DNA from: Gammaproteobacteria bacterium
Lineage (GTDB): Bacteria > Pseudomonadota > Gammaproteobacteria > JABXHR01
DNA length: 48,758 nt
Direction: 5' to 3'
NCBI GenBank assembly: GCA_013373515.1
Contig: JABXHR010000021.1
Span: 1-48,758 of the forward strand
Shown in pieces: positions 1 to 48,758 of the stretch (positions within the stretch are counted from its first letter, which is position 1; the number at the start of each line of letters is the position of its first letter). Made by a program: the position numbers and the translations under genes. Below the pieces are notes generated by a model that worked only from the letters and a program-made list of their open reading frames with translations, was not told where the DNA came from and searched no databases.

Positions 1-302
1 AACGCAAAGCTGGTGCCCTGTACGATTGGCAGTTTCGCGCCTACAGGGCCTGCGCCAACGGTTTGAAAGAGGGTTGCCACACCAGCGAGAAACATTGACA
101 TCTGAATCATGTACAACATGACCGGAAAGTCAGGCGATCCGGAACCGAAACCGAAGCCAGCGGCGCCAGCCACAATAATGGCAGGGGTAACGTTACTGAC
201 AAACATTGCCATCACATGTTGAATACCCAGCGGGACAGCTTGTGCCAGCGGGGGCGTGTAGTTTGGATCTTTAAGCTGATCCGGCGTGCCTAGTGAACTC
301 AC
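1..302 (-). CDS. NCS2 family nucleobase:cation symporter (xanthine/uracil permease type), N-terminal part
   Basis: Partial gene: the first 100 codons are present and the rest lies beyond the left edge. The GTG start at 302 has an AGAGG Shine-Dalgarno about 10 bases upstream. The translation shows the usual NCS2 opening: a short cytoplasmic tail, PLGIQHVMAMFVSNVTPA forming the first membrane segment, an amphipathic GFGFGSGSPDF turn, a second hydrophobic segment, then GPVGAKLPIVQGTSFA, which matches the substrate-site loop of xanthine/uracil permeases. Members are inner-membrane cation-coupled transporters of xanthine, urate or uracil. The QGTSFA loop is closer to the xanthine/urate branch than to UraA, but the specificity is an inference. 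It is transcribed divergently from xylB. Confidence 0.85.
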   Translation of the reverse strand, partial: MSSLGTPDQLKDPNYTPPLAQAVPLGIQHVMAMFVSNVTPAIIVAGAAGFGFGSGSPDFPVMLYMIQMSMFLAGVATLFQTVGAGPVGAKLPIVQGTSFA

Positions 303-660
303 TCTCTATTTACCTCTTATTATCTGGCCAATCGGTCAGGAAATTTTATAAACCCTTGAACCAAATAGAAAAACTCTAAAAAATTCGAAGGGGATAACGC
401 GACACAACAACAACTAGATATTGTTGCAAACGAAAGAGTGCCTACTCTGGCCTCACCAGTCAATAGTCAATTTTGTGTAGACAATCGTGCCAGTCGTCCG
501 ATTGGTTGCAATATTGCGCTGAGTCATTGGCAGTGTTGGCCGGATATAAACTCGAAATCAGGGCCAAGAAAAAGGCATGCCTGATTCATAAAGACTTTGG
601 GCTCGTGCCGTGGCTTTCTGGTAGGGTTAGCGGCATGTATTAAGTTCAAAGGGGTGCATT
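303..660. promoter_or_regulatory. Divergent intergenic region between the NCS2 permease and xylB
   Basis: This 358-base spacer holds no credible ORF and must carry both divergent promoters. Two short symmetric elements stand out: TTGT-N4-ACAA at 473-484 and the perfect 10-base palindrome GCAATATTGC at 508-517. They resemble GntR-type and LacI-type operators in form, but no regulator gene is adjacent. A TATAAA at 545-550 could be a -10 for xylB, but I find no -35 at correct spacing. The part near the permease is AT-rich. Confidence 0.4.
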
Positions 661-2112
661 GTGAGCTATCTGGGATTCGATCTCGGGACGTCGGGTCTGC
701 GCGCACTATTGGTGGACGATCTCGGGGTGCCGATTGGCGCGGCAGAGCGCAGTTATCAAGCCACACACTCACAACCGGGCTGGTCCGAACAAGACCCTGC
801 AAAGTGGATTGAGGCTTTAGAATCTGCCGTCGAAGAGCTTCGCCAGCAATTTCCAGCCTTTGCCGGACTGCGGGGCATTGCGGTGGCTGGCCATATGCAC
901 GGCGCGACGTTGCTCGACAACCAAAACAATGTGCTGCGCCCGTGTATCTTATGGAACGACACCCGCTCACATCTGCAGGCCGCTAGACTCGATGCGATGC
1001 ACAACGTGCGCCAGCTGTCTGGCAATATCGTATTTCCCGGTTTTACTGCCCCTAAGCTCGAGTGGGTGCGCGAGAACGAGCCCGCATTGTTTGCCAAGGT
1101 AGCAAAAGTGCTGCTTCCAGCCGCTTATTTAAATCTCTACCTTACCGGCGATCATGTGGCTGATCTGTCGGATAGTGCCGGTACGTCGTGGCTTGATGTC
1201 GGGGAGCGGTGCTGGTCTGAAGAGTTGCTAGCGGCAAGCCATATGCGCCTGGATCAAATGCCGCGCTTGGTCGAAGGTTCACAGGCAGCTGGCCAGCTCC
1301 GAGGCGCATTGGCAACAAAATGGGGCCTAACACGGCCTGTCGCCGTGGCAGGTGGGGCAGGGGACAATGCCGCGGCCGCGTGCGGAATCGGGGCGTTACA
1401 CGACGGACAAGGCTTTGTATCGCTCGGCACCTCGGGTGTGCTGCTCACAGCGCGCAATGGCTATCATCCTGCTCCCGAGACGGCAGTCCACACCTTTTGT
1501 CATGCAGTGCCCAATCGCTGGTATCAAATGGGCGTCATGCTGTCGGCTACCGACAGCCTCAACTGGCTATCGCAAATCACTAATATATCGCCTGCACAGC
1601 TTACCGCTGCGCTGGGCGACCAATTGACCGCGCCGTCGCCAACTCGTTTTCTGCCGTATTTGTCGGGTGAACGCACGCCACACAATGATGCGTTGATTCG
1701 CGGCGGATTCACAGGCTTGTCGGCAGGCACCTCCCGTGAGGATTTAACCCAATCGGTACTAGAGGGCGTGGCGTTTGGGTTGCGTGACAGCTATGAGGCG
1801 CTCTGTGAGACTGGCGCAGATTTAGAGGCTTTGATTGCCATCGGCGGCGGCACAGGCTCGCGTTACTGGCTCAAAGTCCTTGCCACCGTGCTAGGTGTGC
1901 CACTGCAACTGCCTGTTGGCGGAGAATTTGGCGCGGCGCTCGGTGCGGCAAGGCTTGGCTTGATGGCCGATACAGGTCAAGCCGCTGAGGAGATTGTTGT
2001 GGCGCCTAAAATCGCCGAGGTGATCGAGCCGGAGCAGAGGCACCGAGCTGCATTTGATGAGGCTTATAAAGCGTTCAGGCAGGCATATGCGGGGTTGAAG
2101 GCCATTCAATAA
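661..2112 (+). CDS. xylB: Xylulokinase
   Basis: FGGY-family sugar kinase, 483 residues, co-linear over its whole length with E. coli XylB. It phosphorylates D-xylulose to xylulose 5-phosphate with ATP. Visible family features are the N-terminal phosphate loop GFDLGTSGLR, WSEQDP, the substrate motif GHMHGATLLD, GFTAPKL with LPAAYL, LSDSAGTSWLDV, AGGAGDNAAAA, LGTSGV, the FGGY signature FLPYLSGERTPHND, and the C-terminal GGGTGSRYW nucleotide site. The start is GTG at 661 with AAAGGGG as ribosome site. No xylose isomerase, xylose transporter or pentose regulator is adjacent, so the source of its xylulose is unclear. It ends 13 bases before the convergent polB stop. Confidence 0.95.
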   Translation: MSYLGFDLGTSGLRALLVDDLGVPIGAAERSYQATHSQPGWSEQDPAKWIEALESAVEELRQQFPAFAGLRGIAVAGHMHGATLLDNQNNVLRPCILWNDTRSHLQAARLDAMHNVRQLSGNIVFPGFTAPKLEWVRENEPALFAKVAKVLLPAAYLNLYLTGDHVADLSDSAGTSWLDVGERCWSEELLAASHMRLDQMPRLVEGSQAAGQLRGALATKWGLTRPVAVAGGAGDNAAAACGIGALHDGQGFVSLGTSGVLLTARNGYHPAPETAVHTFCHAVPNRWYQMGVMLSATDSLNWLSQITNISPAQLTAALGDQLTAPSPTRFLPYLSGERTPHNDALIRGGFTGLSAGTSREDLTQSVLEGVAFGLRDSYEALCETGADLEALIAIGGGTGSRYWLKVLATVLGVPLQLPVGGEFGAALGAARLGLMADTGQAAEEIVVAPKIAEVIEPEQRHRAAFDEAYKAFRQAYAGLKAIQ

Positions 2113-2125
2113 GAAGGGCTGGCAC

Positions 2126-4426
2126 TTAGAACAAATGCATCTGCGCATCATTGATCATTGAGAATGTCGTGCTTTGTAACAGGGCGTCGGCAATTGGTGC
2201 CAGTTGGCGAGTGGCGTAGTGTTGGTAATCGATGGCTTGGCTGAGATGCCCAATCGGTTCGGGGCCAGCGAGCGTAATGAGGTACTGAATTTTGCGTCCC
2301 GGCTTGGGTATTTTTCGGGCGGCTTGTATGTGCGGCGGCACGTTTTTTTGATAGCTCTCAAGGGGCCGGCGAATGCGCTTGCTGTAAATCAGTTCTGAAT
2401 CGAGTTGTCCATCGATCAGCAGTTGGTAGATGTCGCGACAATACTGCTCGATGGGTTGGTCGTGAAATACCCGTTGCAATAGTTCGCGCTGGAAAGATTT
2501 TGCAAGTGGTGTCCAATCTGAGCGAACCGATTCAAGTCCCTTGATGACAAGCTGTTCCTCGGGGCCTGAGTTGACCAATCCAGCGTAGCGTTTTTTGGAG
2601 CCTGCCTCGCTGTGGCGAATTGTAGGCATCCAAAATCGGTCGAAAAGTGTTTCGAATTCCAGCTCAAGATGGCTGGTTAATCCCATGGTGTCGCGCAAGG
2701 TTTGTTGCCAATGTCGATTGATATCGCATTTGAGCTTTTCGCCATATTCAAGGCAGTGTTCGCGCGTCCAATCCTCGGGCAGGGTGACGAACAGTGAATC
2801 CGTGTCGCCGTAAATGACCGCATGCCCGAGGGCTTCAAACCACGCCTTGCTGGTGGTGATGATTTCCTTGCCGCGCAGGGTGATGCTACTGGCGAGTTTC
2901 GGATCAAAAAAGCGGCAGCCGCTCGAGCCCAGCACGCCGTAAAACGAATTCATGATGATTTTGATCGCTTGAGAGAGTGCTGCATTGCCCTCGGCTTTGG
3001 CTTGATCACGCAACTGCCAGAGCTCGGCGATAATGGCGGGCAGTAAGGCCGCATCTCGCCTGAAGTAGGCGCCTTTGAATCCGGGGACGGTGTTGTCGGT
3101 CTCGTCAGTTAACCCGGCCGGATCGATTAAAAAGGTGCGAATAATCGACGGGTATAGGCTTTTGAAGTCCAGCAACATCACATTGCGATAGAAGCCCGGC
3201 GTCGAGTCGAGCACATAGCCACCGGGGCTGTTCTCAGCCTGCGGTAGCTGCGCCATACTGCGGGCCACTTTGCCGTGACGGTGCAAGCGCGGCAGGTACA
3301 AAAAATCGAATGCGGCCACTGAGCCGCCGATGCGATCAATGGCCAATCCCGTCATTAAACTGCGTTGCCGCGCGAAGTTGAATAGATCGGCTTTTTCAAA
3401 AATGCGGCTGACCAGTACACAGTCTTTTAGGTTGTACTCGGCTAACTGCTGTGGTGCGTGTTTGAATTGCTCGGCGATGGTTTTGACCTTATCGAGACCA
3501 TGACTCTGAATGAGTTTGCGCTCACCCAGCAATTCGTGGGCGACATTGTCGAGGGCAAACGATTCAAACTGCCAAAAGGCAGCGCGCAATAAATCGACGC
3601 CATCCAAGACCGCACGTCCAGGCACTCGGGCGACACGCGGCTGTCCGGCATTGCGCGCCTCCAGCACGCGGGCGTTTTGTTCGTGTCGACCGATGGCAAA
3701 CGGCACGCCGAGTTCTTGGCATTTTTTCTCTAAGAATCGAAGATCAAAATCGATGACATTCCAGCCGATCAGTAGATCTGGGTCGTGCTCACAAATCCAC
3801 GCGAACGCCTGTTGTAGCGTATTGCGCTCGCTATGACACCATTCGATCATGGTGTTAGTGTCGGACGCCTCATTGGGGGCGGAACGCGCCATAAAGACGC
3901 AGCTGTCTTCACCGATTTGCACGCCGATTGATAATAACGGCGCTGGGCTTCCGAGCCCGGTTTCGATGTCTATCGACAATGCGCTAAGTGGGGTGGTGGC
4001 TTGTCCCGGTTTGAGTTGCGCGTTATGGCTCACCCAACAGCCCTTTTCAGATGCCCAGTGACCGAAAATCTCTGCTTCGCCACGAACAAAACGCTCCATT
4101 AAAAAGCGATCACTGGGCTTGATATCTGCCTCATAGGCGGCGTGTGGATAGGTGTCTGCAAAACGGTCTAAATCGCTTTGTTGGGCAAAGTAAAGCGCAT
4201 CGGCGGGCTCGCCGCTTGGGCAGCGCATGTTGGTGGTTTTGCGTTCGATGCCTTGGGTTACAAAGTTTTTTTCGACGAAACACACCGCTTTCTGGGCGGC
4301 TTGTATCACCAGAAGCGGCCCCTCTGCACTGGCGAAGAACAATCGCAGCTCGATCCCAGTTGGCGTATCGCGCCACTGGCGTTGCAGCAAAAATCCAGAC
4401 TTGGCGTGTGGTTCGGGCTGGGTCAC
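2126..4426 (-). CDS. polB: DNA polymerase II (family B)
   Basis: Family B DNA polymerase matching E. coli Pol II along its length (766 residues against 783). The N-terminal half carries the 3'-5' exonuclease with SIDIETG, then NVIDFDLRFLEKK and YNLKDC. The polymerase half has LDFKSLYPSIIRTFLIDP (motif A), QAIKIIMNSFYGVLG (motif B) and YGDTDS (motif C), followed by GSKKRYAGL. The extreme C-terminus is QMHLF, a sliding-clamp binding peptide equivalent to the E. coli QLGLF end. The open frame continues to a TTG at 4468, but the GTG at 4426 gives an N-terminus closer to the E. coli start, so I prefer it; neither has a strong Shine-Dalgarno. Pol II acts in translesion synthesis and replication restart. 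I see no LexA-type box upstream. Confidence 0.95.
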   Translation of the reverse strand: MTQPEPHAKSGFLLQRQWRDTPTGIELRLFFASAEGPLLVIQAAQKAVCFVEKNFVTQGIERKTTNMRCPSGEPADALYFAQQSDLDRFADTYPHAAYEADIKPSDRFLMERFVRGEAEIFGHWASEKGCWVSHNAQLKPGQATTPLSALSIDIETGLGSPAPLLSIGVQIGEDSCVFMARSAPNEASDTNTMIEWCHSERNTLQQAFAWICEHDPDLLIGWNVIDFDLRFLEKKCQELGVPFAIGRHEQNARVLEARNAGQPRVARVPGRAVLDGVDLLRAAFWQFESFALDNVAHELLGERKLIQSHGLDKVKTIAEQFKHAPQQLAEYNLKDCVLVSRIFEKADLFNFARQRSLMTGLAIDRIGGSVAAFDFLYLPRLHRHGKVARSMAQLPQAENSPGGYVLDSTPGFYRNVMLLDFKSLYPSIIRTFLIDPAGLTDETDNTVPGFKGAYFRRDAALLPAIIAELWQLRDQAKAEGNAALSQAIKIIMNSFYGVLGSSGCRFFDPKLASSITLRGKEIITTSKAWFEALGHAVIYGDTDSLFVTLPEDWTREHCLEYGEKLKCDINRHWQQTLRDTMGLTSHLELEFETLFDRFWMPTIRHSEAGSKKRYAGLVNSGPEEQLVIKGLESVRSDWTPLAKSFQRELLQRVFHDQPIEQYCRDIYQLLIDGQLDSELIYSKRIRRPLESYQKNVPPHIQAARKIPKPGRKIQYLITLAGPEPIGHLSQAIDYQHYATRQLAPIADALLQSTTFSMINDAQMHLF

Positions 4427-4515
4427 AAATCGATCGCAGGGCTCAAAGAACAACAGTGTAACAATCAACCCACGAATGCAGACGGTCTGTGCGGTAGAAT
4501 CTAGCCAGCAAACCC

Positions 4516-4521
4516 AAGGAG
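4516..4521 (+). promoter_or_regulatory. Ribosome binding site deciding the sseA start
   Basis: AAGGAG at 4516-4521 directly abuts an ATG at 4522, which leaves no spacer. The in-frame GTG at 4528 sits six bases downstream, the normal distance, so initiation most likely uses that GTG. Confidence 0.65.
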
Positions 4522-4527
4522 ATGCGC

Positions 4528-5358
4528 GTGAAACTCATCGATGTTAACCAAGCCAAAGCACTCGAATCGGCGGTATTTGTGGATGCCACCTGGTGTATGC
4601 CAAACAGCGGGCAGCGCGGTCGCGACTTGTACGATGCTGCACGTATTCCAGGCGCCCGGTTTTTTGATATCGACGACGTGGCGGACAAATCGGTAGATTT
4701 GCCCCATATGCTGCCCTCTGGAAAAGTGCTTGCGGCCGCGCTTGGCGCAATGGGGATCGATCAGCACACGCCAGTGATTGCCTATGATCAAAACCGCTTT
4801 TTCGCATCGGCGCGACTTGGTTGGATGCTCAATGCGTTTGGTCATGAGCAGGTTTACGTGCTCGACGGCGGACTTGCGGCATGGCAAGCGGCAGGCGAAG
4901 TTGTTGAAACGGTTGCGCCAAGTGCTGCTCTGCCAAAAGACTACAGCGCATCACTCAATGCATTAGGCGTGGCAACACTTCGCAATATGCGCACCTTTGT
5001 GACCGACCCACATGTGCAAATTCTGGATGCAAGGCCAAAGGGGCGCTTTAATGGCGAGGTGGCAGAGCCTCGGCCCGGTCTTCGCAGTGGCCATATGCCG
5101 AGTGCCATTTGTTTACCGTTTACCGAGCTACTGCAAGCCGATGGCAAGCTTAAGGACAAAGCGGCACTAAAATCGGCGTTTGAATCGCACAATGTCGTGA
5201 TGTCAGGCCAAATGGTGACGACCTGCGGCTCGGGCGTGTCGGCGGCCGTTATCAACTTGGCGCTTGCGCAGTTTGGCATGGAAGCCCAGCTTTATGACGG
5301 CAGCTGGAGCGAGTGGGGTGCCCAAGCGGATACGCCGGTGCTGGGCGCGGGGCTGTAA
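4528..5358 (+). CDS. sseA: 3-mercaptopyruvate sulfurtransferase (two-domain rhodanese)
   Basis: A 276-residue tandem-rhodanese protein. The first rhodanese domain is non-catalytic (AYDQNRFFASARLGWML then LDGGLAAW). The second contains the catalytic loop TCGSGVSA with the active cysteine near residue 233. CGSGV(S/T)A is the loop of mercaptopyruvate sulfurtransferases, whereas thiosulfate sulfurtransferases have CRKG. The enzyme moves sulfane sulfur from 3-mercaptopyruvate onto its cysteine and then to an acceptor. The stop codon is immediately followed by the selU GTG with no spacer, and selU overlaps selD, so this is the first gene of a selenium operon. Rhodanese-type enzymes are known to bind selenium as perselenide, so selenium carriage is a reasonable inference. 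It is divergent from polB. Confidence 0.88.
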   Translation: MKLIDVNQAKALESAVFVDATWCMPNSGQRGRDLYDAARIPGARFFDIDDVADKSVDLPHMLPSGKVLAAALGAMGIDQHTPVIAYDQNRFFASARLGWMLNAFGHEQVYVLDGGLAAWQAAGEVVETVAPSAALPKDYSASLNALGVATLRNMRTFVTDPHVQILDARPKGRFNGEVAEPRPGLRSGHMPSAICLPFTELLQADGKLKDKAALKSAFESHNVVMSGQMVTTCGSGVSAAVINLALAQFGMEAQLYDGSWSEWGAQADTPVLGAGL

Positions 5359-6438
5359 GTGCATTTTAACGTTAAATTGGATCGCCGCTCGATCCGTGAA
5401 TTGATCGCAAGCGATACCCCATTGATCGATGTGCGTGCGCCGGTGGAGTTTGCGCAGGGCGCTTTGCCGCTGGCTTGTAATTTACCCTTGCTCGATGATG
5501 CTCAGCGCGAGCAAATTGGGACAGTGTATCAACAGGACGGCCGTGAGGCGGCGATCGAGCTTGGGCTAAAGCTCGCGACTTTGGATGTTCGGCAGCAGCG
5601 TGTTGAGCGCTGGCTAATGTGGCTCGACGGTCGTGAACAGCCTGCGCTGTACTGTTTTCGCGGCGGAATGCGATCCAAATTTAGCCAGCAGTGGCTGCAA
5701 GAGGCAGGCATCGATATCCCAATCATCGAAGGTGGCTATAAAGCCATCCGCCACGAGATGCTTGCTGTGCTATCTGAGCTTGCGACTTCAAAACTCATTG
5801 CCATTTCGGGGGCCACGGGTGCGGGTAAGACTGAGGTGGTCCATCAAGTGGCTTCGGCAATCGATCTTGAGGGGGCGGCCAATCACCGAGGTAGCGTGTA
5901 TGGCGGTTCGGCCGAGACTCAGCCGAGCCAGGTGGACTTCGAGCATGAGGTAGCGCGTCAGTACCTGCAACGCAGCAACTTCAACCAAATTGCCATGGAA
6001 GACGAGGGGCGGCTGATTGGCCGTGTGTCCGTTCCGAATGAGGTGTTGGCTGCGCTTAAGTCTGCGCCGATGGTGATTGTTGAGTCCTCACTCGAGGAGA
6101 GGGTGGCGCGGCTGTTTGCACAATATGTCGCTGAGACGGTCGAAAAAGATCGTAATGACCCGTATGGCGCTTTGCGGAGATTTGTTCAAAATGGACTGGA
6201 CCGTATCCAAAAGCGGCTCGGTGGCGTGCGCTATGACGCGCTATCAACGCTAAATATCAATGCCGCAGAGGCCCTTGAACGCGCTGCCGACCCAGCTGGG
6301 TACTATGAGTTTATCCAAATTTTACTGAGTGATTATTACGACCCAATGTATAGCTATCAACGATCAAAACGGGCGTCGACGGTATTGTTCAGCGGCGGCG
6401 TTGATGCGGTCGCCGATTACCTCAATCAGCAACCATGA
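5359..6438 (+). CDS. selU: tRNA 2-selenouridine synthase
   Basis: MnmH/SelU (YbbB) family, 359 residues, the usual length. It replaces sulfur by selenium in 2-thiouridine at the wobble position of certain tRNAs, via a geranylated intermediate, using selenophosphate. The N-terminal rhodanese domain has the catalytic Cys99 in YCFRGGMRS; the C-terminal P-loop domain has GATGAGKT at about 151-158, followed by NHRGSVYGG and QPSQVDFE, all typical. The GTG start at 5359 directly follows the sseA stop. Its TGA overlaps the next ATG by four bases (ATGA at 6435-6438), implying translational coupling to the gene that makes its selenophosphate. Synonym: mnmH. Confidence 0.96.
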   Translation: MHFNVKLDRRSIRELIASDTPLIDVRAPVEFAQGALPLACNLPLLDDAQREQIGTVYQQDGREAAIELGLKLATLDVRQQRVERWLMWLDGREQPALYCFRGGMRSKFSQQWLQEAGIDIPIIEGGYKAIRHEMLAVLSELATSKLIAISGATGAGKTEVVHQVASAIDLEGAANHRGSVYGGSAETQPSQVDFEHEVARQYLQRSNFNQIAMEDEGRLIGRVSVPNEVLAALKSAPMVIVESSLEERVARLFAQYVAETVEKDRNDPYGALRRFVQNGLDRIQKRLGGVRYDALSTLNINAAEALERAADPAGYYEFIQILLSDYYDPMYSYQRSKRASTVLFSGGVDAVADYLNQQP

Positions 6439-8558
6439 CTGAGCAAGCAACTCGCGATTTGGTGTTTTTGGGCGGCGGGCATACACATGCATTGGTGCTC
6501 AAACAATTTGCCATGGGCCGTCGCCCCAATGCACGGATAACGCTCATTTCTGAAAGTGTGCAAACCCCTTATTCGGGCATGCTGCCGGGCTTTATTGCAG
6601 GGCATTACAGCAGCGATGAGATCCATATCAATCTAGCCAGTCTGTGCCGTCATGTAGGCGTTCGATGGATTCATGCCACAGCCGTTGGGCTCGATCTCAC
6701 TGATCGCAAAGTGCTGCTTGGCGATGGTCGCAAGATAGCCTTTGATGTGCTTTCGATTGATATAGGCTCCACGCCAGATAATTCCATACTGGGGGCCGCT
6801 GAGCATGCACTGGGCGTCAAACCCATCGCAGCCCTTCGCGATAAGTGGCTATCCATCCTTGCCAGAACCGAGCAAGTGCAGCGCATTGCGGTGGTCGGCG
6901 CCGGGGCGGCTGGTGTGGAAATGGCCCATAGCGTTGCACATCGATTGGGCGAGAAGGCGGATGTGAGTTTGGTGTTTAACGGGGCGCGTCCGTTAAAAGG
7001 CTATCCAGATCGCACGGTGCGCACGGTTGAGCAAAGCCTTGAGGGTTACGGCATACGCCTGCATAACCATTGCCGCGTGAGCCAAATTACAGCCACGGGG
7101 TACGTCGATCAGCACGGCAAGCATAACGATGCCGACTTGGTGATGCTGTGCACACCAGCCGCAGCGCCAGCATGGCCGAGCGAGGCCGGTCTAGACACGG
7201 ATTCGCGCGGCTTTGTTGCGGTAAATGCCCAGTTGCAAAGCTTGTCGCATCCATTTGTGTTTGCGGCGGGGGATGCGGCAACCATGGTAGATGATCCTCG
7301 TCCGAAAGCGGGGGTATATGCGGTGCGCCAAGCGCCATTTCTCGCCAATAATTTGATCGCGGTATTTGCAGATCAACCGCTGAAGCCTGCCAAATTACAG
7401 CGCAATTTTCTATCGCTGCTCGCGCTGGGTGGTAAGCGCGCTGTCGGCGGGCGAGGCCCGATTAGCCTGCATGGTGATTGGGTTTGGCGTTGGAAAGATC
7501 GGATTGATCGCAAATTTATGGCGATGTTTCAGAACTTGCCACCATCGATGGCGATCCCGATGGCCAGTGAGAGCATGCGCTGTGCCGGATGTGGCAGCAA
7601 GCTTGGCCCCAGCATGCTCGGCGATACGCTCAGGCGGCTAGGTGCCGAGTTTCCAGTGGTATTTGCCAACCCTCCGGTCGAGGATGCAGCCTTGCTGTCT
7701 TTGCAGGGGGACTATCTGAAAACCATTGATGGTTTTCGCGCCTTTGCGGATGACCCCTATCGATTTGCGCGTGTGGCGACCTTGCATGCCATCAGTGATC
7801 TCTATGCCATGGGGCAGCGGCCACAGCATCTTTCGGTCTGGGCCAGTGTGCCCTTTAACCATCCTCGTCTGCAGCAACGTGATTTTGATTTGCTGATGCG
7901 CGGGGTGGTTGCGCAGTGTGCAGAGGACGGCGTTAGTTTGATCGGAGGTCATTCCACAGAGGGTGCCGAGCTACAGCTAGGGCTCACGGTGGGTGGCGCG
8001 ATCGATGGCCCCGTTTGGCCAAAGCGCTCGCTGCAGCCCGGAGATTGTTTGGTGCTGACCAAGCCGATTGGGGTGGGCACCTTGTTGGTCGCCATGATGC
8101 AAAATGAATTGCCGCCAGAGGCGGAGACAGCATTATGGGAATGGATGCTGATTAGCAATCGTCATGTGCTGGAGGCTTGCGCTGATCTGACGGTGAATGC
8201 CGCCACGGACGTGACAGGGTTTGGGTTGCTGGGTCATTTGCAAGAAATGCTCGCTGGCTCGTCACGCGCGCGTTTGCATGTCGGATCGGTACCGCAAATG
8301 CCATCGGCTGAAGCCCTCTGGCAACAGGGTATCCAAAGCACATTGGCGCCTTCGCTATTGGCTCAGGCACAACAGATCGAGGGGTTCGACATGTTGCCGG
8401 AGTCGATGCAGTTGATGTGTTGTGATCCACAAACCTCTGGGGGGTTGCTGTTGAGCATGCCTCTGGCCGATGCACAGCGTCTGCAGCAACGTTTGCCCGC
8501 GTGGATCATTGGTGAAGTAATTGGTGGCGCGGGTGCTTCTATTGAGTTTGTCGACTAA
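6435..8558 (+). CDS. selD: Fusion of FAD/NAD(P) oxidoreductase and selenide, water dikinase
   Basis: A 707-residue two-part protein. Residues 1 to about 375 are a pyridine-nucleotide oxidoreductase of the NDH-2/sulfide:quinone reductase type: GGGHTHALVL at the FAD site, SGMLPGFIAGHY, a second Rossmann fold at 153-160 (VVGAGAAG) and FAAGD at 276-280. It lacks a CxxxxC redox disulfide. Residues from about 380 onward are a complete selenide, water dikinase with CAGCGSKLGP, where Cys386 and Lys389 align with the catalytic Cys17 and Lys20 of E. coli SelD, then EDAALL, ISDLYAMG, GGHSTEGAE, DVTGFGLLGH and PQTSGGLL. The active residue is cysteine, not selenocysteine. SelD makes selenophosphate from selenide and ATP. 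The fused reductase may produce or guard the selenide; its substrate is unknown. Fusions of this kind are known in some cyanobacteria and marine bacteria. Confidence 0.93.
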   Translation: MTEQATRDLVFLGGGHTHALVLKQFAMGRRPNARITLISESVQTPYSGMLPGFIAGHYSSDEIHINLASLCRHVGVRWIHATAVGLDLTDRKVLLGDGRKIAFDVLSIDIGSTPDNSILGAAEHALGVKPIAALRDKWLSILARTEQVQRIAVVGAGAAGVEMAHSVAHRLGEKADVSLVFNGARPLKGYPDRTVRTVEQSLEGYGIRLHNHCRVSQITATGYVDQHGKHNDADLVMLCTPAAAPAWPSEAGLDTDSRGFVAVNAQLQSLSHPFVFAAGDAATMVDDPRPKAGVYAVRQAPFLANNLIAVFADQPLKPAKLQRNFLSLLALGGKRAVGGRGPISLHGDWVWRWKDRIDRKFMAMFQNLPPSMAIPMASESMRCAGCGSKLGPSMLGDTLRRLGAEFPVVFANPPVEDAALLSLQGDYLKTIDGFRAFADDPYRFARVATLHAISDLYAMGQRPQHLSVWASVPFNHPRLQQRDFDLLMRGVVAQCAEDGVSLIGGHSTEGAELQLGLTVGGAIDGPVWPKRSLQPGDCLVLTKPIGVGTLLVAMMQNELPPEAETALWEWMLISNRHVLEACADLTVNAATDVTGFGLLGHLQEMLAGSSRARLHVGSVPQMPSAEALWQQGIQSTLAPSLLAQAQQIEGFDMLPESMQLMCCDPQTSGGLLLSMPLADAQRLQQRLPAWIIGEVIGGAGASIEFVD

Positions 8559-8772
8559 CTCGGTGAAGTAGTTTTAGGGTGACCTCAGCGGGATCGATAC
8601 GCTTTTGAGGCTGATTGGGGTTTTCATCGACGAGGCGCTGATGACGCGCGGCGAGCCCATCGAACCAAGCCACCGGCTGCAAGTTTTGGGCACTTTTGTG
8701 CCCGCCTTGGGTATGATTTGCTGCCCAAGGTCGCTGCCCAATCGTGTTGCTAGCGCTGACCCAAAAACTCAC
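8539..8772 (-). CDS. Possible small protein of unknown function (77 residues)
   Basis: Unrecognised. A GTG at 8772 is preceded by AAGGGG at good spacing, similar to the xylB ribosome site, and the frame stays open for 77 codons, ending 20 bases inside the 3' end of the convergent selD. The C-terminal half (AWFDGLAARHQRL, then a proline/glutamine-rich linker, then IDPAEVTLKLLHR) has the composition of a real protein, while the N-terminal 30 residues look less convincing. It lies just downstream of the VRR-NUC gene on the same strand. It could be a real small protein, the tail of a decayed gene or chance. The surrounding 8559-8853 spacer shows nothing else. Confidence 0.35.
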   Translation of the reverse strand: MSFWVSASNTIGQRPWAANHTQGGHKSAQNLQPVAWFDGLAARHQRLVDENPNQPQKRIDPAEVTLKLLHRVSRQTQ

Positions 8773-8853
8773 GGTATTCCCCTTTAGTCTGAGATTGATC
8801 CTAATTCAATCCCTGCACATTTGCTTCCCAAAGCATTGGGTTTGAGAGACTTG

Positions 8854-10464
8854 TCACATCCTATATTTGACGTTAATCACTTCTGCCGACAGTCCAATGG
8901 CGTTGAGTTGCTCAAGCCATGCACGCTGGTGAACTTGAAGCTGATCTCCGGGACCTTTGACTTCAATAAATCGGCTCTGCCCGGCATCACTGACGGCGAA
9001 GAGATCGGGCATGCCGCTGCGAAAAGCTCGCGGGTCGAGCAGCAGTCGTTCAATTAACGTTCGCCATCGTCGGCGGTCGATCGATGCAATCGCCGCTTCG
9101 AAGCAGGCGGGCTCTAGATAGCCATTGACCCAAGCATTGTTAAATTGTTGATATTGTTCGAATAACTTAACCAGCTTAGCATTGGATGCATGACAAAATT
9201 CTGTGAGCGCGGCGTCGATAATCGCTTGTCGCTTGGTTTGGAATGACCTTGAAAACCCATCTCTGGGCCCGATTTGAAAAGGATGGTCGAATGCTCGATC
9301 GACGTCGGCATAAATTGCAGGCCACAGCGCCACGCCATAGATACTGTTAAGCAAGCGGCTTTCAACCCAATAGCCTTGCCATCCCTCCGCGGCAAGCCAC
9401 CCGATAACGTCTTGTTCGACCCGCTGCTGGTCAGTTTTATCCAAGGTGATTGCACGGCTTGGCGGTTTGTAAGGTTGCGCGCGAATCTGAGGCTCGCCGA
9501 GTGCTTTGAGTCTTCGATTATTTAGTTTGCGCCATTGGTCATGCTGGTGTGCAGTTTGGCAACGGGCTTTGAGTTTGTCGAGTTCGCTGGCGGCCATTTG
9601 AATGTGGTCTGTGGCTAAAAGGCATTGAATTCGCAGCGTCCGCGCCTCAAAGCCAGAGCAGCCCTCGAGCGATAATTGGGCAGAATTTGGATCGTCTCGC
9701 ATTTGACGGCTGGCGAGCTGGCAAAGGCCACGCTCGGCGCGGGCACGTTGTTCGGTGTTAAAGTAGCGACGCAATTCAAGCTGATACTCTTCATCATCAA
9801 TGTGTTGATTGCGCCATTCAAGGCTCAATGCTGCAAGATGCAAATGCGCTTCCAGAGACTCTCGGTTGGCATAGTAAGGTGTTGCGCTCAATGGGTATGG
9901 CGGGTAGCGCGTCAACCCCAGGGCTTCGGTGACAAAATTGGATAAGTCTTGGTAGGGACTGGCAAAAAACAGCGTCTGCACACGGCGCAAAAAATCTTGG
10001 TGATTGAGCTTTAGCAACACAAAGTTTGCGTCGGGCAGCCACTGGCTGAGCGGTTGGCTGATATCGCAATACTGTTCGCTAAGGATTTGAATCAGCTCGA
10101 CCTTGCGAAGTTTGTTTGAGAGGCCGGTGTCGAGGGTTAGCAGTTCGGCTTTGCTCGCGAGCGCGGCCAAAGTATGGAAGTCGATCTCAGGTGTGTCTTT
10201 GAGCCAGCCTAGCTTTGTAAGTCGCGTTAGGGCGATTTCAAGGTCGGCGATTTCGGCGTAGTCGAATTTGTCGGAGCGAACAATTGGCCTCGTGCGCATC
10301 CACAGTCGAACGGCGGCACATTTTGTGTCGCGGTCGAGCTGGCGCCACGTGCTGAACCACGCCTGTTCTATCTCGCTAAATAAATTGAGATATCGCGCCT
10401 GCACACCATCTAGCATGGCTTGAAAATGGTCGAGATAGTAGTAGGGCGCGAGTTCTGCTTGCAT
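8854..10464 (-). CDS. VRR-NUC domain nuclease, FAN1-like
   Basis: A 536-residue protein of the bacterial FAN1/VRR-NUC family, a structure-specific endonuclease and 5' exonuclease group linked to interstrand-crosslink repair in eukaryotes and characterised from Pseudomonas. The N-terminal portion is helical (YYLDHFQAMLDGVQARYLNLFSEIE is a typical opening). Further on are GVALWPAIYADVDRAFDHPFQ and GPRDGF. The C-terminal nuclease core has GMPDLFAV with the catalytic Asp, then FIEVKGPGDQLQVHQRAWL, the E-x-K and glutamine elements of the PD-(D/E)xK fold. The ATG at 10464 was chosen as the only conserved-looking start. The next gene upstream on the same strand encodes a PilZ protein; no functional link is evident. 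Confidence 0.88.
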   Translation of the reverse strand: MQAELAPYYYLDHFQAMLDGVQARYLNLFSEIEQAWFSTWRQLDRDTKCAAVRLWMRTRPIVRSDKFDYAEIADLEIALTRLTKLGWLKDTPEIDFHTLAALASKAELLTLDTGLSNKLRKVELIQILSEQYCDISQPLSQWLPDANFVLLKLNHQDFLRRVQTLFFASPYQDLSNFVTEALGLTRYPPYPLSATPYYANRESLEAHLHLAALSLEWRNQHIDDEEYQLELRRYFNTEQRARAERGLCQLASRQMRDDPNSAQLSLEGCSGFEARTLRIQCLLATDHIQMAASELDKLKARCQTAHQHDQWRKLNNRRLKALGEPQIRAQPYKPPSRAITLDKTDQQRVEQDVIGWLAAEGWQGYWVESRLLNSIYGVALWPAIYADVDRAFDHPFQIGPRDGFSRSFQTKRQAIIDAALTEFCHASNAKLVKLFEQYQQFNNAWVNGYLEPACFEAAIASIDRRRWRTLIERLLLDPRAFRSGMPDLFAVSDAGQSRFIEVKGPGDQLQVHQRAWLEQLNAIGLSAEVINVKYRM

Positions 10465-10494
10465 GTCGCTATTTTAGGGCATGCAATGCCGTGC

Positions 10495-10857
10495 TTAGGC
10501 CATTTTCAGCAATGCTGTTAAATCGCGTTCAATCAGTTTTGGATCACCCAAATTGACTTCGAGTAGTCGTCTTAGATGCGTGGCGCTGTCAATGTCCATT
10601 TCGACCACTTCCAGTCCGATGGTCAGATCTTTTTGATAAACCGGTCTGCAGACCAAGTTGATCGATGTCACGCCTGAGCCCAGCATGATTTCTAGATCGC
10701 ATTGTTTGACGCCGAGCATCATGGTGTGCTCGATTAGATTGATTTTGGCACCGTGAATGGATAGGTCTACAATATGCGCGTCGATGGATTTGCCATCGAG
10801 ATATAACGTCGCATCCGCGTCAAATTCCACGCGGGAAAATCGTCTTTTGTCGGTCAT
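10495..10857 (-). CDS. PilZ domain protein (cyclic di-GMP receptor)
   Basis: A 120-residue protein made of a single PilZ domain. Both ligand motifs are present: RxxxR at residues 5-9 (RRFSR) and DxSxxG at 31-36 (DLSIHG). These bind cyclic di-GMP in characterised members, so ligand binding is likely. There are no membrane segments or partner domains, so it would act in the cytoplasm as a stand-alone effector, for example on motility or surface polysaccharide; the target cannot be told from the sequence. It ends 30 bases before the VRR-NUC start on the same strand and is divergent from the DUF2058 gene, with a 100-base shared promoter region. Confidence 0.9.
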   Translation of the reverse strand: MTDKRRFSRVEFDADATLYLDGKSIDAHIVDLSIHGAKINLIEHTMMLGVKQCDLEIMLGSGVTSINLVCRPVYQKDLTIGLEVVEMDIDSATHLRRLLEVNLGDPKLIERDLTALLKMA

Positions 10858-10957
10858 GGGGTGTGTTCTCTCTCTTCTGTCCTTGGTATCGGAAAAAGTT
10901 CGAAAATATTGAATCAGCTCCCGTGACGCGGTGAGTCTGTGATCCAGTGAGGTATCT

Positions 10958-11485
10958 ATGTCGTCATTACGAGATCAATTGCTCAAGGCGGGTGTCGCCA
11001 GCAAACAGCAGGCAAAAAAATCATCCAAAGCCGTGGCACACCAGAAGCGCACAGGCCAATCGACGCAATCCGATCAGGCACGTGCAGCTGCAGAAGCCGC
11101 TTTGCAAGCCAAGCGCGATGCAGACAAGGCGGCGAATCAAGCACAGCAAGCGGCAAGGCTCGCCAAAGAAATCGACGCGCAGGCCCGCGATATTATCCGC
11201 AACTCAGCATTGCCACGCGGTGAGGGAGAGCATTATCAGTTTCAGTTCGATGGCAAGGTTAAAGAGATCGGGCTGAGCGCCACTTTGCGAAGCCAAATTG
11301 TCGCTGGACAGGCGGCGATTGCATGTGCCGATGAGCAGTTCTTTGTGATTCCCGCCAAAGCAGCAGAAAAAGTGGCGGAGCGGCGTGCGGAGTTGATCGC
11401 GATCCACTTTGATAAAGCCAGCGATGCGGTAGACGAAGATGATCCTTACGCCGACTACCAAATCCCTGATGACTTGATGTGGTGA
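10958..11485 (+). CDS. DUF2058 family protein (YaiL-like)
   Basis: A 175-residue cytoplasmic protein matching the DUF2058/YaiL family, usually annotated as a nucleoprotein or polynucleotide-associated protein without firm function. The N-terminus SSLRDQLLKAGVASKQQAKK is the family signature, followed by a highly charged, alanine-rich coiled coil (about residues 20-85) and a compact C-terminal domain containing HYQFQFDGKVKEI and FFVIPAKAAEKV. It ends in an acidic tail. The ATG at 10958 has GAGG six to seven bases upstream. Its stop overlaps the following Nudix gene start (TGATG), suggesting co-transcription. Confidence 0.88.
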   Translation: MSSLRDQLLKAGVASKQQAKKSSKAVAHQKRTGQSTQSDQARAAAEAALQAKRDADKAANQAQQAARLAKEIDAQARDIIRNSALPRGEGEHYQFQFDGKVKEIGLSATLRSQIVAGQAAIACADEQFFVIPAKAAEKVAERRAELIAIHFDKASDAVDEDDPYADYQIPDDLMW

Positions 11486-12039
11486 TGATGCAGCAGAGCA
11501 CTGCCCTCGAGGCGTTAAATCAATACCGCCCCGACGCGGCGACAGCGACTTTTCATGATGTGATTAGACAGTGCGTAGAGCGCAGTGAGCAGTTTTGGTC
11601 GCGATCACACTTTGAACCCGGGCATCTGACGGCGTCTGCTTGGATTACCAACCCTGAAAAGACCCATGTGGTTTTGTTGCTGCACGGCAAACTCGGCATT
11701 TGGGTGCAGCCGGGCGGTCATATCGAACCAGAGGACGCCAACCTGCTACAGGCTGCGCTTCGCGAGGCGACCGAGGAGACCGGACTCAGTGAGTTGTCGT
11801 TGGGGCAGGCGGCGATTTTTGATGTTGATATCCACGACATTCCCGCTCGCAAAGACGAACCGGCACATCAGCATTTGGATGTGCGTTATTGGTTTACCAC
11901 GACAATGTCGACCTTGACGATTTCGGATGAATCCTCTGCACTGGGCTGGGTGCCGCTTGCTGACGTCGATAAGATGCAGGCCGATGAGTCGGTGATGCGT
12001 ATGGTGGCGAAGACGCTCGATAGCAAAGCTAGCGCGTAA
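11485..12039 (+). CDS. Nudix hydrolase
   Basis: A 184-residue Nudix-fold hydrolase. The catalytic box runs from GGHIEPED to REATEETGL, with an acidic Asp at the first acidic position and one extra residue before REA, as seen in one subgroup of the family. WITNPEKTHVVLLLHGKLGIWVQPGG before it and the FDVDIHDIPA..HLDVRYWF segment after it are typical of this subgroup. Nudix enzymes hydrolyse nucleoside diphosphates linked to another moiety; the substrate cannot be assigned. Candidate starts are GTG 11479, GTG 11482, ATG 11485 and ATG 11488; I use 11485 because it gives a one-base TGATG overlap with the preceding stop. Its end overlaps the convergent dctD gene by 11 bases. Confidence 0.9.
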   Translation: MMQQSTALEALNQYRPDAATATFHDVIRQCVERSEQFWSRSHFEPGHLTASAWITNPEKTHVVLLLHGKLGIWVQPGGHIEPEDANLLQAALREATEETGLSELSLGQAAIFDVDIHDIPARKDEPAHQHLDVRYWFTTTMSTLTISDESSALGWVPLADVDKMQADESVMRMVAKTLDSKASA

Positions 12040-13345
12040 TACCGAGGCGTTTGATTTTGTCGTAGAGGCCTTTGCGCGAGAGGCCTAGCATTTCGTAAGT
12101 GGCCTTCATTTCGCCATTGTTGGCGTCGAGCACGGTTTCGATGACATGCTTTTCAAATTGATTGACGCGCTCTGCCAGAGTACCGAGCGGCTCATCGCTG
12201 GAGGTCGTGTCAGGTTGCCACAATCCCAGTACAAATCGTTCAGCGGTATTGCGCAGCTCTCTGACATTGCCAGGCCAGTTATGCTGCATCAGAAATTGTT
12301 CGAGCTGAGGCGTCAACGGTGGGATATCGCGGCGATATTTGGCACGTGCTTCGCGGGACAAATGCGCAAATAACAACGGCAGATCATCCTTGCGCTCGGC
12401 CAGTGTGGGTAGCGCAAGGGTGACCACATTTAGACGGTAATAAAGATCAGTGCGCATGACGGCGTGGTCGGGCTGGCTGGCGTAGTCGGCTTTGCAGGCC
12501 GCAATAAAGCGCACATTGAGTGCATACTCTTGATTGCTGCCGAGACGGGTGGCACGGCGTGTTTCGATGACCCGCAATAGTTTGGCTTGTAGCTCCAGTG
12601 GCAGTGATTCGAGTTCATCCAAAAACACCGTGCCATTGGCGGCGGTCTCTAGCTTGCCCGCTTTTGCCTTGATGGCGCCCGTAAATGCCCCAGCCTCATG
12701 GCCAAATAACTCGGATTCCAGGATGTCTGCGGGAATGGCGGCGCAGTTGATGGCGACAAATGCACCGTTGGTTTCGTTGCAAAAGTCATGCAGCGCACGG
12801 GCCACCACCTCTTTGCCGGTACCGGTTTCGCCGATAATCATCACGTCTACCGCTACATCAGAAAGGGCTTTAATTTGCGCCTTGATCTGGACAATGGCGG
12901 GGTTACGGCCGACAAGCCGTGCATCGAGATCTGATGCATTTTGTAAGAACTCGCGCAGCTCGCGGTTTTCGAGCACGAGCCGACGTTTTTCCATGGCGCG
13001 GCTGACTACCGAGAGCAAGGTTTGAACCGCAAACGGCTTCTCAACGAACTCATATGCGCCTGCTCGCATGGCCTCCACGGCCATGGGCACGTCTGCATTA
13101 CCGGTGATGAGTACCACCGGCAAAGCTCGATCAATGGCTTGCAGGCGCTCGAGCACCTCGATGCCATTGTGCTTCGGCATTAATATATCGCTAATTACCA
13201 CGCAATTGCTGTCTCTGGAGATTGCACCGATCGCCATTTCTGGGTCATCGGTGGCCAACACTTGGTAGTCATTGAGTTCTAGGCTTTGCTTGAGCGCCTC
13301 GAGCAGATCTAAGTCATCGTCAATCAGCACAACGTTGTAATTCAT
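12029..13345 (-). CDS. dctD: Sigma-54-dependent response regulator, DctD-like
   Basis: A 438-residue NtrC-family activator. A receiver domain (residues 1-120) has DDD near 10 and phospho-acceptor Asp53 in ISDILMPKHNG. A central AAA+ domain carries GETGTGKE (Walker A), the sigma-54 contact loop GAFTGA and GTVFLDELESLP (Walker B), the last typical of DctD. A C-terminal Fis-type helix-turn-helix (MKATYEMLGLSRKGLYDKIKRLG) follows. The frame is open to 13390, but the ATG at 13345 overlaps the upstream kinase stop by four bases and starts right at the receiver fold, so it is preferred. The family activates C4-dicarboxylate uptake genes; none is nearby, so the exact target is inferred. Confidence 0.9.
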   Translation of the reverse strand: MNYNVVLIDDDLDLLEALKQSLELNDYQVLATDDPEMAIGAISRDSNCVVISDILMPKHNGIEVLERLQAIDRALPVVLITGNADVPMAVEAMRAGAYEFVEKPFAVQTLLSVVSRAMEKRRLVLENRELREFLQNASDLDARLVGRNPAIVQIKAQIKALSDVAVDVMIIGETGTGKEVVARALHDFCNETNGAFVAINCAAIPADILESELFGHEAGAFTGAIKAKAGKLETAANGTVFLDELESLPLELQAKLLRVIETRRATRLGSNQEYALNVRFIAACKADYASQPDHAVMRTDLYYRLNVVTLALPTLAERKDDLPLLFAHLSREARAKYRRDIPPLTPQLEQFLMQHNWPGNVRELRNTAERFVLGLWQPDTTSSDEPLGTLAERVNQFEKHVIETVLDANNGEMKATYEMLGLSRKGLYDKIKRLGITR

Positions 13346-14970
13346 TCGGCCTCTAGCGGGGGCTGTTTGAGAAGTTTGATTCGTACACATGCGCCGCCCA
13401 TATCGCTGTGATCCAGCACTATTGTACCGCCAAAGCCATCGACCATATCGCGCACGATGGATAAGCCTAGGCCAAGTCCGATCCCCTTGGGTTTGGTGGT
13501 GAAAAACGGCTCCAGCGCGGTGCTGAGCGCTTGTTCATCAAATCCGGGGCCATTGTCGTGCACCTCGAGCGCGATGTGTTGTGCTGTTGAGTGAAGCCTA
13601 ACCTCGATTTGATCCCCATGACTTGCGCTCATGGCATCAATGCTGTTTTTGAAAAGATTCACCAAAATTTGTGTCAGGCGGATGGTACCGCCATATACGT
13701 GTATTGCGGTGCTAGGTGTGCCAATGGTGATCCGATGGCGTTTGGCGAGCGGCAATGTCAGCGCTAGCGCTTCATTCAGTGCATCTCCCAACGACACCAT
13801 CGATAAGCCGCTGCCTGGTTTACGTGCAAAGCTGAGCAGTGATTTTGACAACGACGTCATGCGTGAAACTTGCTCATCTAGCGCCTGTAGGGTGGACTCT
13901 AAATCAGTGTATTTTTGTTTTTGCAAAAGCAGCTGAGCGTTGGTGATGCGGGTGGACATCGCAGCAAGTGGTTGATTGTACTCGTGGCTAATCGTGGTGG
14001 CGAGCTGACCGATGGCCGCCATTTTTGCCGCATGGATGACTTCGTCTTGCGCGCGCTTGCGCTCGCCAATCTCTGCCTCCAATGCCGCATTGCTGGCTGC
14101 GAGGTCCTTAGTGCGAAATTTGACTTTGTGCTCTAGACGGCGGGCGGAAATATCCAGCGCTCGGGTGTAGCGCTCTCGCGCTTTGACTCTTCGGCGATAG
14201 CTTTGCATCACCACGGCGAGGCTTGCGCACAGCAGGGCGGCGATGGTTGAAAATTGCAGTGCATGGATCAAAGCGTTGAGTCGATTGATCTCGATGGCCA
14301 ACGTCCAATCGAGCAGCGGAATGCTGCGCTGACGCCAACGCGGGTCGTCAAAATCCAGTGCTTTGACCGCTTGGAACCGATAGCGCAGATCATTGCTGGC
14401 CAATACCTCAAGGCCATTGTGCGCAACCACTGGAGATTTGATCAGCGCCCACGGGTTTTGAATGATTTCTAGATCATAAAAAAGGATCAGCGTGCCTAGA
14501 TAGTTGCCAAAGTGACGCACGGCGGCGGCATGCGCATAGAGCTGAGTTGAGCCATAGCGGTAATTAGCGCGGCCCAGTCGTCCTTGCTGGGTTTGTTGAA
14601 TGAGTGCGCTTAGCGGCAATGTTGAGGTGTCGATTCGCTGAGTGCCTTGGGCAATATATGCCGCCAATTCATCAATGAGCAACACCTCGTAGGCACCGCT
14701 GTTGGCGGCCAGGGTTTTTACGGTGCGGGTTTGAGCGCTGAAGTCGTGAAAGCGCAATGCGCGGATCACTTCGTCCTGACGTGCCACTAGGGGCGCGAGT
14801 AGGCGATGCTTGGCCAGTGCGGCGGTAGTTGCCACCGCTTGCAGTTCGAGCTGGTTGTCGGCGTCCTGCGATTGTTGTTGCCAAGACAATGCGTAGCCAA
14901 AATAGCCGGCGCCCAGGCAAATACAGATGGCTGCGGACCAAATTAGGCTTTGTTGCCAAGCTCGGCGCAT
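13342..14970 (-). CDS. dctB: Sensor histidine kinase, DctB-like
   Basis: A 542-residue membrane sensor kinase. One transmembrane helix lies near residues 10-28 and a second near 240-260, flanking a periplasmic sensor region of about 210 residues. A cytoplasmic coiled coil (RRLEHKVKFRTKDL) leads to the phospho-acceptor box TTISHEYNQPLAAM, typical of DctB-class kinases, and an ATPase domain with NLFKNSIDAM (N box), DNGPGF (G1) and GIGLGLGLSIV (G2). It precedes and overlaps the dctD-like regulator by four bases. DctB senses succinate, fumarate or malate, but the sensor region is divergent enough that the ligand is uncertain. It is separated from bcp by only three bases. Confidence 0.88.
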   Translation of the reverse strand: MRRAWQQSLIWSAAICICLGAGYFGYALSWQQQSQDADNQLELQAVATTAALAKHRLLAPLVARQDEVIRALRFHDFSAQTRTVKTLAANSGAYEVLLIDELAAYIAQGTQRIDTSTLPLSALIQQTQQGRLGRANYRYGSTQLYAHAAAVRHFGNYLGTLILFYDLEIIQNPWALIKSPVVAHNGLEVLASNDLRYRFQAVKALDFDDPRWRQRSIPLLDWTLAIEINRLNALIHALQFSTIAALLCASLAVVMQSYRRRVKARERYTRALDISARRLEHKVKFRTKDLAASNAALEAEIGERKRAQDEVIHAAKMAAIGQLATTISHEYNQPLAAMSTRITNAQLLLQKQKYTDLESTLQALDEQVSRMTSLSKSLLSFARKPGSGLSMVSLGDALNEALALTLPLAKRHRITIGTPSTAIHVYGGTIRLTQILVNLFKNSIDAMSASHGDQIEVRLHSTAQHIALEVHDNGPGFDEQALSTALEPFFTTKPKGIGLGLGLSIVRDMVDGFGGTIVLDHSDMGGACVRIKLLKQPPLEAE

Positions 14971-14973
14971 GGA

Positions 14974-15438
14974 CTAAAGTGCTTTGACGCGTTGCAACAC
15001 TTCGTCCACATGGCCTTTGACTTTCACTTTGCGCCAAATCTCTTTGATGATGCCTTGCTCGTCGACCAGAAATGTACTGCGTTCAATGCCTTCAAATTGC
15101 TTGCCGTACATGGATTTCATTTTGATGACGTCGTAAGCGCGGCAGAGCGTCTCGTCTGGGTCGGAAATCAGTTCGAAGGGCATGTTGTATTTGGATTTGA
15201 AGTTGTTGTGCGATTTTAGACTGTCTTTACTGACGCCTAGGATCTCGCAATTATGGTCGGCAAATTCTCCATAGGCTGTGGTGAAATCACAGGATTCTGT
15301 GGTGCAGCCGGGGGTGTTGTCCTTGGGATAAAAGAACAGCACATAGCGTTTGCCCGTCAGCGATTGTGATGACAGATCGGCACCAGTGGTGCTGGGCAGG
15401 TTAAATGTTGGTGCTGGATCGCCAATATTGAGTGACAT
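14974..15438 (-). CDS. bcp: Thioredoxin-dependent peroxiredoxin, Bcp/PrxQ type
   Basis: A 154-residue peroxiredoxin of the BCP/PrxQ class. It reduces hydrogen peroxide and organic hydroperoxides using thioredoxin. The active site is NTPGCTTESCDF, with peroxidatic Cys45 and resolving Cys50 in the usual five-residue spacing. FFYPKDNTPGCT, GVSKDSLKSHNNF and ERSTFLVDEQG are family landmarks. The ATG at 15438 has AAGGA upstream. Divergent from dapA, it shares a 76-base promoter region; the same divergent bcp/dapA arrangement is common in gammaproteobacteria, often with gcvR between. Confidence 0.95.
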   Translation of the reverse strand: MSLNIGDPAPTFNLPSTTGADLSSQSLTGKRYVLFFYPKDNTPGCTTESCDFTTAYGEFADHNCEILGVSKDSLKSHNNFKSKYNMPFELISDPDETLCRAYDVIKMKSMYGKQFEGIERSTFLVDEQGIIKEIWRKVKVKGHVDEVLQRVKAL

Positions 15439-15514
15439 CTATTTTTCCTTCTTGCTTGTTCAAACTCGACTGCATCGGTAACATGCTAACGGTTAAATCT
15501 GAGGTTGATAAGCA

Positions 15515-16390
15515 ATGTTTCAAGGCAGTATGGTGGCGCTCGTAACGCCCATGCTGGAGAATGGCGATGTCGATTACGACGGCCTGACCCGACTGATTGA
15601 ATTTCACGTGGCAGAGGGAACCGATGCCATCGTTGCTGTGGGCACCACTGGCGAATGTGCCACGCTATCGCCCTCAGAGCATATGGCGGTGGTTAAACAC
15701 TGCAAAGACGTCTTGGGCGGACGCTTGCCCTTGATTGCGGGTACCGGAGGCAACTCGACCGCAGAAGCCATCGAGTTGACGCAAATGGCCGCTGAGATTG
15801 GGGTGGACGCCTGCTTAAGTGTGGTGCCCTACTACAATAAGCCAACGCAAAAAGGGTTGATCGCGCATTTCAAAGCGATTGCCAATTCAACGCAATTGCC
15901 CGTGATTCTGTACAACGTGCCAGGTCGCACGGTTGTGGATATGACTGCAGAAACCACGGCAGAACTCTCTAGAATCGACAACATCATCGGCATTAAAGAA
16001 GCCGAGGGTTCGCTAGAGCGGACGCTGAAGTTGCTATCACTCTGTGAAGAAGGGTTTGTCGTGCTGTCTGGAGAGGACTCAACGTGCTGCGAAACGATGC
16101 TGGCGGGGGGCAAGGGCGTGATTTCGGTCACCTCTAATGTTGCGCCCAAACTGATGGCCGAGATGTGCAAACTTGCCATCGCAGGGCAAGTTGAGGATGC
16201 CAAGGCCATCGATGCAAAACTCGCCGCACTGCATAGCATTTTGTTTATCGAATCCAATCCACAAGCACCCAAATGGCTATTGAGCGAAATGAATCTGATT
16301 CAGCCTTGGCTGCGTTTGCCCTTACTGGCGCTGTCAGATGAAGTGAAGCCCGATGTGCGAGCGGTGGCTAAAGCATTGGAATTGATCTGA
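15515..16390 (+). CDS. dapA: 4-hydroxy-tetrahydrodipicolinate synthase
   Basis: A 291-residue class I aldolase that condenses pyruvate with aspartate semialdehyde, the first committed step to diaminopimelate and lysine. It has GTTGECATLSPSEH, the tyrosine region VVPYYNKPTQKGL, YNVPGRT, and the Schiff-base lysine in NIIGIKEAEGS. Length and motifs match the family throughout. The ATG start at 15515 has GAGG upstream. Its TGA shares one base with the bamC ATG (TGATG), giving the conserved dapA-bamC operon. Confidence 0.97.
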   Translation: MFQGSMVALVTPMLENGDVDYDGLTRLIEFHVAEGTDAIVAVGTTGECATLSPSEHMAVVKHCKDVLGGRLPLIAGTGGNSTAEAIELTQMAAEIGVDACLSVVPYYNKPTQKGLIAHFKAIANSTQLPVILYNVPGRTVVDMTAETTAELSRIDNIIGIKEAEGSLERTLKLLSLCEEGFVVLSGEDSTCCETMLAGGKGVISVTSNVAPKLMAEMCKLAIAGQVEDAKAIDAKLAALHSILFIESNPQAPKWLLSEMNLIQPWLRLPLLALSDEVKPDVRAVAKALELI

Positions 16391-17376
16391 TGAAGGTGAG
16401 GCATTGGACGCCGGCAATTCTGAGCTTGATACTGCTTGCCAGCTGTAGTGCTTTTAGGCCGGGCGAGAGTTCCTCTGAGGCATATAAAACAGTACGCCAA
16501 CGCACGGACTTGGCCATGTCGCCTGGGTTGGTTGACAGTGCCACCAAAACCGACCAATTGGTCATCAACGACAAAACCCTGCTCCCGATTGTTCGCGGGG
16601 CTGAACTAAGCCGCGATGGCAATGTTTATTTTGCCCGTGTGGGCGCTGCGCCAGAGGCGGTGTGGACACGGCTCCTCGAATTTTTGGAGCAATACCAGTT
16701 CGACGTGATCTCTCAAGATAATCTGAGTGGTCTAATTGAAACCGATTGGCGCGCGGCACGCTCGGTTGACAACGGACTAATCGACAAGACCACCTCGATG
16801 GTCAAGGGTTGGTTTGGACGCGGTGAACCCGAATTGGTGGAGAAGTTTATTTTCCGCCTAGAGCGAAGCCAGACCGGAAGCCGTTTATTTGCGAGCCATC
16901 GTCGTGCACTCTCCCGGGGAGGCAAGCTGGCAGCACAGCCAGGCGAGCCGCAAATTGAGGCGGCGATTTTGAACCGCTTTATCGTTTATTTGGGCTTTGG
17001 TGATCGCAATACACTTGCCAAGGTGACTGAGCAAGCGTCCAGCCAATCCGCGGGCGAAGTGGTGCCCAATGGATTTCGGGTCAATAAGCCCATCCCGCTC
17101 GCATGGCCTGCGGTCGAGCGCGCGATTCAGGAGCTTTCATTTGTGGTGATCGGGCAGGAACGCGATCAGGGCTTGCTCGGCATTCGCGCTGGCCGAGGTG
17201 TGGCAGGCCTTTCTGACACAATTGTCGGAGGGGCTGGGGCGGCACCAGATTTAATTTTGAGCTTTATTCCTCAGGGCAACCAGACTGCGGTGATGATTTC
17301 TCGCCGAGATGGCGAGGCCATGGACGCCTCCGATGTTGAGCCTTTGTCGCGAGCCATTGTGGCGCAAATCCGTTAG
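16390..17376 (+). CDS. bamC: Outer membrane assembly lipoprotein BamC
   Basis: A 328-residue lipoprotein with a signal peptide ending in the lipobox LLAS-Cys19, followed by a flexible segment and two helix-grip domains, the layout of BamC (NlpB). BamC is an accessory lipoprotein of the BAM complex, which folds beta-barrel proteins into the outer membrane. The N-terminal unstructured stretch with LVINDKTLLPIVRG corresponds to the BamD-binding segment in E. coli. Overlap with dapA and the following YycJ-type gene reproduce the context seen in Pseudomonas. The BamC assignment relies on context, lipobox and domain layout more than on invariant residues. Confidence 0.85.
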   Translation: MKVRHWTPAILSLILLASCSAFRPGESSSEAYKTVRQRTDLAMSPGLVDSATKTDQLVINDKTLLPIVRGAELSRDGNVYFARVGAAPEAVWTRLLEFLEQYQFDVISQDNLSGLIETDWRAARSVDNGLIDKTTSMVKGWFGRGEPELVEKFIFRLERSQTGSRLFASHRRALSRGGKLAAQPGEPQIEAAILNRFIVYLGFGDRNTLAKVTEQASSQSAGEVVPNGFRVNKPIPLAWPAVERAIQELSFVVIGQERDQGLLGIRAGRGVAGLSDTIVGGAGAAPDLILSFIPQGNQTAVMISRRDGEAMDASDVEPLSRAIVAQIR

Positions 17377-17379
17377 CTG

Positions 17380-18138
17380 ATGTTTGCATATGCCTCATTA
17401 GGCTCAGGCAGTAAGGGTAATGCCACATTGGTTCGTGTCGGCGATGAGCTGCATTTGATCGATGTGGGCTTCCCGCTCAAGGAAATCGAATCTCGGCTGG
17501 CCGCGCTAGGTGTGTCGCTCGACGATCTGAGTCGTATTTGGATCTCTCATGAGCATATCGATCATGTGCGTGGTCTTGGGCCTGTGGCGCGCCGTAGCAA
17601 AGTGCCTGTGCACCTCACACCGGGCAGTTTTCGCGGGCTAAAAGATCAAAAATTGCCATGGATTGATTGGGTAGAGCCCGATGCGCCACTGTGTTTTGGC
17701 GCATTAGAGGTGGCGCCATTTACAGTACCCCATGATGCAAATCAGCCCTGTCAATATCGGTTTAGTTTTCAAGGTAAGGCGTTTAGTGTGCTGACAGATG
17801 TTGGGCATATTACGCCGCATGTCGCATCGGTAACTGGTCATAGTAATGCAATCTTGATCGAGTTTAATCATGATCCAACCATGCTTGCCGAAGGCCCGTA
17901 TCCGTTTCATTTGCAAGAGCGAATCCGCAATGGTATGGGGCATCTTTGTAATGTTTCGGCCGCAAATTTTTTATCGCATGCCAACCGAGTCTCGCAGGTG
18001 AGTCTTGGGCATTTGAGCGAGTCGAACAATTGCAGCAAAATGGTCAGAGAACTGGCAGAGCAAACGGTAGATCATCAGTGCCGAGTTGATGTACTGTCGC
18101 AGGCCGTGCCGAGTGCTTGGGCTGAAATTTACGCATAA
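17380..18138 (+). CDS. Metallo-beta-lactamase fold hydrolase, YycJ/WalJ-like
   Basis: A 252-residue cytoplasmic MBL-fold protein. It opens with YASLGSGSKGNATLV, the hallmark of the YycJ/WalJ group, and has the metal motif SHEHIDHVRGL, then PFTVPHDANQPCQYRF and a C-terminal LGHLSE histidine element. Related proteins are 5'-exonucleases or phosphodiesterases linked to DNA repair or cell-wall control in Firmicutes; the role in proteobacteria is not settled. It starts three bases after bamC, so the two are co-transcribed, a linkage that recurs in gammaproteobacteria. Confidence 0.88.
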   Translation: MFAYASLGSGSKGNATLVRVGDELHLIDVGFPLKEIESRLAALGVSLDDLSRIWISHEHIDHVRGLGPVARRSKVPVHLTPGSFRGLKDQKLPWIDWVEPDAPLCFGALEVAPFTVPHDANQPCQYRFSFQGKAFSVLTDVGHITPHVASVTGHSNAILIEFNHDPTMLAEGPYPFHLQERIRNGMGHLCNVSAANFLSHANRVSQVSLGHLSESNNCSKMVRELAEQTVDHQCRVDVLSQAVPSAWAEIYA

Positions 18139-18157
18139 TGATATCGAGAGGGACAAC

Positions 18158-19042
18158 ATGACAGAATTACGGACAGCAGTATTCCCGGTTGCAGGGCTAG
18201 GTACGCGATTTTTACCCGCCACCAAAGCAAACCCAAAAGAGATGTTGCCGGTGGTGGATAAGCCATTGATCCAATATGCTGCTGAAGAGGCGGTGTCAGC
18301 AGGTATCGAGACTTTGGTGTTTGTGTATGGGCGAAACAAAGGCTCAATCGTCGATCATTTCGACAAGGCTTATGAGCTCGAAACCGAGCTTCACAACAAG
18401 GGCAAACAGGAAATGCTGGCCGCTGTCAAAAACGTTTTGCCGTCTCATGTAAGCTGCGTATTTATTCGCCAAGCGGAAGCGCTGGGTTTGGGCCATGCGG
18501 TTTTATGCGCACGCCCCGTGATTGGAAATGAGCCGTTTGCAGTATTGTTGGCCGACGACTTGGTGCTGTCCGAGCAAAGCTGTCTGTCTCAGATGGCGGA
18601 TGTTTACAACTATCACCACTGTAGTGTGCTCGGGATCGAGAATGTGGCTGAAGACCAGGTGTCGTCTTACGGGGTGATTGGCGGTACCTCGTTAAAGTCG
18701 GGCTTGTGGGAGTTGGATCAAATTGTCGAGAAACCACCGATCGATCAAGCGCCCTCAACCAAAGCCGTCATTGGGCGTTATATTCTGTCACATGAGATAT
18801 TTGCCCATTTGGCGAACCAGGGCAAAGGGGCTGGCGGTGAAATTCAACTCACAGATGCCATCGCCAAAATGATGAAATCAAAGCGCGTTTTGGGATATGA
18901 ATTTGAGGGTAGACGATTCGATTGCGGCTCCAAGCTTGGTTATTTGCAGGCACAACTCGCCTATGGATTGCAACATCCCGATCTAGGTGCAGATTTTGCA
19001 GAGATCGCTCGTGACGAATTGAGCAAGTTGTCAACGCAATGA
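18158..19042 (+). CDS. galU: UTP-glucose-1-phosphate uridylyltransferase
   Basis: A 294-residue nucleotidyltransferase that makes UDP-glucose from UTP and glucose 1-phosphate, a precursor for lipopolysaccharide and other surface glycans. FPVAGLGTRFLPATKANPKE is the catalytic nucleotide loop, followed by MLPVVDKPLIQYAAEEA, LADDLV, IVEKP and GGEIQLTDAI. The ATG at 18158 is chosen because GAGAGGG lies just upstream and homologues begin two or three residues before the conserved loop; the upstream open frame overlaps the previous gene and is not needed. Its TGA overlaps the next ATG by four bases. Confidence 0.96.
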   Translation: MTELRTAVFPVAGLGTRFLPATKANPKEMLPVVDKPLIQYAAEEAVSAGIETLVFVYGRNKGSIVDHFDKAYELETELHNKGKQEMLAAVKNVLPSHVSCVFIRQAEALGLGHAVLCARPVIGNEPFAVLLADDLVLSEQSCLSQMADVYNYHHCSVLGIENVAEDQVSSYGVIGGTSLKSGLWELDQIVEKPPIDQAPSTKAVIGRYILSHEIFAHLANQGKGAGGEIQLTDAIAKMMKSKRVLGYEFEGRRFDCGSKLGYLQAQLAYGLQHPDLGADFAEIARDELSKLSTQ

Positions 19043-20013
19043 TGGTGGGTTTGCGAGTACTAGGTCTTTGGCTGTTTTGTGGTGTAGCGCTCGCACAGAC
19101 CTCGACGCTTCAAGTGATTAGCAACCGTGCGCTGTCGTTTGATGACGGGCTACAGCTTGGCGAGCAGCGTGGATTTCTGAGCCATTACGAGTGTACTGTC
19201 GAAGTCACTGACATTACCGCGGCCAAGGCCGTTGAGCCATTTTTGCCATTCTTTGTGCCCACCGAAAACTTGACTGTGCAATCGGTTACCCAGTCTGCAC
19301 CGCCCACAAAACTCTCTCATCGGCCAATTATTTATATTCATGGCTATAACGAAGAGTTTGAGAAAAGCTGTGTACGGGCGATGTGGCTATATCGGGCGCT
19401 GGGCATCAATCGTCCATTTTTCTTGTTCAGTTGGCCAGCAGATGGTCGAATATCGAACTATACCCGCGATGAAGCGGATGCGCACTGGAGCGTGCTCGAC
19501 TTGGCGTTGGCAATACAACAACTGTCTGAGGTCAGTGCTGACGGCCGCGTAGATGTGCTCGCCCATTCGCTAGGCGGACGAATCGCGACTTTGGCGCTTT
19601 CACACGAAGTGCTGCGTGGGCAGCCTATTAACGAATTGGTATTGATCGCGGCGGACATCGACTACGGCCATGCTAAGCGGTACTGGCCTTTGCTGGCGAA
19701 AAAAGCAGCGCGTGTTTCGGTGTATCAGAGCGATGGTGATTCTGCTTTGCAACTCTCAGAAACCTTGCATGGTTACCCAAGGCTTGGCCAAGTGTTGAGC
19801 AATGAGGAATATTGGTCGGGGCCTGATTTTTTGGACTTTAGCAATGCGCCAAGACGGTTGGCCGGCGGCCATCACTATCACTTGGTCAATCCAGCAGTTC
19901 AGTTGGATTTGCTTGGGGTGCTGAGAGGGCAGCCTGTCATTGAGCGCGCGGGTTGGACAAAGCCCAGAACCGGCGCGACTGCGCCGGCAAATTATTGGCA
20001 ATACCAGCCTTAA
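19039..20013 (+). CDS. Exported alpha/beta hydrolase, DUF900 type
   Basis: A 324-residue protein with a signal peptide (cleavage probably after GVALA near residue 19) and an alpha/beta-hydrolase core. IIYIHGYNEEFEKSCVRA is the oxyanion-hole strand and loop typical of the DUF900 group; FLFSWPADG follows, and the nucleophile elbow is AHSLGGR. Asp and His candidates follow in VYQSDGDSAL and GGHHYHLV. The substrate is unknown. It overlaps galU by four bases and its stop overlaps the convergent Tat-exported gene stop within a shared TTAA at 20010-20013. Confidence 0.8.
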   Translation: MMVGLRVLGLWLFCGVALAQTSTLQVISNRALSFDDGLQLGEQRGFLSHYECTVEVTDITAAKAVEPFLPFFVPTENLTVQSVTQSAPPTKLSHRPIIYIHGYNEEFEKSCVRAMWLYRALGINRPFFLFSWPADGRISNYTRDEADAHWSVLDLALAIQQLSEVSADGRVDVLAHSLGGRIATLALSHEVLRGQPINELVLIAADIDYGHAKRYWPLLAKKAARVSVYQSDGDSALQLSETLHGYPRLGQVLSNEEYWSGPDFLDFSNAPRRLAGGHHYHLVNPAVQLDLLGVLRGQPVIERAGWTKPRTGATAPANYWQYQP

Positions 20014-20933
20014 GCGTCTGCCACAAAGGTAAATGCGTCGCCGAGTGTATCGACATGGCCAATACCGTTTGGTAGGTGATAGCCGACGATTTTTGATTTT
20101 GAGCTGACGATTTCAGGCAGGAGTGCTTTGCGGGTGTTGACCGCTTGGGTTTTGTCTTGGTCTGAACTGCTCTGCCATAGGGGTCTTTCGAATGAAATCT
20201 TCGAATGTACCAAGGCATCGCCCACAACATACACCGATTCGCTTCCTTGACGGATTTCATATGCCGTGTGACCCGGGGTGTGTCCACGTGTATCGACCGC
20301 CTGAACACCAGGAAGTACCTCTTCGCCAAATTTGGCTAGGCGGACGCCATCTGCAATGCGTTCAAGGTTGCGCTTTGCGCCTACAGCGAAGGATTGGCGC
20401 TCTGGGGGCATGCGATCCACTGTATTAGGGTCCATCCAGTAATTGAACTCATCAGCGGACACGATGTACTCGGCATTGGGGCAAACCAGTTCGTCGAATT
20501 CATCAATCAGACCCCAAATATGATCTGGGTGAGCATGCGTGAATGCCACGTGTGTGATGTCAGAAGGGTCTACCCCTAGCGCATCAAGGCTGTCTAATAG
20601 CTCGCCTGCACTGTCCATAAAGTTGGGCCCAGCGCCGATGTCGAATAGTACAGTGTGATCGCCGTGACGCCACAGCGTGAGGTTGCAAGGCGGTGTGTAT
20701 GCCCCTTCGATATCAAGGTTGTGACTGCTTAGAAACTCGGCAAGTGTCGATTCATCTTGATCGGCGACGAGTCCTTGATTGCTCAGGCTTAAGTAGCCGT
20801 CACTGACAACATCAAGCTGGCCTTCGCCATGCTGTGTTGTGCTCCAGCCCAAGCTTGGCAGGGCAATGATGCCGGCAGTGCTTGCCGCCGTTTGAATGAG
20901 TTGGCGGCGGGTGATCATGCGTTGATTAACCAT
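20010..20933 (-). CDS. Tat-exported metallo-beta-lactamase fold hydrolase
   Basis: A 307-residue MBL-fold protein with an N-terminal twin-arginine signal (TRRQLIQTAA then a hydrophobic stretch), implying export of a folded, metal-loaded enzyme. The metal motif is THAHPDHIWGL, followed by DTRGHTPGHTAY, GDALVHS and a late histidine in VGYHLPNGIGH. The start at 20933 is fixed by an AGGAGG five bases upstream. Relatives include lactonases and organophosphate hydrolases; the substrate is not predictable from the sequence. It is a single gene, convergent with the DUF900 hydrolase. Confidence 0.88.
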   Translation of the reverse strand: MVNQRMITRRQLIQTAASTAGIIALPSLGWSTTQHGEGQLDVVSDGYLSLSNQGLVADQDESTLAEFLSSHNLDIEGAYTPPCNLTLWRHGDHTVLFDIGAGPNFMDSAGELLDSLDALGVDPSDITHVAFTHAHPDHIWGLIDEFDELVCPNAEYIVSADEFNYWMDPNTVDRMPPERQSFAVGAKRNLERIADGVRLAKFGEEVLPGVQAVDTRGHTPGHTAYEIRQGSESVYVVGDALVHSKISFERPLWQSSSDQDKTQAVNTRKALLPEIVSSKSKIVGYHLPNGIGHVDTLGDAFTFVADA

Positions 20934-21008
20934 TGAAACCTCCTTTTTGATTCAGAGGATTATGCCGGTTTTTAGAGCGTGCGTGCAGATCAGCGTGCGT
21001 TATTCACA

Positions 21009-22868
21009 TCAGCCGATTAAGTTCTGAATCGACTGCAAAATGCTCTGCTCATCAAGGCCAGCAGACGCCAGCAAAGCATTGCGATCCCCGTGTTCTGCTA
21101 AATCCAATGGCAGTCCTAGGTGCAAAAGTGGAATACACTTTTTCTCCGCAGCCAGCCATTCTGAGATGGCTGCACCAGCGCCACCGGCGATGGTATTTTC
21201 TTCGATGGATACAAAATGCGAATGAGTGTCACTGAGGGTCCTTAGTGCTTCAGTATCTAGTGGCGTGACAAAGCGCATATCAACCAGTGTGGCATCTAGG
21301 GTGTCAGCGGCGAGTTTGGCATTGTGGAGCAAGGTACCGAATGCGAGGATTGCGACTTTTTTTCCTTGGCGCACTACGTTGGCTTTGCCAATTTCTAATG
21401 TCTTGAGATCCGCCTCAACACGGGCGCCACAACCGGCGCCTCGCGGATAACGTACCATGGCGGGGCCGAGGTACTGGTAGCCGGTACTTAGCATGGCCCG
21501 GCATTCGGCTTCGTCACTCGGGGCCATGATCAGCATATTCGGAAGGCAGCGTGTAAAGCTGATGTCGAATGCACCCGCGTGGGTGGGGCCGTCTGGCCCT
21601 ACGATACCCGCGCGATCGACGGCAAATAGCACATCTAAATTCTGCAGGGCCACGTCGTGAACCAGCTGGTCGTAGCCACGTTGCAAGAATGTGGAGTAAA
21701 TCGCGACCACGGGCTTCAGCCCTTCGCACGCCATCCCAGCGCCCAAAGTGACGGCGTGTTGCTCGGCAATGCCCACGTCAAAATAGCGCTTTGGAAACTC
21801 CTTCTCAAAAGCGACCAGCCCTGAACCTTCGCGCATCGCAGGTGTGATGGCGGCAAGTCGCTCATCGGCACGCGCCATGTCGCACACCCAATCACTAAAT
21901 ACCTGCGTGAAAGTCACTGCGTTCGACTTGGCCGATTTTGCGCGTCCTGTTTCTGGGTCAAATGGCGTGACGGCGTGCAGTGCGAGCGCATCGTTTTCCG
22001 CGGCATGATAGCCATAGCCTTTTTGGGTTACGGCGTGTAAAAAATGTGGGCCATTGAGTTTGCGCATATTGCGTAGCACTTCAACGAGGTTGATGACATC
22101 ATGCCCATCAACTGGGCCATAGTAGTTGAACCCAAGCTCTTCAAACATCGTGGCCGGAACCACAATGCCCTTTACGTGCTCCTCTAGTTTTTGCGCGGCA
22201 CGGTGAAGTGTGGGAATGTTTTTGAGCACGCTCTTTGTGCCTTCGCGCGCGCTTTGCATCACCGAACCAGTGAGAAGTTTTGCGAGGTATTTGTTGAGCG
22301 CGCCGACATTGGGCGAAATTGACATGTCATTGTCATTGAGGACGACGAGCATGTTGGCGTGGGTGTCGCCACCATGATTCAACGCTTCGAATGCCATGCC
22401 AGCGGTCAGTGCACCGTCACCAATCACGGCGACCACTTTGCGATCGTCACCTTTGATTTTATTGGCCAACGCCATGCCCAGTGCAGCCGAAATTGAGGTA
22501 GAGCTATGGCCAACGCCGAAGGTGTCATACTCGCTTTCGCTTCGCTTGGGAAAGCCAGCAAGCCCGCCGCGTTTGCGCATACTGTCCATGCGCTTCGCTC
22601 GACCAGTTAGAATTTTGTGGCCATAGGTTTGATGGCCGACGTCCCAAACCAAACGATCATGTGGGGTTTCAAAAACATAGTGCAATGCCACCGTGAGTTC
22701 TACGGTGCCCAAGCTCGCACCGAGGTGGCCGCCCGTTTGTGACACACTGTGAATAATAAATTGACGCACTTCATTACACAGCGACGGCAAATCGTCCAAC
22801 GCGAATTGGCGTAAATCTGCAGGGGATTCGATCTGCGAAAGCAGTGGGTAGTCGTCGTGCGGGAGCAT
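21009..22868 (-). CDS. dxs: 1-deoxy-D-xylulose-5-phosphate synthase
   Basis: A 619-residue thiamine-diphosphate enzyme that condenses pyruvate and glyceraldehyde 3-phosphate, the first step of the MEP isoprenoid route. Present are [36 protein letters not shown], the thiamine-binding [38 protein letters not shown], and the transketolase-like Pyr domain [18 protein letters not shown] with [14 protein letters not shown]. Length and motifs match E. coli Dxs. It is the third gene of the conserved xseB-ispA-dxs cluster, 39 bases after ispA. Confidence 0.97.
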
Positions 22869-22907
22869 AGTAAATTAGGGTACCTGTTATTCCGACTTTG
22901 CGCTGAG

Positions 22908-23789
22908 TTAATACGTTCTTTTGAGTAGCCAATCGGCGAATTCGACCAACAACGCGCCTTGCCCGGGAGCTTGAGTGGCGTATTCGACGGCTCGGGCGTG
23001 GGTATCGATCGCATGTTGCTTTGCGCCCTCAAGGCCAAGCAAGCTCGGATAAGTGGCCTTTTGATTGTCAATGTCACTGCCTGCAGGTTTGCCCAGCGCT
23101 TCAGAGGTGGCTGTGACATCTAATATGTCGTCGACGATCTGGAACATCAAGCCGATCTCATCCGCGTATTGGCCGATAGCCTGACGCGTCGTGTCGGCCG
23201 TCGGCAAAACCCAAGTTGGCGATAACGCTGACGCGCGGATCAGTGCGCCGGTTTTCAGGCGGTGAATCCGTTCTAGGGTGGCCAGTTCATTGAGTGCATC
23301 GTCGTGCAGAATATCCAGCGATTGCCCCATCGCCATGCCGTTGAGGCCAATGCCGTCACACACCATCGCTAGGATTTTCACTTTCGCCCCATCGTCTGTG
23401 GGCATTTTTTCGAGCAATAGTGAAATCGCCTCTGACTGTAAGGTATCGCCAGCCAAAATCGCAGTCGCCTCGTCAAACTGAACATGCACCGTGGGCTTGC
23501 CGCGCCTCAAGTCGTCATCGTCCATGGCTGGAAGGTCGTCATGGATCAGTGAGTAGGTGTGGATCATCTCCAATGCCGCGGCTAATGGGTCTAGGGTTGC
23601 CAGCGGAATATCGAGGGTGTCGCCCACCAGATAGCACAAGGAGGGGCGCACGCGTTTACCACCGGCGCACAGGGCATAGCGCATCGCATCACTCAGTCTG
23701 GAGGCGGGCCATGTTTGCATGTAAGCATTCAGCCATGCGTCGACTCGGGATTGATAGCCCTTGAGAGTGGCGTCAAACGATGCGCTCAC
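22908..23789 (-). CDS. ispA: Farnesyl diphosphate synthase
   Basis: Prenyltransferase, 293 residues from the preferred start, making farnesyl diphosphate from dimethylallyl and isopentenyl diphosphates. It has CAGGKRVRPSL, the first aspartate-rich motif HDDLPAMDDDDLRRGKP, and the second motif MFQIVDDILDVT. The open frame extends into the end of xseB, but the GTG at 23789, five bases after the xseB stop, gives an N-terminus of normal length for IspA and is used here. It supplies the precursor for ubiquinone, undecaprenyl and haem side chains and sits directly before dxs. Confidence 0.93.
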   Translation of the reverse strand: MSASFDATLKGYQSRVDAWLNAYMQTWPASRLSDAMRYALCAGGKRVRPSLCYLVGDTLDIPLATLDPLAAALEMIHTYSLIHDDLPAMDDDDLRRGKPTVHVQFDEATAILAGDTLQSEAISLLLEKMPTDDGAKVKILAMVCDGIGLNGMAMGQSLDILHDDALNELATLERIHRLKTGALIRASALSPTWVLPTADTTRQAIGQYADEIGLMFQIVDDILDVTATSEALGKPAGSDIDNQKATYPSLLGLEGAKQHAIDTHARAVEYATQAPGQGALLVEFADWLLKRTY

Positions 23790-23794
23790 AGGGA

Positions 23795-24010
23795 TTACTC
23801 GGGCTCGGCCGGTGGTGCGGACAACTGTGCAATACGCTGCTCGGCTTCGTCGAGAGTTTTTCGGCATTGCGCCACCAACGCTACGCCACGCTCAAACTCA
23901 TCCATGCTCTGTGCCAAGCTCAGCTCGCCGGACTCCATTCGGCGCACAAGCGCTTCGAGCGCTTCGAGGGCATTTTCAAATTGATCATTTGCAGTTTGTG
24001 CATCAGACAT
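23795..24010 (-). CDS. xseB: Exodeoxyribonuclease VII small subunit
   Basis: A 71-residue helical protein. It matches XseB: FENALEALEALVRRMESGELSLAQSMDEFERGVALVAQC is the two-helix core with the conserved LE..V..LE.G.L.L..S...FE.G pattern. It pairs with XseA (not in the window) to degrade single-stranded DNA into oligonucleotides. It heads the xseB-ispA-dxs cluster, as in E. coli. Confidence 0.95.
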   Translation of the reverse strand: MSDAQTANDQFENALEALEALVRRMESGELSLAQSMDEFERGVALVAQCRKTLDEAEQRIAQLSAPPAEPE

Positions 24011-24043
24011 AGGCTTTGGCCAATCAAAAGCTGACCGGTGAGT

Positions 24044-25393
24044 TTAGCGGATTGCGTCCATTGCTTCATCAATTCGTTCGACTGAGATCAGCTCGACACC
24101 ATTGGGCGCTTTTTTGATTCGATTGGCTTTGGGAATAATGAGGCGAGTAAACCCCTGACTTGCTGCCTCTTTAATGCGTTGTTCGCCCTCGGGAACGGGG
24201 CGAACCTCTCCGGCCAATCCGACTTCCCCAAAGCACAGCAGTCCACTTGGCAGCGGGCGGTCGCGCAAGGAAGACACTGCCGCGAGCAATATTGGCAGAT
24301 CCGCTGCAGTTTCGTGGATACGGACGCCACCCACCGCATTGACGTAAACATCCTGATCAAACATGGCAATACCGGCGTGACGATGCAGGACGGCCAGCAG
24401 CATGGCGAGGCGCTGAGGATCGAAACCGACAGCAAGACGTCTGGCCTGAGCCGTATGACTCATTTCAACCAAGACTTGTAGCTCAAGCAATATCGGGCGA
24501 CTACCTTCAAGTGCCGCTGTGACAATACTTCCAGAGATTGGCTGACTATGGCGCGATAAGAAAATGGCAGAGGGGTTAGTGACCTCTTTGAGGCCGGTGT
24601 CGTCCATGGCAAACACACCGAGTTCATTGACCGCGCCAAATCGATTCTTGATGGTGCGCAGCATACGAAAGCGCGAATTGTCGGCGCTTTCAAACGACAA
24701 CACGGTGTCCACCATATGTTCTAGCACGCGCGGGCCTGCGATGGCGCCCTCTTTGGTGACATGACCAACGAGAAATATTGCGGTGCCGGTTTGCTTGGCG
24801 ATACGCACCAAGCGTGCTGCAGACTCGCGAACTTGGCTGACGGCGCCGGGGGCAGCGCTGACCGCTTCGGTGTGAATGGTTTGAATCGAGTCAACCACGC
24901 AGACCGTGGGTTTGTGGATTGAAATGGCGGCGCAAATCGCTTCGACTTGTGTCTCGGCCATCAGTTTTAGGTCGTTGGCCGTGACGTTGATGCGTTGGGC
25001 GCGCAGGGCGACCTGCTGCAGTGACTCCTCGCCGGTGACATAAAGTACGGCGCCAGACTGGGCGATTTTGCCAACGGCTTGCAGTAACAGTGTGGATTTG
25101 CCGATGCCAGGGTCGCCACCAATTAGGCTGATTGATCCCGCGACTAGGCCGCCACCAAGCACACGGTCTAGCTCGCCAATCCCAATGGCAGCACGGGCGG
25201 TTTGATCGAATTTAACTTGGCTCAACGCGACGATTTCGCTGCGTTCACCAGCATAGTTGGCCGATGCCGTCTTGGTGGGTTTGGCCAGTTCTTCGAGTGT
25301 ATTCCACTCGCCGCACTCACTGCATTGCCCCGACCATTTTGGGTGAGACGCGCCGCATTCACGGCAGACGTAGTTAAGTTTTGCTTTCGACAT
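24044..25393 (-). CDS. radA: DNA repair protein RadA (Sms)
   Basis: A 449-residue RecA-like DNA-binding ATPase that drives branch migration in recombination. In order: a zinc ribbon (Cys10, Cys13, Cys24, Cys27), the Walker A GGDPGIGKS at 92-100, Walker B-like VCVVDSIQT, the RadA-specific KNRFGAVNELGVF motif, and a C-terminal Lon-protease-like domain (FDPQRLAMLLAVLHRHAGI..DVYVNAVGG). All landmarks are intact. The start overlaps the end of the CorB-like gene by 20 bases, indicating co-transcription. Confidence 0.97.
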   Translation of the reverse strand: MSKAKLNYVCRECGASHPKWSGQCSECGEWNTLEELAKPTKTASANYAGERSEIVALSQVKFDQTARAAIGIGELDRVLGGGLVAGSISLIGGDPGIGKSTLLLQAVGKIAQSGAVLYVTGEESLQQVALRAQRINVTANDLKLMAETQVEAICAAISIHKPTVCVVDSIQTIHTEAVSAAPGAVSQVRESAARLVRIAKQTGTAIFLVGHVTKEGAIAGPRVLEHMVDTVLSFESADNSRFRMLRTIKNRFGAVNELGVFAMDDTGLKEVTNPSAIFLSRHSQPISGSIVTAALEGSRPILLELQVLVEMSHTAQARRLAVGFDPQRLAMLLAVLHRHAGIAMFDQDVYVNAVGGVRIHETAADLPILLAAVSSLRDRPLPSGLLCFGEVGLAGEVRPVPEGEQRIKEAASQGFTRLIIPKANRIKKAPNGVELISVERIDEAMDAIR

Positions 25394-26645
25394 TGACTAA
25401 CGGCGTCAAGCGAACCTGGCGAATGGCATTGTTGGACACTTCGACAATTTGCATTTGGAATCCGTCGATTTCAAAATGTGTGCCTTCTTCTGGCAGGCTC
25501 TCGAAACGCTCCAGCAGCATGCCTGCCAGCGTGTTGGCGTCAGAGTCTATTTTGAGGCCAAGCTGTTTATTGAGCTGGCGTAAACTGATCGCGGCGTCGG
25601 CGAGATAAGTACCATCGGGTTGCTCGCGCAGCTCCTCGTCGTCAATGTCCTTGTGCTGAGAATGGTTGCCGACGATTTCCTCGACGATATCGTCCAGCGT
25701 CACCAAGCCGAGAATATCGCCGTATTCATCAACCACAAAAGCCACGGCACGGTGTTCTTCGCGGAAGTGTTGTAATTGGCTCAGCAGCGGTGTGTTTTCG
25801 GGGATGAAATAACCCGGTTTAATGGCGGACTCGAGTATCGCTTTGTCGAGTTTGCCAGCGGTTAAAACGGGCAGTAAGTCACGAAGGTTGATGACGCCGC
25901 GCAACTGCTGGATATCGTCGTGATAAACCGCAATCGAGTGGTGCGGACTTTCGATCACGGTGCGTTCAATGTCCGCCCAATCGTCGGCCAAATCGACACC
26001 GTAGATATCGCTGCGCGGGATGAGCACTTCATCGACGGTGGCTTCGGTGAAGTCCATCAGGCTGAGGAGCATATCGCGCTGCTCATCAGGCAGGCGTTTG
26101 CCACCATGGTTAAGAACGCTTTTGAGCTCTTCTCGGCTTAGAGATTCGCCCTTGCTTTGGTTTTCGCGAATGCCAATTAGGCGCAATAAACCGTTCGCCA
26201 GCATATTGATTACCCAGACTAGCGGGTACATGACTTTGAGCATCGGGGTGTAGACTGCCGCGGCCACAAAAGCGATGGGCTCAGGGTAGTTGGCGGCCAC
26301 TGTTTTGGGCGCTAGCTCCGAAAAAATCAACACAGCGGCAGTGAGTAAACCTGTCGAGACTGCCAGCCAAATATCACCGCCCATGCGCAGCGCAAGCACT
26401 GTCGCCACGGTTGAGGCGAAGATGTTGACGAAGTTGTTGCCCAGCAAAATCAGGCCCAGCAAGCGATCGGGGCGCTCGAGTAGCGCTAGGGTTCGCGCAG
26501 CGGCTTTGTTGCCATCATCTGCAAGGTGGCGAAGCCGATATCGATTGATGGCCATCAGCGCGGTTTCTGACGCTGAGAAGAAACCTGAGAGCAAAAGCAG
26601 CGCAACCAAAATGATTGCCAGAGTTGCGGTTGATATGGTGCCCAA
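25374..26645 (-). CDS. CorB/YfjD-like membrane protein (DUF21 with CBS pair)
   Basis: A 423-residue inner-membrane protein of the HlyC/CorC or CNNM family. The N-terminal DUF21 domain has about four hydrophobic segments with FFSASETALMAINRYRLRH and LGNNFVNIFAS. A pair of CBS domains (about residues 190-330) follows, then a CorC_HlyC domain ending in RQVRLTPL. The family is linked to magnesium and cobalt efflux. The TTG start at 26645 aligns residue for residue with the beginning of E. coli YfjD, which supports it despite a weak ribosome site. Gene order corB-ypjD-ffh is conserved with E. coli. Confidence 0.9.
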   Translation of the reverse strand: MGTISTATLAIILVALLLLSGFFSASETALMAINRYRLRHLADDGNKAAARTLALLERPDRLLGLILLGNNFVNIFASTVATVLALRMGGDIWLAVSTGLLTAAVLIFSELAPKTVAANYPEPIAFVAAAVYTPMLKVMYPLVWVINMLANGLLRLIGIRENQSKGESLSREELKSVLNHGGKRLPDEQRDMLLSLMDFTEATVDEVLIPRSDIYGVDLADDWADIERTVIESPHHSIAVYHDDIQQLRGVINLRDLLPVLTAGKLDKAILESAIKPGYFIPENTPLLSQLQHFREEHRAVAFVVDEYGDILGLVTLDDIVEEIVGNHSQHKDIDDEELREQPDGTYLADAAISLRQLNKQLGLKIDSDANTLAGMLLERFESLPEEGTHFEIDGFQMQIVEVSNNAIRQVRLTPLVNVESKT

Positions 26646-26708
26646 AGTCGTTTTGGTTTGATGAGTTGATTGCCAGTTTGAAGAAATTCAAACGCCTGTC
26701 AAGCGCAT

Positions 26709-27467
26709 TCACCCATTTTGGATCATTGTCAGCGCAAGCCGAGTCCCAAAATAACCCACAATTAAGAGTACCAGCGCCACAATGACCCAGCGATAAGCGG
26801 CTTTGCCGCGCCAGCCGAAGGCATGATGGCCGATGAGTAAAGTGCCCAAACAAAACCAAGCGATCACGCTTAGTACAGTCTTGTGTAATACATGCTGAGC
26901 AAGCAGGTCGACGGTCGAGAGTGCGCCGGAGAGCAAGCCCAACGTTAGCAACACCATGGCCAAGTGGAGCAGCCCATAGGTTGCGCGGTCGGTCCGGTCG
27001 AGCGCTGGAAGATCATTATCTAGCGGGTTAGCTTTGAATTGAGACTGGATATTGGCGGCGCTGACGGCTTGCGCGCAGCCGATGGCGAGCGCCGCATAGG
27101 CGGCGATAGAAAGGTAGGCATGCACCGCGATATCGGTGCTGTGAAACTCAAAGCGCATTGCGCCAAAAGCCGCCCACGCGGTCAATGCAATTGCAAATGG
27201 AAATGCCATCGCATGGCTGAGCCGTTCAATAGGATGTAGTCTCGCAGCAATACCGAACAGCAACAGGCACGTGGCGCCAAACAGGGCAAAGGCTGAAAAC
27301 AAGCCGCTGGCGTCGTTGATCGACACCTCGGCGCCCCACCAAGCGATCAGTGAGAGCACGGCTGATGCAGTGAGCATTTGGCTGCCATATTGGCGGTACT
27401 TGCCGCTGAGCACGGTCAAGTTCAGCGTTTGTGCGATCAATATCAATGATGCGGTGGAAATGGCCAT
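26709..27467 (-). CDS. ypjD: YpjD/HemX-like membrane protein (cytochrome c assembly family)
   Basis: A 252-residue integral membrane protein with about eight hydrophobic helices, of the CcsA/CcmC-like family. Conserved histidines lie in AVHAYLSIAAYAALAIG and in HKTVLSVIAWFCLGTLLIGHHAFGWRG, positions that contact haem in relatives. E. coli YpjD is implicated with CorB-type proteins in magnesium tolerance, and the two genes are neighbours here too. It is transcribed away from ffh, with a 114-base shared promoter region. Confidence 0.85.
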   Translation of the reverse strand: MAISTASLILIAQTLNLTVLSGKYRQYGSQMLTASAVLSLIAWWGAEVSINDASGLFSAFALFGATCLLLFGIAARLHPIERLSHAMAFPFAIALTAWAAFGAMRFEFHSTDIAVHAYLSIAAYAALAIGCAQAVSAANIQSQFKANPLDNDLPALDRTDRATYGLLHLAMVLLTLGLLSGALSTVDLLAQHVLHKTVLSVIAWFCLGTLLIGHHAFGWRGKAAYRWVIVALVLLIVGYFGTRLALTMIQNG

Positions 27468-27581
27468 AGTCGCTTATTCGAGAGTTCCGTCGTTAGCATA
27501 ACGTGCTTGAAGGTGCGTTGGGTAGCGCTCATCAATGCTATCATTAGGCATTCATACTAGTTTGTTTGGCAGCTCTATCCT

Positions 27582-28958
27582 ATGTTTGGCAATTTAAGCG
27601 ATCGCTTGCAGTCGACCTTTAAGAACCTCAGCGGTCAGGGTCGGATTACCGAAACCAACATCCAAGCCACGGTGCGAGAAGTGCGCATGGCTTTGTTGGA
27701 AGCCGATGTCGCGCTGCCCGTTGTCAAGCAGTTCACCGAGCAAGTGCGTGAGCGGGCGTTGGGTGCGGAAGTGCTTAGTGCACTTTCTCCTGCGCAGGCC
27801 TTTATTAAAGTCGTCAACGACGCGCTAGTCGACATTATGGGCGGCGAGCGGCGCGAGATTAATCTACGTGCTGCGCCACCGGTCGTGATTTTGATGGCCG
27901 GTTTGCAGGGTGCGGGTAAAACCACCACCGTGGGCAAGCTGGGTCGATTCTTGACGGGCCAACACAAAAAGAAAGTGATGGTGGTCAGTGCCGACGTCTA
28001 CCGTCCAGCAGCGATCGATCAGTTGGAGACCGTGGCCACGCAAGCTGGGCTTACATTCTTCCCTTCAAATACATCACAAAAGCCTGTCGATATAGCCAAA
28101 GCCGCGATTGCTGAGGCCAAGCGCAAACTGATGGATGTCGTGATCGTCGATACCGCCGGTCGTTTGGCGATCGATGACGCGATGATGGACGAAATCAAAG
28201 CGTTGCACGCGGCAATCAATCCGACAGAGACGCTGTTTGTTGTGGATGCTATGACCGGCCAAGATGCGGCGAATACGGCCAAGGCGTTCTCTGAAGCTCT
28301 GCCGTTGACGGGGGTTGTGCTCAGTAAGGCGGACGGTGATTCCAGAGGGGGTGCCGCGTTGTCTGTGCGCATGATTACTGGTGCGCCGATTTTGTTCGCC
28401 GGTATGGGCGAGAAGCTTGATGCGCTGGAGGTATTTCACCCTGATCGCATGGCAAGCCGCATATTGGGCATGGGCGATGTGGTGTCGTTGGTCGAGCAGG
28501 TCACCCGAGATGTCGATATGGCGAAGGCTGAAAAGCTCGCCAAGAAGGTCAAAAAAGGCAAGAAATTCGATTTAGAAGACCTCCGTGATCAAATGCTGCA
28601 AATGCAATCGCTCGGAGGCGTTGGATCACTAATGGGCAAATTGCCGGGCATGGGGCAAATGGCCGGTCAGGTGGATTCGGCGAAGGGTGATAAAGAAGTC
28701 AATCGCATGGTGGCGATCATCAACAGCATGACGCCACAGGAACGCAAGTTCCCCGATATCATCAAGGCGTCGCGCAAAAAGCGGATTGCCAAAGGGTCTG
28801 GCGTTGAAATTCAAGACGTCAATCGTTTGCTGAAGCAGCATCAGCAAATGGCCAAAATGATGAAGAAAATGGCAGGCGGCGGCATGGCCAAGATGATGCA
28901 GATGATGAAGGGCGGAATGGCAGGTGGCATGCCGCCGGGTATGCCACCGTTTCGCTAA
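27582..28958 (+). CDS. ffh: Signal recognition particle protein Ffh (SRP54)
   Basis: A 458-residue SRP GTPase that binds 4.5S RNA and signal sequences and delivers ribosomes to the membrane receptor FtsY. The N domain is followed by G-domain motifs GLQGAGKTTTVGKLG (G1), DTAGRL (G3) and the SKADGDSRGGAAL region (G4). The M domain ends in a methionine-rich tail (KMMKKMAGGG, MAKMMQMMKGG, MPPGMPPF). The ATG at 27582 is followed by the standard FGNLSDRLQ; the ribosome site is weak. It heads the conserved block ffh-rpsP-rimM-trmD-rplS. Confidence 0.98.
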   Translation: MFGNLSDRLQSTFKNLSGQGRITETNIQATVREVRMALLEADVALPVVKQFTEQVRERALGAEVLSALSPAQAFIKVVNDALVDIMGGERREINLRAAPPVVILMAGLQGAGKTTTVGKLGRFLTGQHKKKVMVVSADVYRPAAIDQLETVATQAGLTFFPSNTSQKPVDIAKAAIAEAKRKLMDVVIVDTAGRLAIDDAMMDEIKALHAAINPTETLFVVDAMTGQDAANTAKAFSEALPLTGVVLSKADGDSRGGAALSVRMITGAPILFAGMGEKLDALEVFHPDRMASRILGMGDVVSLVEQVTRDVDMAKAEKLAKKVKKGKKFDLEDLRDQMLQMQSLGGVGSLMGKLPGMGQMAGQVDSAKGDKEVNRMVAIINSMTPQERKFPDIIKASRKKRIAKGSGVEIQDVNRLLKQHQQMAKMMKKMAGGGMAKMMQMMKGGMAGGMPPGMPPFR

Positions 28959-28992
28959 TCGAATTTGCTTTTCAAAAGTAGGGTTTTTCGGT

Positions 28993-28998
28993 TATACT
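28993..28998 (+). promoter_or_regulatory. Putative -10 element upstream of rpsP
   Basis: TATACT at 28993-28998 lies 34 bases before the rpsP start, in the 74-base gap after ffh, with a poor -35 match. It suggests that rpsP-rimM-trmD-rplS can be transcribed from its own promoter. Confidence 0.45.
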
Positions 28999-29032
28999 GC
29001 CGCGTTACGTTTCTACTTTTTAGGAAAAACAC

Positions 29033-29287
29033 GTGGTTACGATCCGTTTATCTCGTGGCGGTGCTAAGCGCGCGCCGTTTTATCAAGTTGTTGTTACCGA
29101 TAGCCGTAATCGCCGTGATGGTGCATATATCGAGCGTTTGGGTTACTTCAATCCAGTCGCACGTGGCCAGCAAGCGCGTGTAGATATCGACTTGGACCGC
29201 ATCCAGCACTGGGTTGGTAACGGCGCTCAAATGAGCGATCGCGTTGCAGGCTTAGTTAAAGAACAGCAGAAAAAAGCCGCCGCTTAA
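29033..29287 (+). CDS. rpsP: 30S ribosomal protein S16
   Basis: An 84-residue protein with the S16 opening [26 protein letters not shown] as its main landmark, then IERLGYFNP. It is needed for assembly of the 30S body. The GTG start at 29033 has AGGA about eight bases upstream. First gene of the ribosomal/tRNA-methylation block shared with most proteobacteria. Confidence 0.98.
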
Positions 29288-29314
29288 TTTCGACACCGCT
29301 TCGACGATCCCTGT

Positions 29315-29824
29315 ATGGCCAACACCGATCTTATAAGAGTGGGCACCATCAACGGTGTTCATGGGATTCGTGGCTGGGTCAAGGTTTACTCCTTCACAGA
29401 GGATCGTGCAGCCGTTTTAAGCTACTCGCCTTGGCAACTCACGATCGGCGGTGAAAATCGCTCGGTCAAAGTCTTGGCTAAGCAGGACGGTGGCAAGGTG
29501 TTGCTGGCGAGACTCGAAGGCGTTGATTCAAGAGATGCTGCCGAGGCGATGGTGGGTGCTGAGATTTACGTTGAATCGAGTCAGCTTCCAGTGCTAGACG
29601 ACGGCCAGTATTACTGGCGTGACCTGATCGGCTGCACAGTGATCAGCACTCAATCTGAGGCGTTTGGCACGCTTGAGCAGATGCTCGCGACCGGCGCTAA
29701 CGATGTGATGGTTGTTCAAGGTGATCACGGGGAAATATTGATTCCCTGGGTGCTTGAAAAAGTCGTTGTCGATGTCGACTTGGCGCAGCGGATGATCAAG
29801 GTCGATTGGGAGCTTGATGAATAA
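29315..29824 (+). CDS. rimM: 16S rRNA processing protein RimM
   Basis: A 169-residue 30S maturation factor. The N-terminal barrel shows VGTINGVHGIRGWVKVYSFTE, and the C-terminal PRC barrel has YYWRDLIGCTV and GDHGEILIPWV. It binds S19 and assists assembly of the 30S head. Its last eight bases overlap the trmD start, consistent with the conserved rpsP-rimM-trmD-rplS operon. Confidence 0.97.
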   Translation: MANTDLIRVGTINGVHGIRGWVKVYSFTEDRAAVLSYSPWQLTIGGENRSVKVLAKQDGGKVLLARLEGVDSRDAAEAMVGAEIYVESSQLPVLDDGQYYWRDLIGCTVISTQSEAFGTLEQMLATGANDVMVVQGDHGEILIPWVLEKVVVDVDLAQRMIKVDWELDE

Positions 29825-30515
29825 TCCACTCGATTGCACAGTGATATCGATCTTCCCTGAGTTGATCGAATCTGTGGCGAGTGTAGGTGTTGTTGGTAAA
29901 GCGGTAGATCGGGGATTGGCGTCGATGACGTCAGTGAATCCTCGCGACTTTACGACCGACAAGCATCGCACTGTTGACGATCGCCCATACGGCGGTGGTG
30001 CGGGCATGGTGATGAAGCCGGAGCCACTTGCCAGAGCAGTCGCTTGGGTCAAGGCTGAAAAGCCCGACGCCTATGTCATCTACCCTTCGCCGCAGGGCGC
30101 TGTGTTGGATGATGCAACGGTTAATCGATTGATTGCGCTAAACCGGCCGCTAGTGATGGTGGCAGGGCGGTATGAAGGTGTCGATGAGCGTTTTATCGAG
30201 CGCTATGTCGACGAAGAAATTTCGCTGGGTGACTTTGTGCTCAGCGGCGGTGAGCTACCTTGCATGGTTTTGTTTGACGCCATGGTGAGAAAACTCCCTG
30301 GTGCGCTTGGCAATGAGCATTCTGCGATCGAGGACTCATTTGTCGATGGCGTTTTGGATTGTCCGCACTACACGCGGCCTGAAGAATTTGAAGGGTTGCT
30401 TGTCCCCGAGGTGTTGAGGGGGGGCAATCACGCAGCCATTAAGAAATGGCGTGCTGAGCAAGCAATGTTGCGCACTGCACAGCGTCGCCCAGATTTATTG
30501 AAACAAGGTGAATGA
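29817..30515 (+). CDS. trmD: tRNA (guanine-37-N1)-methyltransferase
   Basis: A 232-residue SPOUT methyltransferase that makes m1G37 in tRNAs, preventing +1 frameshifting. It has the start VISIFPELI, DDRPYGGGAGMV, the trefoil-knot SAM site YPSPQGAVLDD and GRYEGVDERFIERYVDEEISLGDFVLSGGE (family landmark), and the later GNEHSAIEDSF. The frame also opens one codon earlier with TTG; the ATG at 29817 is preferred and overlaps rimM by eight bases. Confidence 0.98.
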   Translation: MNNPLDCTVISIFPELIESVASVGVVGKAVDRGLASMTSVNPRDFTTDKHRTVDDRPYGGGAGMVMKPEPLARAVAWVKAEKPDAYVIYPSPQGAVLDDATVNRLIALNRPLVMVAGRYEGVDERFIERYVDEEISLGDFVLSGGELPCMVLFDAMVRKLPGALGNEHSAIEDSFVDGVLDCPHYTRPEEFEGLLVPEVLRGGNHAAIKKWRAEQAMLRTAQRRPDLLKQGE

Positions 30516-30557
30516 ACCTCGGTTCCTCTTCACGCTAACGTAGAAAAAGGAAGACAC

Positions 30558-30914
30558 ATGTCTGACATTATTAAGCAGCTCGAACAAGAGCAAATGAAAC
30601 AAGATGTACCCAGCTTTGGCCCTGGCGACACGGTTATCGTGCAGGTGAAAGTTGTTGAAGGTTCACGCGAGCGTCTTCAGGCGTTTGAAGGTGTTGTGAT
30701 TGCCAAGCGCAATCGTGGTTTGAACAGCGCGTTTACCGTTCGCAAAATCTCTCACGGCGAAGGCGTTGAGCGCGTTTTCCAAACACACAGCCCGCTGGTT
30801 GATTCGATTAAAGTCGTTCGTCGCGGTAAAGTTCGTCGCGCCAAGTTGTACTACTTGCGTGAGCGCACTGGTCGCGCTGCGCGCATCAAAGAAAAGTTGG
30901 CTGCACGCAAGTAA
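30558..30914 (+). CDS. rplS: 50S ribosomal protein L19
   Basis: A 118-residue ribosomal protein located at the interface of the 30S and 50S subunits. It shows the L19 motifs [54 protein letters not shown] and [20 protein letters not shown]. The ATG at 30558 has an AAGGAAGAC ribosome site. It closes the operon and is followed at once by a strong terminator. Confidence 0.98.
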
Positions 30915-30930
30915 TTGCGTCTCGACAACG

Positions 30931-30962
30931 CAAAGGCGCCCTAAGGGGCGCCTTTGTTGTTT
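30931..30962 (+). terminator. Rho-independent terminator after rplS
   Basis: A perfect 11-base stem (CAAAGGCGCCC at 30931-30941 with its complement at 30946-30956) and a four-base TAAG loop, followed by TTGTTT. It ends the ffh/rpsP block, and the htpG promoter starts within a few bases of it. Confidence 0.9.
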
Positions 30963-30968
30963 ATGGGG

Positions 30969-30996
30969 CTTGAGAAATTTACCTGCTCCCCCAAAT
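30969..30996 (+). promoter_or_regulatory. Sigma-32 heat-shock promoter of htpG
   Basis: CTTGAGA at 30969-30975 (consensus CTTGAAA) and CCCCAAAT at 30989-30996 (consensus CCCCATNT) are separated by 13 bases, within the normal range for sigma-32 promoters. The element lies 27 bases before the htpG start, and HtpG is a classic sigma-32 regulon member. Confidence 0.8.
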
Positions 30997-31022
30997 ACTC
31001 CAAAAAAATTTTGAGGAACATT

Positions 31023-32879
31023 GTGAGCACTAATACCGAAACCCGAGGTTTTGAAACAGAAGTCAATCAGCTGTTGAAGCTGATGATTCATTCACTTTAT
31101 TCAAACTCAGAAATCTTTCTACGAGAGCTGATTTCAAACGCGTCTGACGCGTGCGACAAACTTCGGTTTGAAGCCGGAAAGAATGATGCACTGTTGCAGT
31201 CTGACCCCGATCTGAAAATTCAGATTGATCTAGATAAAGACTCAAAAACACTCACTATCCGCGACAACGGCATCGGCATGTCTCGTGACGAGGTGATCGA
31301 AAATATCGGCACGATTGCGCGTTCTGGCACCAAAGCCTTTATGGAAGCGATGCAGTCGCAAGATAAAGATGATGCCTCGCTGATTGGCCAGTTTGGTGTG
31401 GGCTTTTATAGTGCCTTCATCGTCGCCGATGAAGTAAAGCTGGTAACCCGCAAAGCCGGATTGGATGCAAGTGCAGGCGTGGTTTGGACGTCGTCTGGTG
31501 ATGGTCAGTATACGATTGCTGACGAAACCGTGGCGCGTCGTGGCACCGAAATCGTTTTGACTCTGCGCGAGGAACACGCAGAATTTTTGCAAGCCTACCG
31601 AGTAAAGTCAGTCGTTACGAAATATTCCGACCACATTATGTTTCCCATTGAAATGGCCAAAGAGGGCGATGAAGAGGGATATGAGGCGGTCAACAGCGCA
31701 ACGGCATTGTGGCAGCGCAGCGCGAAAGACATTGGCGACGATGAATATAAGTCTTTCTACAAAACCATCACGCACGACTACAGTGATCCAATGTTATGGA
31801 TACATAACAAGGTCGAAGGCACGCTCGAGTACACTGGGTTGTTCTTCATTCCAGAGCGTGCGCCGTTTGATTTGTATGAGCGTGAAACCACCGATGGAAT
31901 CCGTCTCTATGTGCAGCGTGTCTTCATCATGGAAGACACCAAAAAACTGATGCCGCGCTATCTGCGCTTTGTACGGGGCTTGGTTGATACCAATGATCTG
32001 CCCCTCAATGTCTCTCGCGAAATTCTGCAAGACAGCCGCACCCTTGACAAAATCCGTTCGGGTTCAGTCAAAAAAGTTCTGTCTGCGCTTGCCGATCTGG
32101 CCAAGAATGATGCGGACAAATATCTTGAGTTCTGGAAGACCTTTGGTGCAGTACTCAAAGAGGGTGTCGGCGAGGAGTACTCTCAACGGGATGCGCTATT
32201 GAAATTATTCCGCATGCGTACCTCGCACGACGATGACGGTTGGCATAGCTTTGCCGATGTTGTGTCGCGCATGAGCGAAGGTCAGGACAAAATTTATTAT
32301 CTCAGTGCTGACAACCTCAGTGCGGCCAAGCAAAGCCCGCATCTAGAGTGGTTTAAGAAGAAGGGTATTGAAGTCGTGCTATTCACTGATCGTGTTGATG
32401 AGTGGATGATGAGCTATCTGCATGAGTTTGAAGGTAAGTCATTCGTCAACATTGCAAAGTCTGGTCTCGATTTGGATCAAATCGATGAGGAAGGCAAGCA
32501 GGCGCGAGAAGAAAAGGCCAAGACGGCTGCACCACTTCTGGAACGTTTAAAAACTGCTTTGGGCGAGAAGGTAGATGAAGTGCGTGTCTCCTCTAGGCTG
32601 GTTGATTCGCCTGCTTGTATCGTGTTGTCAGAGCATGAAATGGCGATGTATATGCAAAACCTCCTGCGCCAAGCGGGGCATGACGCGCCAGAGAGCAAGC
32701 CAAACCTCGAAATCAATCCAGACCATGCGGTAATCCAAAAAATCGAACACATTGCCGATGAAGATGTATTTGCGCAGTGGGCCGAACTTTTGCTTGATCA
32801 GTCAATCTTGGCTGAGGGTGGCCAATTGCAAAATGGTGCCGATTTCGTAAAGCGGATGAATCAGCTGATGCTGGGCTAG
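31023..32879 (+). CDS. htpG: Chaperone HtpG (bacterial Hsp90)
   Basis: A 618-residue Hsp90 homologue of normal length. The N-terminal GHKL ATPase has SNASDACDKLRFEA, DNGIGMSRDEV and GQFGVGFYSAF; the middle domain has the catalytic-arginine region PLNVSREILQDSR; a C-terminal dimerisation domain follows. It remodels client proteins under stress together with DnaK. The GTG at 31023 is chosen because GAGGAA lies about five bases upstream and homologues start here; the longer open frame runs back into the terminator. Expression is probably heat-inducible from the sigma-32 element just upstream. Confidence 0.97.
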   Translation: MSTNTETRGFETEVNQLLKLMIHSLYSNSEIFLRELISNASDACDKLRFEAGKNDALLQSDPDLKIQIDLDKDSKTLTIRDNGIGMSRDEVIENIGTIARSGTKAFMEAMQSQDKDDASLIGQFGVGFYSAFIVADEVKLVTRKAGLDASAGVVWTSSGDGQYTIADETVARRGTEIVLTLREEHAEFLQAYRVKSVVTKYSDHIMFPIEMAKEGDEEGYEAVNSATALWQRSAKDIGDDEYKSFYKTITHDYSDPMLWIHNKVEGTLEYTGLFFIPERAPFDLYERETTDGIRLYVQRVFIMEDTKKLMPRYLRFVRGLVDTNDLPLNVSREILQDSRTLDKIRSGSVKKVLSALADLAKNDADKYLEFWKTFGAVLKEGVGEEYSQRDALLKLFRMRTSHDDDGWHSFADVVSRMSEGQDKIYYLSADNLSAAKQSPHLEWFKKKGIEVVLFTDRVDEWMMSYLHEFEGKSFVNIAKSGLDLDQIDEEGKQAREEKAKTAAPLLERLKTALGEKVDEVRVSSRLVDSPACIVLSEHEMAMYMQNLLRQAGHDAPESKPNLEINPDHAVIQKIEHIADEDVFAQWAELLLDQSILAEGGQLQNGADFVKRMNQLMLG

Positions 32880-32896
32880 CAGTTGTTGCAATTAAT

Positions 32897-32925
32897 TAGG
32901 CGTGACTTGAGCACGCCTAGTTTTT
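32897..32925 (+). terminator. Rho-independent terminator after htpG
   Basis: An 8-base stem TAGGCGTG (32897-32904) pairs with CACGCCTA (32912-32919) across a seven-base loop and is followed by GTTTTTG. It isolates htpG from the downstream cytochrome genes. Confidence 0.8.
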
Positions 32926-33026
32926 GCCAGCAGAATCCCAATGTAACTAAGTAATGAAATTTCCCTGATTTTCGGTCACAATACTGGGTTTGGGCCTTTG
33001 CCTAGTCAAGCAATAGTGGATTGATA

Positions 33027-33326
33027 ATGAAAAAAGTACTAGCACTTTTGGCGTTCGCTGGTGCAGCGCATGCTGAGGGAAATGTCGAGGCGGGTCGAGC
33101 ACTTGCTGAGACATGTCTTGGGTGTCACGGTGTTGCCCATTACGTCAACACATATCCCACCTATCACGTACCGAAACTCAAAGGCCAGCACGCCGAGTAT
33201 ATCGTTGAGGCACTCAAAGGTTATCGCTCAGGTGAGCGTGCGCATGAAACCATGCATGCCAATGCTGCGCAACTGAGTGATCAGGACATCGCAGACATCG
33301 CTGCATACATTGCGTCTATCAAATAA
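33027..33326 (+). CDS. Small periplasmic c-type cytochrome
   Basis: A 99-residue class I cytochrome c with a signal peptide cleaved near AHA at residue 16, a single haem site CLGCH, and a likely axial methionine in HETMHANAAQLSDQDIADIAAYIAS. The opening GNVEAGRALAETC is typical of the c4/c5/c553 group of soluble electron carriers. The ATG at 33027 follows a TTG at 33021, and the short signal peptide supports the ATG. A second mono-haem cytochrome follows 14 bases later and is similar in layout, so they probably work in the same electron-transfer step; partners are not in the window. Confidence 0.9.
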   Translation: MKKVLALLAFAGAAHAEGNVEAGRALAETCLGCHGVAHYVNTYPTYHVPKLKGQHAEYIVEALKGYRSGERAHETMHANAAQLSDQDIADIAAYIASIK

Positions 33327-33340
33327 TCGAGGGCAGTTAG

Positions 33341-33661
33341 ATGAAATATTTAGTGATCGCGGCAGCTTTGGTCGCAACATCAAGCGTCTCTGCTGCTGGC
33401 GATGCCAATCGTGGCAAGGCGCTTTCAGCTACTTGTGCAGGCTGTCACGGTGAAAACGGCGTGAGCCAAATCAAGACTTACCCAATTTTGGCAGGCCAAT
33501 ACGCGAGCTACATTGAGCAAGCGCTGAAAGATTACAAAAGCGGCGCGCGTGCAAATGCCATTATGAAAGGGTTCGCGGCAGGTTTGTCGGCTCAGGATAT
33601 GAAAGACTTGGCGGCTTACTTTGCGTCTCAGCCTTCAGATCTGGACACATTGCCCAGATAA
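33341..33661 (+). CDS. Small periplasmic c-type cytochrome
   Basis: A 106-residue class I cytochrome c. The signal peptide is cleaved near SVSA at about residue 18; the haem site is CAGCH in CAGCHGENGVSQ, and the axial methionine is probably in NAIMKGFAAGLSAQDMKDLAAYFASQ. GDANRGKALSATC and PILAGQYASYIEQALKDYKSG match single domains of cytochrome c4. It is co-transcribed with the previous cytochrome and followed by a shared terminator. Confidence 0.92.
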   Translation: MKYLVIAAALVATSSVSAAGDANRGKALSATCAGCHGENGVSQIKTYPILAGQYASYIEQALKDYKSGARANAIMKGFAAGLSAQDMKDLAAYFASQPSDLDTLPR

Positions 33662-33669
33662 ATAAAATG

Positions 33670-33692
33670 GCCCCAGCAACTGGGGCTTTTTT
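33670..33692. terminator. Bidirectional terminator between the cytochrome and ycgL genes
   Basis: GCCCCAG and CTGGGGC (33670-33686) form a 7-base stem with a CAA loop, followed by six T on the plus strand. The flanking A-rich AAAAT upstream gives a T-rich run on the minus strand, so it can serve both convergent genes. Confidence 0.85.
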
Positions 33693-33966
33693 ATGTGGGA
33701 TTGGCGATGCGCGCCAGGAGCGACTCGACATCGTCAGGCATCTGAATATGAAATCCGCGCGCGTCCAAGTTTTGCATCAACAGTGCGGCATTTTCCTTGC
33801 GAAGCGAACGGTTCTCGTCAAGTTCAAGTTCAAATGAAAACTCATATGGCGCCAACGCTTGGTCTGTTTCCCTGGGAAGTACCCCAAACTCATCTTTCTC
33901 AGCTAAGTACAAGTATGTGCCTGGGCGGCGGGTGCTTTGGTAGATATATGCGGTCATTTTTTTCAT
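33691..33966 (-). CDS. ycgL: YcgL domain protein
   Basis: A 91-residue protein of the YcgL family, conserved in gammaproteobacteria and of unknown function. IYQSTRRPGTYLYLAEKDEFGVLP matches the family opening, and LMQNLDARGFHIQMPDDVESLL the C-terminal half. The frame runs upstream to 34218, but the true start is the ATG at 33966 (MKKMTAYIYQ), which aligns with the family start; an ATG three codons later is an alternative. Divergent from hslR with a 55-base gap. Confidence 0.85.
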   Translation of the reverse strand: MKKMTAYIYQSTRRPGTYLYLAEKDEFGVLPRETDQALAPYEFSFELELDENRSLRKENAALLMQNLDARGFHIQMPDDVESLLARIANPT

Positions 33967-34010
33967 CGCGGTATTGTAGCGTTTGTCGCTGTGATTCTGC
34001 AGTGCAAATT

Positions 34011-34015
34011 GGGAG
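34011..34015 (+). promoter_or_regulatory. Ribosome binding site supporting the TTG start of hslR
   Basis: GGGAG at 34011-34015 lies six bases before the TTG at 34022. In this frame a stop codon occurs at 33992-33994 and no ATG or GTG precedes the conserved S4 domain, so TTG is the only usable start. Confidence 0.7.
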
Positions 34016-34021
34016 CTGAAG

Positions 34022-34414
34022 TTGGAGCCCAAACTCCGGATCGACAAATGGCTGTGGGCCGTTCGGTTTTTCAAAACCAGATCGCTTGCGACCGCAGCGA
34101 TTAGCGCAGGACATGTTGAGCTAAATGGCCAGAAAATAAAACCGTCGCACCGTGTACAATCGGGGGATATCGTGAAATTTCGCCGCGGCGATTTTTCGAT
34201 GACCTGCGAAGTGCTCACACTTCAAGAGAAGCGAGTGTCTGCGCCGATAGCACAAGCGTGCTATACCGAAACCGAAGAGAGTCGGTTGGCACGGGAAGCA
34301 GGGCGCGAGCAGCGAGCCATTGATCGAATCATTGACTCAGGGCTTCGCGGTGAGGGTCGGCCTGACAAACATCAGCGCCGGGCGTTAAAAACGCTAAAGG
34401 AACAAGACAATTAG
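34022..34414 (+). CDS. hslR: Heat shock protein 15 (ribosome-associated, S4 domain)
   Basis: A 130-residue RNA-binding protein. The S4 domain reads LRIDKWLWAVRFFKTRSLATAAI, then GHVELNGQKIKPSHRVQSGDIVKF; a basic C-terminal tail follows. Hsp15 recycles stalled 50S subunits that still carry peptidyl-tRNA after heat shock. It uses a TTG start. Its TAG stop overlaps the likely ATT start of pcnB by one base, so the two genes may be translationally coupled. Confidence 0.92.
   Translation: MEPKLRIDKWLWAVRFFKTRSLATAAISAGHVELNGQKIKPSHRVQSGDIVKFRRGDFSMTCEVLTLQEKRVSAPIAQACYTETEESRLAREAGREQRAIDRIIDSGLRGEGRPDKHQRRALKTLKEQDN
34396..34401 (+). promoter_or_regulatory. Ribosome binding site for a likely ATT start of pcnB
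   Basis: AAAGGA at 34396-34401 lies eight bases before an ATT at 34410, in frame with pcnB. The ATG at 34449 has only a weak TGGCGG upstream. E. coli pcnB is one of very few genes known to start at AUU. Confidence 0.5.
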
Positions 34415-35774
34415 CAAGTCCAAACAAAATTCACTGGCGGCTCGCGCCATGCGTGCACTGTCAAAGCCATTTAAGCGTGCGCCTGAGGTTCATGCGCCAG
34501 TCGTGATCGAGCGTTCTGAGCACAATATCTCCAGAAAGCAAATCAGCACAGCTGCACTCAAAGTGCTCTATCGCTTAAAGAGCGAAGGCTTCGATGCCTA
34601 CCTAGTGGGTGGAGGCGTACGCGACCTTTTGCTCGGTGAATCTCCCAAAGATTTTGATATCGCCACCAATGCCAAGCCTGAGCAAGTGCGAGGATTATTT
34701 AAAAACAGCCGTATGATTGGGCGGCGATTTGTGATTGTCCATGTGGTGTTTGGGCGTGAAATCATCGAGGTCACTACTTTCAGAGCGCCGCCACGTCCGC
34801 GCGATATCGATCCTGATGGCCGAATCCGCTCTGATAACAACTACGGCGATATCGCCAGCGATGCTGCGCGCCGTGATTTCTCGATCAATGCGCTGTATTA
34901 CAACATTGCTGATTTTTCGGTCACCGATTTCTTTGGTGGCTTGCAGGCGATAAAAGACAAAAAAATTCGATTTATTGGTGACCCTGCAACCCGTTATCAA
35001 GAAGATCCTGTCCGTGGGCTACGCGCGCTGCGCTTTGCCGCAAAGCTCGGTTTTGAGCTGGATGATGATGCTTTCGAGGCCTTGTCATTTGCCCGCGACA
35101 ACCTAGAGCAAATTCCCGCTGCGAGGCTTTACGAAGAGGCAATGAAACTCTTCCTAAGCGGGCATGGGGAAGCGTCATTGGATGCGCTGCTAGATGGTGA
35201 CTTGCTGTTTACCTTGTTCCCAACGGTGGATGAGCGCCTACAGGATCATGAAGAACAATTTGAAGCGTTTATCCGCGCCACGCTAGTGAACACCGACCAG
35301 CGTGTACAGGAGGGCCGTTCGGTACAGCCCGGTTTCTTGTTTGCCGCGTTTTTGTGGGCGGATGTCAAGGATCGGGCCGACGATATTGCACCGGGTGGCC
35401 ATACCCAGGTACAAGCGGTATTGAGTGCAGCAGATATTATTTTGGCTCAGCAGACAAAATACACCGCATGTCCAAAGCGCTTCACTCAGCCTGCGATCGA
35501 TGTTTGGGTTTTACAAGCCAGAATGGCGACTGCGCGCGGTAAGCGGGTAGAGCGCATTGTAGAACATCCAAAATTTAGAGCGGCGGTCGACTTTTTAAAG
35601 TTGCGGGATGCGGTCGGAGAAGATCACGGCTTGGATCTGCAATATTGGGTTGAACTTGCCGATCAAATACCCCCAGCGCCTGTTCGTCAGCGTCGATTTG
35701 ACGATGATGAACAAGGCGAACGACCACGTCGTCGTTCTAATCAGCGCCGACGCGGCAAAAAAACGCCCGAATGA
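34410..35774 (+). CDS. pcnB: Poly(A) polymerase I
   Basis: A nucleotidyltransferase that adds 3' poly(A) tails to RNA, promoting decay and controlling plasmid copy number in E. coli. It has ISRKQISTAALKVLYRL, LVGGGVRDLLLG with catalytic DFDIATNA, IEVTTFR, the RRDFSINALYYN head, YQEDPVRGLRALRFAAKLGF, and a basic arginine-rich tail. I place the start at ATT 34410 (454 residues). The distance to ISRK then becomes 39 residues, against 38 in E. coli, a Shine-Dalgarno is correctly placed, and E. coli pcnB itself uses AUU. The conservative alternative is ATG 34449 (441 residues). The stop overlaps folK by four bases. Confidence 0.95.
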   Translation: MSKSKQNSLAARAMRALSKPFKRAPEVHAPVVIERSEHNISRKQISTAALKVLYRLKSEGFDAYLVGGGVRDLLLGESPKDFDIATNAKPEQVRGLFKNSRMIGRRFVIVHVVFGREIIEVTTFRAPPRPRDIDPDGRIRSDNNYGDIASDAARRDFSINALYYNIADFSVTDFFGGLQAIKDKKIRFIGDPATRYQEDPVRGLRALRFAAKLGFELDDDAFEALSFARDNLEQIPAARLYEEAMKLFLSGHGEASLDALLDGDLLFTLFPTVDERLQDHEEQFEAFIRATLVNTDQRVQEGRSVQPGFLFAAFLWADVKDRADDIAPGGHTQVQAVLSAADIILAQQTKYTACPKRFTQPAIDVWVLQARMATARGKRVERIVEHPKFRAAVDFLKLRDAVGEDHGLDLQYWVELADQIPPAPVRQRRFDDDEQGERPRRRSNQRRRGKKTPE

Positions 35775-36259
35775 ATAAAGTTGCTGTCGCGTTCGGGGCC
35801 AACTTGGGTGATGCCAAACGAACAATCGCCATGGCCGCCAGTGAGCTGGCCCAATTGTGCTGGGTGCATCAGTTTAAATTGTCCTCAATGTATGAGACGC
35901 CACCCGTTGGGCCGCAAAATCAGCCCAATTATGTCAATGCAGTGGCATCTTTTAGTGCCTCAATCGCGCCACAAGCCGTTTTGCACCATTTGCAGAGCCT
36001 AGAACAAAAACATGGGCGTGTTCGCAACGGTGAGCGCTGGGGGCCGCGTACCTTGGATCTAGATGTGCTGTTATACGGCGATCTAACGCTCGACTCCAAA
36101 GAGTTGTGCATCCCGCATCCGAGAATGCACGAGCGCGCATTTGTACTGCTGCCGTTATCTGAAATCGAGCCTAACTGGGTAATTCCGAGATTCGGCAGCG
36201 TTGAACAGATGCTCAACACGCAGCCTACCGAAGATGTGTCCGCCATTTCTGTTATTTAA
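35771..36259 (+). CDS. folK: 2-amino-4-hydroxy-6-hydroxymethyldihydropteridine pyrophosphokinase
   Basis: A 162-residue HPPK that transfers pyrophosphate from ATP to the pterin precursor in folate synthesis. It has VAFGANLGDAKRTI, SSMYETPPVGPQNQPNYVNAV (pterin-binding), the signature RWGPRTLDLDVLLYGD with its two magnesium aspartates, and IPHPRMHERAFVLLPL. All landmarks are intact. The ATG at 35771 overlaps the pcnB stop as ATGA, giving the pcnB-folK pair seen in E. coli. Confidence 0.97.
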   Translation: MNKVAVAFGANLGDAKRTIAMAASELAQLCWVHQFKLSSMYETPPVGPQNQPNYVNAVASFSASIAPQAVLHHLQSLEQKHGRVRNGERWGPRTLDLDVLLYGDLTLDSKELCIPHPRMHERAFVLLPLSEIEPNWVIPRFGSVEQMLNTQPTEDVSAISVI

Positions 36260-36339
36260 GTTAGTACATAACAATATCGTAATCACGTCGCTGTCAACGG
36301 CTTGCCAGACTGAGTGCTCTCATTACAAAGGAGCATCAG

Positions 36340-36627
36340 ATGAAAAGAGTATTTGTACTGCTTGGCTTTTTGGCCAGCTTCAATTGGGCCTTGGCGGCAA
36401 CGAATTTCATTAATATCAATCAAGCAGATGCTACACAGATCGCTGAGGCCTTGCCGGGAATTGGCAAGGTCAAAGCCGAGGCTATTGTGAGTTATCGCAC
36501 AGCTAATGGGGATTTTCGAGAGATCGAGGAACTCGCCAATGTGCCGGGAATTGGCGCGGGCATTCTCAACAAAATTCGCGATCTCATTCGTTTAAAACAG
36601 CCCGCCAGCGAAAATAGTTCCAACTGA
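36340..36627 (+). CDS. ComEA-family helix-hairpin-helix DNA-binding protein
   Basis: A 95-residue exported protein with a signal peptide cleaved near NWALA at residue 19 and a mature domain of two helix-hairpin-helix motifs (INQADATQIAEALPGIGKVKAEAIVSYR and LANVPGIGAGILNKI). ComEA-like proteins bind incoming DNA in the periplasm during natural transformation; short proteobacterial versions such as E. coli YbaV are common and not all have a shown competence role. The AAGGAG six bases before the ATG fixes the start. No other competence gene is nearby. Confidence 0.9.
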   Translation: MKRVFVLLGFLASFNWALAATNFININQADATQIAEALPGIGKVKAEAIVSYRTANGDFREIEELANVPGIGAGILNKIRDLIRLKQPASENSSN

Positions 36628-36678
36628 GGCGTTTTGCGCTGATACGCTTGAGCGTGCATCAATGATCCCTAGCTCAAC

Positions 36679-38406
36679 ATGGTTAAGCTTACAGCACGTC
36701 TTCTTGAAAATCGGTCAGTGCTTTACTTGGCACTGATCGCCATCGTACTGGGTGTATTTGCTTCGTTTGGAACACGGTTATTCATTATGGCTACGCAGCA
36801 GCTTGCGGAACTGTTGTGGCCGGGTACAAACGGTTTAAATCAGTTTGTCGACATTGGGGCGATTCCCGCATGGGCGCGCTTGTCGGTACCGGTTGTAGGA
36901 GGGCTACTAGTTGGCCTGCTGGTCTATTGGTTGCCTGATCGACGCTACCACGGTATCAGTGATGTCATGGAAGCGGTGGCGGCCAGAGGCGGACGCATGA
37001 ATGCGCGAAGTGGCGTGGGCGCGATTGCAGCGGCGACAATTTCTCTGTCCTCGGGCGCTTCAATGGGTCGCGAAGGCCCTGCAGTGCACTTTGCGGCCTC
37101 GTTTGCAGCCTATCTCTCGGAACTGTTGAAGTTATCTCCACGTCAAACCATGACGCTGCTCGGGTGCGCAAGTGCCGCAGCAGTGAGTACCGCCTTTAAC
37201 GCGCCGCTGGCTGGTGCGCTGTTTGCCATGGAGGTGGTGGTGGGTCAATATTCGATGGCAGTATTCGCACCGATTGCACTTGCGACGACGGCTGGCTACT
37301 TCGCGACTTTATCGTGGGATCACTTGGAAACGTGGTTGCCAGTCGAATACACCTTCGATTGGTCGGCCTCGATGCTGTGGCAAATGCTTCTCGTTGGTCT
37401 GGTATGTGGTATCGCTGCACAATCCTTTATCGCACTTACTCGACGGGTTGGTCAGGGGCTCGCTTGGTTAGCACTACCAGCTTGGCTAAAGCCCGCCTCA
37501 GCCGGTCTTATCGTCGGTGGATTGGGCTTGCTCATGCCCGAAGTGTTGGGTGTCGGAGAGGGGGCGATCGCAGATATTGTCGACCAGCGCTTAGCCGGCA
37601 GTGCGGTGGTGTTTTTTTTGCTCATCAAGCTGCTGGCAACCGCGACCAGTGTAGCCGGTGGGTTCTGTGGCGGTGTGTTTGCGCCCTCATTGGCCTTGGG
37701 GGCTGCGATTGGCGCGAGCCTAGTGTTTGTGTTGAACCAATTTGGCTGGGCGGTTGATAGTCAGCTATTTGTGGTGATTGCAATGGCGTCAATGGCGGGG
37801 GCAGTGTTGGGCGCACCAATCTCCACGCTGGTGATGGCCATAGAGTTGACCAAAACCTATGATTTTTTATTGCCAGCAATGATCGGCATCGGTGTGTCCA
37901 GCCTGGTGATGCAGATTGGGGAACATCGAAGCTTCTTTAGATGGCAGCTGGCTGGCCGTGGTGTGGACTTAGCAGCGAGTCGAGACCGATCTGTTCTCAA
38001 TGAAATCTCGGTCGAGGAAATCATCCGTGAACAGCCACTGGTGGAGTTGCCACAGTCGGTATCCGTGCAGTCAATTAATCGAGCCTTTTTTACAGCCAAA
38101 GTTCCAATTTTGGTTGGACAGCACGACCGCGCTTACTGGATGATCGATCTTCCGCAGTGGCGTCAGGTGGCGACGGATCTGCCGCCGGATGCCATGATTA
38201 ATCTTGAAAACTGGACCTTGGTGTCACTTCGTCCCTCTGCAACACTGACTCGCGCCTTAGAAGTGTTTGGCGACTCTGAGCTAGCATACTTGCCCATTAT
38301 CGATCGCCATGGCGTGTATCGAGGTGTCGTGGGGCGTGAGCAGATTTGGCGTCGCGCCGCGCAAGGCTACGCCTCGGCGCGCAAACTGGAGCATGGCGTT
38401 AACTGA
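36679..38406 (+). CDS. CLC-family chloride channel or transporter with CBS domains
   Basis: A 575-residue CLC protein. The first 420 residues hold the membrane core: YHGISDVMEAV (selectivity loop I), GREGPAVHFA with the gating Glu132, LAGALFAMEVVVGQY, FCGGVFAPSLALGAAIGA (loop with GxFxP-like element), and GAVLGAPISTLVMAIELT. Residues 430-575 are a CBS-like pair. In the position of E. coli proton glutamate E203 this protein has Val186, as in CLC channels; Glu132 is kept. This hints at passive chloride conduction rather than chloride/proton antiport, though that remains an inference. Confidence 0.92.
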   Translation: MVKLTARLLENRSVLYLALIAIVLGVFASFGTRLFIMATQQLAELLWPGTNGLNQFVDIGAIPAWARLSVPVVGGLLVGLLVYWLPDRRYHGISDVMEAVAARGGRMNARSGVGAIAAATISLSSGASMGREGPAVHFAASFAAYLSELLKLSPRQTMTLLGCASAAAVSTAFNAPLAGALFAMEVVVGQYSMAVFAPIALATTAGYFATLSWDHLETWLPVEYTFDWSASMLWQMLLVGLVCGIAAQSFIALTRRVGQGLAWLALPAWLKPASAGLIVGGLGLLMPEVLGVGEGAIADIVDQRLAGSAVVFFLLIKLLATATSVAGGFCGGVFAPSLALGAAIGASLVFVLNQFGWAVDSQLFVVIAMASMAGAVLGAPISTLVMAIELTKTYDFLLPAMIGIGVSSLVMQIGEHRSFFRWQLAGRGVDLAASRDRSVLNEISVEEIIREQPLVELPQSVSVQSINRAFFTAKVPILVGQHDRAYWMIDLPQWRQVATDLPPDAMINLENWTLVSLRPSATLTRALEVFGDSELAYLPIIDRHGVYRGVVGREQIWRRAAQGYASARKLEHGVN

Positions 38407-39378
38407 TTAGTGCTCGTACAACTCGACAATGGATCGATTCAGAGAGGTCAAAAGCGATATTGCATGGTAGATGAGCTCATCGCCGTAATCCGTGACGGTT
38501 GTTCGCTGAAACTCATGCGCAGTATCAACACCACGACGGGCAAACTGCGCAAGGTTTTCACTCAGTTGGGCAATGGTATTAGAGCCCCCAGTTTTGGCCG
38601 ATTCAAACCAGACCAGCTGCGCCAAAAGATCCGATTGCCAGGCATCGCTGGCCAGTTGGTTGTAGGCATCGTTCAACGGTAGAAGATGTGTGCGTACATC
38701 CCGATAAGAACTGAGCAGCGCTTCTAGGCTCTTTTGATGCATGGACAATAAATTGGTAATGGCATGCGGAGAATATTTCACGCCATGTTGTGCACTAATT
38801 TGGATGAGGTTGAGCAGCTCATTACAGATTTCACGAAACTGTTCGGCCATCGAATTGGTCAGCGCTTGGTAGTGCTTGCCCTGTGTCGTTGAGTCGATAT
38901 TAAGCAATGCCTTGGCCAGTTCGTTGAACTGTGCAATCAGTAGGCGGCTGCGCTCACAGAGTTTGAAGTCTGGGTCTTTGCGGCTCAGGCTGCTATTGAT
39001 GACTAGCCCCGAAAGAATCACTTGGTGGCTCAATTCGGTCGGCCCATAGCGGCGCCAATACAATGCTCGACCAAGTTGATCGGAGGTGATTTGTACTTGC
39101 CTGACGCCAAGGCGGCAGCTTAAGCCGCAAAAAGAAGCGTAAATCGAAACGGATTTTTCGATCTCTTTGATGGTCGGAATAGATGAAATTCTATCGAATA
39201 CATGGTCGACAGAAATCTGCCTTGGCTTGACCGCTTCGACCGGAACGGGCAGGCCCCACGAGCGAAGTGTTGCGACCAAAACGCGGTAAGCATTGTTTTC
39301 CACCTTCACATGATTTTCGTGATCCATCACGAGAATCGCTCTTGGTGGATTATTGAATGGATTGGGCTCTGCTTTCAT
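38407..39378 (-). CDS. Conserved-looking protein of unknown function, 323 residues
   Basis: Not recognised. The protein has no signal peptide or membrane segment. The N-terminal 60 residues contain a short strand-helix unit (PRAILVMDHENHVKVENNAYRVLV, then LRSWGLPVPVE) that vaguely resembles a receiver or Rossmann-like start without its catalytic residues. From about residue 150 on it is almost entirely alpha-helical with polar and leucine-rich helices (LLIAQFNELAKALLNI, FREICNELLNLIQI, SLEALLSSYRDV). The ATG at 39378 lacks a strong ribosome site. It is a single gene whose stop abuts the convergent CLC gene stop with no gap. Base composition resembles the neighbours. Confidence 0.8.
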   Translation of the reverse strand: MKAEPNPFNNPPRAILVMDHENHVKVENNAYRVLVATLRSWGLPVPVEAVKPRQISVDHVFDRISSIPTIKEIEKSVSIYASFCGLSCRLGVRQVQITSDQLGRALYWRRYGPTELSHQVILSGLVINSSLSRKDPDFKLCERSRLLIAQFNELAKALLNIDSTTQGKHYQALTNSMAEQFREICNELLNLIQISAQHGVKYSPHAITNLLSMHQKSLEALLSSYRDVRTHLLPLNDAYNQLASDAWQSDLLAQLVWFESAKTGGSNTIAQLSENLAQFARRGVDTAHEFQRTTVTDYGDELIYHAISLLTSLNRSIVELYEH

Positions 39379-39545
39379 GACGGTAAGTCTGGACGTGAAC
39401 GTGGTTTGTTGCCGAGATGCTGTTCACATCCTGCTGATTTGAGTACGTTGCGCAGAATAATCTTGCGTGCTAAAGCACAGCCTTAAGCATATTTGCCAAC
39501 ACAGGAACCGAATGGCTCCTGTGAACATTGTCGGAGGGATTTGTT

Positions 39546-40193
39546 TTAGCCGAGCGCGTCGAAGATTCGATCGCGAATATCTTCCACGCTGCCCACACCC
39601 GCGACGCTGACAAATTTTGTTGTGTTACCGGAATTGGCCATGTTTGAGTAAAACTCGACCAATGGCGCGGTCTGTGAATGGTAAACCTTCAGGCGTTCGC
39701 GGATGGTTTCCTCCGAGTCGTCAGCACGCTGAATCAATGGCTCACCGGTGATATCGTCTTTGCCGGGCTCGGTGGGTGGGTTGTACTCGACATGATAGAC
39801 GCGGCCAGAGTCAGGGTGGACGCGACGACCACTGATACGGCGCACGATTTCCTCGTCATCAACGGCAATTTCGACGACTGCGTCAATGTCAACACCGGCC
39901 TCTACAAGCGCTTCGGCTTGAGCCAGCGTGCGCGGAAACCCGTCGAATAAGCAGCCGTTGGCACAATCTGGCTGCTGGATACGGTCTTTGACGAGGCCGA
40001 TTATGATGTCGTCAGATACCAGTTGACCGGCATCCATAATCGCCTTTGCAGCCAAACCAAGCTCCGTGCCTGCCGCGACGGCAGCACGCAGCATATCGCC
40101 GGTTGAGATCTGTACCACGCCAAATTTTTCGGTAATGTAAGCGGATTGCGTTCCTTTGCCGGCCCCCGGGCCACCCAACAGGATAATGCGCAT
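39546..40193 (-). CDS. adk: Adenylate kinase
   Basis: A 215-residue long-form adenylate kinase that interconverts AMP, ADP and ATP. It has the P-loop [10 protein letters not shown] at residues 7-16, [24 protein letters not shown], the LID domain [19 protein letters not shown], and [11 protein letters not shown]. The LID lacks the four-cysteine zinc site found in some Gram-positives. The ATG at 40193 is preferred to a TTG at 40205 because TTGGAG, which contains the TTG, is the ribosome site. The shared upstream region to the divergent methyltransferase is 240 bases long. Confidence 0.97.
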
Positions 40194-40433
40194 AGTTGTC
40201 TCCAAATATTTTTAAAGCTAAAACAGTGAAGCCCAGCAATCGAGCCGGGCCTGTGCAAGGGAGATGTCTAGTGGGTGCGGCATGAATGATCTGCGCAGAA
40301 CACCGTAAACCGATATACTTTGCGGCTGCGGGCGGTGCCCAATTCCCTTGCTGATGCAACTATTTTCGCCGATAACCGCCAATAGTGCCAGCAATTGCTT
40401 CAATTAGATGTCTATTTGCACATAGGAAAACCC

Positions 40434-41024
40434 ATGCTGGACCTATCCAACCCAGAATCGCTACGTCGCGATCATCATTATGAGTGCCAGTACGCTGGTC
40501 GATCGTGGCAATTTGAGACAACTTGGGGTTTATTTTCGCCCAAAGCGCTGGATGAAGGCACAGATTTGCTGATGGAACATATGGCAGTGAAAAGTACAGA
40601 TCGCTCCTTGGATCTGGGCTGTGGATATGGCCCAATGGGTCTGGCGATGGCGGCGCAGGCTCCTCAGGGACATTGTACGTTGGTGGATAAGGATTTTGTT
40701 GCGGTTGATTATGCGCAGCGCAATGCCAAGCGCAACGGGATAGAGAATGTCTCAGTTTATCTTAGCAACGGATTTAGCCACGTACCGATGACGCCAAAGT
40801 TTGATTTGGTGGCCAGCAACTTGCCCGCAAAAGTAGGTAAAGAGCTGTTTTACCTCTATTTTCATGATGCTAAGGTGAGGCTCGATGAAGGAGGGCGGTT
40901 CTATGTGGTATCCATCACTGGCCTGCGTAAATTCGTTGAGCGTGCATTTAAAGAAGTTTTCGGGAACTATGACAAAATTAAGCAGGGCAAAACCTACACT
41001 GTGGCAATGGCTTATAAGCAGTAG
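40434..41024 (+). CDS. Class I SAM-dependent methyltransferase (RsmC-like small domain)
   Basis: A 196-residue methyltransferase of the MTS fold. SLDLGCGYGPMGLAMAA is the SAM loop, CTLVDKDFVAVDYAQRN the second acidic strand, and LVASNLPAKVG the motif IV position. In RsmC and similar N2-guanine or N6-adenine enzymes this position is NPPF; NLPAK is a variant, so the target could differ. The upstream half reads FETTWGLFSPKALDEGT, as in RsmC-type proteins. The start is ATG 40434 with AGGA seven bases upstream. Its 3' end overlaps the slt gene by 56 bases. Confidence 0.85.
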   Translation: MLDLSNPESLRRDHHYECQYAGRSWQFETTWGLFSPKALDEGTDLLMEHMAVKSTDRSLDLGCGYGPMGLAMAAQAPQGHCTLVDKDFVAVDYAQRNAKRNGIENVSVYLSNGFSHVPMTPKFDLVASNLPAKVGKELFYLYFHDAKVRLDEGGRFYVVSITGLRKFVERAFKEVFGNYDKIKQGKTYTVAMAYKQ

Positions 41025-42879
41025 TTTAATTTGGCTTTGTTCCACTACTGCGGCTTATGAGGTTGGGCCAAAAGTCGATTTGACCACGCAGGCTCAGCGC
41101 CTTGCATTTAAATTGGCGGTCAGAGAGCGTCATGATCAAAATTATGCTCAGATGCTCGATGCGCGTAAAGCGTTGGCAGCTTATCCGCTTGCAGAGTTTT
41201 ATCAATACCTTTGGTTGAGCATACACACTGAAGATCTTTCTGCAGAGGAGTTTAGTCGCGCGCTCGATCCCATCACGGATTCAGTCTGGCGTACACGCTT
41301 GGTAGATAAACGCCGTGAAAGCCTCGCCTCGCAAAATCAATGGCAGTCGATACTTGCGCTCGCACCGCAAGCGGACGATTGTTTGTACCTGCGAGCTTAT
41401 GTGGAAACCGCCCCAGAGCCCAATTTTGGGCCGATCAGTCATCGTTTATTTGAGGCCTATACCGATTCGCGTCACCATCATTGCGCAAAAGCTTTCTCGA
41501 CGTTAATCGGGCGTGGATCAGTACCTGTCAGTGCATGGCAGGCGCGTGCGGTTTATGCATTGGAGCGGGAACGCGATTCTGTCAGTGACCAAGCACTGGC
41601 AAATGCCGACAGTGCCTATCTGCGTCAGTGGCGTCAAGCTCAGCGCGACCCGGTGGCGGCACTCGATGCTGCTTGGCTTGGTCAGAGCGAACAGTGGGCG
41701 TCTCGTGCAGCCACCCAATTTTTGAAATCGGCATCTCGGCGAGATGCGGCTGCGGCGGCTCAGGCTTGGCAGCGATTTGCAGCAAAGGGTTGGGTTGATA
41801 CCGAATTGTTACCAGGTTTGGTGCACCGTGCGGCGCGCGCAGATGCGCCGGGTCTCGATGAGCTGGCTTTGCTTGCTACAGACAAAACAGGTCGCAGTGA
41901 GTTTGTGTTTCATGTCTTGCGCCCAGCCTTGGCGTTGGGCGATTACGCCAAAGCAAAGCAGGTGCTCAAAGCGATCGACGCAGACGATCGCGCCATTCGC
42001 TATTGGCGCCAGCGGCTGAATCAACTCACTGGCGAGTCCTATGATCTCAGTCAGTTTCAAGATGGCGATGATTACTATGCCTGGGCTGCAGCGTATAACG
42101 CTGGTCTCGATTATCGTCCTCAATGGACGGTAGGCCCAGTAGACCGAATTATGTTGCAGCAGTTTGAGCAAGATCCAGACGTGCAACTGATAGGGGAGTT
42201 GCTAGCGACCGGATTTCCTGCAGAAGCGAGGCGACTTTGGGCGCAAAAAGTCGAGGGATTTGACGACATCTCAGAGCGGACTGCAGCCAAGATTATCGAT
42301 GGCTGGGGCTGGCACGAACGGGCAACCGCGACTCATGGCTGTCGTGGGTTGACCGGCGATGTGTCTTGGTGTTTTCCGCGTCCCTACTTTGATTTGGTTC
42401 AGGCGAATTCAGAGAAGTACAATGTCGATCGCGACTGGATTTACGCGATCATGCGTCAAGAAAGCCGTTTTGGTTGGGACTTAGGCTCGAGTGCGGGCGC
42501 GCAGGGGTTGATGCAGTTGATGCCGACGACGGCAGAATGGATGGCCGAGAAAGTAGGGATGCCATATCAGCGATCAATGATTTTGAAGCCTGATGTCAAT
42601 GTTGAGCTGGGTGTTGCCTATCTCTCGTGGCTAGAGGGACGTAGTGTCCACCGAGCTGAGCAGGCCGCCGCCTATAACGCGGGGCCTGGTAATATGCGTA
42701 AATGGCTCACCGAGACGTCCACGCCAAGAGATGTATGGATTGAAACCATTCCCTTCGATGAAACACGAGAATACGTCAAGCGGGTTTTGGCCAATCGACT
42801 CAATTATTGTACTCGCGCTGGCCAAGGCTGTCGGGTCTTGGCTGATGCACTGTTTGCGCCGACCGATGGGGCTAATTAA
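40969..42879 (+). CDS. slt: Soluble lytic murein transglycosylase
   Basis: A 636-residue periplasmic enzyme of the Slt70 type that cleaves peptidoglycan between MurNAc and GlcNAc to form 1,6-anhydro ends. A signal peptide (TKLSRAKPTLWQWLISSSL..CSTTAA) is followed by a long superhelical, alanine-rich region (residues about 40-460) and a C-terminal catalytic domain: IYAIMRQESRFG with catalytic Glu498, SSAGAQGLMQLMPTTAEW, and AAYNAGPGN. I start at ATG 40969 because it gives a proper signal peptide; the frame opens earlier inside the methyltransferase gene, which it overlaps by 56 bases in a different frame. Confidence 0.94.
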   Translation: MTKLSRAKPTLWQWLISSSLIWLCSTTAAYEVGPKVDLTTQAQRLAFKLAVRERHDQNYAQMLDARKALAAYPLAEFYQYLWLSIHTEDLSAEEFSRALDPITDSVWRTRLVDKRRESLASQNQWQSILALAPQADDCLYLRAYVETAPEPNFGPISHRLFEAYTDSRHHHCAKAFSTLIGRGSVPVSAWQARAVYALERERDSVSDQALANADSAYLRQWRQAQRDPVAALDAAWLGQSEQWASRAATQFLKSASRRDAAAAAQAWQRFAAKGWVDTELLPGLVHRAARADAPGLDELALLATDKTGRSEFVFHVLRPALALGDYAKAKQVLKAIDADDRAIRYWRQRLNQLTGESYDLSQFQDGDDYYAWAAAYNAGLDYRPQWTVGPVDRIMLQQFEQDPDVQLIGELLATGFPAEARRLWAQKVEGFDDISERTAAKIIDGWGWHERATATHGCRGLTGDVSWCFPRPYFDLVQANSEKYNVDRDWIYAIMRQESRFGWDLGSSAGAQGLMQLMPTTAEWMAEKVGMPYQRSMILKPDVNVELGVAYLSWLEGRSVHRAEQAAAYNAGPGNMRKWLTETSTPRDVWIETIPFDETREYVKRVLANRLNYCTRAGQGCRVLADALFAPTDGAN

Positions 42880-42894
42880 GGGGCTGCTTGTCAC

Positions 42895-43206
42895 TTATAA
42901 CCCCGTGCCACCTCTGCATTTGGGGCTAGCGTCCACAGTTTCGCCTGCCGTTTGCCATTCTGCAGGCGTAAATAGCTTTAGGCTCAGTGCATGAATGTGT
43001 TCGGCGAGCTCATCGGCCAGAATTTGGTTGATCAAGCGGTGGCGCTGAATGCGAGCTTTACCTTCAAATGCATCAGCCACACAAATCACTTTGAAATGTG
43101 ACTCTGAACCAGCCGGTACATTGTGCATATGGCTTTCATTGATGACGTCTAGCTTTAGCGGTGTCAGTGCTTTCAGCTTGGTCTCAATCTGACGTTGAAT
43201 TTTCAT
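42895..43206 (-). CDS. bolA: BolA family protein
   Basis: A 103-residue BolA protein with the class II KH-like fold. It has the conserved VINESHMHNVPAGSESHFKVICV with the histidine that helps bind iron-sulfur clusters with monothiol glutaredoxin, then FEGKARIQRHRLIN, HALSLKLFTPAEW. BolA controls morphology and cell-wall genes and can shape iron-sulfur homeostasis. Its ATG overlaps the ABC ATPase stop by four bases (ATGA at 43203-43206), an unusual genetic partner for bolA. Confidence 0.95.
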   Translation of the reverse strand: MKIQRQIETKLKALTPLKLDVINESHMHNVPAGSESHFKVICVADAFEGKARIQRHRLINQILADELAEHIHALSLKLFTPAEWQTAGETVDASPKCRGGTGL

Positions 43207-43826
43207 TGTATTAACCCTTGTAAGTATTCGCTGACCATCGGGTCGTTATGGGGCTCAAACGCCGTTTCTGTCCGGGATTGGCGAACTAAACGACCTTCCA
43301 TCATCACCCATATCTCATCGGCGAGCCGTGTGGCTTGGTTGAAGGCATGTGTGGTGAAAATGATCTGGTTTCCAGCGCTGAGGTGACGCCGGAGCATTGT
43401 TTCGACCAGTTTGGTGCGCTTGATGTCGAGTGCAGAGGTTGGTTCATCTAGCAATAATAATCTGGGGCTCTGAGAAAGTAACATCAATAGTGCGAGTAAC
43501 TGCGCTTGACCGCCCGAGAGCTGCTTGGCCGGCGTGTCGGCTTTTGCTTCTAAGCCAGCCGTTGCCAATGTTGCAACTGGGTCTATGTCTCCGATGTAGG
43601 CGAGATTTTCGGCTGCGCTGCGTGATAGTAATGTTGGCTGCTGGGGGAGTAGGTACGGTCGATCACTGAGCGTTATTGCTGACGTGGCAATTGTGCCTTG
43701 TATGCAGTGCAGAAGTGAACTTTTTCCAGATCCGTTGGGGCCGATGATCGCGATCGCTTTCGCGGTAGACACTAAGTTGATGTCGACTAGTCGGTCGGGA
43801 AGAGATAAGTCTTCGATCTTGATCAT
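43203..43826 (-). CDS. ABC transporter ATP-binding protein, TupC-like (tungstate/molybdate type)
   Basis: A 207-residue ABC ATPase with Walker A GPNGSGKSS, Q-loop region YLLPQQPTLL, signature LSGGQAQ, Walker B LLLLDEPTSALD and the switch H in FTTHAF. It is short and lacks the C-terminal TOBE domain of ModC, as expected for TupC-type tungstate importers. Overlap with the upstream permease by four bases and with bolA by four bases marks a single transcript. Substrate specificity is inferred from the permease. Confidence 0.88.
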   Translation of the reverse strand: MIKIEDLSLPDRLVDINLVSTAKAIAIIGPNGSGKSSLLHCIQGTIATSAITLSDRPYLLPQQPTLLSRSAAENLAYIGDIDPVATLATAGLEAKADTPAKQLSGGQAQLLALLMLLSQSPRLLLLDEPTSALDIKRTKLVETMLRRHLSAGNQIIFTTHAFNQATRLADEIWVMMEGRLVRQSRTETAFEPHNDPMVSEYLQGLIQ

Positions 43827-44521
43827 ATTGCCATCCAGCGTTCGCCACGTTTCTTAATAAGACCGATGAAGACATTGATCACGATTGTGATGGCGATCAA
43901 CACGATTCCGAGCGCAACCGCCAATTCTAGGCGGCCCTTGCTGCTTTCAAGCGCAATCGTGGTGGTCATGACACGGGTAACGTTGTCGATATTGCCGCCG
44001 ACGATCATAACCGCGCCAACTTCGGCGCTGGCGCGTCCAAAGCCAGCCAGCACCGTGGTGACCAGGCGATAGCGACATTCGTAAATCAGCGTAGTCATGC
44101 GTCTGATATTGCCGACGCGATAAATCAGAAAAAAATCTGTCAGTGCATTATTGGTTTCATCGAGCTGCGCAATTGCCAGCGCGAGAACTAACGGCGTGAT
44201 TAAGCACATTTGTGCAATCAGCATGGCCATCGGGGTGTAAAGCAGGCCTGCATCGCCAAATGGTCCGCTGCGCGAGAGTAATATGTAAACGACTAAACCG
44301 ACGACAACAGGTGGTAGTCCCATCATGGCATTGAGTACAGAAATCAAGATGTGGCGACCCTTAAATCGTTTAATCGCGATGGTGGCGGCCAATGGAATTG
44401 CGATGAAAGTCGAGAGAACTGTTGCACCGCCAGAGACCTGAAGTGACAGAGAAACAATTTGAACTAAATCTCGATCACTCGCCATCAGTATTTGTAGCGA
44501 TTCACTCCACAGATTGTTCAA
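43823..44521 (-). CDS. ABC transporter permease, TupB-like (tungstate/molybdate type)
   Basis: A 232-residue inner-membrane permease with five or six hydrophobic segments. GLPPVVVGLVVYILLSRSGPFG is the family-typical opening of the coupling region, and FGRASAEVGAVMIVGGNIDNVTRVMTT is the EAA-like loop that contacts the ATPase; both match TupB/WtpB tungstate and molybdate permeases. No substrate-binding protein gene is adjacent: upstream the next gene runs in the opposite direction. It may use a binding protein encoded elsewhere. Confidence 0.88.
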   Translation of the reverse strand: MNNLWSESLQILMASDRDLVQIVSLSLQVSGGATVLSTFIAIPLAATIAIKRFKGRHILISVLNAMMGLPPVVVGLVVYILLSRSGPFGDAGLLYTPMAMLIAQMCLITPLVLALAIAQLDETNNALTDFFLIYRVGNIRRMTTLIYECRYRLVTTVLAGFGRASAEVGAVMIVGGNIDNVTRVMTTTIALESSKGRLELAVALGIVLIAITIVINVFIGLIKKRGERWMAI

Positions 44522-44585
44522 TGTACTAAGTCCTTGATTCTGTATGCGGTTACAATGTGTAGGTTCTTGATGTCTGGAGTCTCAG

Positions 44586-45281
44586 TTGAAGGCGAACACC
44601 TATTTCGTGGCTGCATTGCTGCCATGTATTGCCAACGCCGGTGATTTTACCGCAGAGTCAGAGATTGGCTCTACCTTCACATTTGGTAATACCGAGTCTC
44701 AATCGGTCAACTTCGCCCTTGATACACGTTATCGAGTAGGGCAGATGCAGTTTTCATTAAACCCATCTTGGATTAGAACCAAGACTGCTGGTGAGATTGT
44801 ATCTGAGAGAATTGATATTGCTTCACAAGCAAGATATGAGTTTTCAAAATATAACTATACCTTTGTCGAGCCAAACTGGCAGCGCGATCGACCTAATGGC
44901 CTCGAATCACAGACCAGTGTTGTTGTCGGGATGGGGCGTTATCTTGGCTCGAGCGATTCACTGACTTGGGAAGGTGAGCTGGGTTACGGCTTGCAAACAG
45001 AGACTAATGTGGGTGCCGATGCAGTTGAGGATTCGATTGGCTATCTAGCGTTGAAGGGTAAGTCTCAACTGAGCGATAACATTCGTTTAGATTTTAAAGT
45101 CGGCAGCAAGCTTGCGGAAGAGAATGTCGAGACAAAGGCGAAGTTTAGTGCGTCTGTGGAGCTCGGTGAATCAATGTGGTTGCGCGTTGCGAATACGCTA
45201 AAACATAATACGAACAAGGTTGGATTTGGCGGTGAGAAATACGATAGCACTCTGTCATTATCTTTGGTGCAGAGCTGGTAG
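44586..45281 (+). CDS. DUF481 outer membrane beta-barrel protein
   Basis: A 231-residue protein with a signal peptide cleaved near CIANA at residue 18 and a mature domain of alternating strands (GDFTAESEIGSTFTFGNTESQ, VNFALDTRYRVGQMQFSL), the DUF481/YdiY pattern described as salt-induced outer-membrane proteins. The last residue is Trp, common for outer-membrane barrels. It uses a TTG start at 44586 with GGAG six bases upstream. It is divergent from the tungstate-type permease and shares a bidirectional terminator with the porin. Confidence 0.82.
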   Translation: MKANTYFVAALLPCIANAGDFTAESEIGSTFTFGNTESQSVNFALDTRYRVGQMQFSLNPSWIRTKTAGEIVSERIDIASQARYEFSKYNYTFVEPNWQRDRPNGLESQTSVVVGMGRYLGSSDSLTWEGELGYGLQTETNVGADAVEDSIGYLALKGKSQLSDNIRLDFKVGSKLAEENVETKAKFSASVELGESMWLRVANTLKHNTNKVGFGGEKYDSTLSLSLVQSW

Positions 45282-45314
45282 CTACGTATCGATTTTAAGA
45301 TTTCTGATATAAGA

Positions 45315-45343
45315 AAAGGGCTCCGGTTGGAGCCCTTTCATTT
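45315..45343. terminator. Bidirectional terminator between DUF481 and porin genes
   Basis: AAAGGGCTCC (45315-45324) pairs perfectly with GGAGCCCTTT (45329-45338) across a GGTT loop. T-rich sequence follows on both strands, so it probably stops both convergent transcripts. Confidence 0.88.
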
Positions 45344-45366
45344 TCTAAACTAGCATTAACTAGATT

Positions 45367-46527
45367 TTAGAATTTACCGCCGAACGATAGTTCGGTTGTG
45401 GTCACATCAGTGCCGTTCGTGGCGTTTGATTTAACGCCACCTTTACTGGTCGTCATGTCAACAGCTGCTTTGGCGTAAAAACCATTACCGAAGTTGTATT
45501 TAGCAGACACATCAAGTTCACCTTGAGTCTCTGGTTTTGCAGTCGCTTCGTATGTAGTCATGCCGTAAGACGCAGCCAATTCAACAGCACCCATTGTGTG
45601 GGTGACACCAAGAGTTACATCAGTGTTGTCATTTGTTTTGTCGTCCTTGGTGGCTTCGAAATCATTAATCGTTGCGCCTAGTGACAATGAGGTTACGTCT
45701 GACAACTTGTAGCCCACGCTGATCCCAGTAGATTGGAAAGATGGGTTGTGTGCAGCGCCTGTGGGGGCCAATTCGCCAGTCTCGAGGTGTGCACCGGCAG
45801 AAATAGCGCCCATTGAATAGGAGGCGCCGACCGTCATGTAAGTTGCATCTGTTGAAGGGTTGTTAACAGCCGCTACCGCAGTGGTTCCACCAGTGACTGG
45901 ATCGAAAGCGAAGCTAGCAGCAGCATTTTGATCGATTGATAACCCAGCTGCTGAATCTCCGAAAGTTGTGCCGCGGAGTTGTACATCTGAAATTGTTGCG
46001 TAGCCAGCACCCACTTTCAGGTCGCCTGCAGTGTAAGTTGCGCCCACGCCCATGGCTTGAGACTTGTCACCGCTGAAATCTACAGATAGGCCTGCAGTCA
46101 AGCCGCCGAATGTGTTGGAATAGCTCAGGCTGTCACCACCAGCAAGCTCAATGTCACCGTCCAGAGCTGCACCAAGACGTCCAGTCGTACCGGTGTAGAC
46201 TGCGCCGCCAACAGTGATTTTGCCGTATGTATCGTGGCTCATGGAAACGTTATTAATATCGAGGTCTTTAGTCGCGCCTTCGAGATCCATTGAAAGGCCA
46301 CCTGTCCAGCCGCCATTCAAATCGACAGTGACATTGATGTCGAAGTCTGTGTCATCGTCTGATACAGCGAATTCGCCGTCAGAATCGGTGGTTGCCGATG
46401 CGTTGCCTGCAACGCCATCGTCGCTTGACTTGATTAGATAGACTGCGTTGCCAGATACTTTAACTTCAGCCATTGCAGGAGCAGAAACGATTGCTGCGAC
46501 TGCGAGTGCGATTGCGGTTTTTTTCAT
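45367..46527 (-). CDS. General porin
   Basis: A 386-residue outer-membrane porin of the Gram-negative general porin type. The signal peptide is cleaved after PAMA at about residue 20; the mature chain opens EVKVSGNAVYLI, is rich in alternating strands and short charged loops, and ends with phenylalanine in LSFGGKF, the C-terminal signature of BAM substrates. It is likely trimeric and passive for small solutes, possibly slightly anion- or cation-selective; nothing in the sequence tells more. GAGGAAGAC upstream of the ATG is a good ribosome site. Its upstream region is AT-rich. Confidence 0.92.
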   Translation of the reverse strand: MKKTAIALAVAAIVSAPAMAEVKVSGNAVYLIKSSDDGVAGNASATTDSDGEFAVSDDDTDFDINVTVDLNGGWTGGLSMDLEGATKDLDINNVSMSHDTYGKITVGGAVYTGTTGRLGAALDGDIELAGGDSLSYSNTFGGLTAGLSVDFSGDKSQAMGVGATYTAGDLKVGAGYATISDVQLRGTTFGDSAAGLSIDQNAAASFAFDPVTGGTTAVAAVNNPSTDATYMTVGASYSMGAISAGAHLETGELAPTGAAHNPSFQSTGISVGYKLSDVTSLSLGATINDFEATKDDKTNDNTDVTLGVTHTMGAVELAASYGMTTYEATAKPETQGELDVSAKYNFGNGFYAKAAVDMTTSKGGVKSNATNGTDVTTTELSFGGKF

Positions 46528-46614
46528 TACGTCTTCCTCAATATATCGGGTTCGGTGCCGCCGGTCGCACAGTGTCTGTTCGCGGCAGCATGACTAAAAA
46601 AGGTGTCGGACTGA

Positions 46615-46642
46615 ATACTACTGCAATTTCGATTGAATGCAA
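46615..46642 (-). promoter_or_regulatory. Putative promoter of the porin gene
   Basis: On the minus strand TTGCAT (46642-46637) and TAGTAT (46620-46615) are separated by 16 bases and lie about 90 bases upstream of the porin start. Match to sigma-70 consensus is moderate. Confidence 0.4.
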
Positions 46643-46663
46643 CTTTTTCGCAACACTTTTTCG
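46642..46663 (-). repeat. Tandem 9-base direct repeat next to the porin promoter
   Basis: CGAAAAAGT occurs twice on the minus strand (46663-46655 and 46650-46642) with a 13-base period, directly upstream of the putative -35. The spacing resembles tandem response-regulator sites. Confidence 0.5.
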
Positions 46664-46793
46664 TAAATTTTTTGTTTGCCGCTGAATTGTTTGCAATTTA
46701 GTTGAAGAGATTTGATGTGGATTTTTATTTAAGTATTTGATTTTATTTGATGATTTTTGGGTTTTTGTTGTGTTGCTTTTTTGCAACATGCGG

Positions 46794-47060
46794 TCATGTG
46801 TTTGGTTTCCATGTGCCAACGCCGTCATTATTTTGCTTGAACTGGTCGACATCGTGAATGACGTGCACCGCCATTTTAAACAGCTGTTCTAGCCGTTCGC
46901 CGCGATCGGCGTTGTTTTCATCCAACTGTCCAACCCAAAATCCAAGTGTTGCGGCGAGATAGTGTGCTGCAACGCCTGCGTCGGAGGCGCGTTCGTCATG
47001 TTCGGCTAGGAGTTTGTGAATTTGGCGTGCGAGGTCGGCGTTGAAGTCAATGGTGCTCAT
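46794..47060 (-). CDS. Small conserved-looking protein of unknown function, 88 residues
   Basis: Unrecognised. A predominantly helical, acidic, soluble protein without a signal peptide: IDFNADLARQIHKLLAEHDERASD, then AAHYLAATLGFWVGQLDENNADRGERL and MAVHVIHDVDQF. The ATG at 47060 overlaps the DUF2835 stop by four bases (ATGA), so it is the last gene of the nrdJ transcript. Its codon use and protein-like helix pattern suggest that it is real. Confidence 0.75.
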   Translation of the reverse strand: MSTIDFNADLARQIHKLLAEHDERASDAGVAAHYLAATLGFWVGQLDENNADRGERLEQLFKMAVHVIHDVDQFKQNNDGVGTWKPNT

Positions 47061-47275
47061 AGTTTGCTGATGCTCATTAGTTTGCCCTGATCAGAGACAC
47101 TTAGTTTGAAACGTCCCTGAATGCCGTCCGCAGTCGTTAGAGATCGGAGTGTGTTGAATGGTAGTTGAATCATTTTGCCGCAGTGGCTTCTGGTGCGCAG
47201 GACTTTATTGGGCGTGTGGTACGCCCGCAACAACTCTGCGGACGTCACATGGATATTAACGATATAGTGTTGCAA
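47057..47275 (-). CDS. DUF2835 family protein
   Basis: A 72-residue protein matching DUF2835, a small family of unknown function in gammaproteobacteria. MIQLPFNTLRSLTTADGIQGRFKL is the signature core (basic strand, QLPxxxLRxxxTxDGIxGxF). It starts at a TTG, seven bases after the nrdJb stop codon; a GTG nine codons later is an alternative but would remove the conserved N-terminal strand. Placement in the nrdJ operon suggests a link to ribonucleotide reduction or simply shared growth control. Confidence 0.85.
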   Translation of the reverse strand: MQHYIVNIHVTSAELLRAYHTPNKVLRTRSHCGKMIQLPFNTLRSLTTADGIQGRFKLSVSDQGKLMSISKL

Positions 47276-47281
47276 TGCCGC

Positions 47282-47977
47282 TTAGCCGCACTTTGAGTCG
47301 CCGCAGTTGAGGCAAGTCATGCAGCCGTCCATCACAATGACTGCTTGAGTGTTGCACTTAGCACAGGGCTTCGCATCGGCGGGGAAACCGCTGGTTGCAG
47401 GTTCTTCTTCATTTGGCGGTGTCAAAGAAAACTCTTCACGCTTTGCATCAATATACGCCTTTTGGCGCTCGTCGAGCTCGGGTTTGCGAAGCATGCCGAT
47501 AGAGGTGAGGTGTTTTTCGATGATATCGCCAATTTCTGAGACCAGTGATGGCTGGTATTTGCCGTTATTCCAGTAGCCGCCGCGTGGATCAAACACAGAG
47601 CGGAGTTCTTCAACCAAAAATGTCACGTCCCCACCTTTGCGGAACACCGCAGACACAATGCGGGTGAGCGCAACAATCCATTGAAAGTGGTCCATATTTT
47701 TAGAGTTGACGAACATCTCGAATGGGCGGCGCATTTCATGCTCGGTGCCCTTGTTCAACACGATGTCATTAATGGTGATATACATGGCGTGCTGCGAAAC
47801 ATGCTCAGGGGTTTTGAGTTTGTACGTCGAACCGATTAGCTCATCTGGACGTTCAAGCGTTTCGTGCATTTGCACAACATTGGTTTTTGGGGCCTCTGTC
47901 ACCGCCTCTTTGGTCGGGACATCTCCAGGTTTTTTGACGTCGAAACCCACGATTTTACTTTGAATTTTGATGCTCAT
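47282..47977 (-). CDS. nrdJb: Adenosylcobalamin-dependent ribonucleotide reductase, NrdJb subunit
   Basis: A 231-residue protein equal in size and layout to Pseudomonas NrdJb, the separately encoded C-terminal part of class II reductase. The N-terminal segment has KIVGFDVKKP; the middle contains the YITINDIVL..RPFEMFVNSKNMDHFQWI domain, typical of NrdJ/vitamin B12-dependent reductases; the C-terminus is a zinc ribbon with four cysteines (CAKCN and CLNCGDSKCG). The ribosome site TAGGAGAGAG precedes the ATG at 47977, nine bases after the nrdJa stop. Confidence 0.92.
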   Translation of the reverse strand: MSIKIQSKIVGFDVKKPGDVPTKEAVTEAPKTNVVQMHETLERPDELIGSTYKLKTPEHVSQHAMYITINDIVLNKGTEHEMRRPFEMFVNSKNMDHFQWIVALTRIVSAVFRKGGDVTFLVEELRSVFDPRGGYWNNGKYQPSLVSEIGDIIEKHLTSIGMLRKPELDERQKAYIDAKREEFSLTPPNEEEPATSGFPADAKPCAKCNTQAVIVMDGCMTCLNCGDSKCG

Positions 47978-47986
47978 AACTCTCTC

Positions 47987-48758
47987 CTAGAACTTGCCGT
48001 AGTAGCCTTCTTTAAGGGCGTCGAATAGATTGGCCGCAGTATGCATTTCACCATCGTACTCAATTTCTTCGTTGCCCTTGACGGTCACACTACTGCCGTC
48101 GTCTAGCTGGAATGTGTATTCGGTGTTTTCAAGGTCAGACTCTTTGACCAGGACGCCTTGGAATACTTCAGGGTTAAAGCGGAAGGTTGTGCAGCCTTTG
48201 AGATCCTGCTCGTAGGCATACATATAAATGTCCTTGAATTCTTCGTAATCAAATTCCGTTGGTACATTGGCGGTCTTGGATATAGAAGAGTCAATCCAGC
48301 GCTGTGCGGCTGCTTGCACATCAACATGCTGTTTGGGTTTGATGTCGTCTGCGCTGATGAAGTAATCCGGCAGCTGATTGGCGGCCTCATCGGTAAACGG
48401 CATTGCATTGGCGTTGACCAATTCGCGATAGGCCAGCAACTCGAATGAGAAGACATCCACTTTCTCTTTGGTTTTGCGGCCTTCGCGGATAATGTTGCGC
48501 GAATAATGGTGTGCAAAGCTCGGTTCGATGCCATTTGATGCATTATTGGCCAGCGACAATGAAATTGTGCCCGTCGGTGCAATTGAGCTGTGATGCGTGA
48601 AACGCGCACCGACTTCGGCGAGTTCTTCGACAAGAGCTGGCTCGACGCTTGCGATTCTTTGCATGTAGCGGCTGTATTTGGCGTGGAGAACCTTGCCTTT
48701 GACTTGGTCACCCACTTTATAGCCGTCCTTCACCATTTCTGGTCGCTGACGCAGCATT
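47987..48758 (-). CDS. nrdJa: Adenosylcobalamin-dependent ribonucleotide reductase, NrdJa subunit, C-terminal part
   Basis: Partial: about 257 codons of the 3' end, with the start beyond the right edge. The text shows THHSSIAPTGTISLSLANNASNGIEPSFAHHY, the class II active-site strand with the finger-loop, then FSFELLAYREL and YAYEQDLKGCTTFRFNP with the C-terminal cysteine-bearing segment. The enzyme reduces ribonucleoside di- or triphosphates using a cobalamin radical and works with or without oxygen. It forms an operon with nrdJb, DUF2835 and an 88-residue gene. Confidence 0.95.
   Translation of the reverse strand, partial: MLRQRPEMVKDGYKVGDQVKGKVLHAKYSRYMQRIASVEPALVEELAEVGARFTHHSSIAPTGTISLSLANNASNGIEPSFAHHYSRNIIREGRKTKEKVDVFSFELLAYRELVNANAMPFTDEAANQLPDYFISADDIKPKQHVDVQAAAQRWIDSSISKTANVPTEFDYEEFKDIYMYAYEQDLKGCTTFRFNPEVFQGVLVKESDLENTEYTFQLDDGSSVTVKGNEEIEYDGEMHTAANLFDALKEGYYGKF

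Follow-up and report, generated by a model that had tools for sequence, protein, structure and literature searches.

Operons that join selD with ybbB (selU/mnmH) were described in 2005, with no gene other than selD linked to ybbB (PMC1273633), and fusions of an NADH dehydrogenase-like protein to SelD, all carrying a CxxC motif, were described in 2008 (PMC2398784). The reductase was suggested to produce the SelD substrate (PMC2432076), and among SelD fusions those with an NADH dehydrogenase-like protein are the most frequent (PMC4561486). It is still not settled how selenide gets to SelD without damage to the cell (PMC8538045). In its passages on selenium delivery, the same paper names rhodanese and 3-mercaptopyruvate sulfurtransferase (3-MST) as selenium-binding delivery candidates, citing Ogasawara 2001 and 2005, relates from the papers it cites that selenium binding in vitro has been seen with rhodaneses and with MST, and describes delivery by these proteins as debated for years and of unclear physiological relevance. 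The idea of a sulfurtransferase as selenium carrier is therefore not new.

A selenouridine operon preceded by a sulfurtransferase gene

The window, a stretch of 48,758 nucleotides from a Gammaproteobacteria bacterium (contig JABXHR010000021.1, assembly GCA_013373515.1), contains a locus with the following features:

2126 to 4468, minus strand: polB, DNA polymerase II gene, divergent; the operon promoter region lies between polB and 4528
4516 to 4521, plus strand: Shine-Dalgarno-like AAGGAG of the MST gene, 6 nt before GTG 4528, read from the sequence
4528 to 5358, plus strand: MST, an SseA-type 3-mercaptopyruvate sulfurtransferase built of two rhodanese domains, with Cys235 (CGSGVSA) as the catalytic residue and R175 and R184 as the substrate arginines
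5359 to 6438, plus strand: selU/mnmH, tRNA 2-selenouridine(34) synthase with an N-terminal rhodanese domain (YCFRGGMRS) and a P-loop domain
6435 to 6438, plus strand: ATGA stop/start overlap of selU and the fusion, read from the sequence
6435 to 8558, plus strand: reductase-SelD fusion of 707 aa, Ndh/FSP1-like FAD/NAD(P) oxidoreductase at residues 1-365 and SelD at about 379-707

The sequence confirms the head-to-tail order of MST, selU and fusion claimed in the original prediction, with the MST stop codon (TAA, 5356-5358) followed by the selU start (GTG 5359) at a 0-base gap and the selU stop codon (TGA, 6436-6438) overlapping the fusion start (ATG 6435) by 4 bases. The mechanical open reading frame of MST begins at ATG 4522, from which the residue numbers Cys235, R175 and R184 are counted; GTG 4528 is the better start because of the AAGGAG that lies 6 nt before it. 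A promoter and terminator scan of the locus gave no match above shuffled sequences. Since polB is divergent, MST, selU and the fusion very probably share one promoter in the short gap after it, and the catalytic residues of the three predicted products look intact.

The selU product scored 407.9 bits with the MnmH/SelU model NF008751 (cut-off 361) and 320.6 with TIGR03167 (cut-off 219.75). The fusion matched TIGR03169 at 427.2 bits (cut-off 310) over residues 8-365, N-terminal to SelD in a single ORF, and the selD model TIGR00476 at 237 bits (cut-off 125) over residues 379-676. TIGR04369 ('fusion_not_SelD') was the top model by score yet was rejected, reaching 457.6 against a cut-off of 700, and the true selD model passes. 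The window fusion is 36-47% identical to 33 other fusions, and the CxxC cysteines C383 and C386 and the lysine K389 are invariant across all 34, the SelD domain being of the Cys type. With its N-terminal NDH/FSP1-like FAD oxidoreductase and its Cys-type, CxxC-bearing SelD, the protein resembles the Ndh (COG1252)-SelD fusions (PMC2398784, PMC4561486) and shows no notable difference from them.

A selD above its cut-off adjoins a selU above its cut-off, as in a selenouridine (SeU) operon. The locus shares with the selD-ybbB operon (PMC1273633, PMC2432076) the position of selU beside selD, the co-transcribed arrangement and a genome without SelB above cut-off, and departs from it in two respects: its selD carries a fused reductase, a variant already known, and an MST gene precedes selU. 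No SelB above cut-off was found in the genome of the window, and selenouridine therefore seems to be all that SelD serves here; like other genomes of this type, it apparently puts selenium to use in tRNA alone. The prediction that selU and reductase-SelD form a selenium operon devoted to selenation of the tRNA wobble position is thus supported. The pair of selU and Ndh-type reductase-SelD is a known selenouridine operon, published since 2005-2008, and the MST directly before selU is its only unusual feature. It is plausible that toxic selenide would be confined within one polypeptide, the fusion.

The MST protein has 276-278 residues in two rhodanese domains, and its best curated model, the 3-MST model NF008557, scored 226.6 bits, slightly below the equivalog cut-off of 250. 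For this reason we call it MST-like and not an equivalog, a name that rests on E. coli SseA (1urh, E 3e-58) as its best solved relative and on its grouping with SseA-type proteins in the profile search. The CGSG(V/I) catalytic loop (CGSGV in both), the SseA-type substrate arginines R175 and R184, which are invariant among close MST relatives, and the EPRPGLRSGH stretch are all present. The differences from SseA-type MSTs are the score below cut-off, the position before selU, and Ser in place of Thr at 240, the sole sequence feature that sets it apart from ordinary MSTs. The ExtH rhodanese of selenite/tellurite reduction was rejected as its identity (57 bits against a cut-off of 200), the match reflecting merely the common rhodanese fold. 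The searches found no other two-domain MST in the genome, which also contains cysteine desulfurases (SufS and IscS-like) that could serve selenium or sulfur supply. TusD and TusE went undetected in this genome (G000) and in three others (G052, G190 and G026), though MnmA and SelU are present in each.

Recurrence of the selU-fusion pair

Three sets of loci were compared: the fusion loci of 369 genomes of the same class, 80 named fusion loci from GTDB, and every SelU locus in 399 Pseudomonadota genomes. A reductase-SelD fusion was found near selU in 50 of 147 distinct SelU loci, and selU lies directly upstream of the fusion in 25 loci besides that of the window, nine of them with the identical 4-base overlap. 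The coupling of selU to the fusion is real and beyond chance.

The position upstream of selU is variable. A same-strand ORF (at least 90 aa, selD included) ends within 30 bp of selU for 78 of the 147 SelU genes. In Pseudomonas-type loci this neighbour is selD, and in fusion loci the slot holds rdgC (ten loci), argininosuccinate synthase (three), or, singly, arginine decarboxylase and others, none of them a selenium gene. Because more than half of the SelU genes are tightly preceded, in fusion loci by unrelated genes, tight coupling is weak evidence here.

The survey also yielded several observations on the wider neighbourhood. The rdgC gene lies directly upstream of the selU-fusion pair, usually within 2-14 bp, in loci L118, L120, L122, L123, L125, L129, L133, L135, L145 and L148, several of them named Halieaceae or Haliea; this neighbour is conserved, although nothing obvious ties it to selenium. 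A gene for a FAN1-like VRR-NUC nuclease, located in the window at 8854-10464 on the minus strand, is also found near the pair in L094, L136, L149 and L180, three of them labelled Granulosicoccaceae, in differing orientations. In a group of non-gammaproteobacterial genomes, mostly of sample family f223, selU and the fusion lie side by side but on opposite strands and so do not form one operon (L277, L282, L285, L286, L288, L304, L308, L312, L323, L325, L329 and L331). In locus L113 of genome G039, selU is followed on one strand by genes for SelD and a TIGR03169-like reductase as separate proteins (810-2896 and 2925-4028), an unfused version of the selU-reductase-SelD operon.

Distribution of the sulfurtransferase beside selU

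An MST beside selU or selD was sought by tblastn and profile in 49 class loci, the 80 named GTDB loci and 108 phylum-sample SelU loci. This neighbourhood comparison of fusions for an adjoining rhodanese had been named beforehand as a test able to refute the original prediction, which made the sulfurtransferase a selenium carrier. MST adjoined selU in the window alone, 1 of the 147 distinct SelU loci (50 with a fusion), and in none of the 146 others, so that within the sample the carrier prediction failed this test. The contact between MST and selU is real in the sequence and recurs nowhere else in the sample, and the genes of its closest MST relatives (36-43% identity) lie away from selU and selD. 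Rhodanese genes in two other loci are not orthologs of the window MST. The one in L283 encodes a single domain and lies about 500 bp downstream of selU; the one in L183 (Limnohabitans) encodes a protein 27% identical and lies 2.5 kb upstream of a fusion that has no selU nearby.

Genome-wide co-occurrence was assessed with a profile of 13 SseA-type MSTs at E 1e-70 or better, a threshold placed in the gap that separates two groups. Among the 399 Pseudomonadota genomes, SelU occurs in 108, SseA-type MST in 162 and both in 47, against about 44 expected, which is chance level (Fisher odds ratio 1.18, p = 0.49, without correction for phylogeny); SseA-type MST is missing from 61 of the 108 genomes with SelU. 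In the other 46 genomes with both, SelU and MST are at least 29 kb apart or on other contigs. In the class sample, fusions were found in 7 of the 14 genomes with the closest MSTs versus 6 of the 75 with other two-domain rhodaneses (p = 0.0005), the sole favourable signal, which we set aside as post hoc and phylogenetically clustered, the related phylum-wide comparison of MST with SelU having given no signal.

These distributions bear directly on the carrier proposal, by which MST would hold selenium as a Cys235 perselenide and pass it to the fusion, selenide being freed only at the SelD active site. Such a role is chemically reasonable and draws on the operon position and tight coupling of MST, on its intact catalytic Cys and on the delivery candidates named in PMC8538045. 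Against this, MST is missing beside selU everywhere else in the sample and frequently from SelU genomes altogether, the window protein has no distinguishing sequence feature save Ser240, and the genome encodes NifS-like cysteine desulfurases, for which a role in donating selenium to SelD is better supported; we regard the proposal as quite improbable. As the MST precedes selU in this genome only within the sample and the two families co-occur no more than chance, there is little reason to see in it a selenium carrier, and that part of the original prediction found no support.

Interpretation of the three-gene operon

The locus is probably an ordinary selenouridine operon with which a housekeeping MST, with no dedicated selenium role, is incidentally co-transcribed. 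We prefer this reading because the selU-fusion pair recurs and MST beside selU does not, because MST and SelU co-occur no more than chance, and because the slot upstream of selU often holds unrelated genes; the absence of a selenium role for MST is what we infer from them. From what is known of these families, the reductase domain of the fusion would provide the electrons needed for reduced selenium and the SelD domain attached to it would make selenophosphate, which SelU would spend in swapping sulfur for selenium in wobble 2-thiouridine. MST, a widespread housekeeping enzyme that converts 3-mercaptopyruvate to pyruvate and a persulfide, would be present in the genome as a single copy and would have come to share the operon promoter in this lineage. 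The 0-base gap to selU and the place of MST as first gene of the operon count against an incidental association, and suggest that MST is probably co-regulated with the selenium genes.

The order to which the genome belongs is nearly unsampled, its one other family member in the comparison being 58% complete and yielding neither SelU nor fusion, and this leaves room for a lineage-specific recruitment of MST. In that event the sole MST, taken into the operon, would carry selenium (or sulfur) to both the fusion and SelU and so complete a chalcogen line from carrier to tRNA, which seems unlikely.

A role in sulfur delivery is equally as reasonable as one in selenium delivery. Yeast Tum1 and human TUM1/MPST are MSTs that act in cytosolic thiolation of the tRNA wobble uridine (PMC5372717, PMC9856076), and the window MST might likewise provide persulfide sulfur for the wobble 2-thiouridine on which SelU acts, so that the operon would link thiolation and selenation. 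Yeast TUM1 is a sequence relative of the window MST (3utn, E 1.8e-33), and searches of the genome recovered MnmA but neither of the bacterial relay proteins TusD and TusE. However, TusD and TusE are also missing from G052, G190 and G026, which have selU-fusion but no adjoining MST, and in bacteria without Tus a cysteine desulfurase can thiolate directly. With the MST-selU-fusion operon recurring nowhere in the sample, we give this role a low probability.

MST could also handle selenium-containing thiol metabolites, or oxidative or cyanide stress, in parallel with selenium use, co-expression being the sole link. MST is a general persulfide-forming enzyme and the shared promoter, deduced from the coupling, would accommodate such a function, but it has no positive support and would look the same as incidental co-transcription; we consider it very unlikely.

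An operon that named a selenide carrier would help to settle how selenide is brought to SelD, and the comparison shows that the operon of the window does not name one. The association of rhodanese or MST with selU-selD is not conserved, and genes that are plainly unrelated can also be tightly coupled upstream of selU. Because the genome's only two-domain MST sits in the operon, the locus remains usable as a test case.
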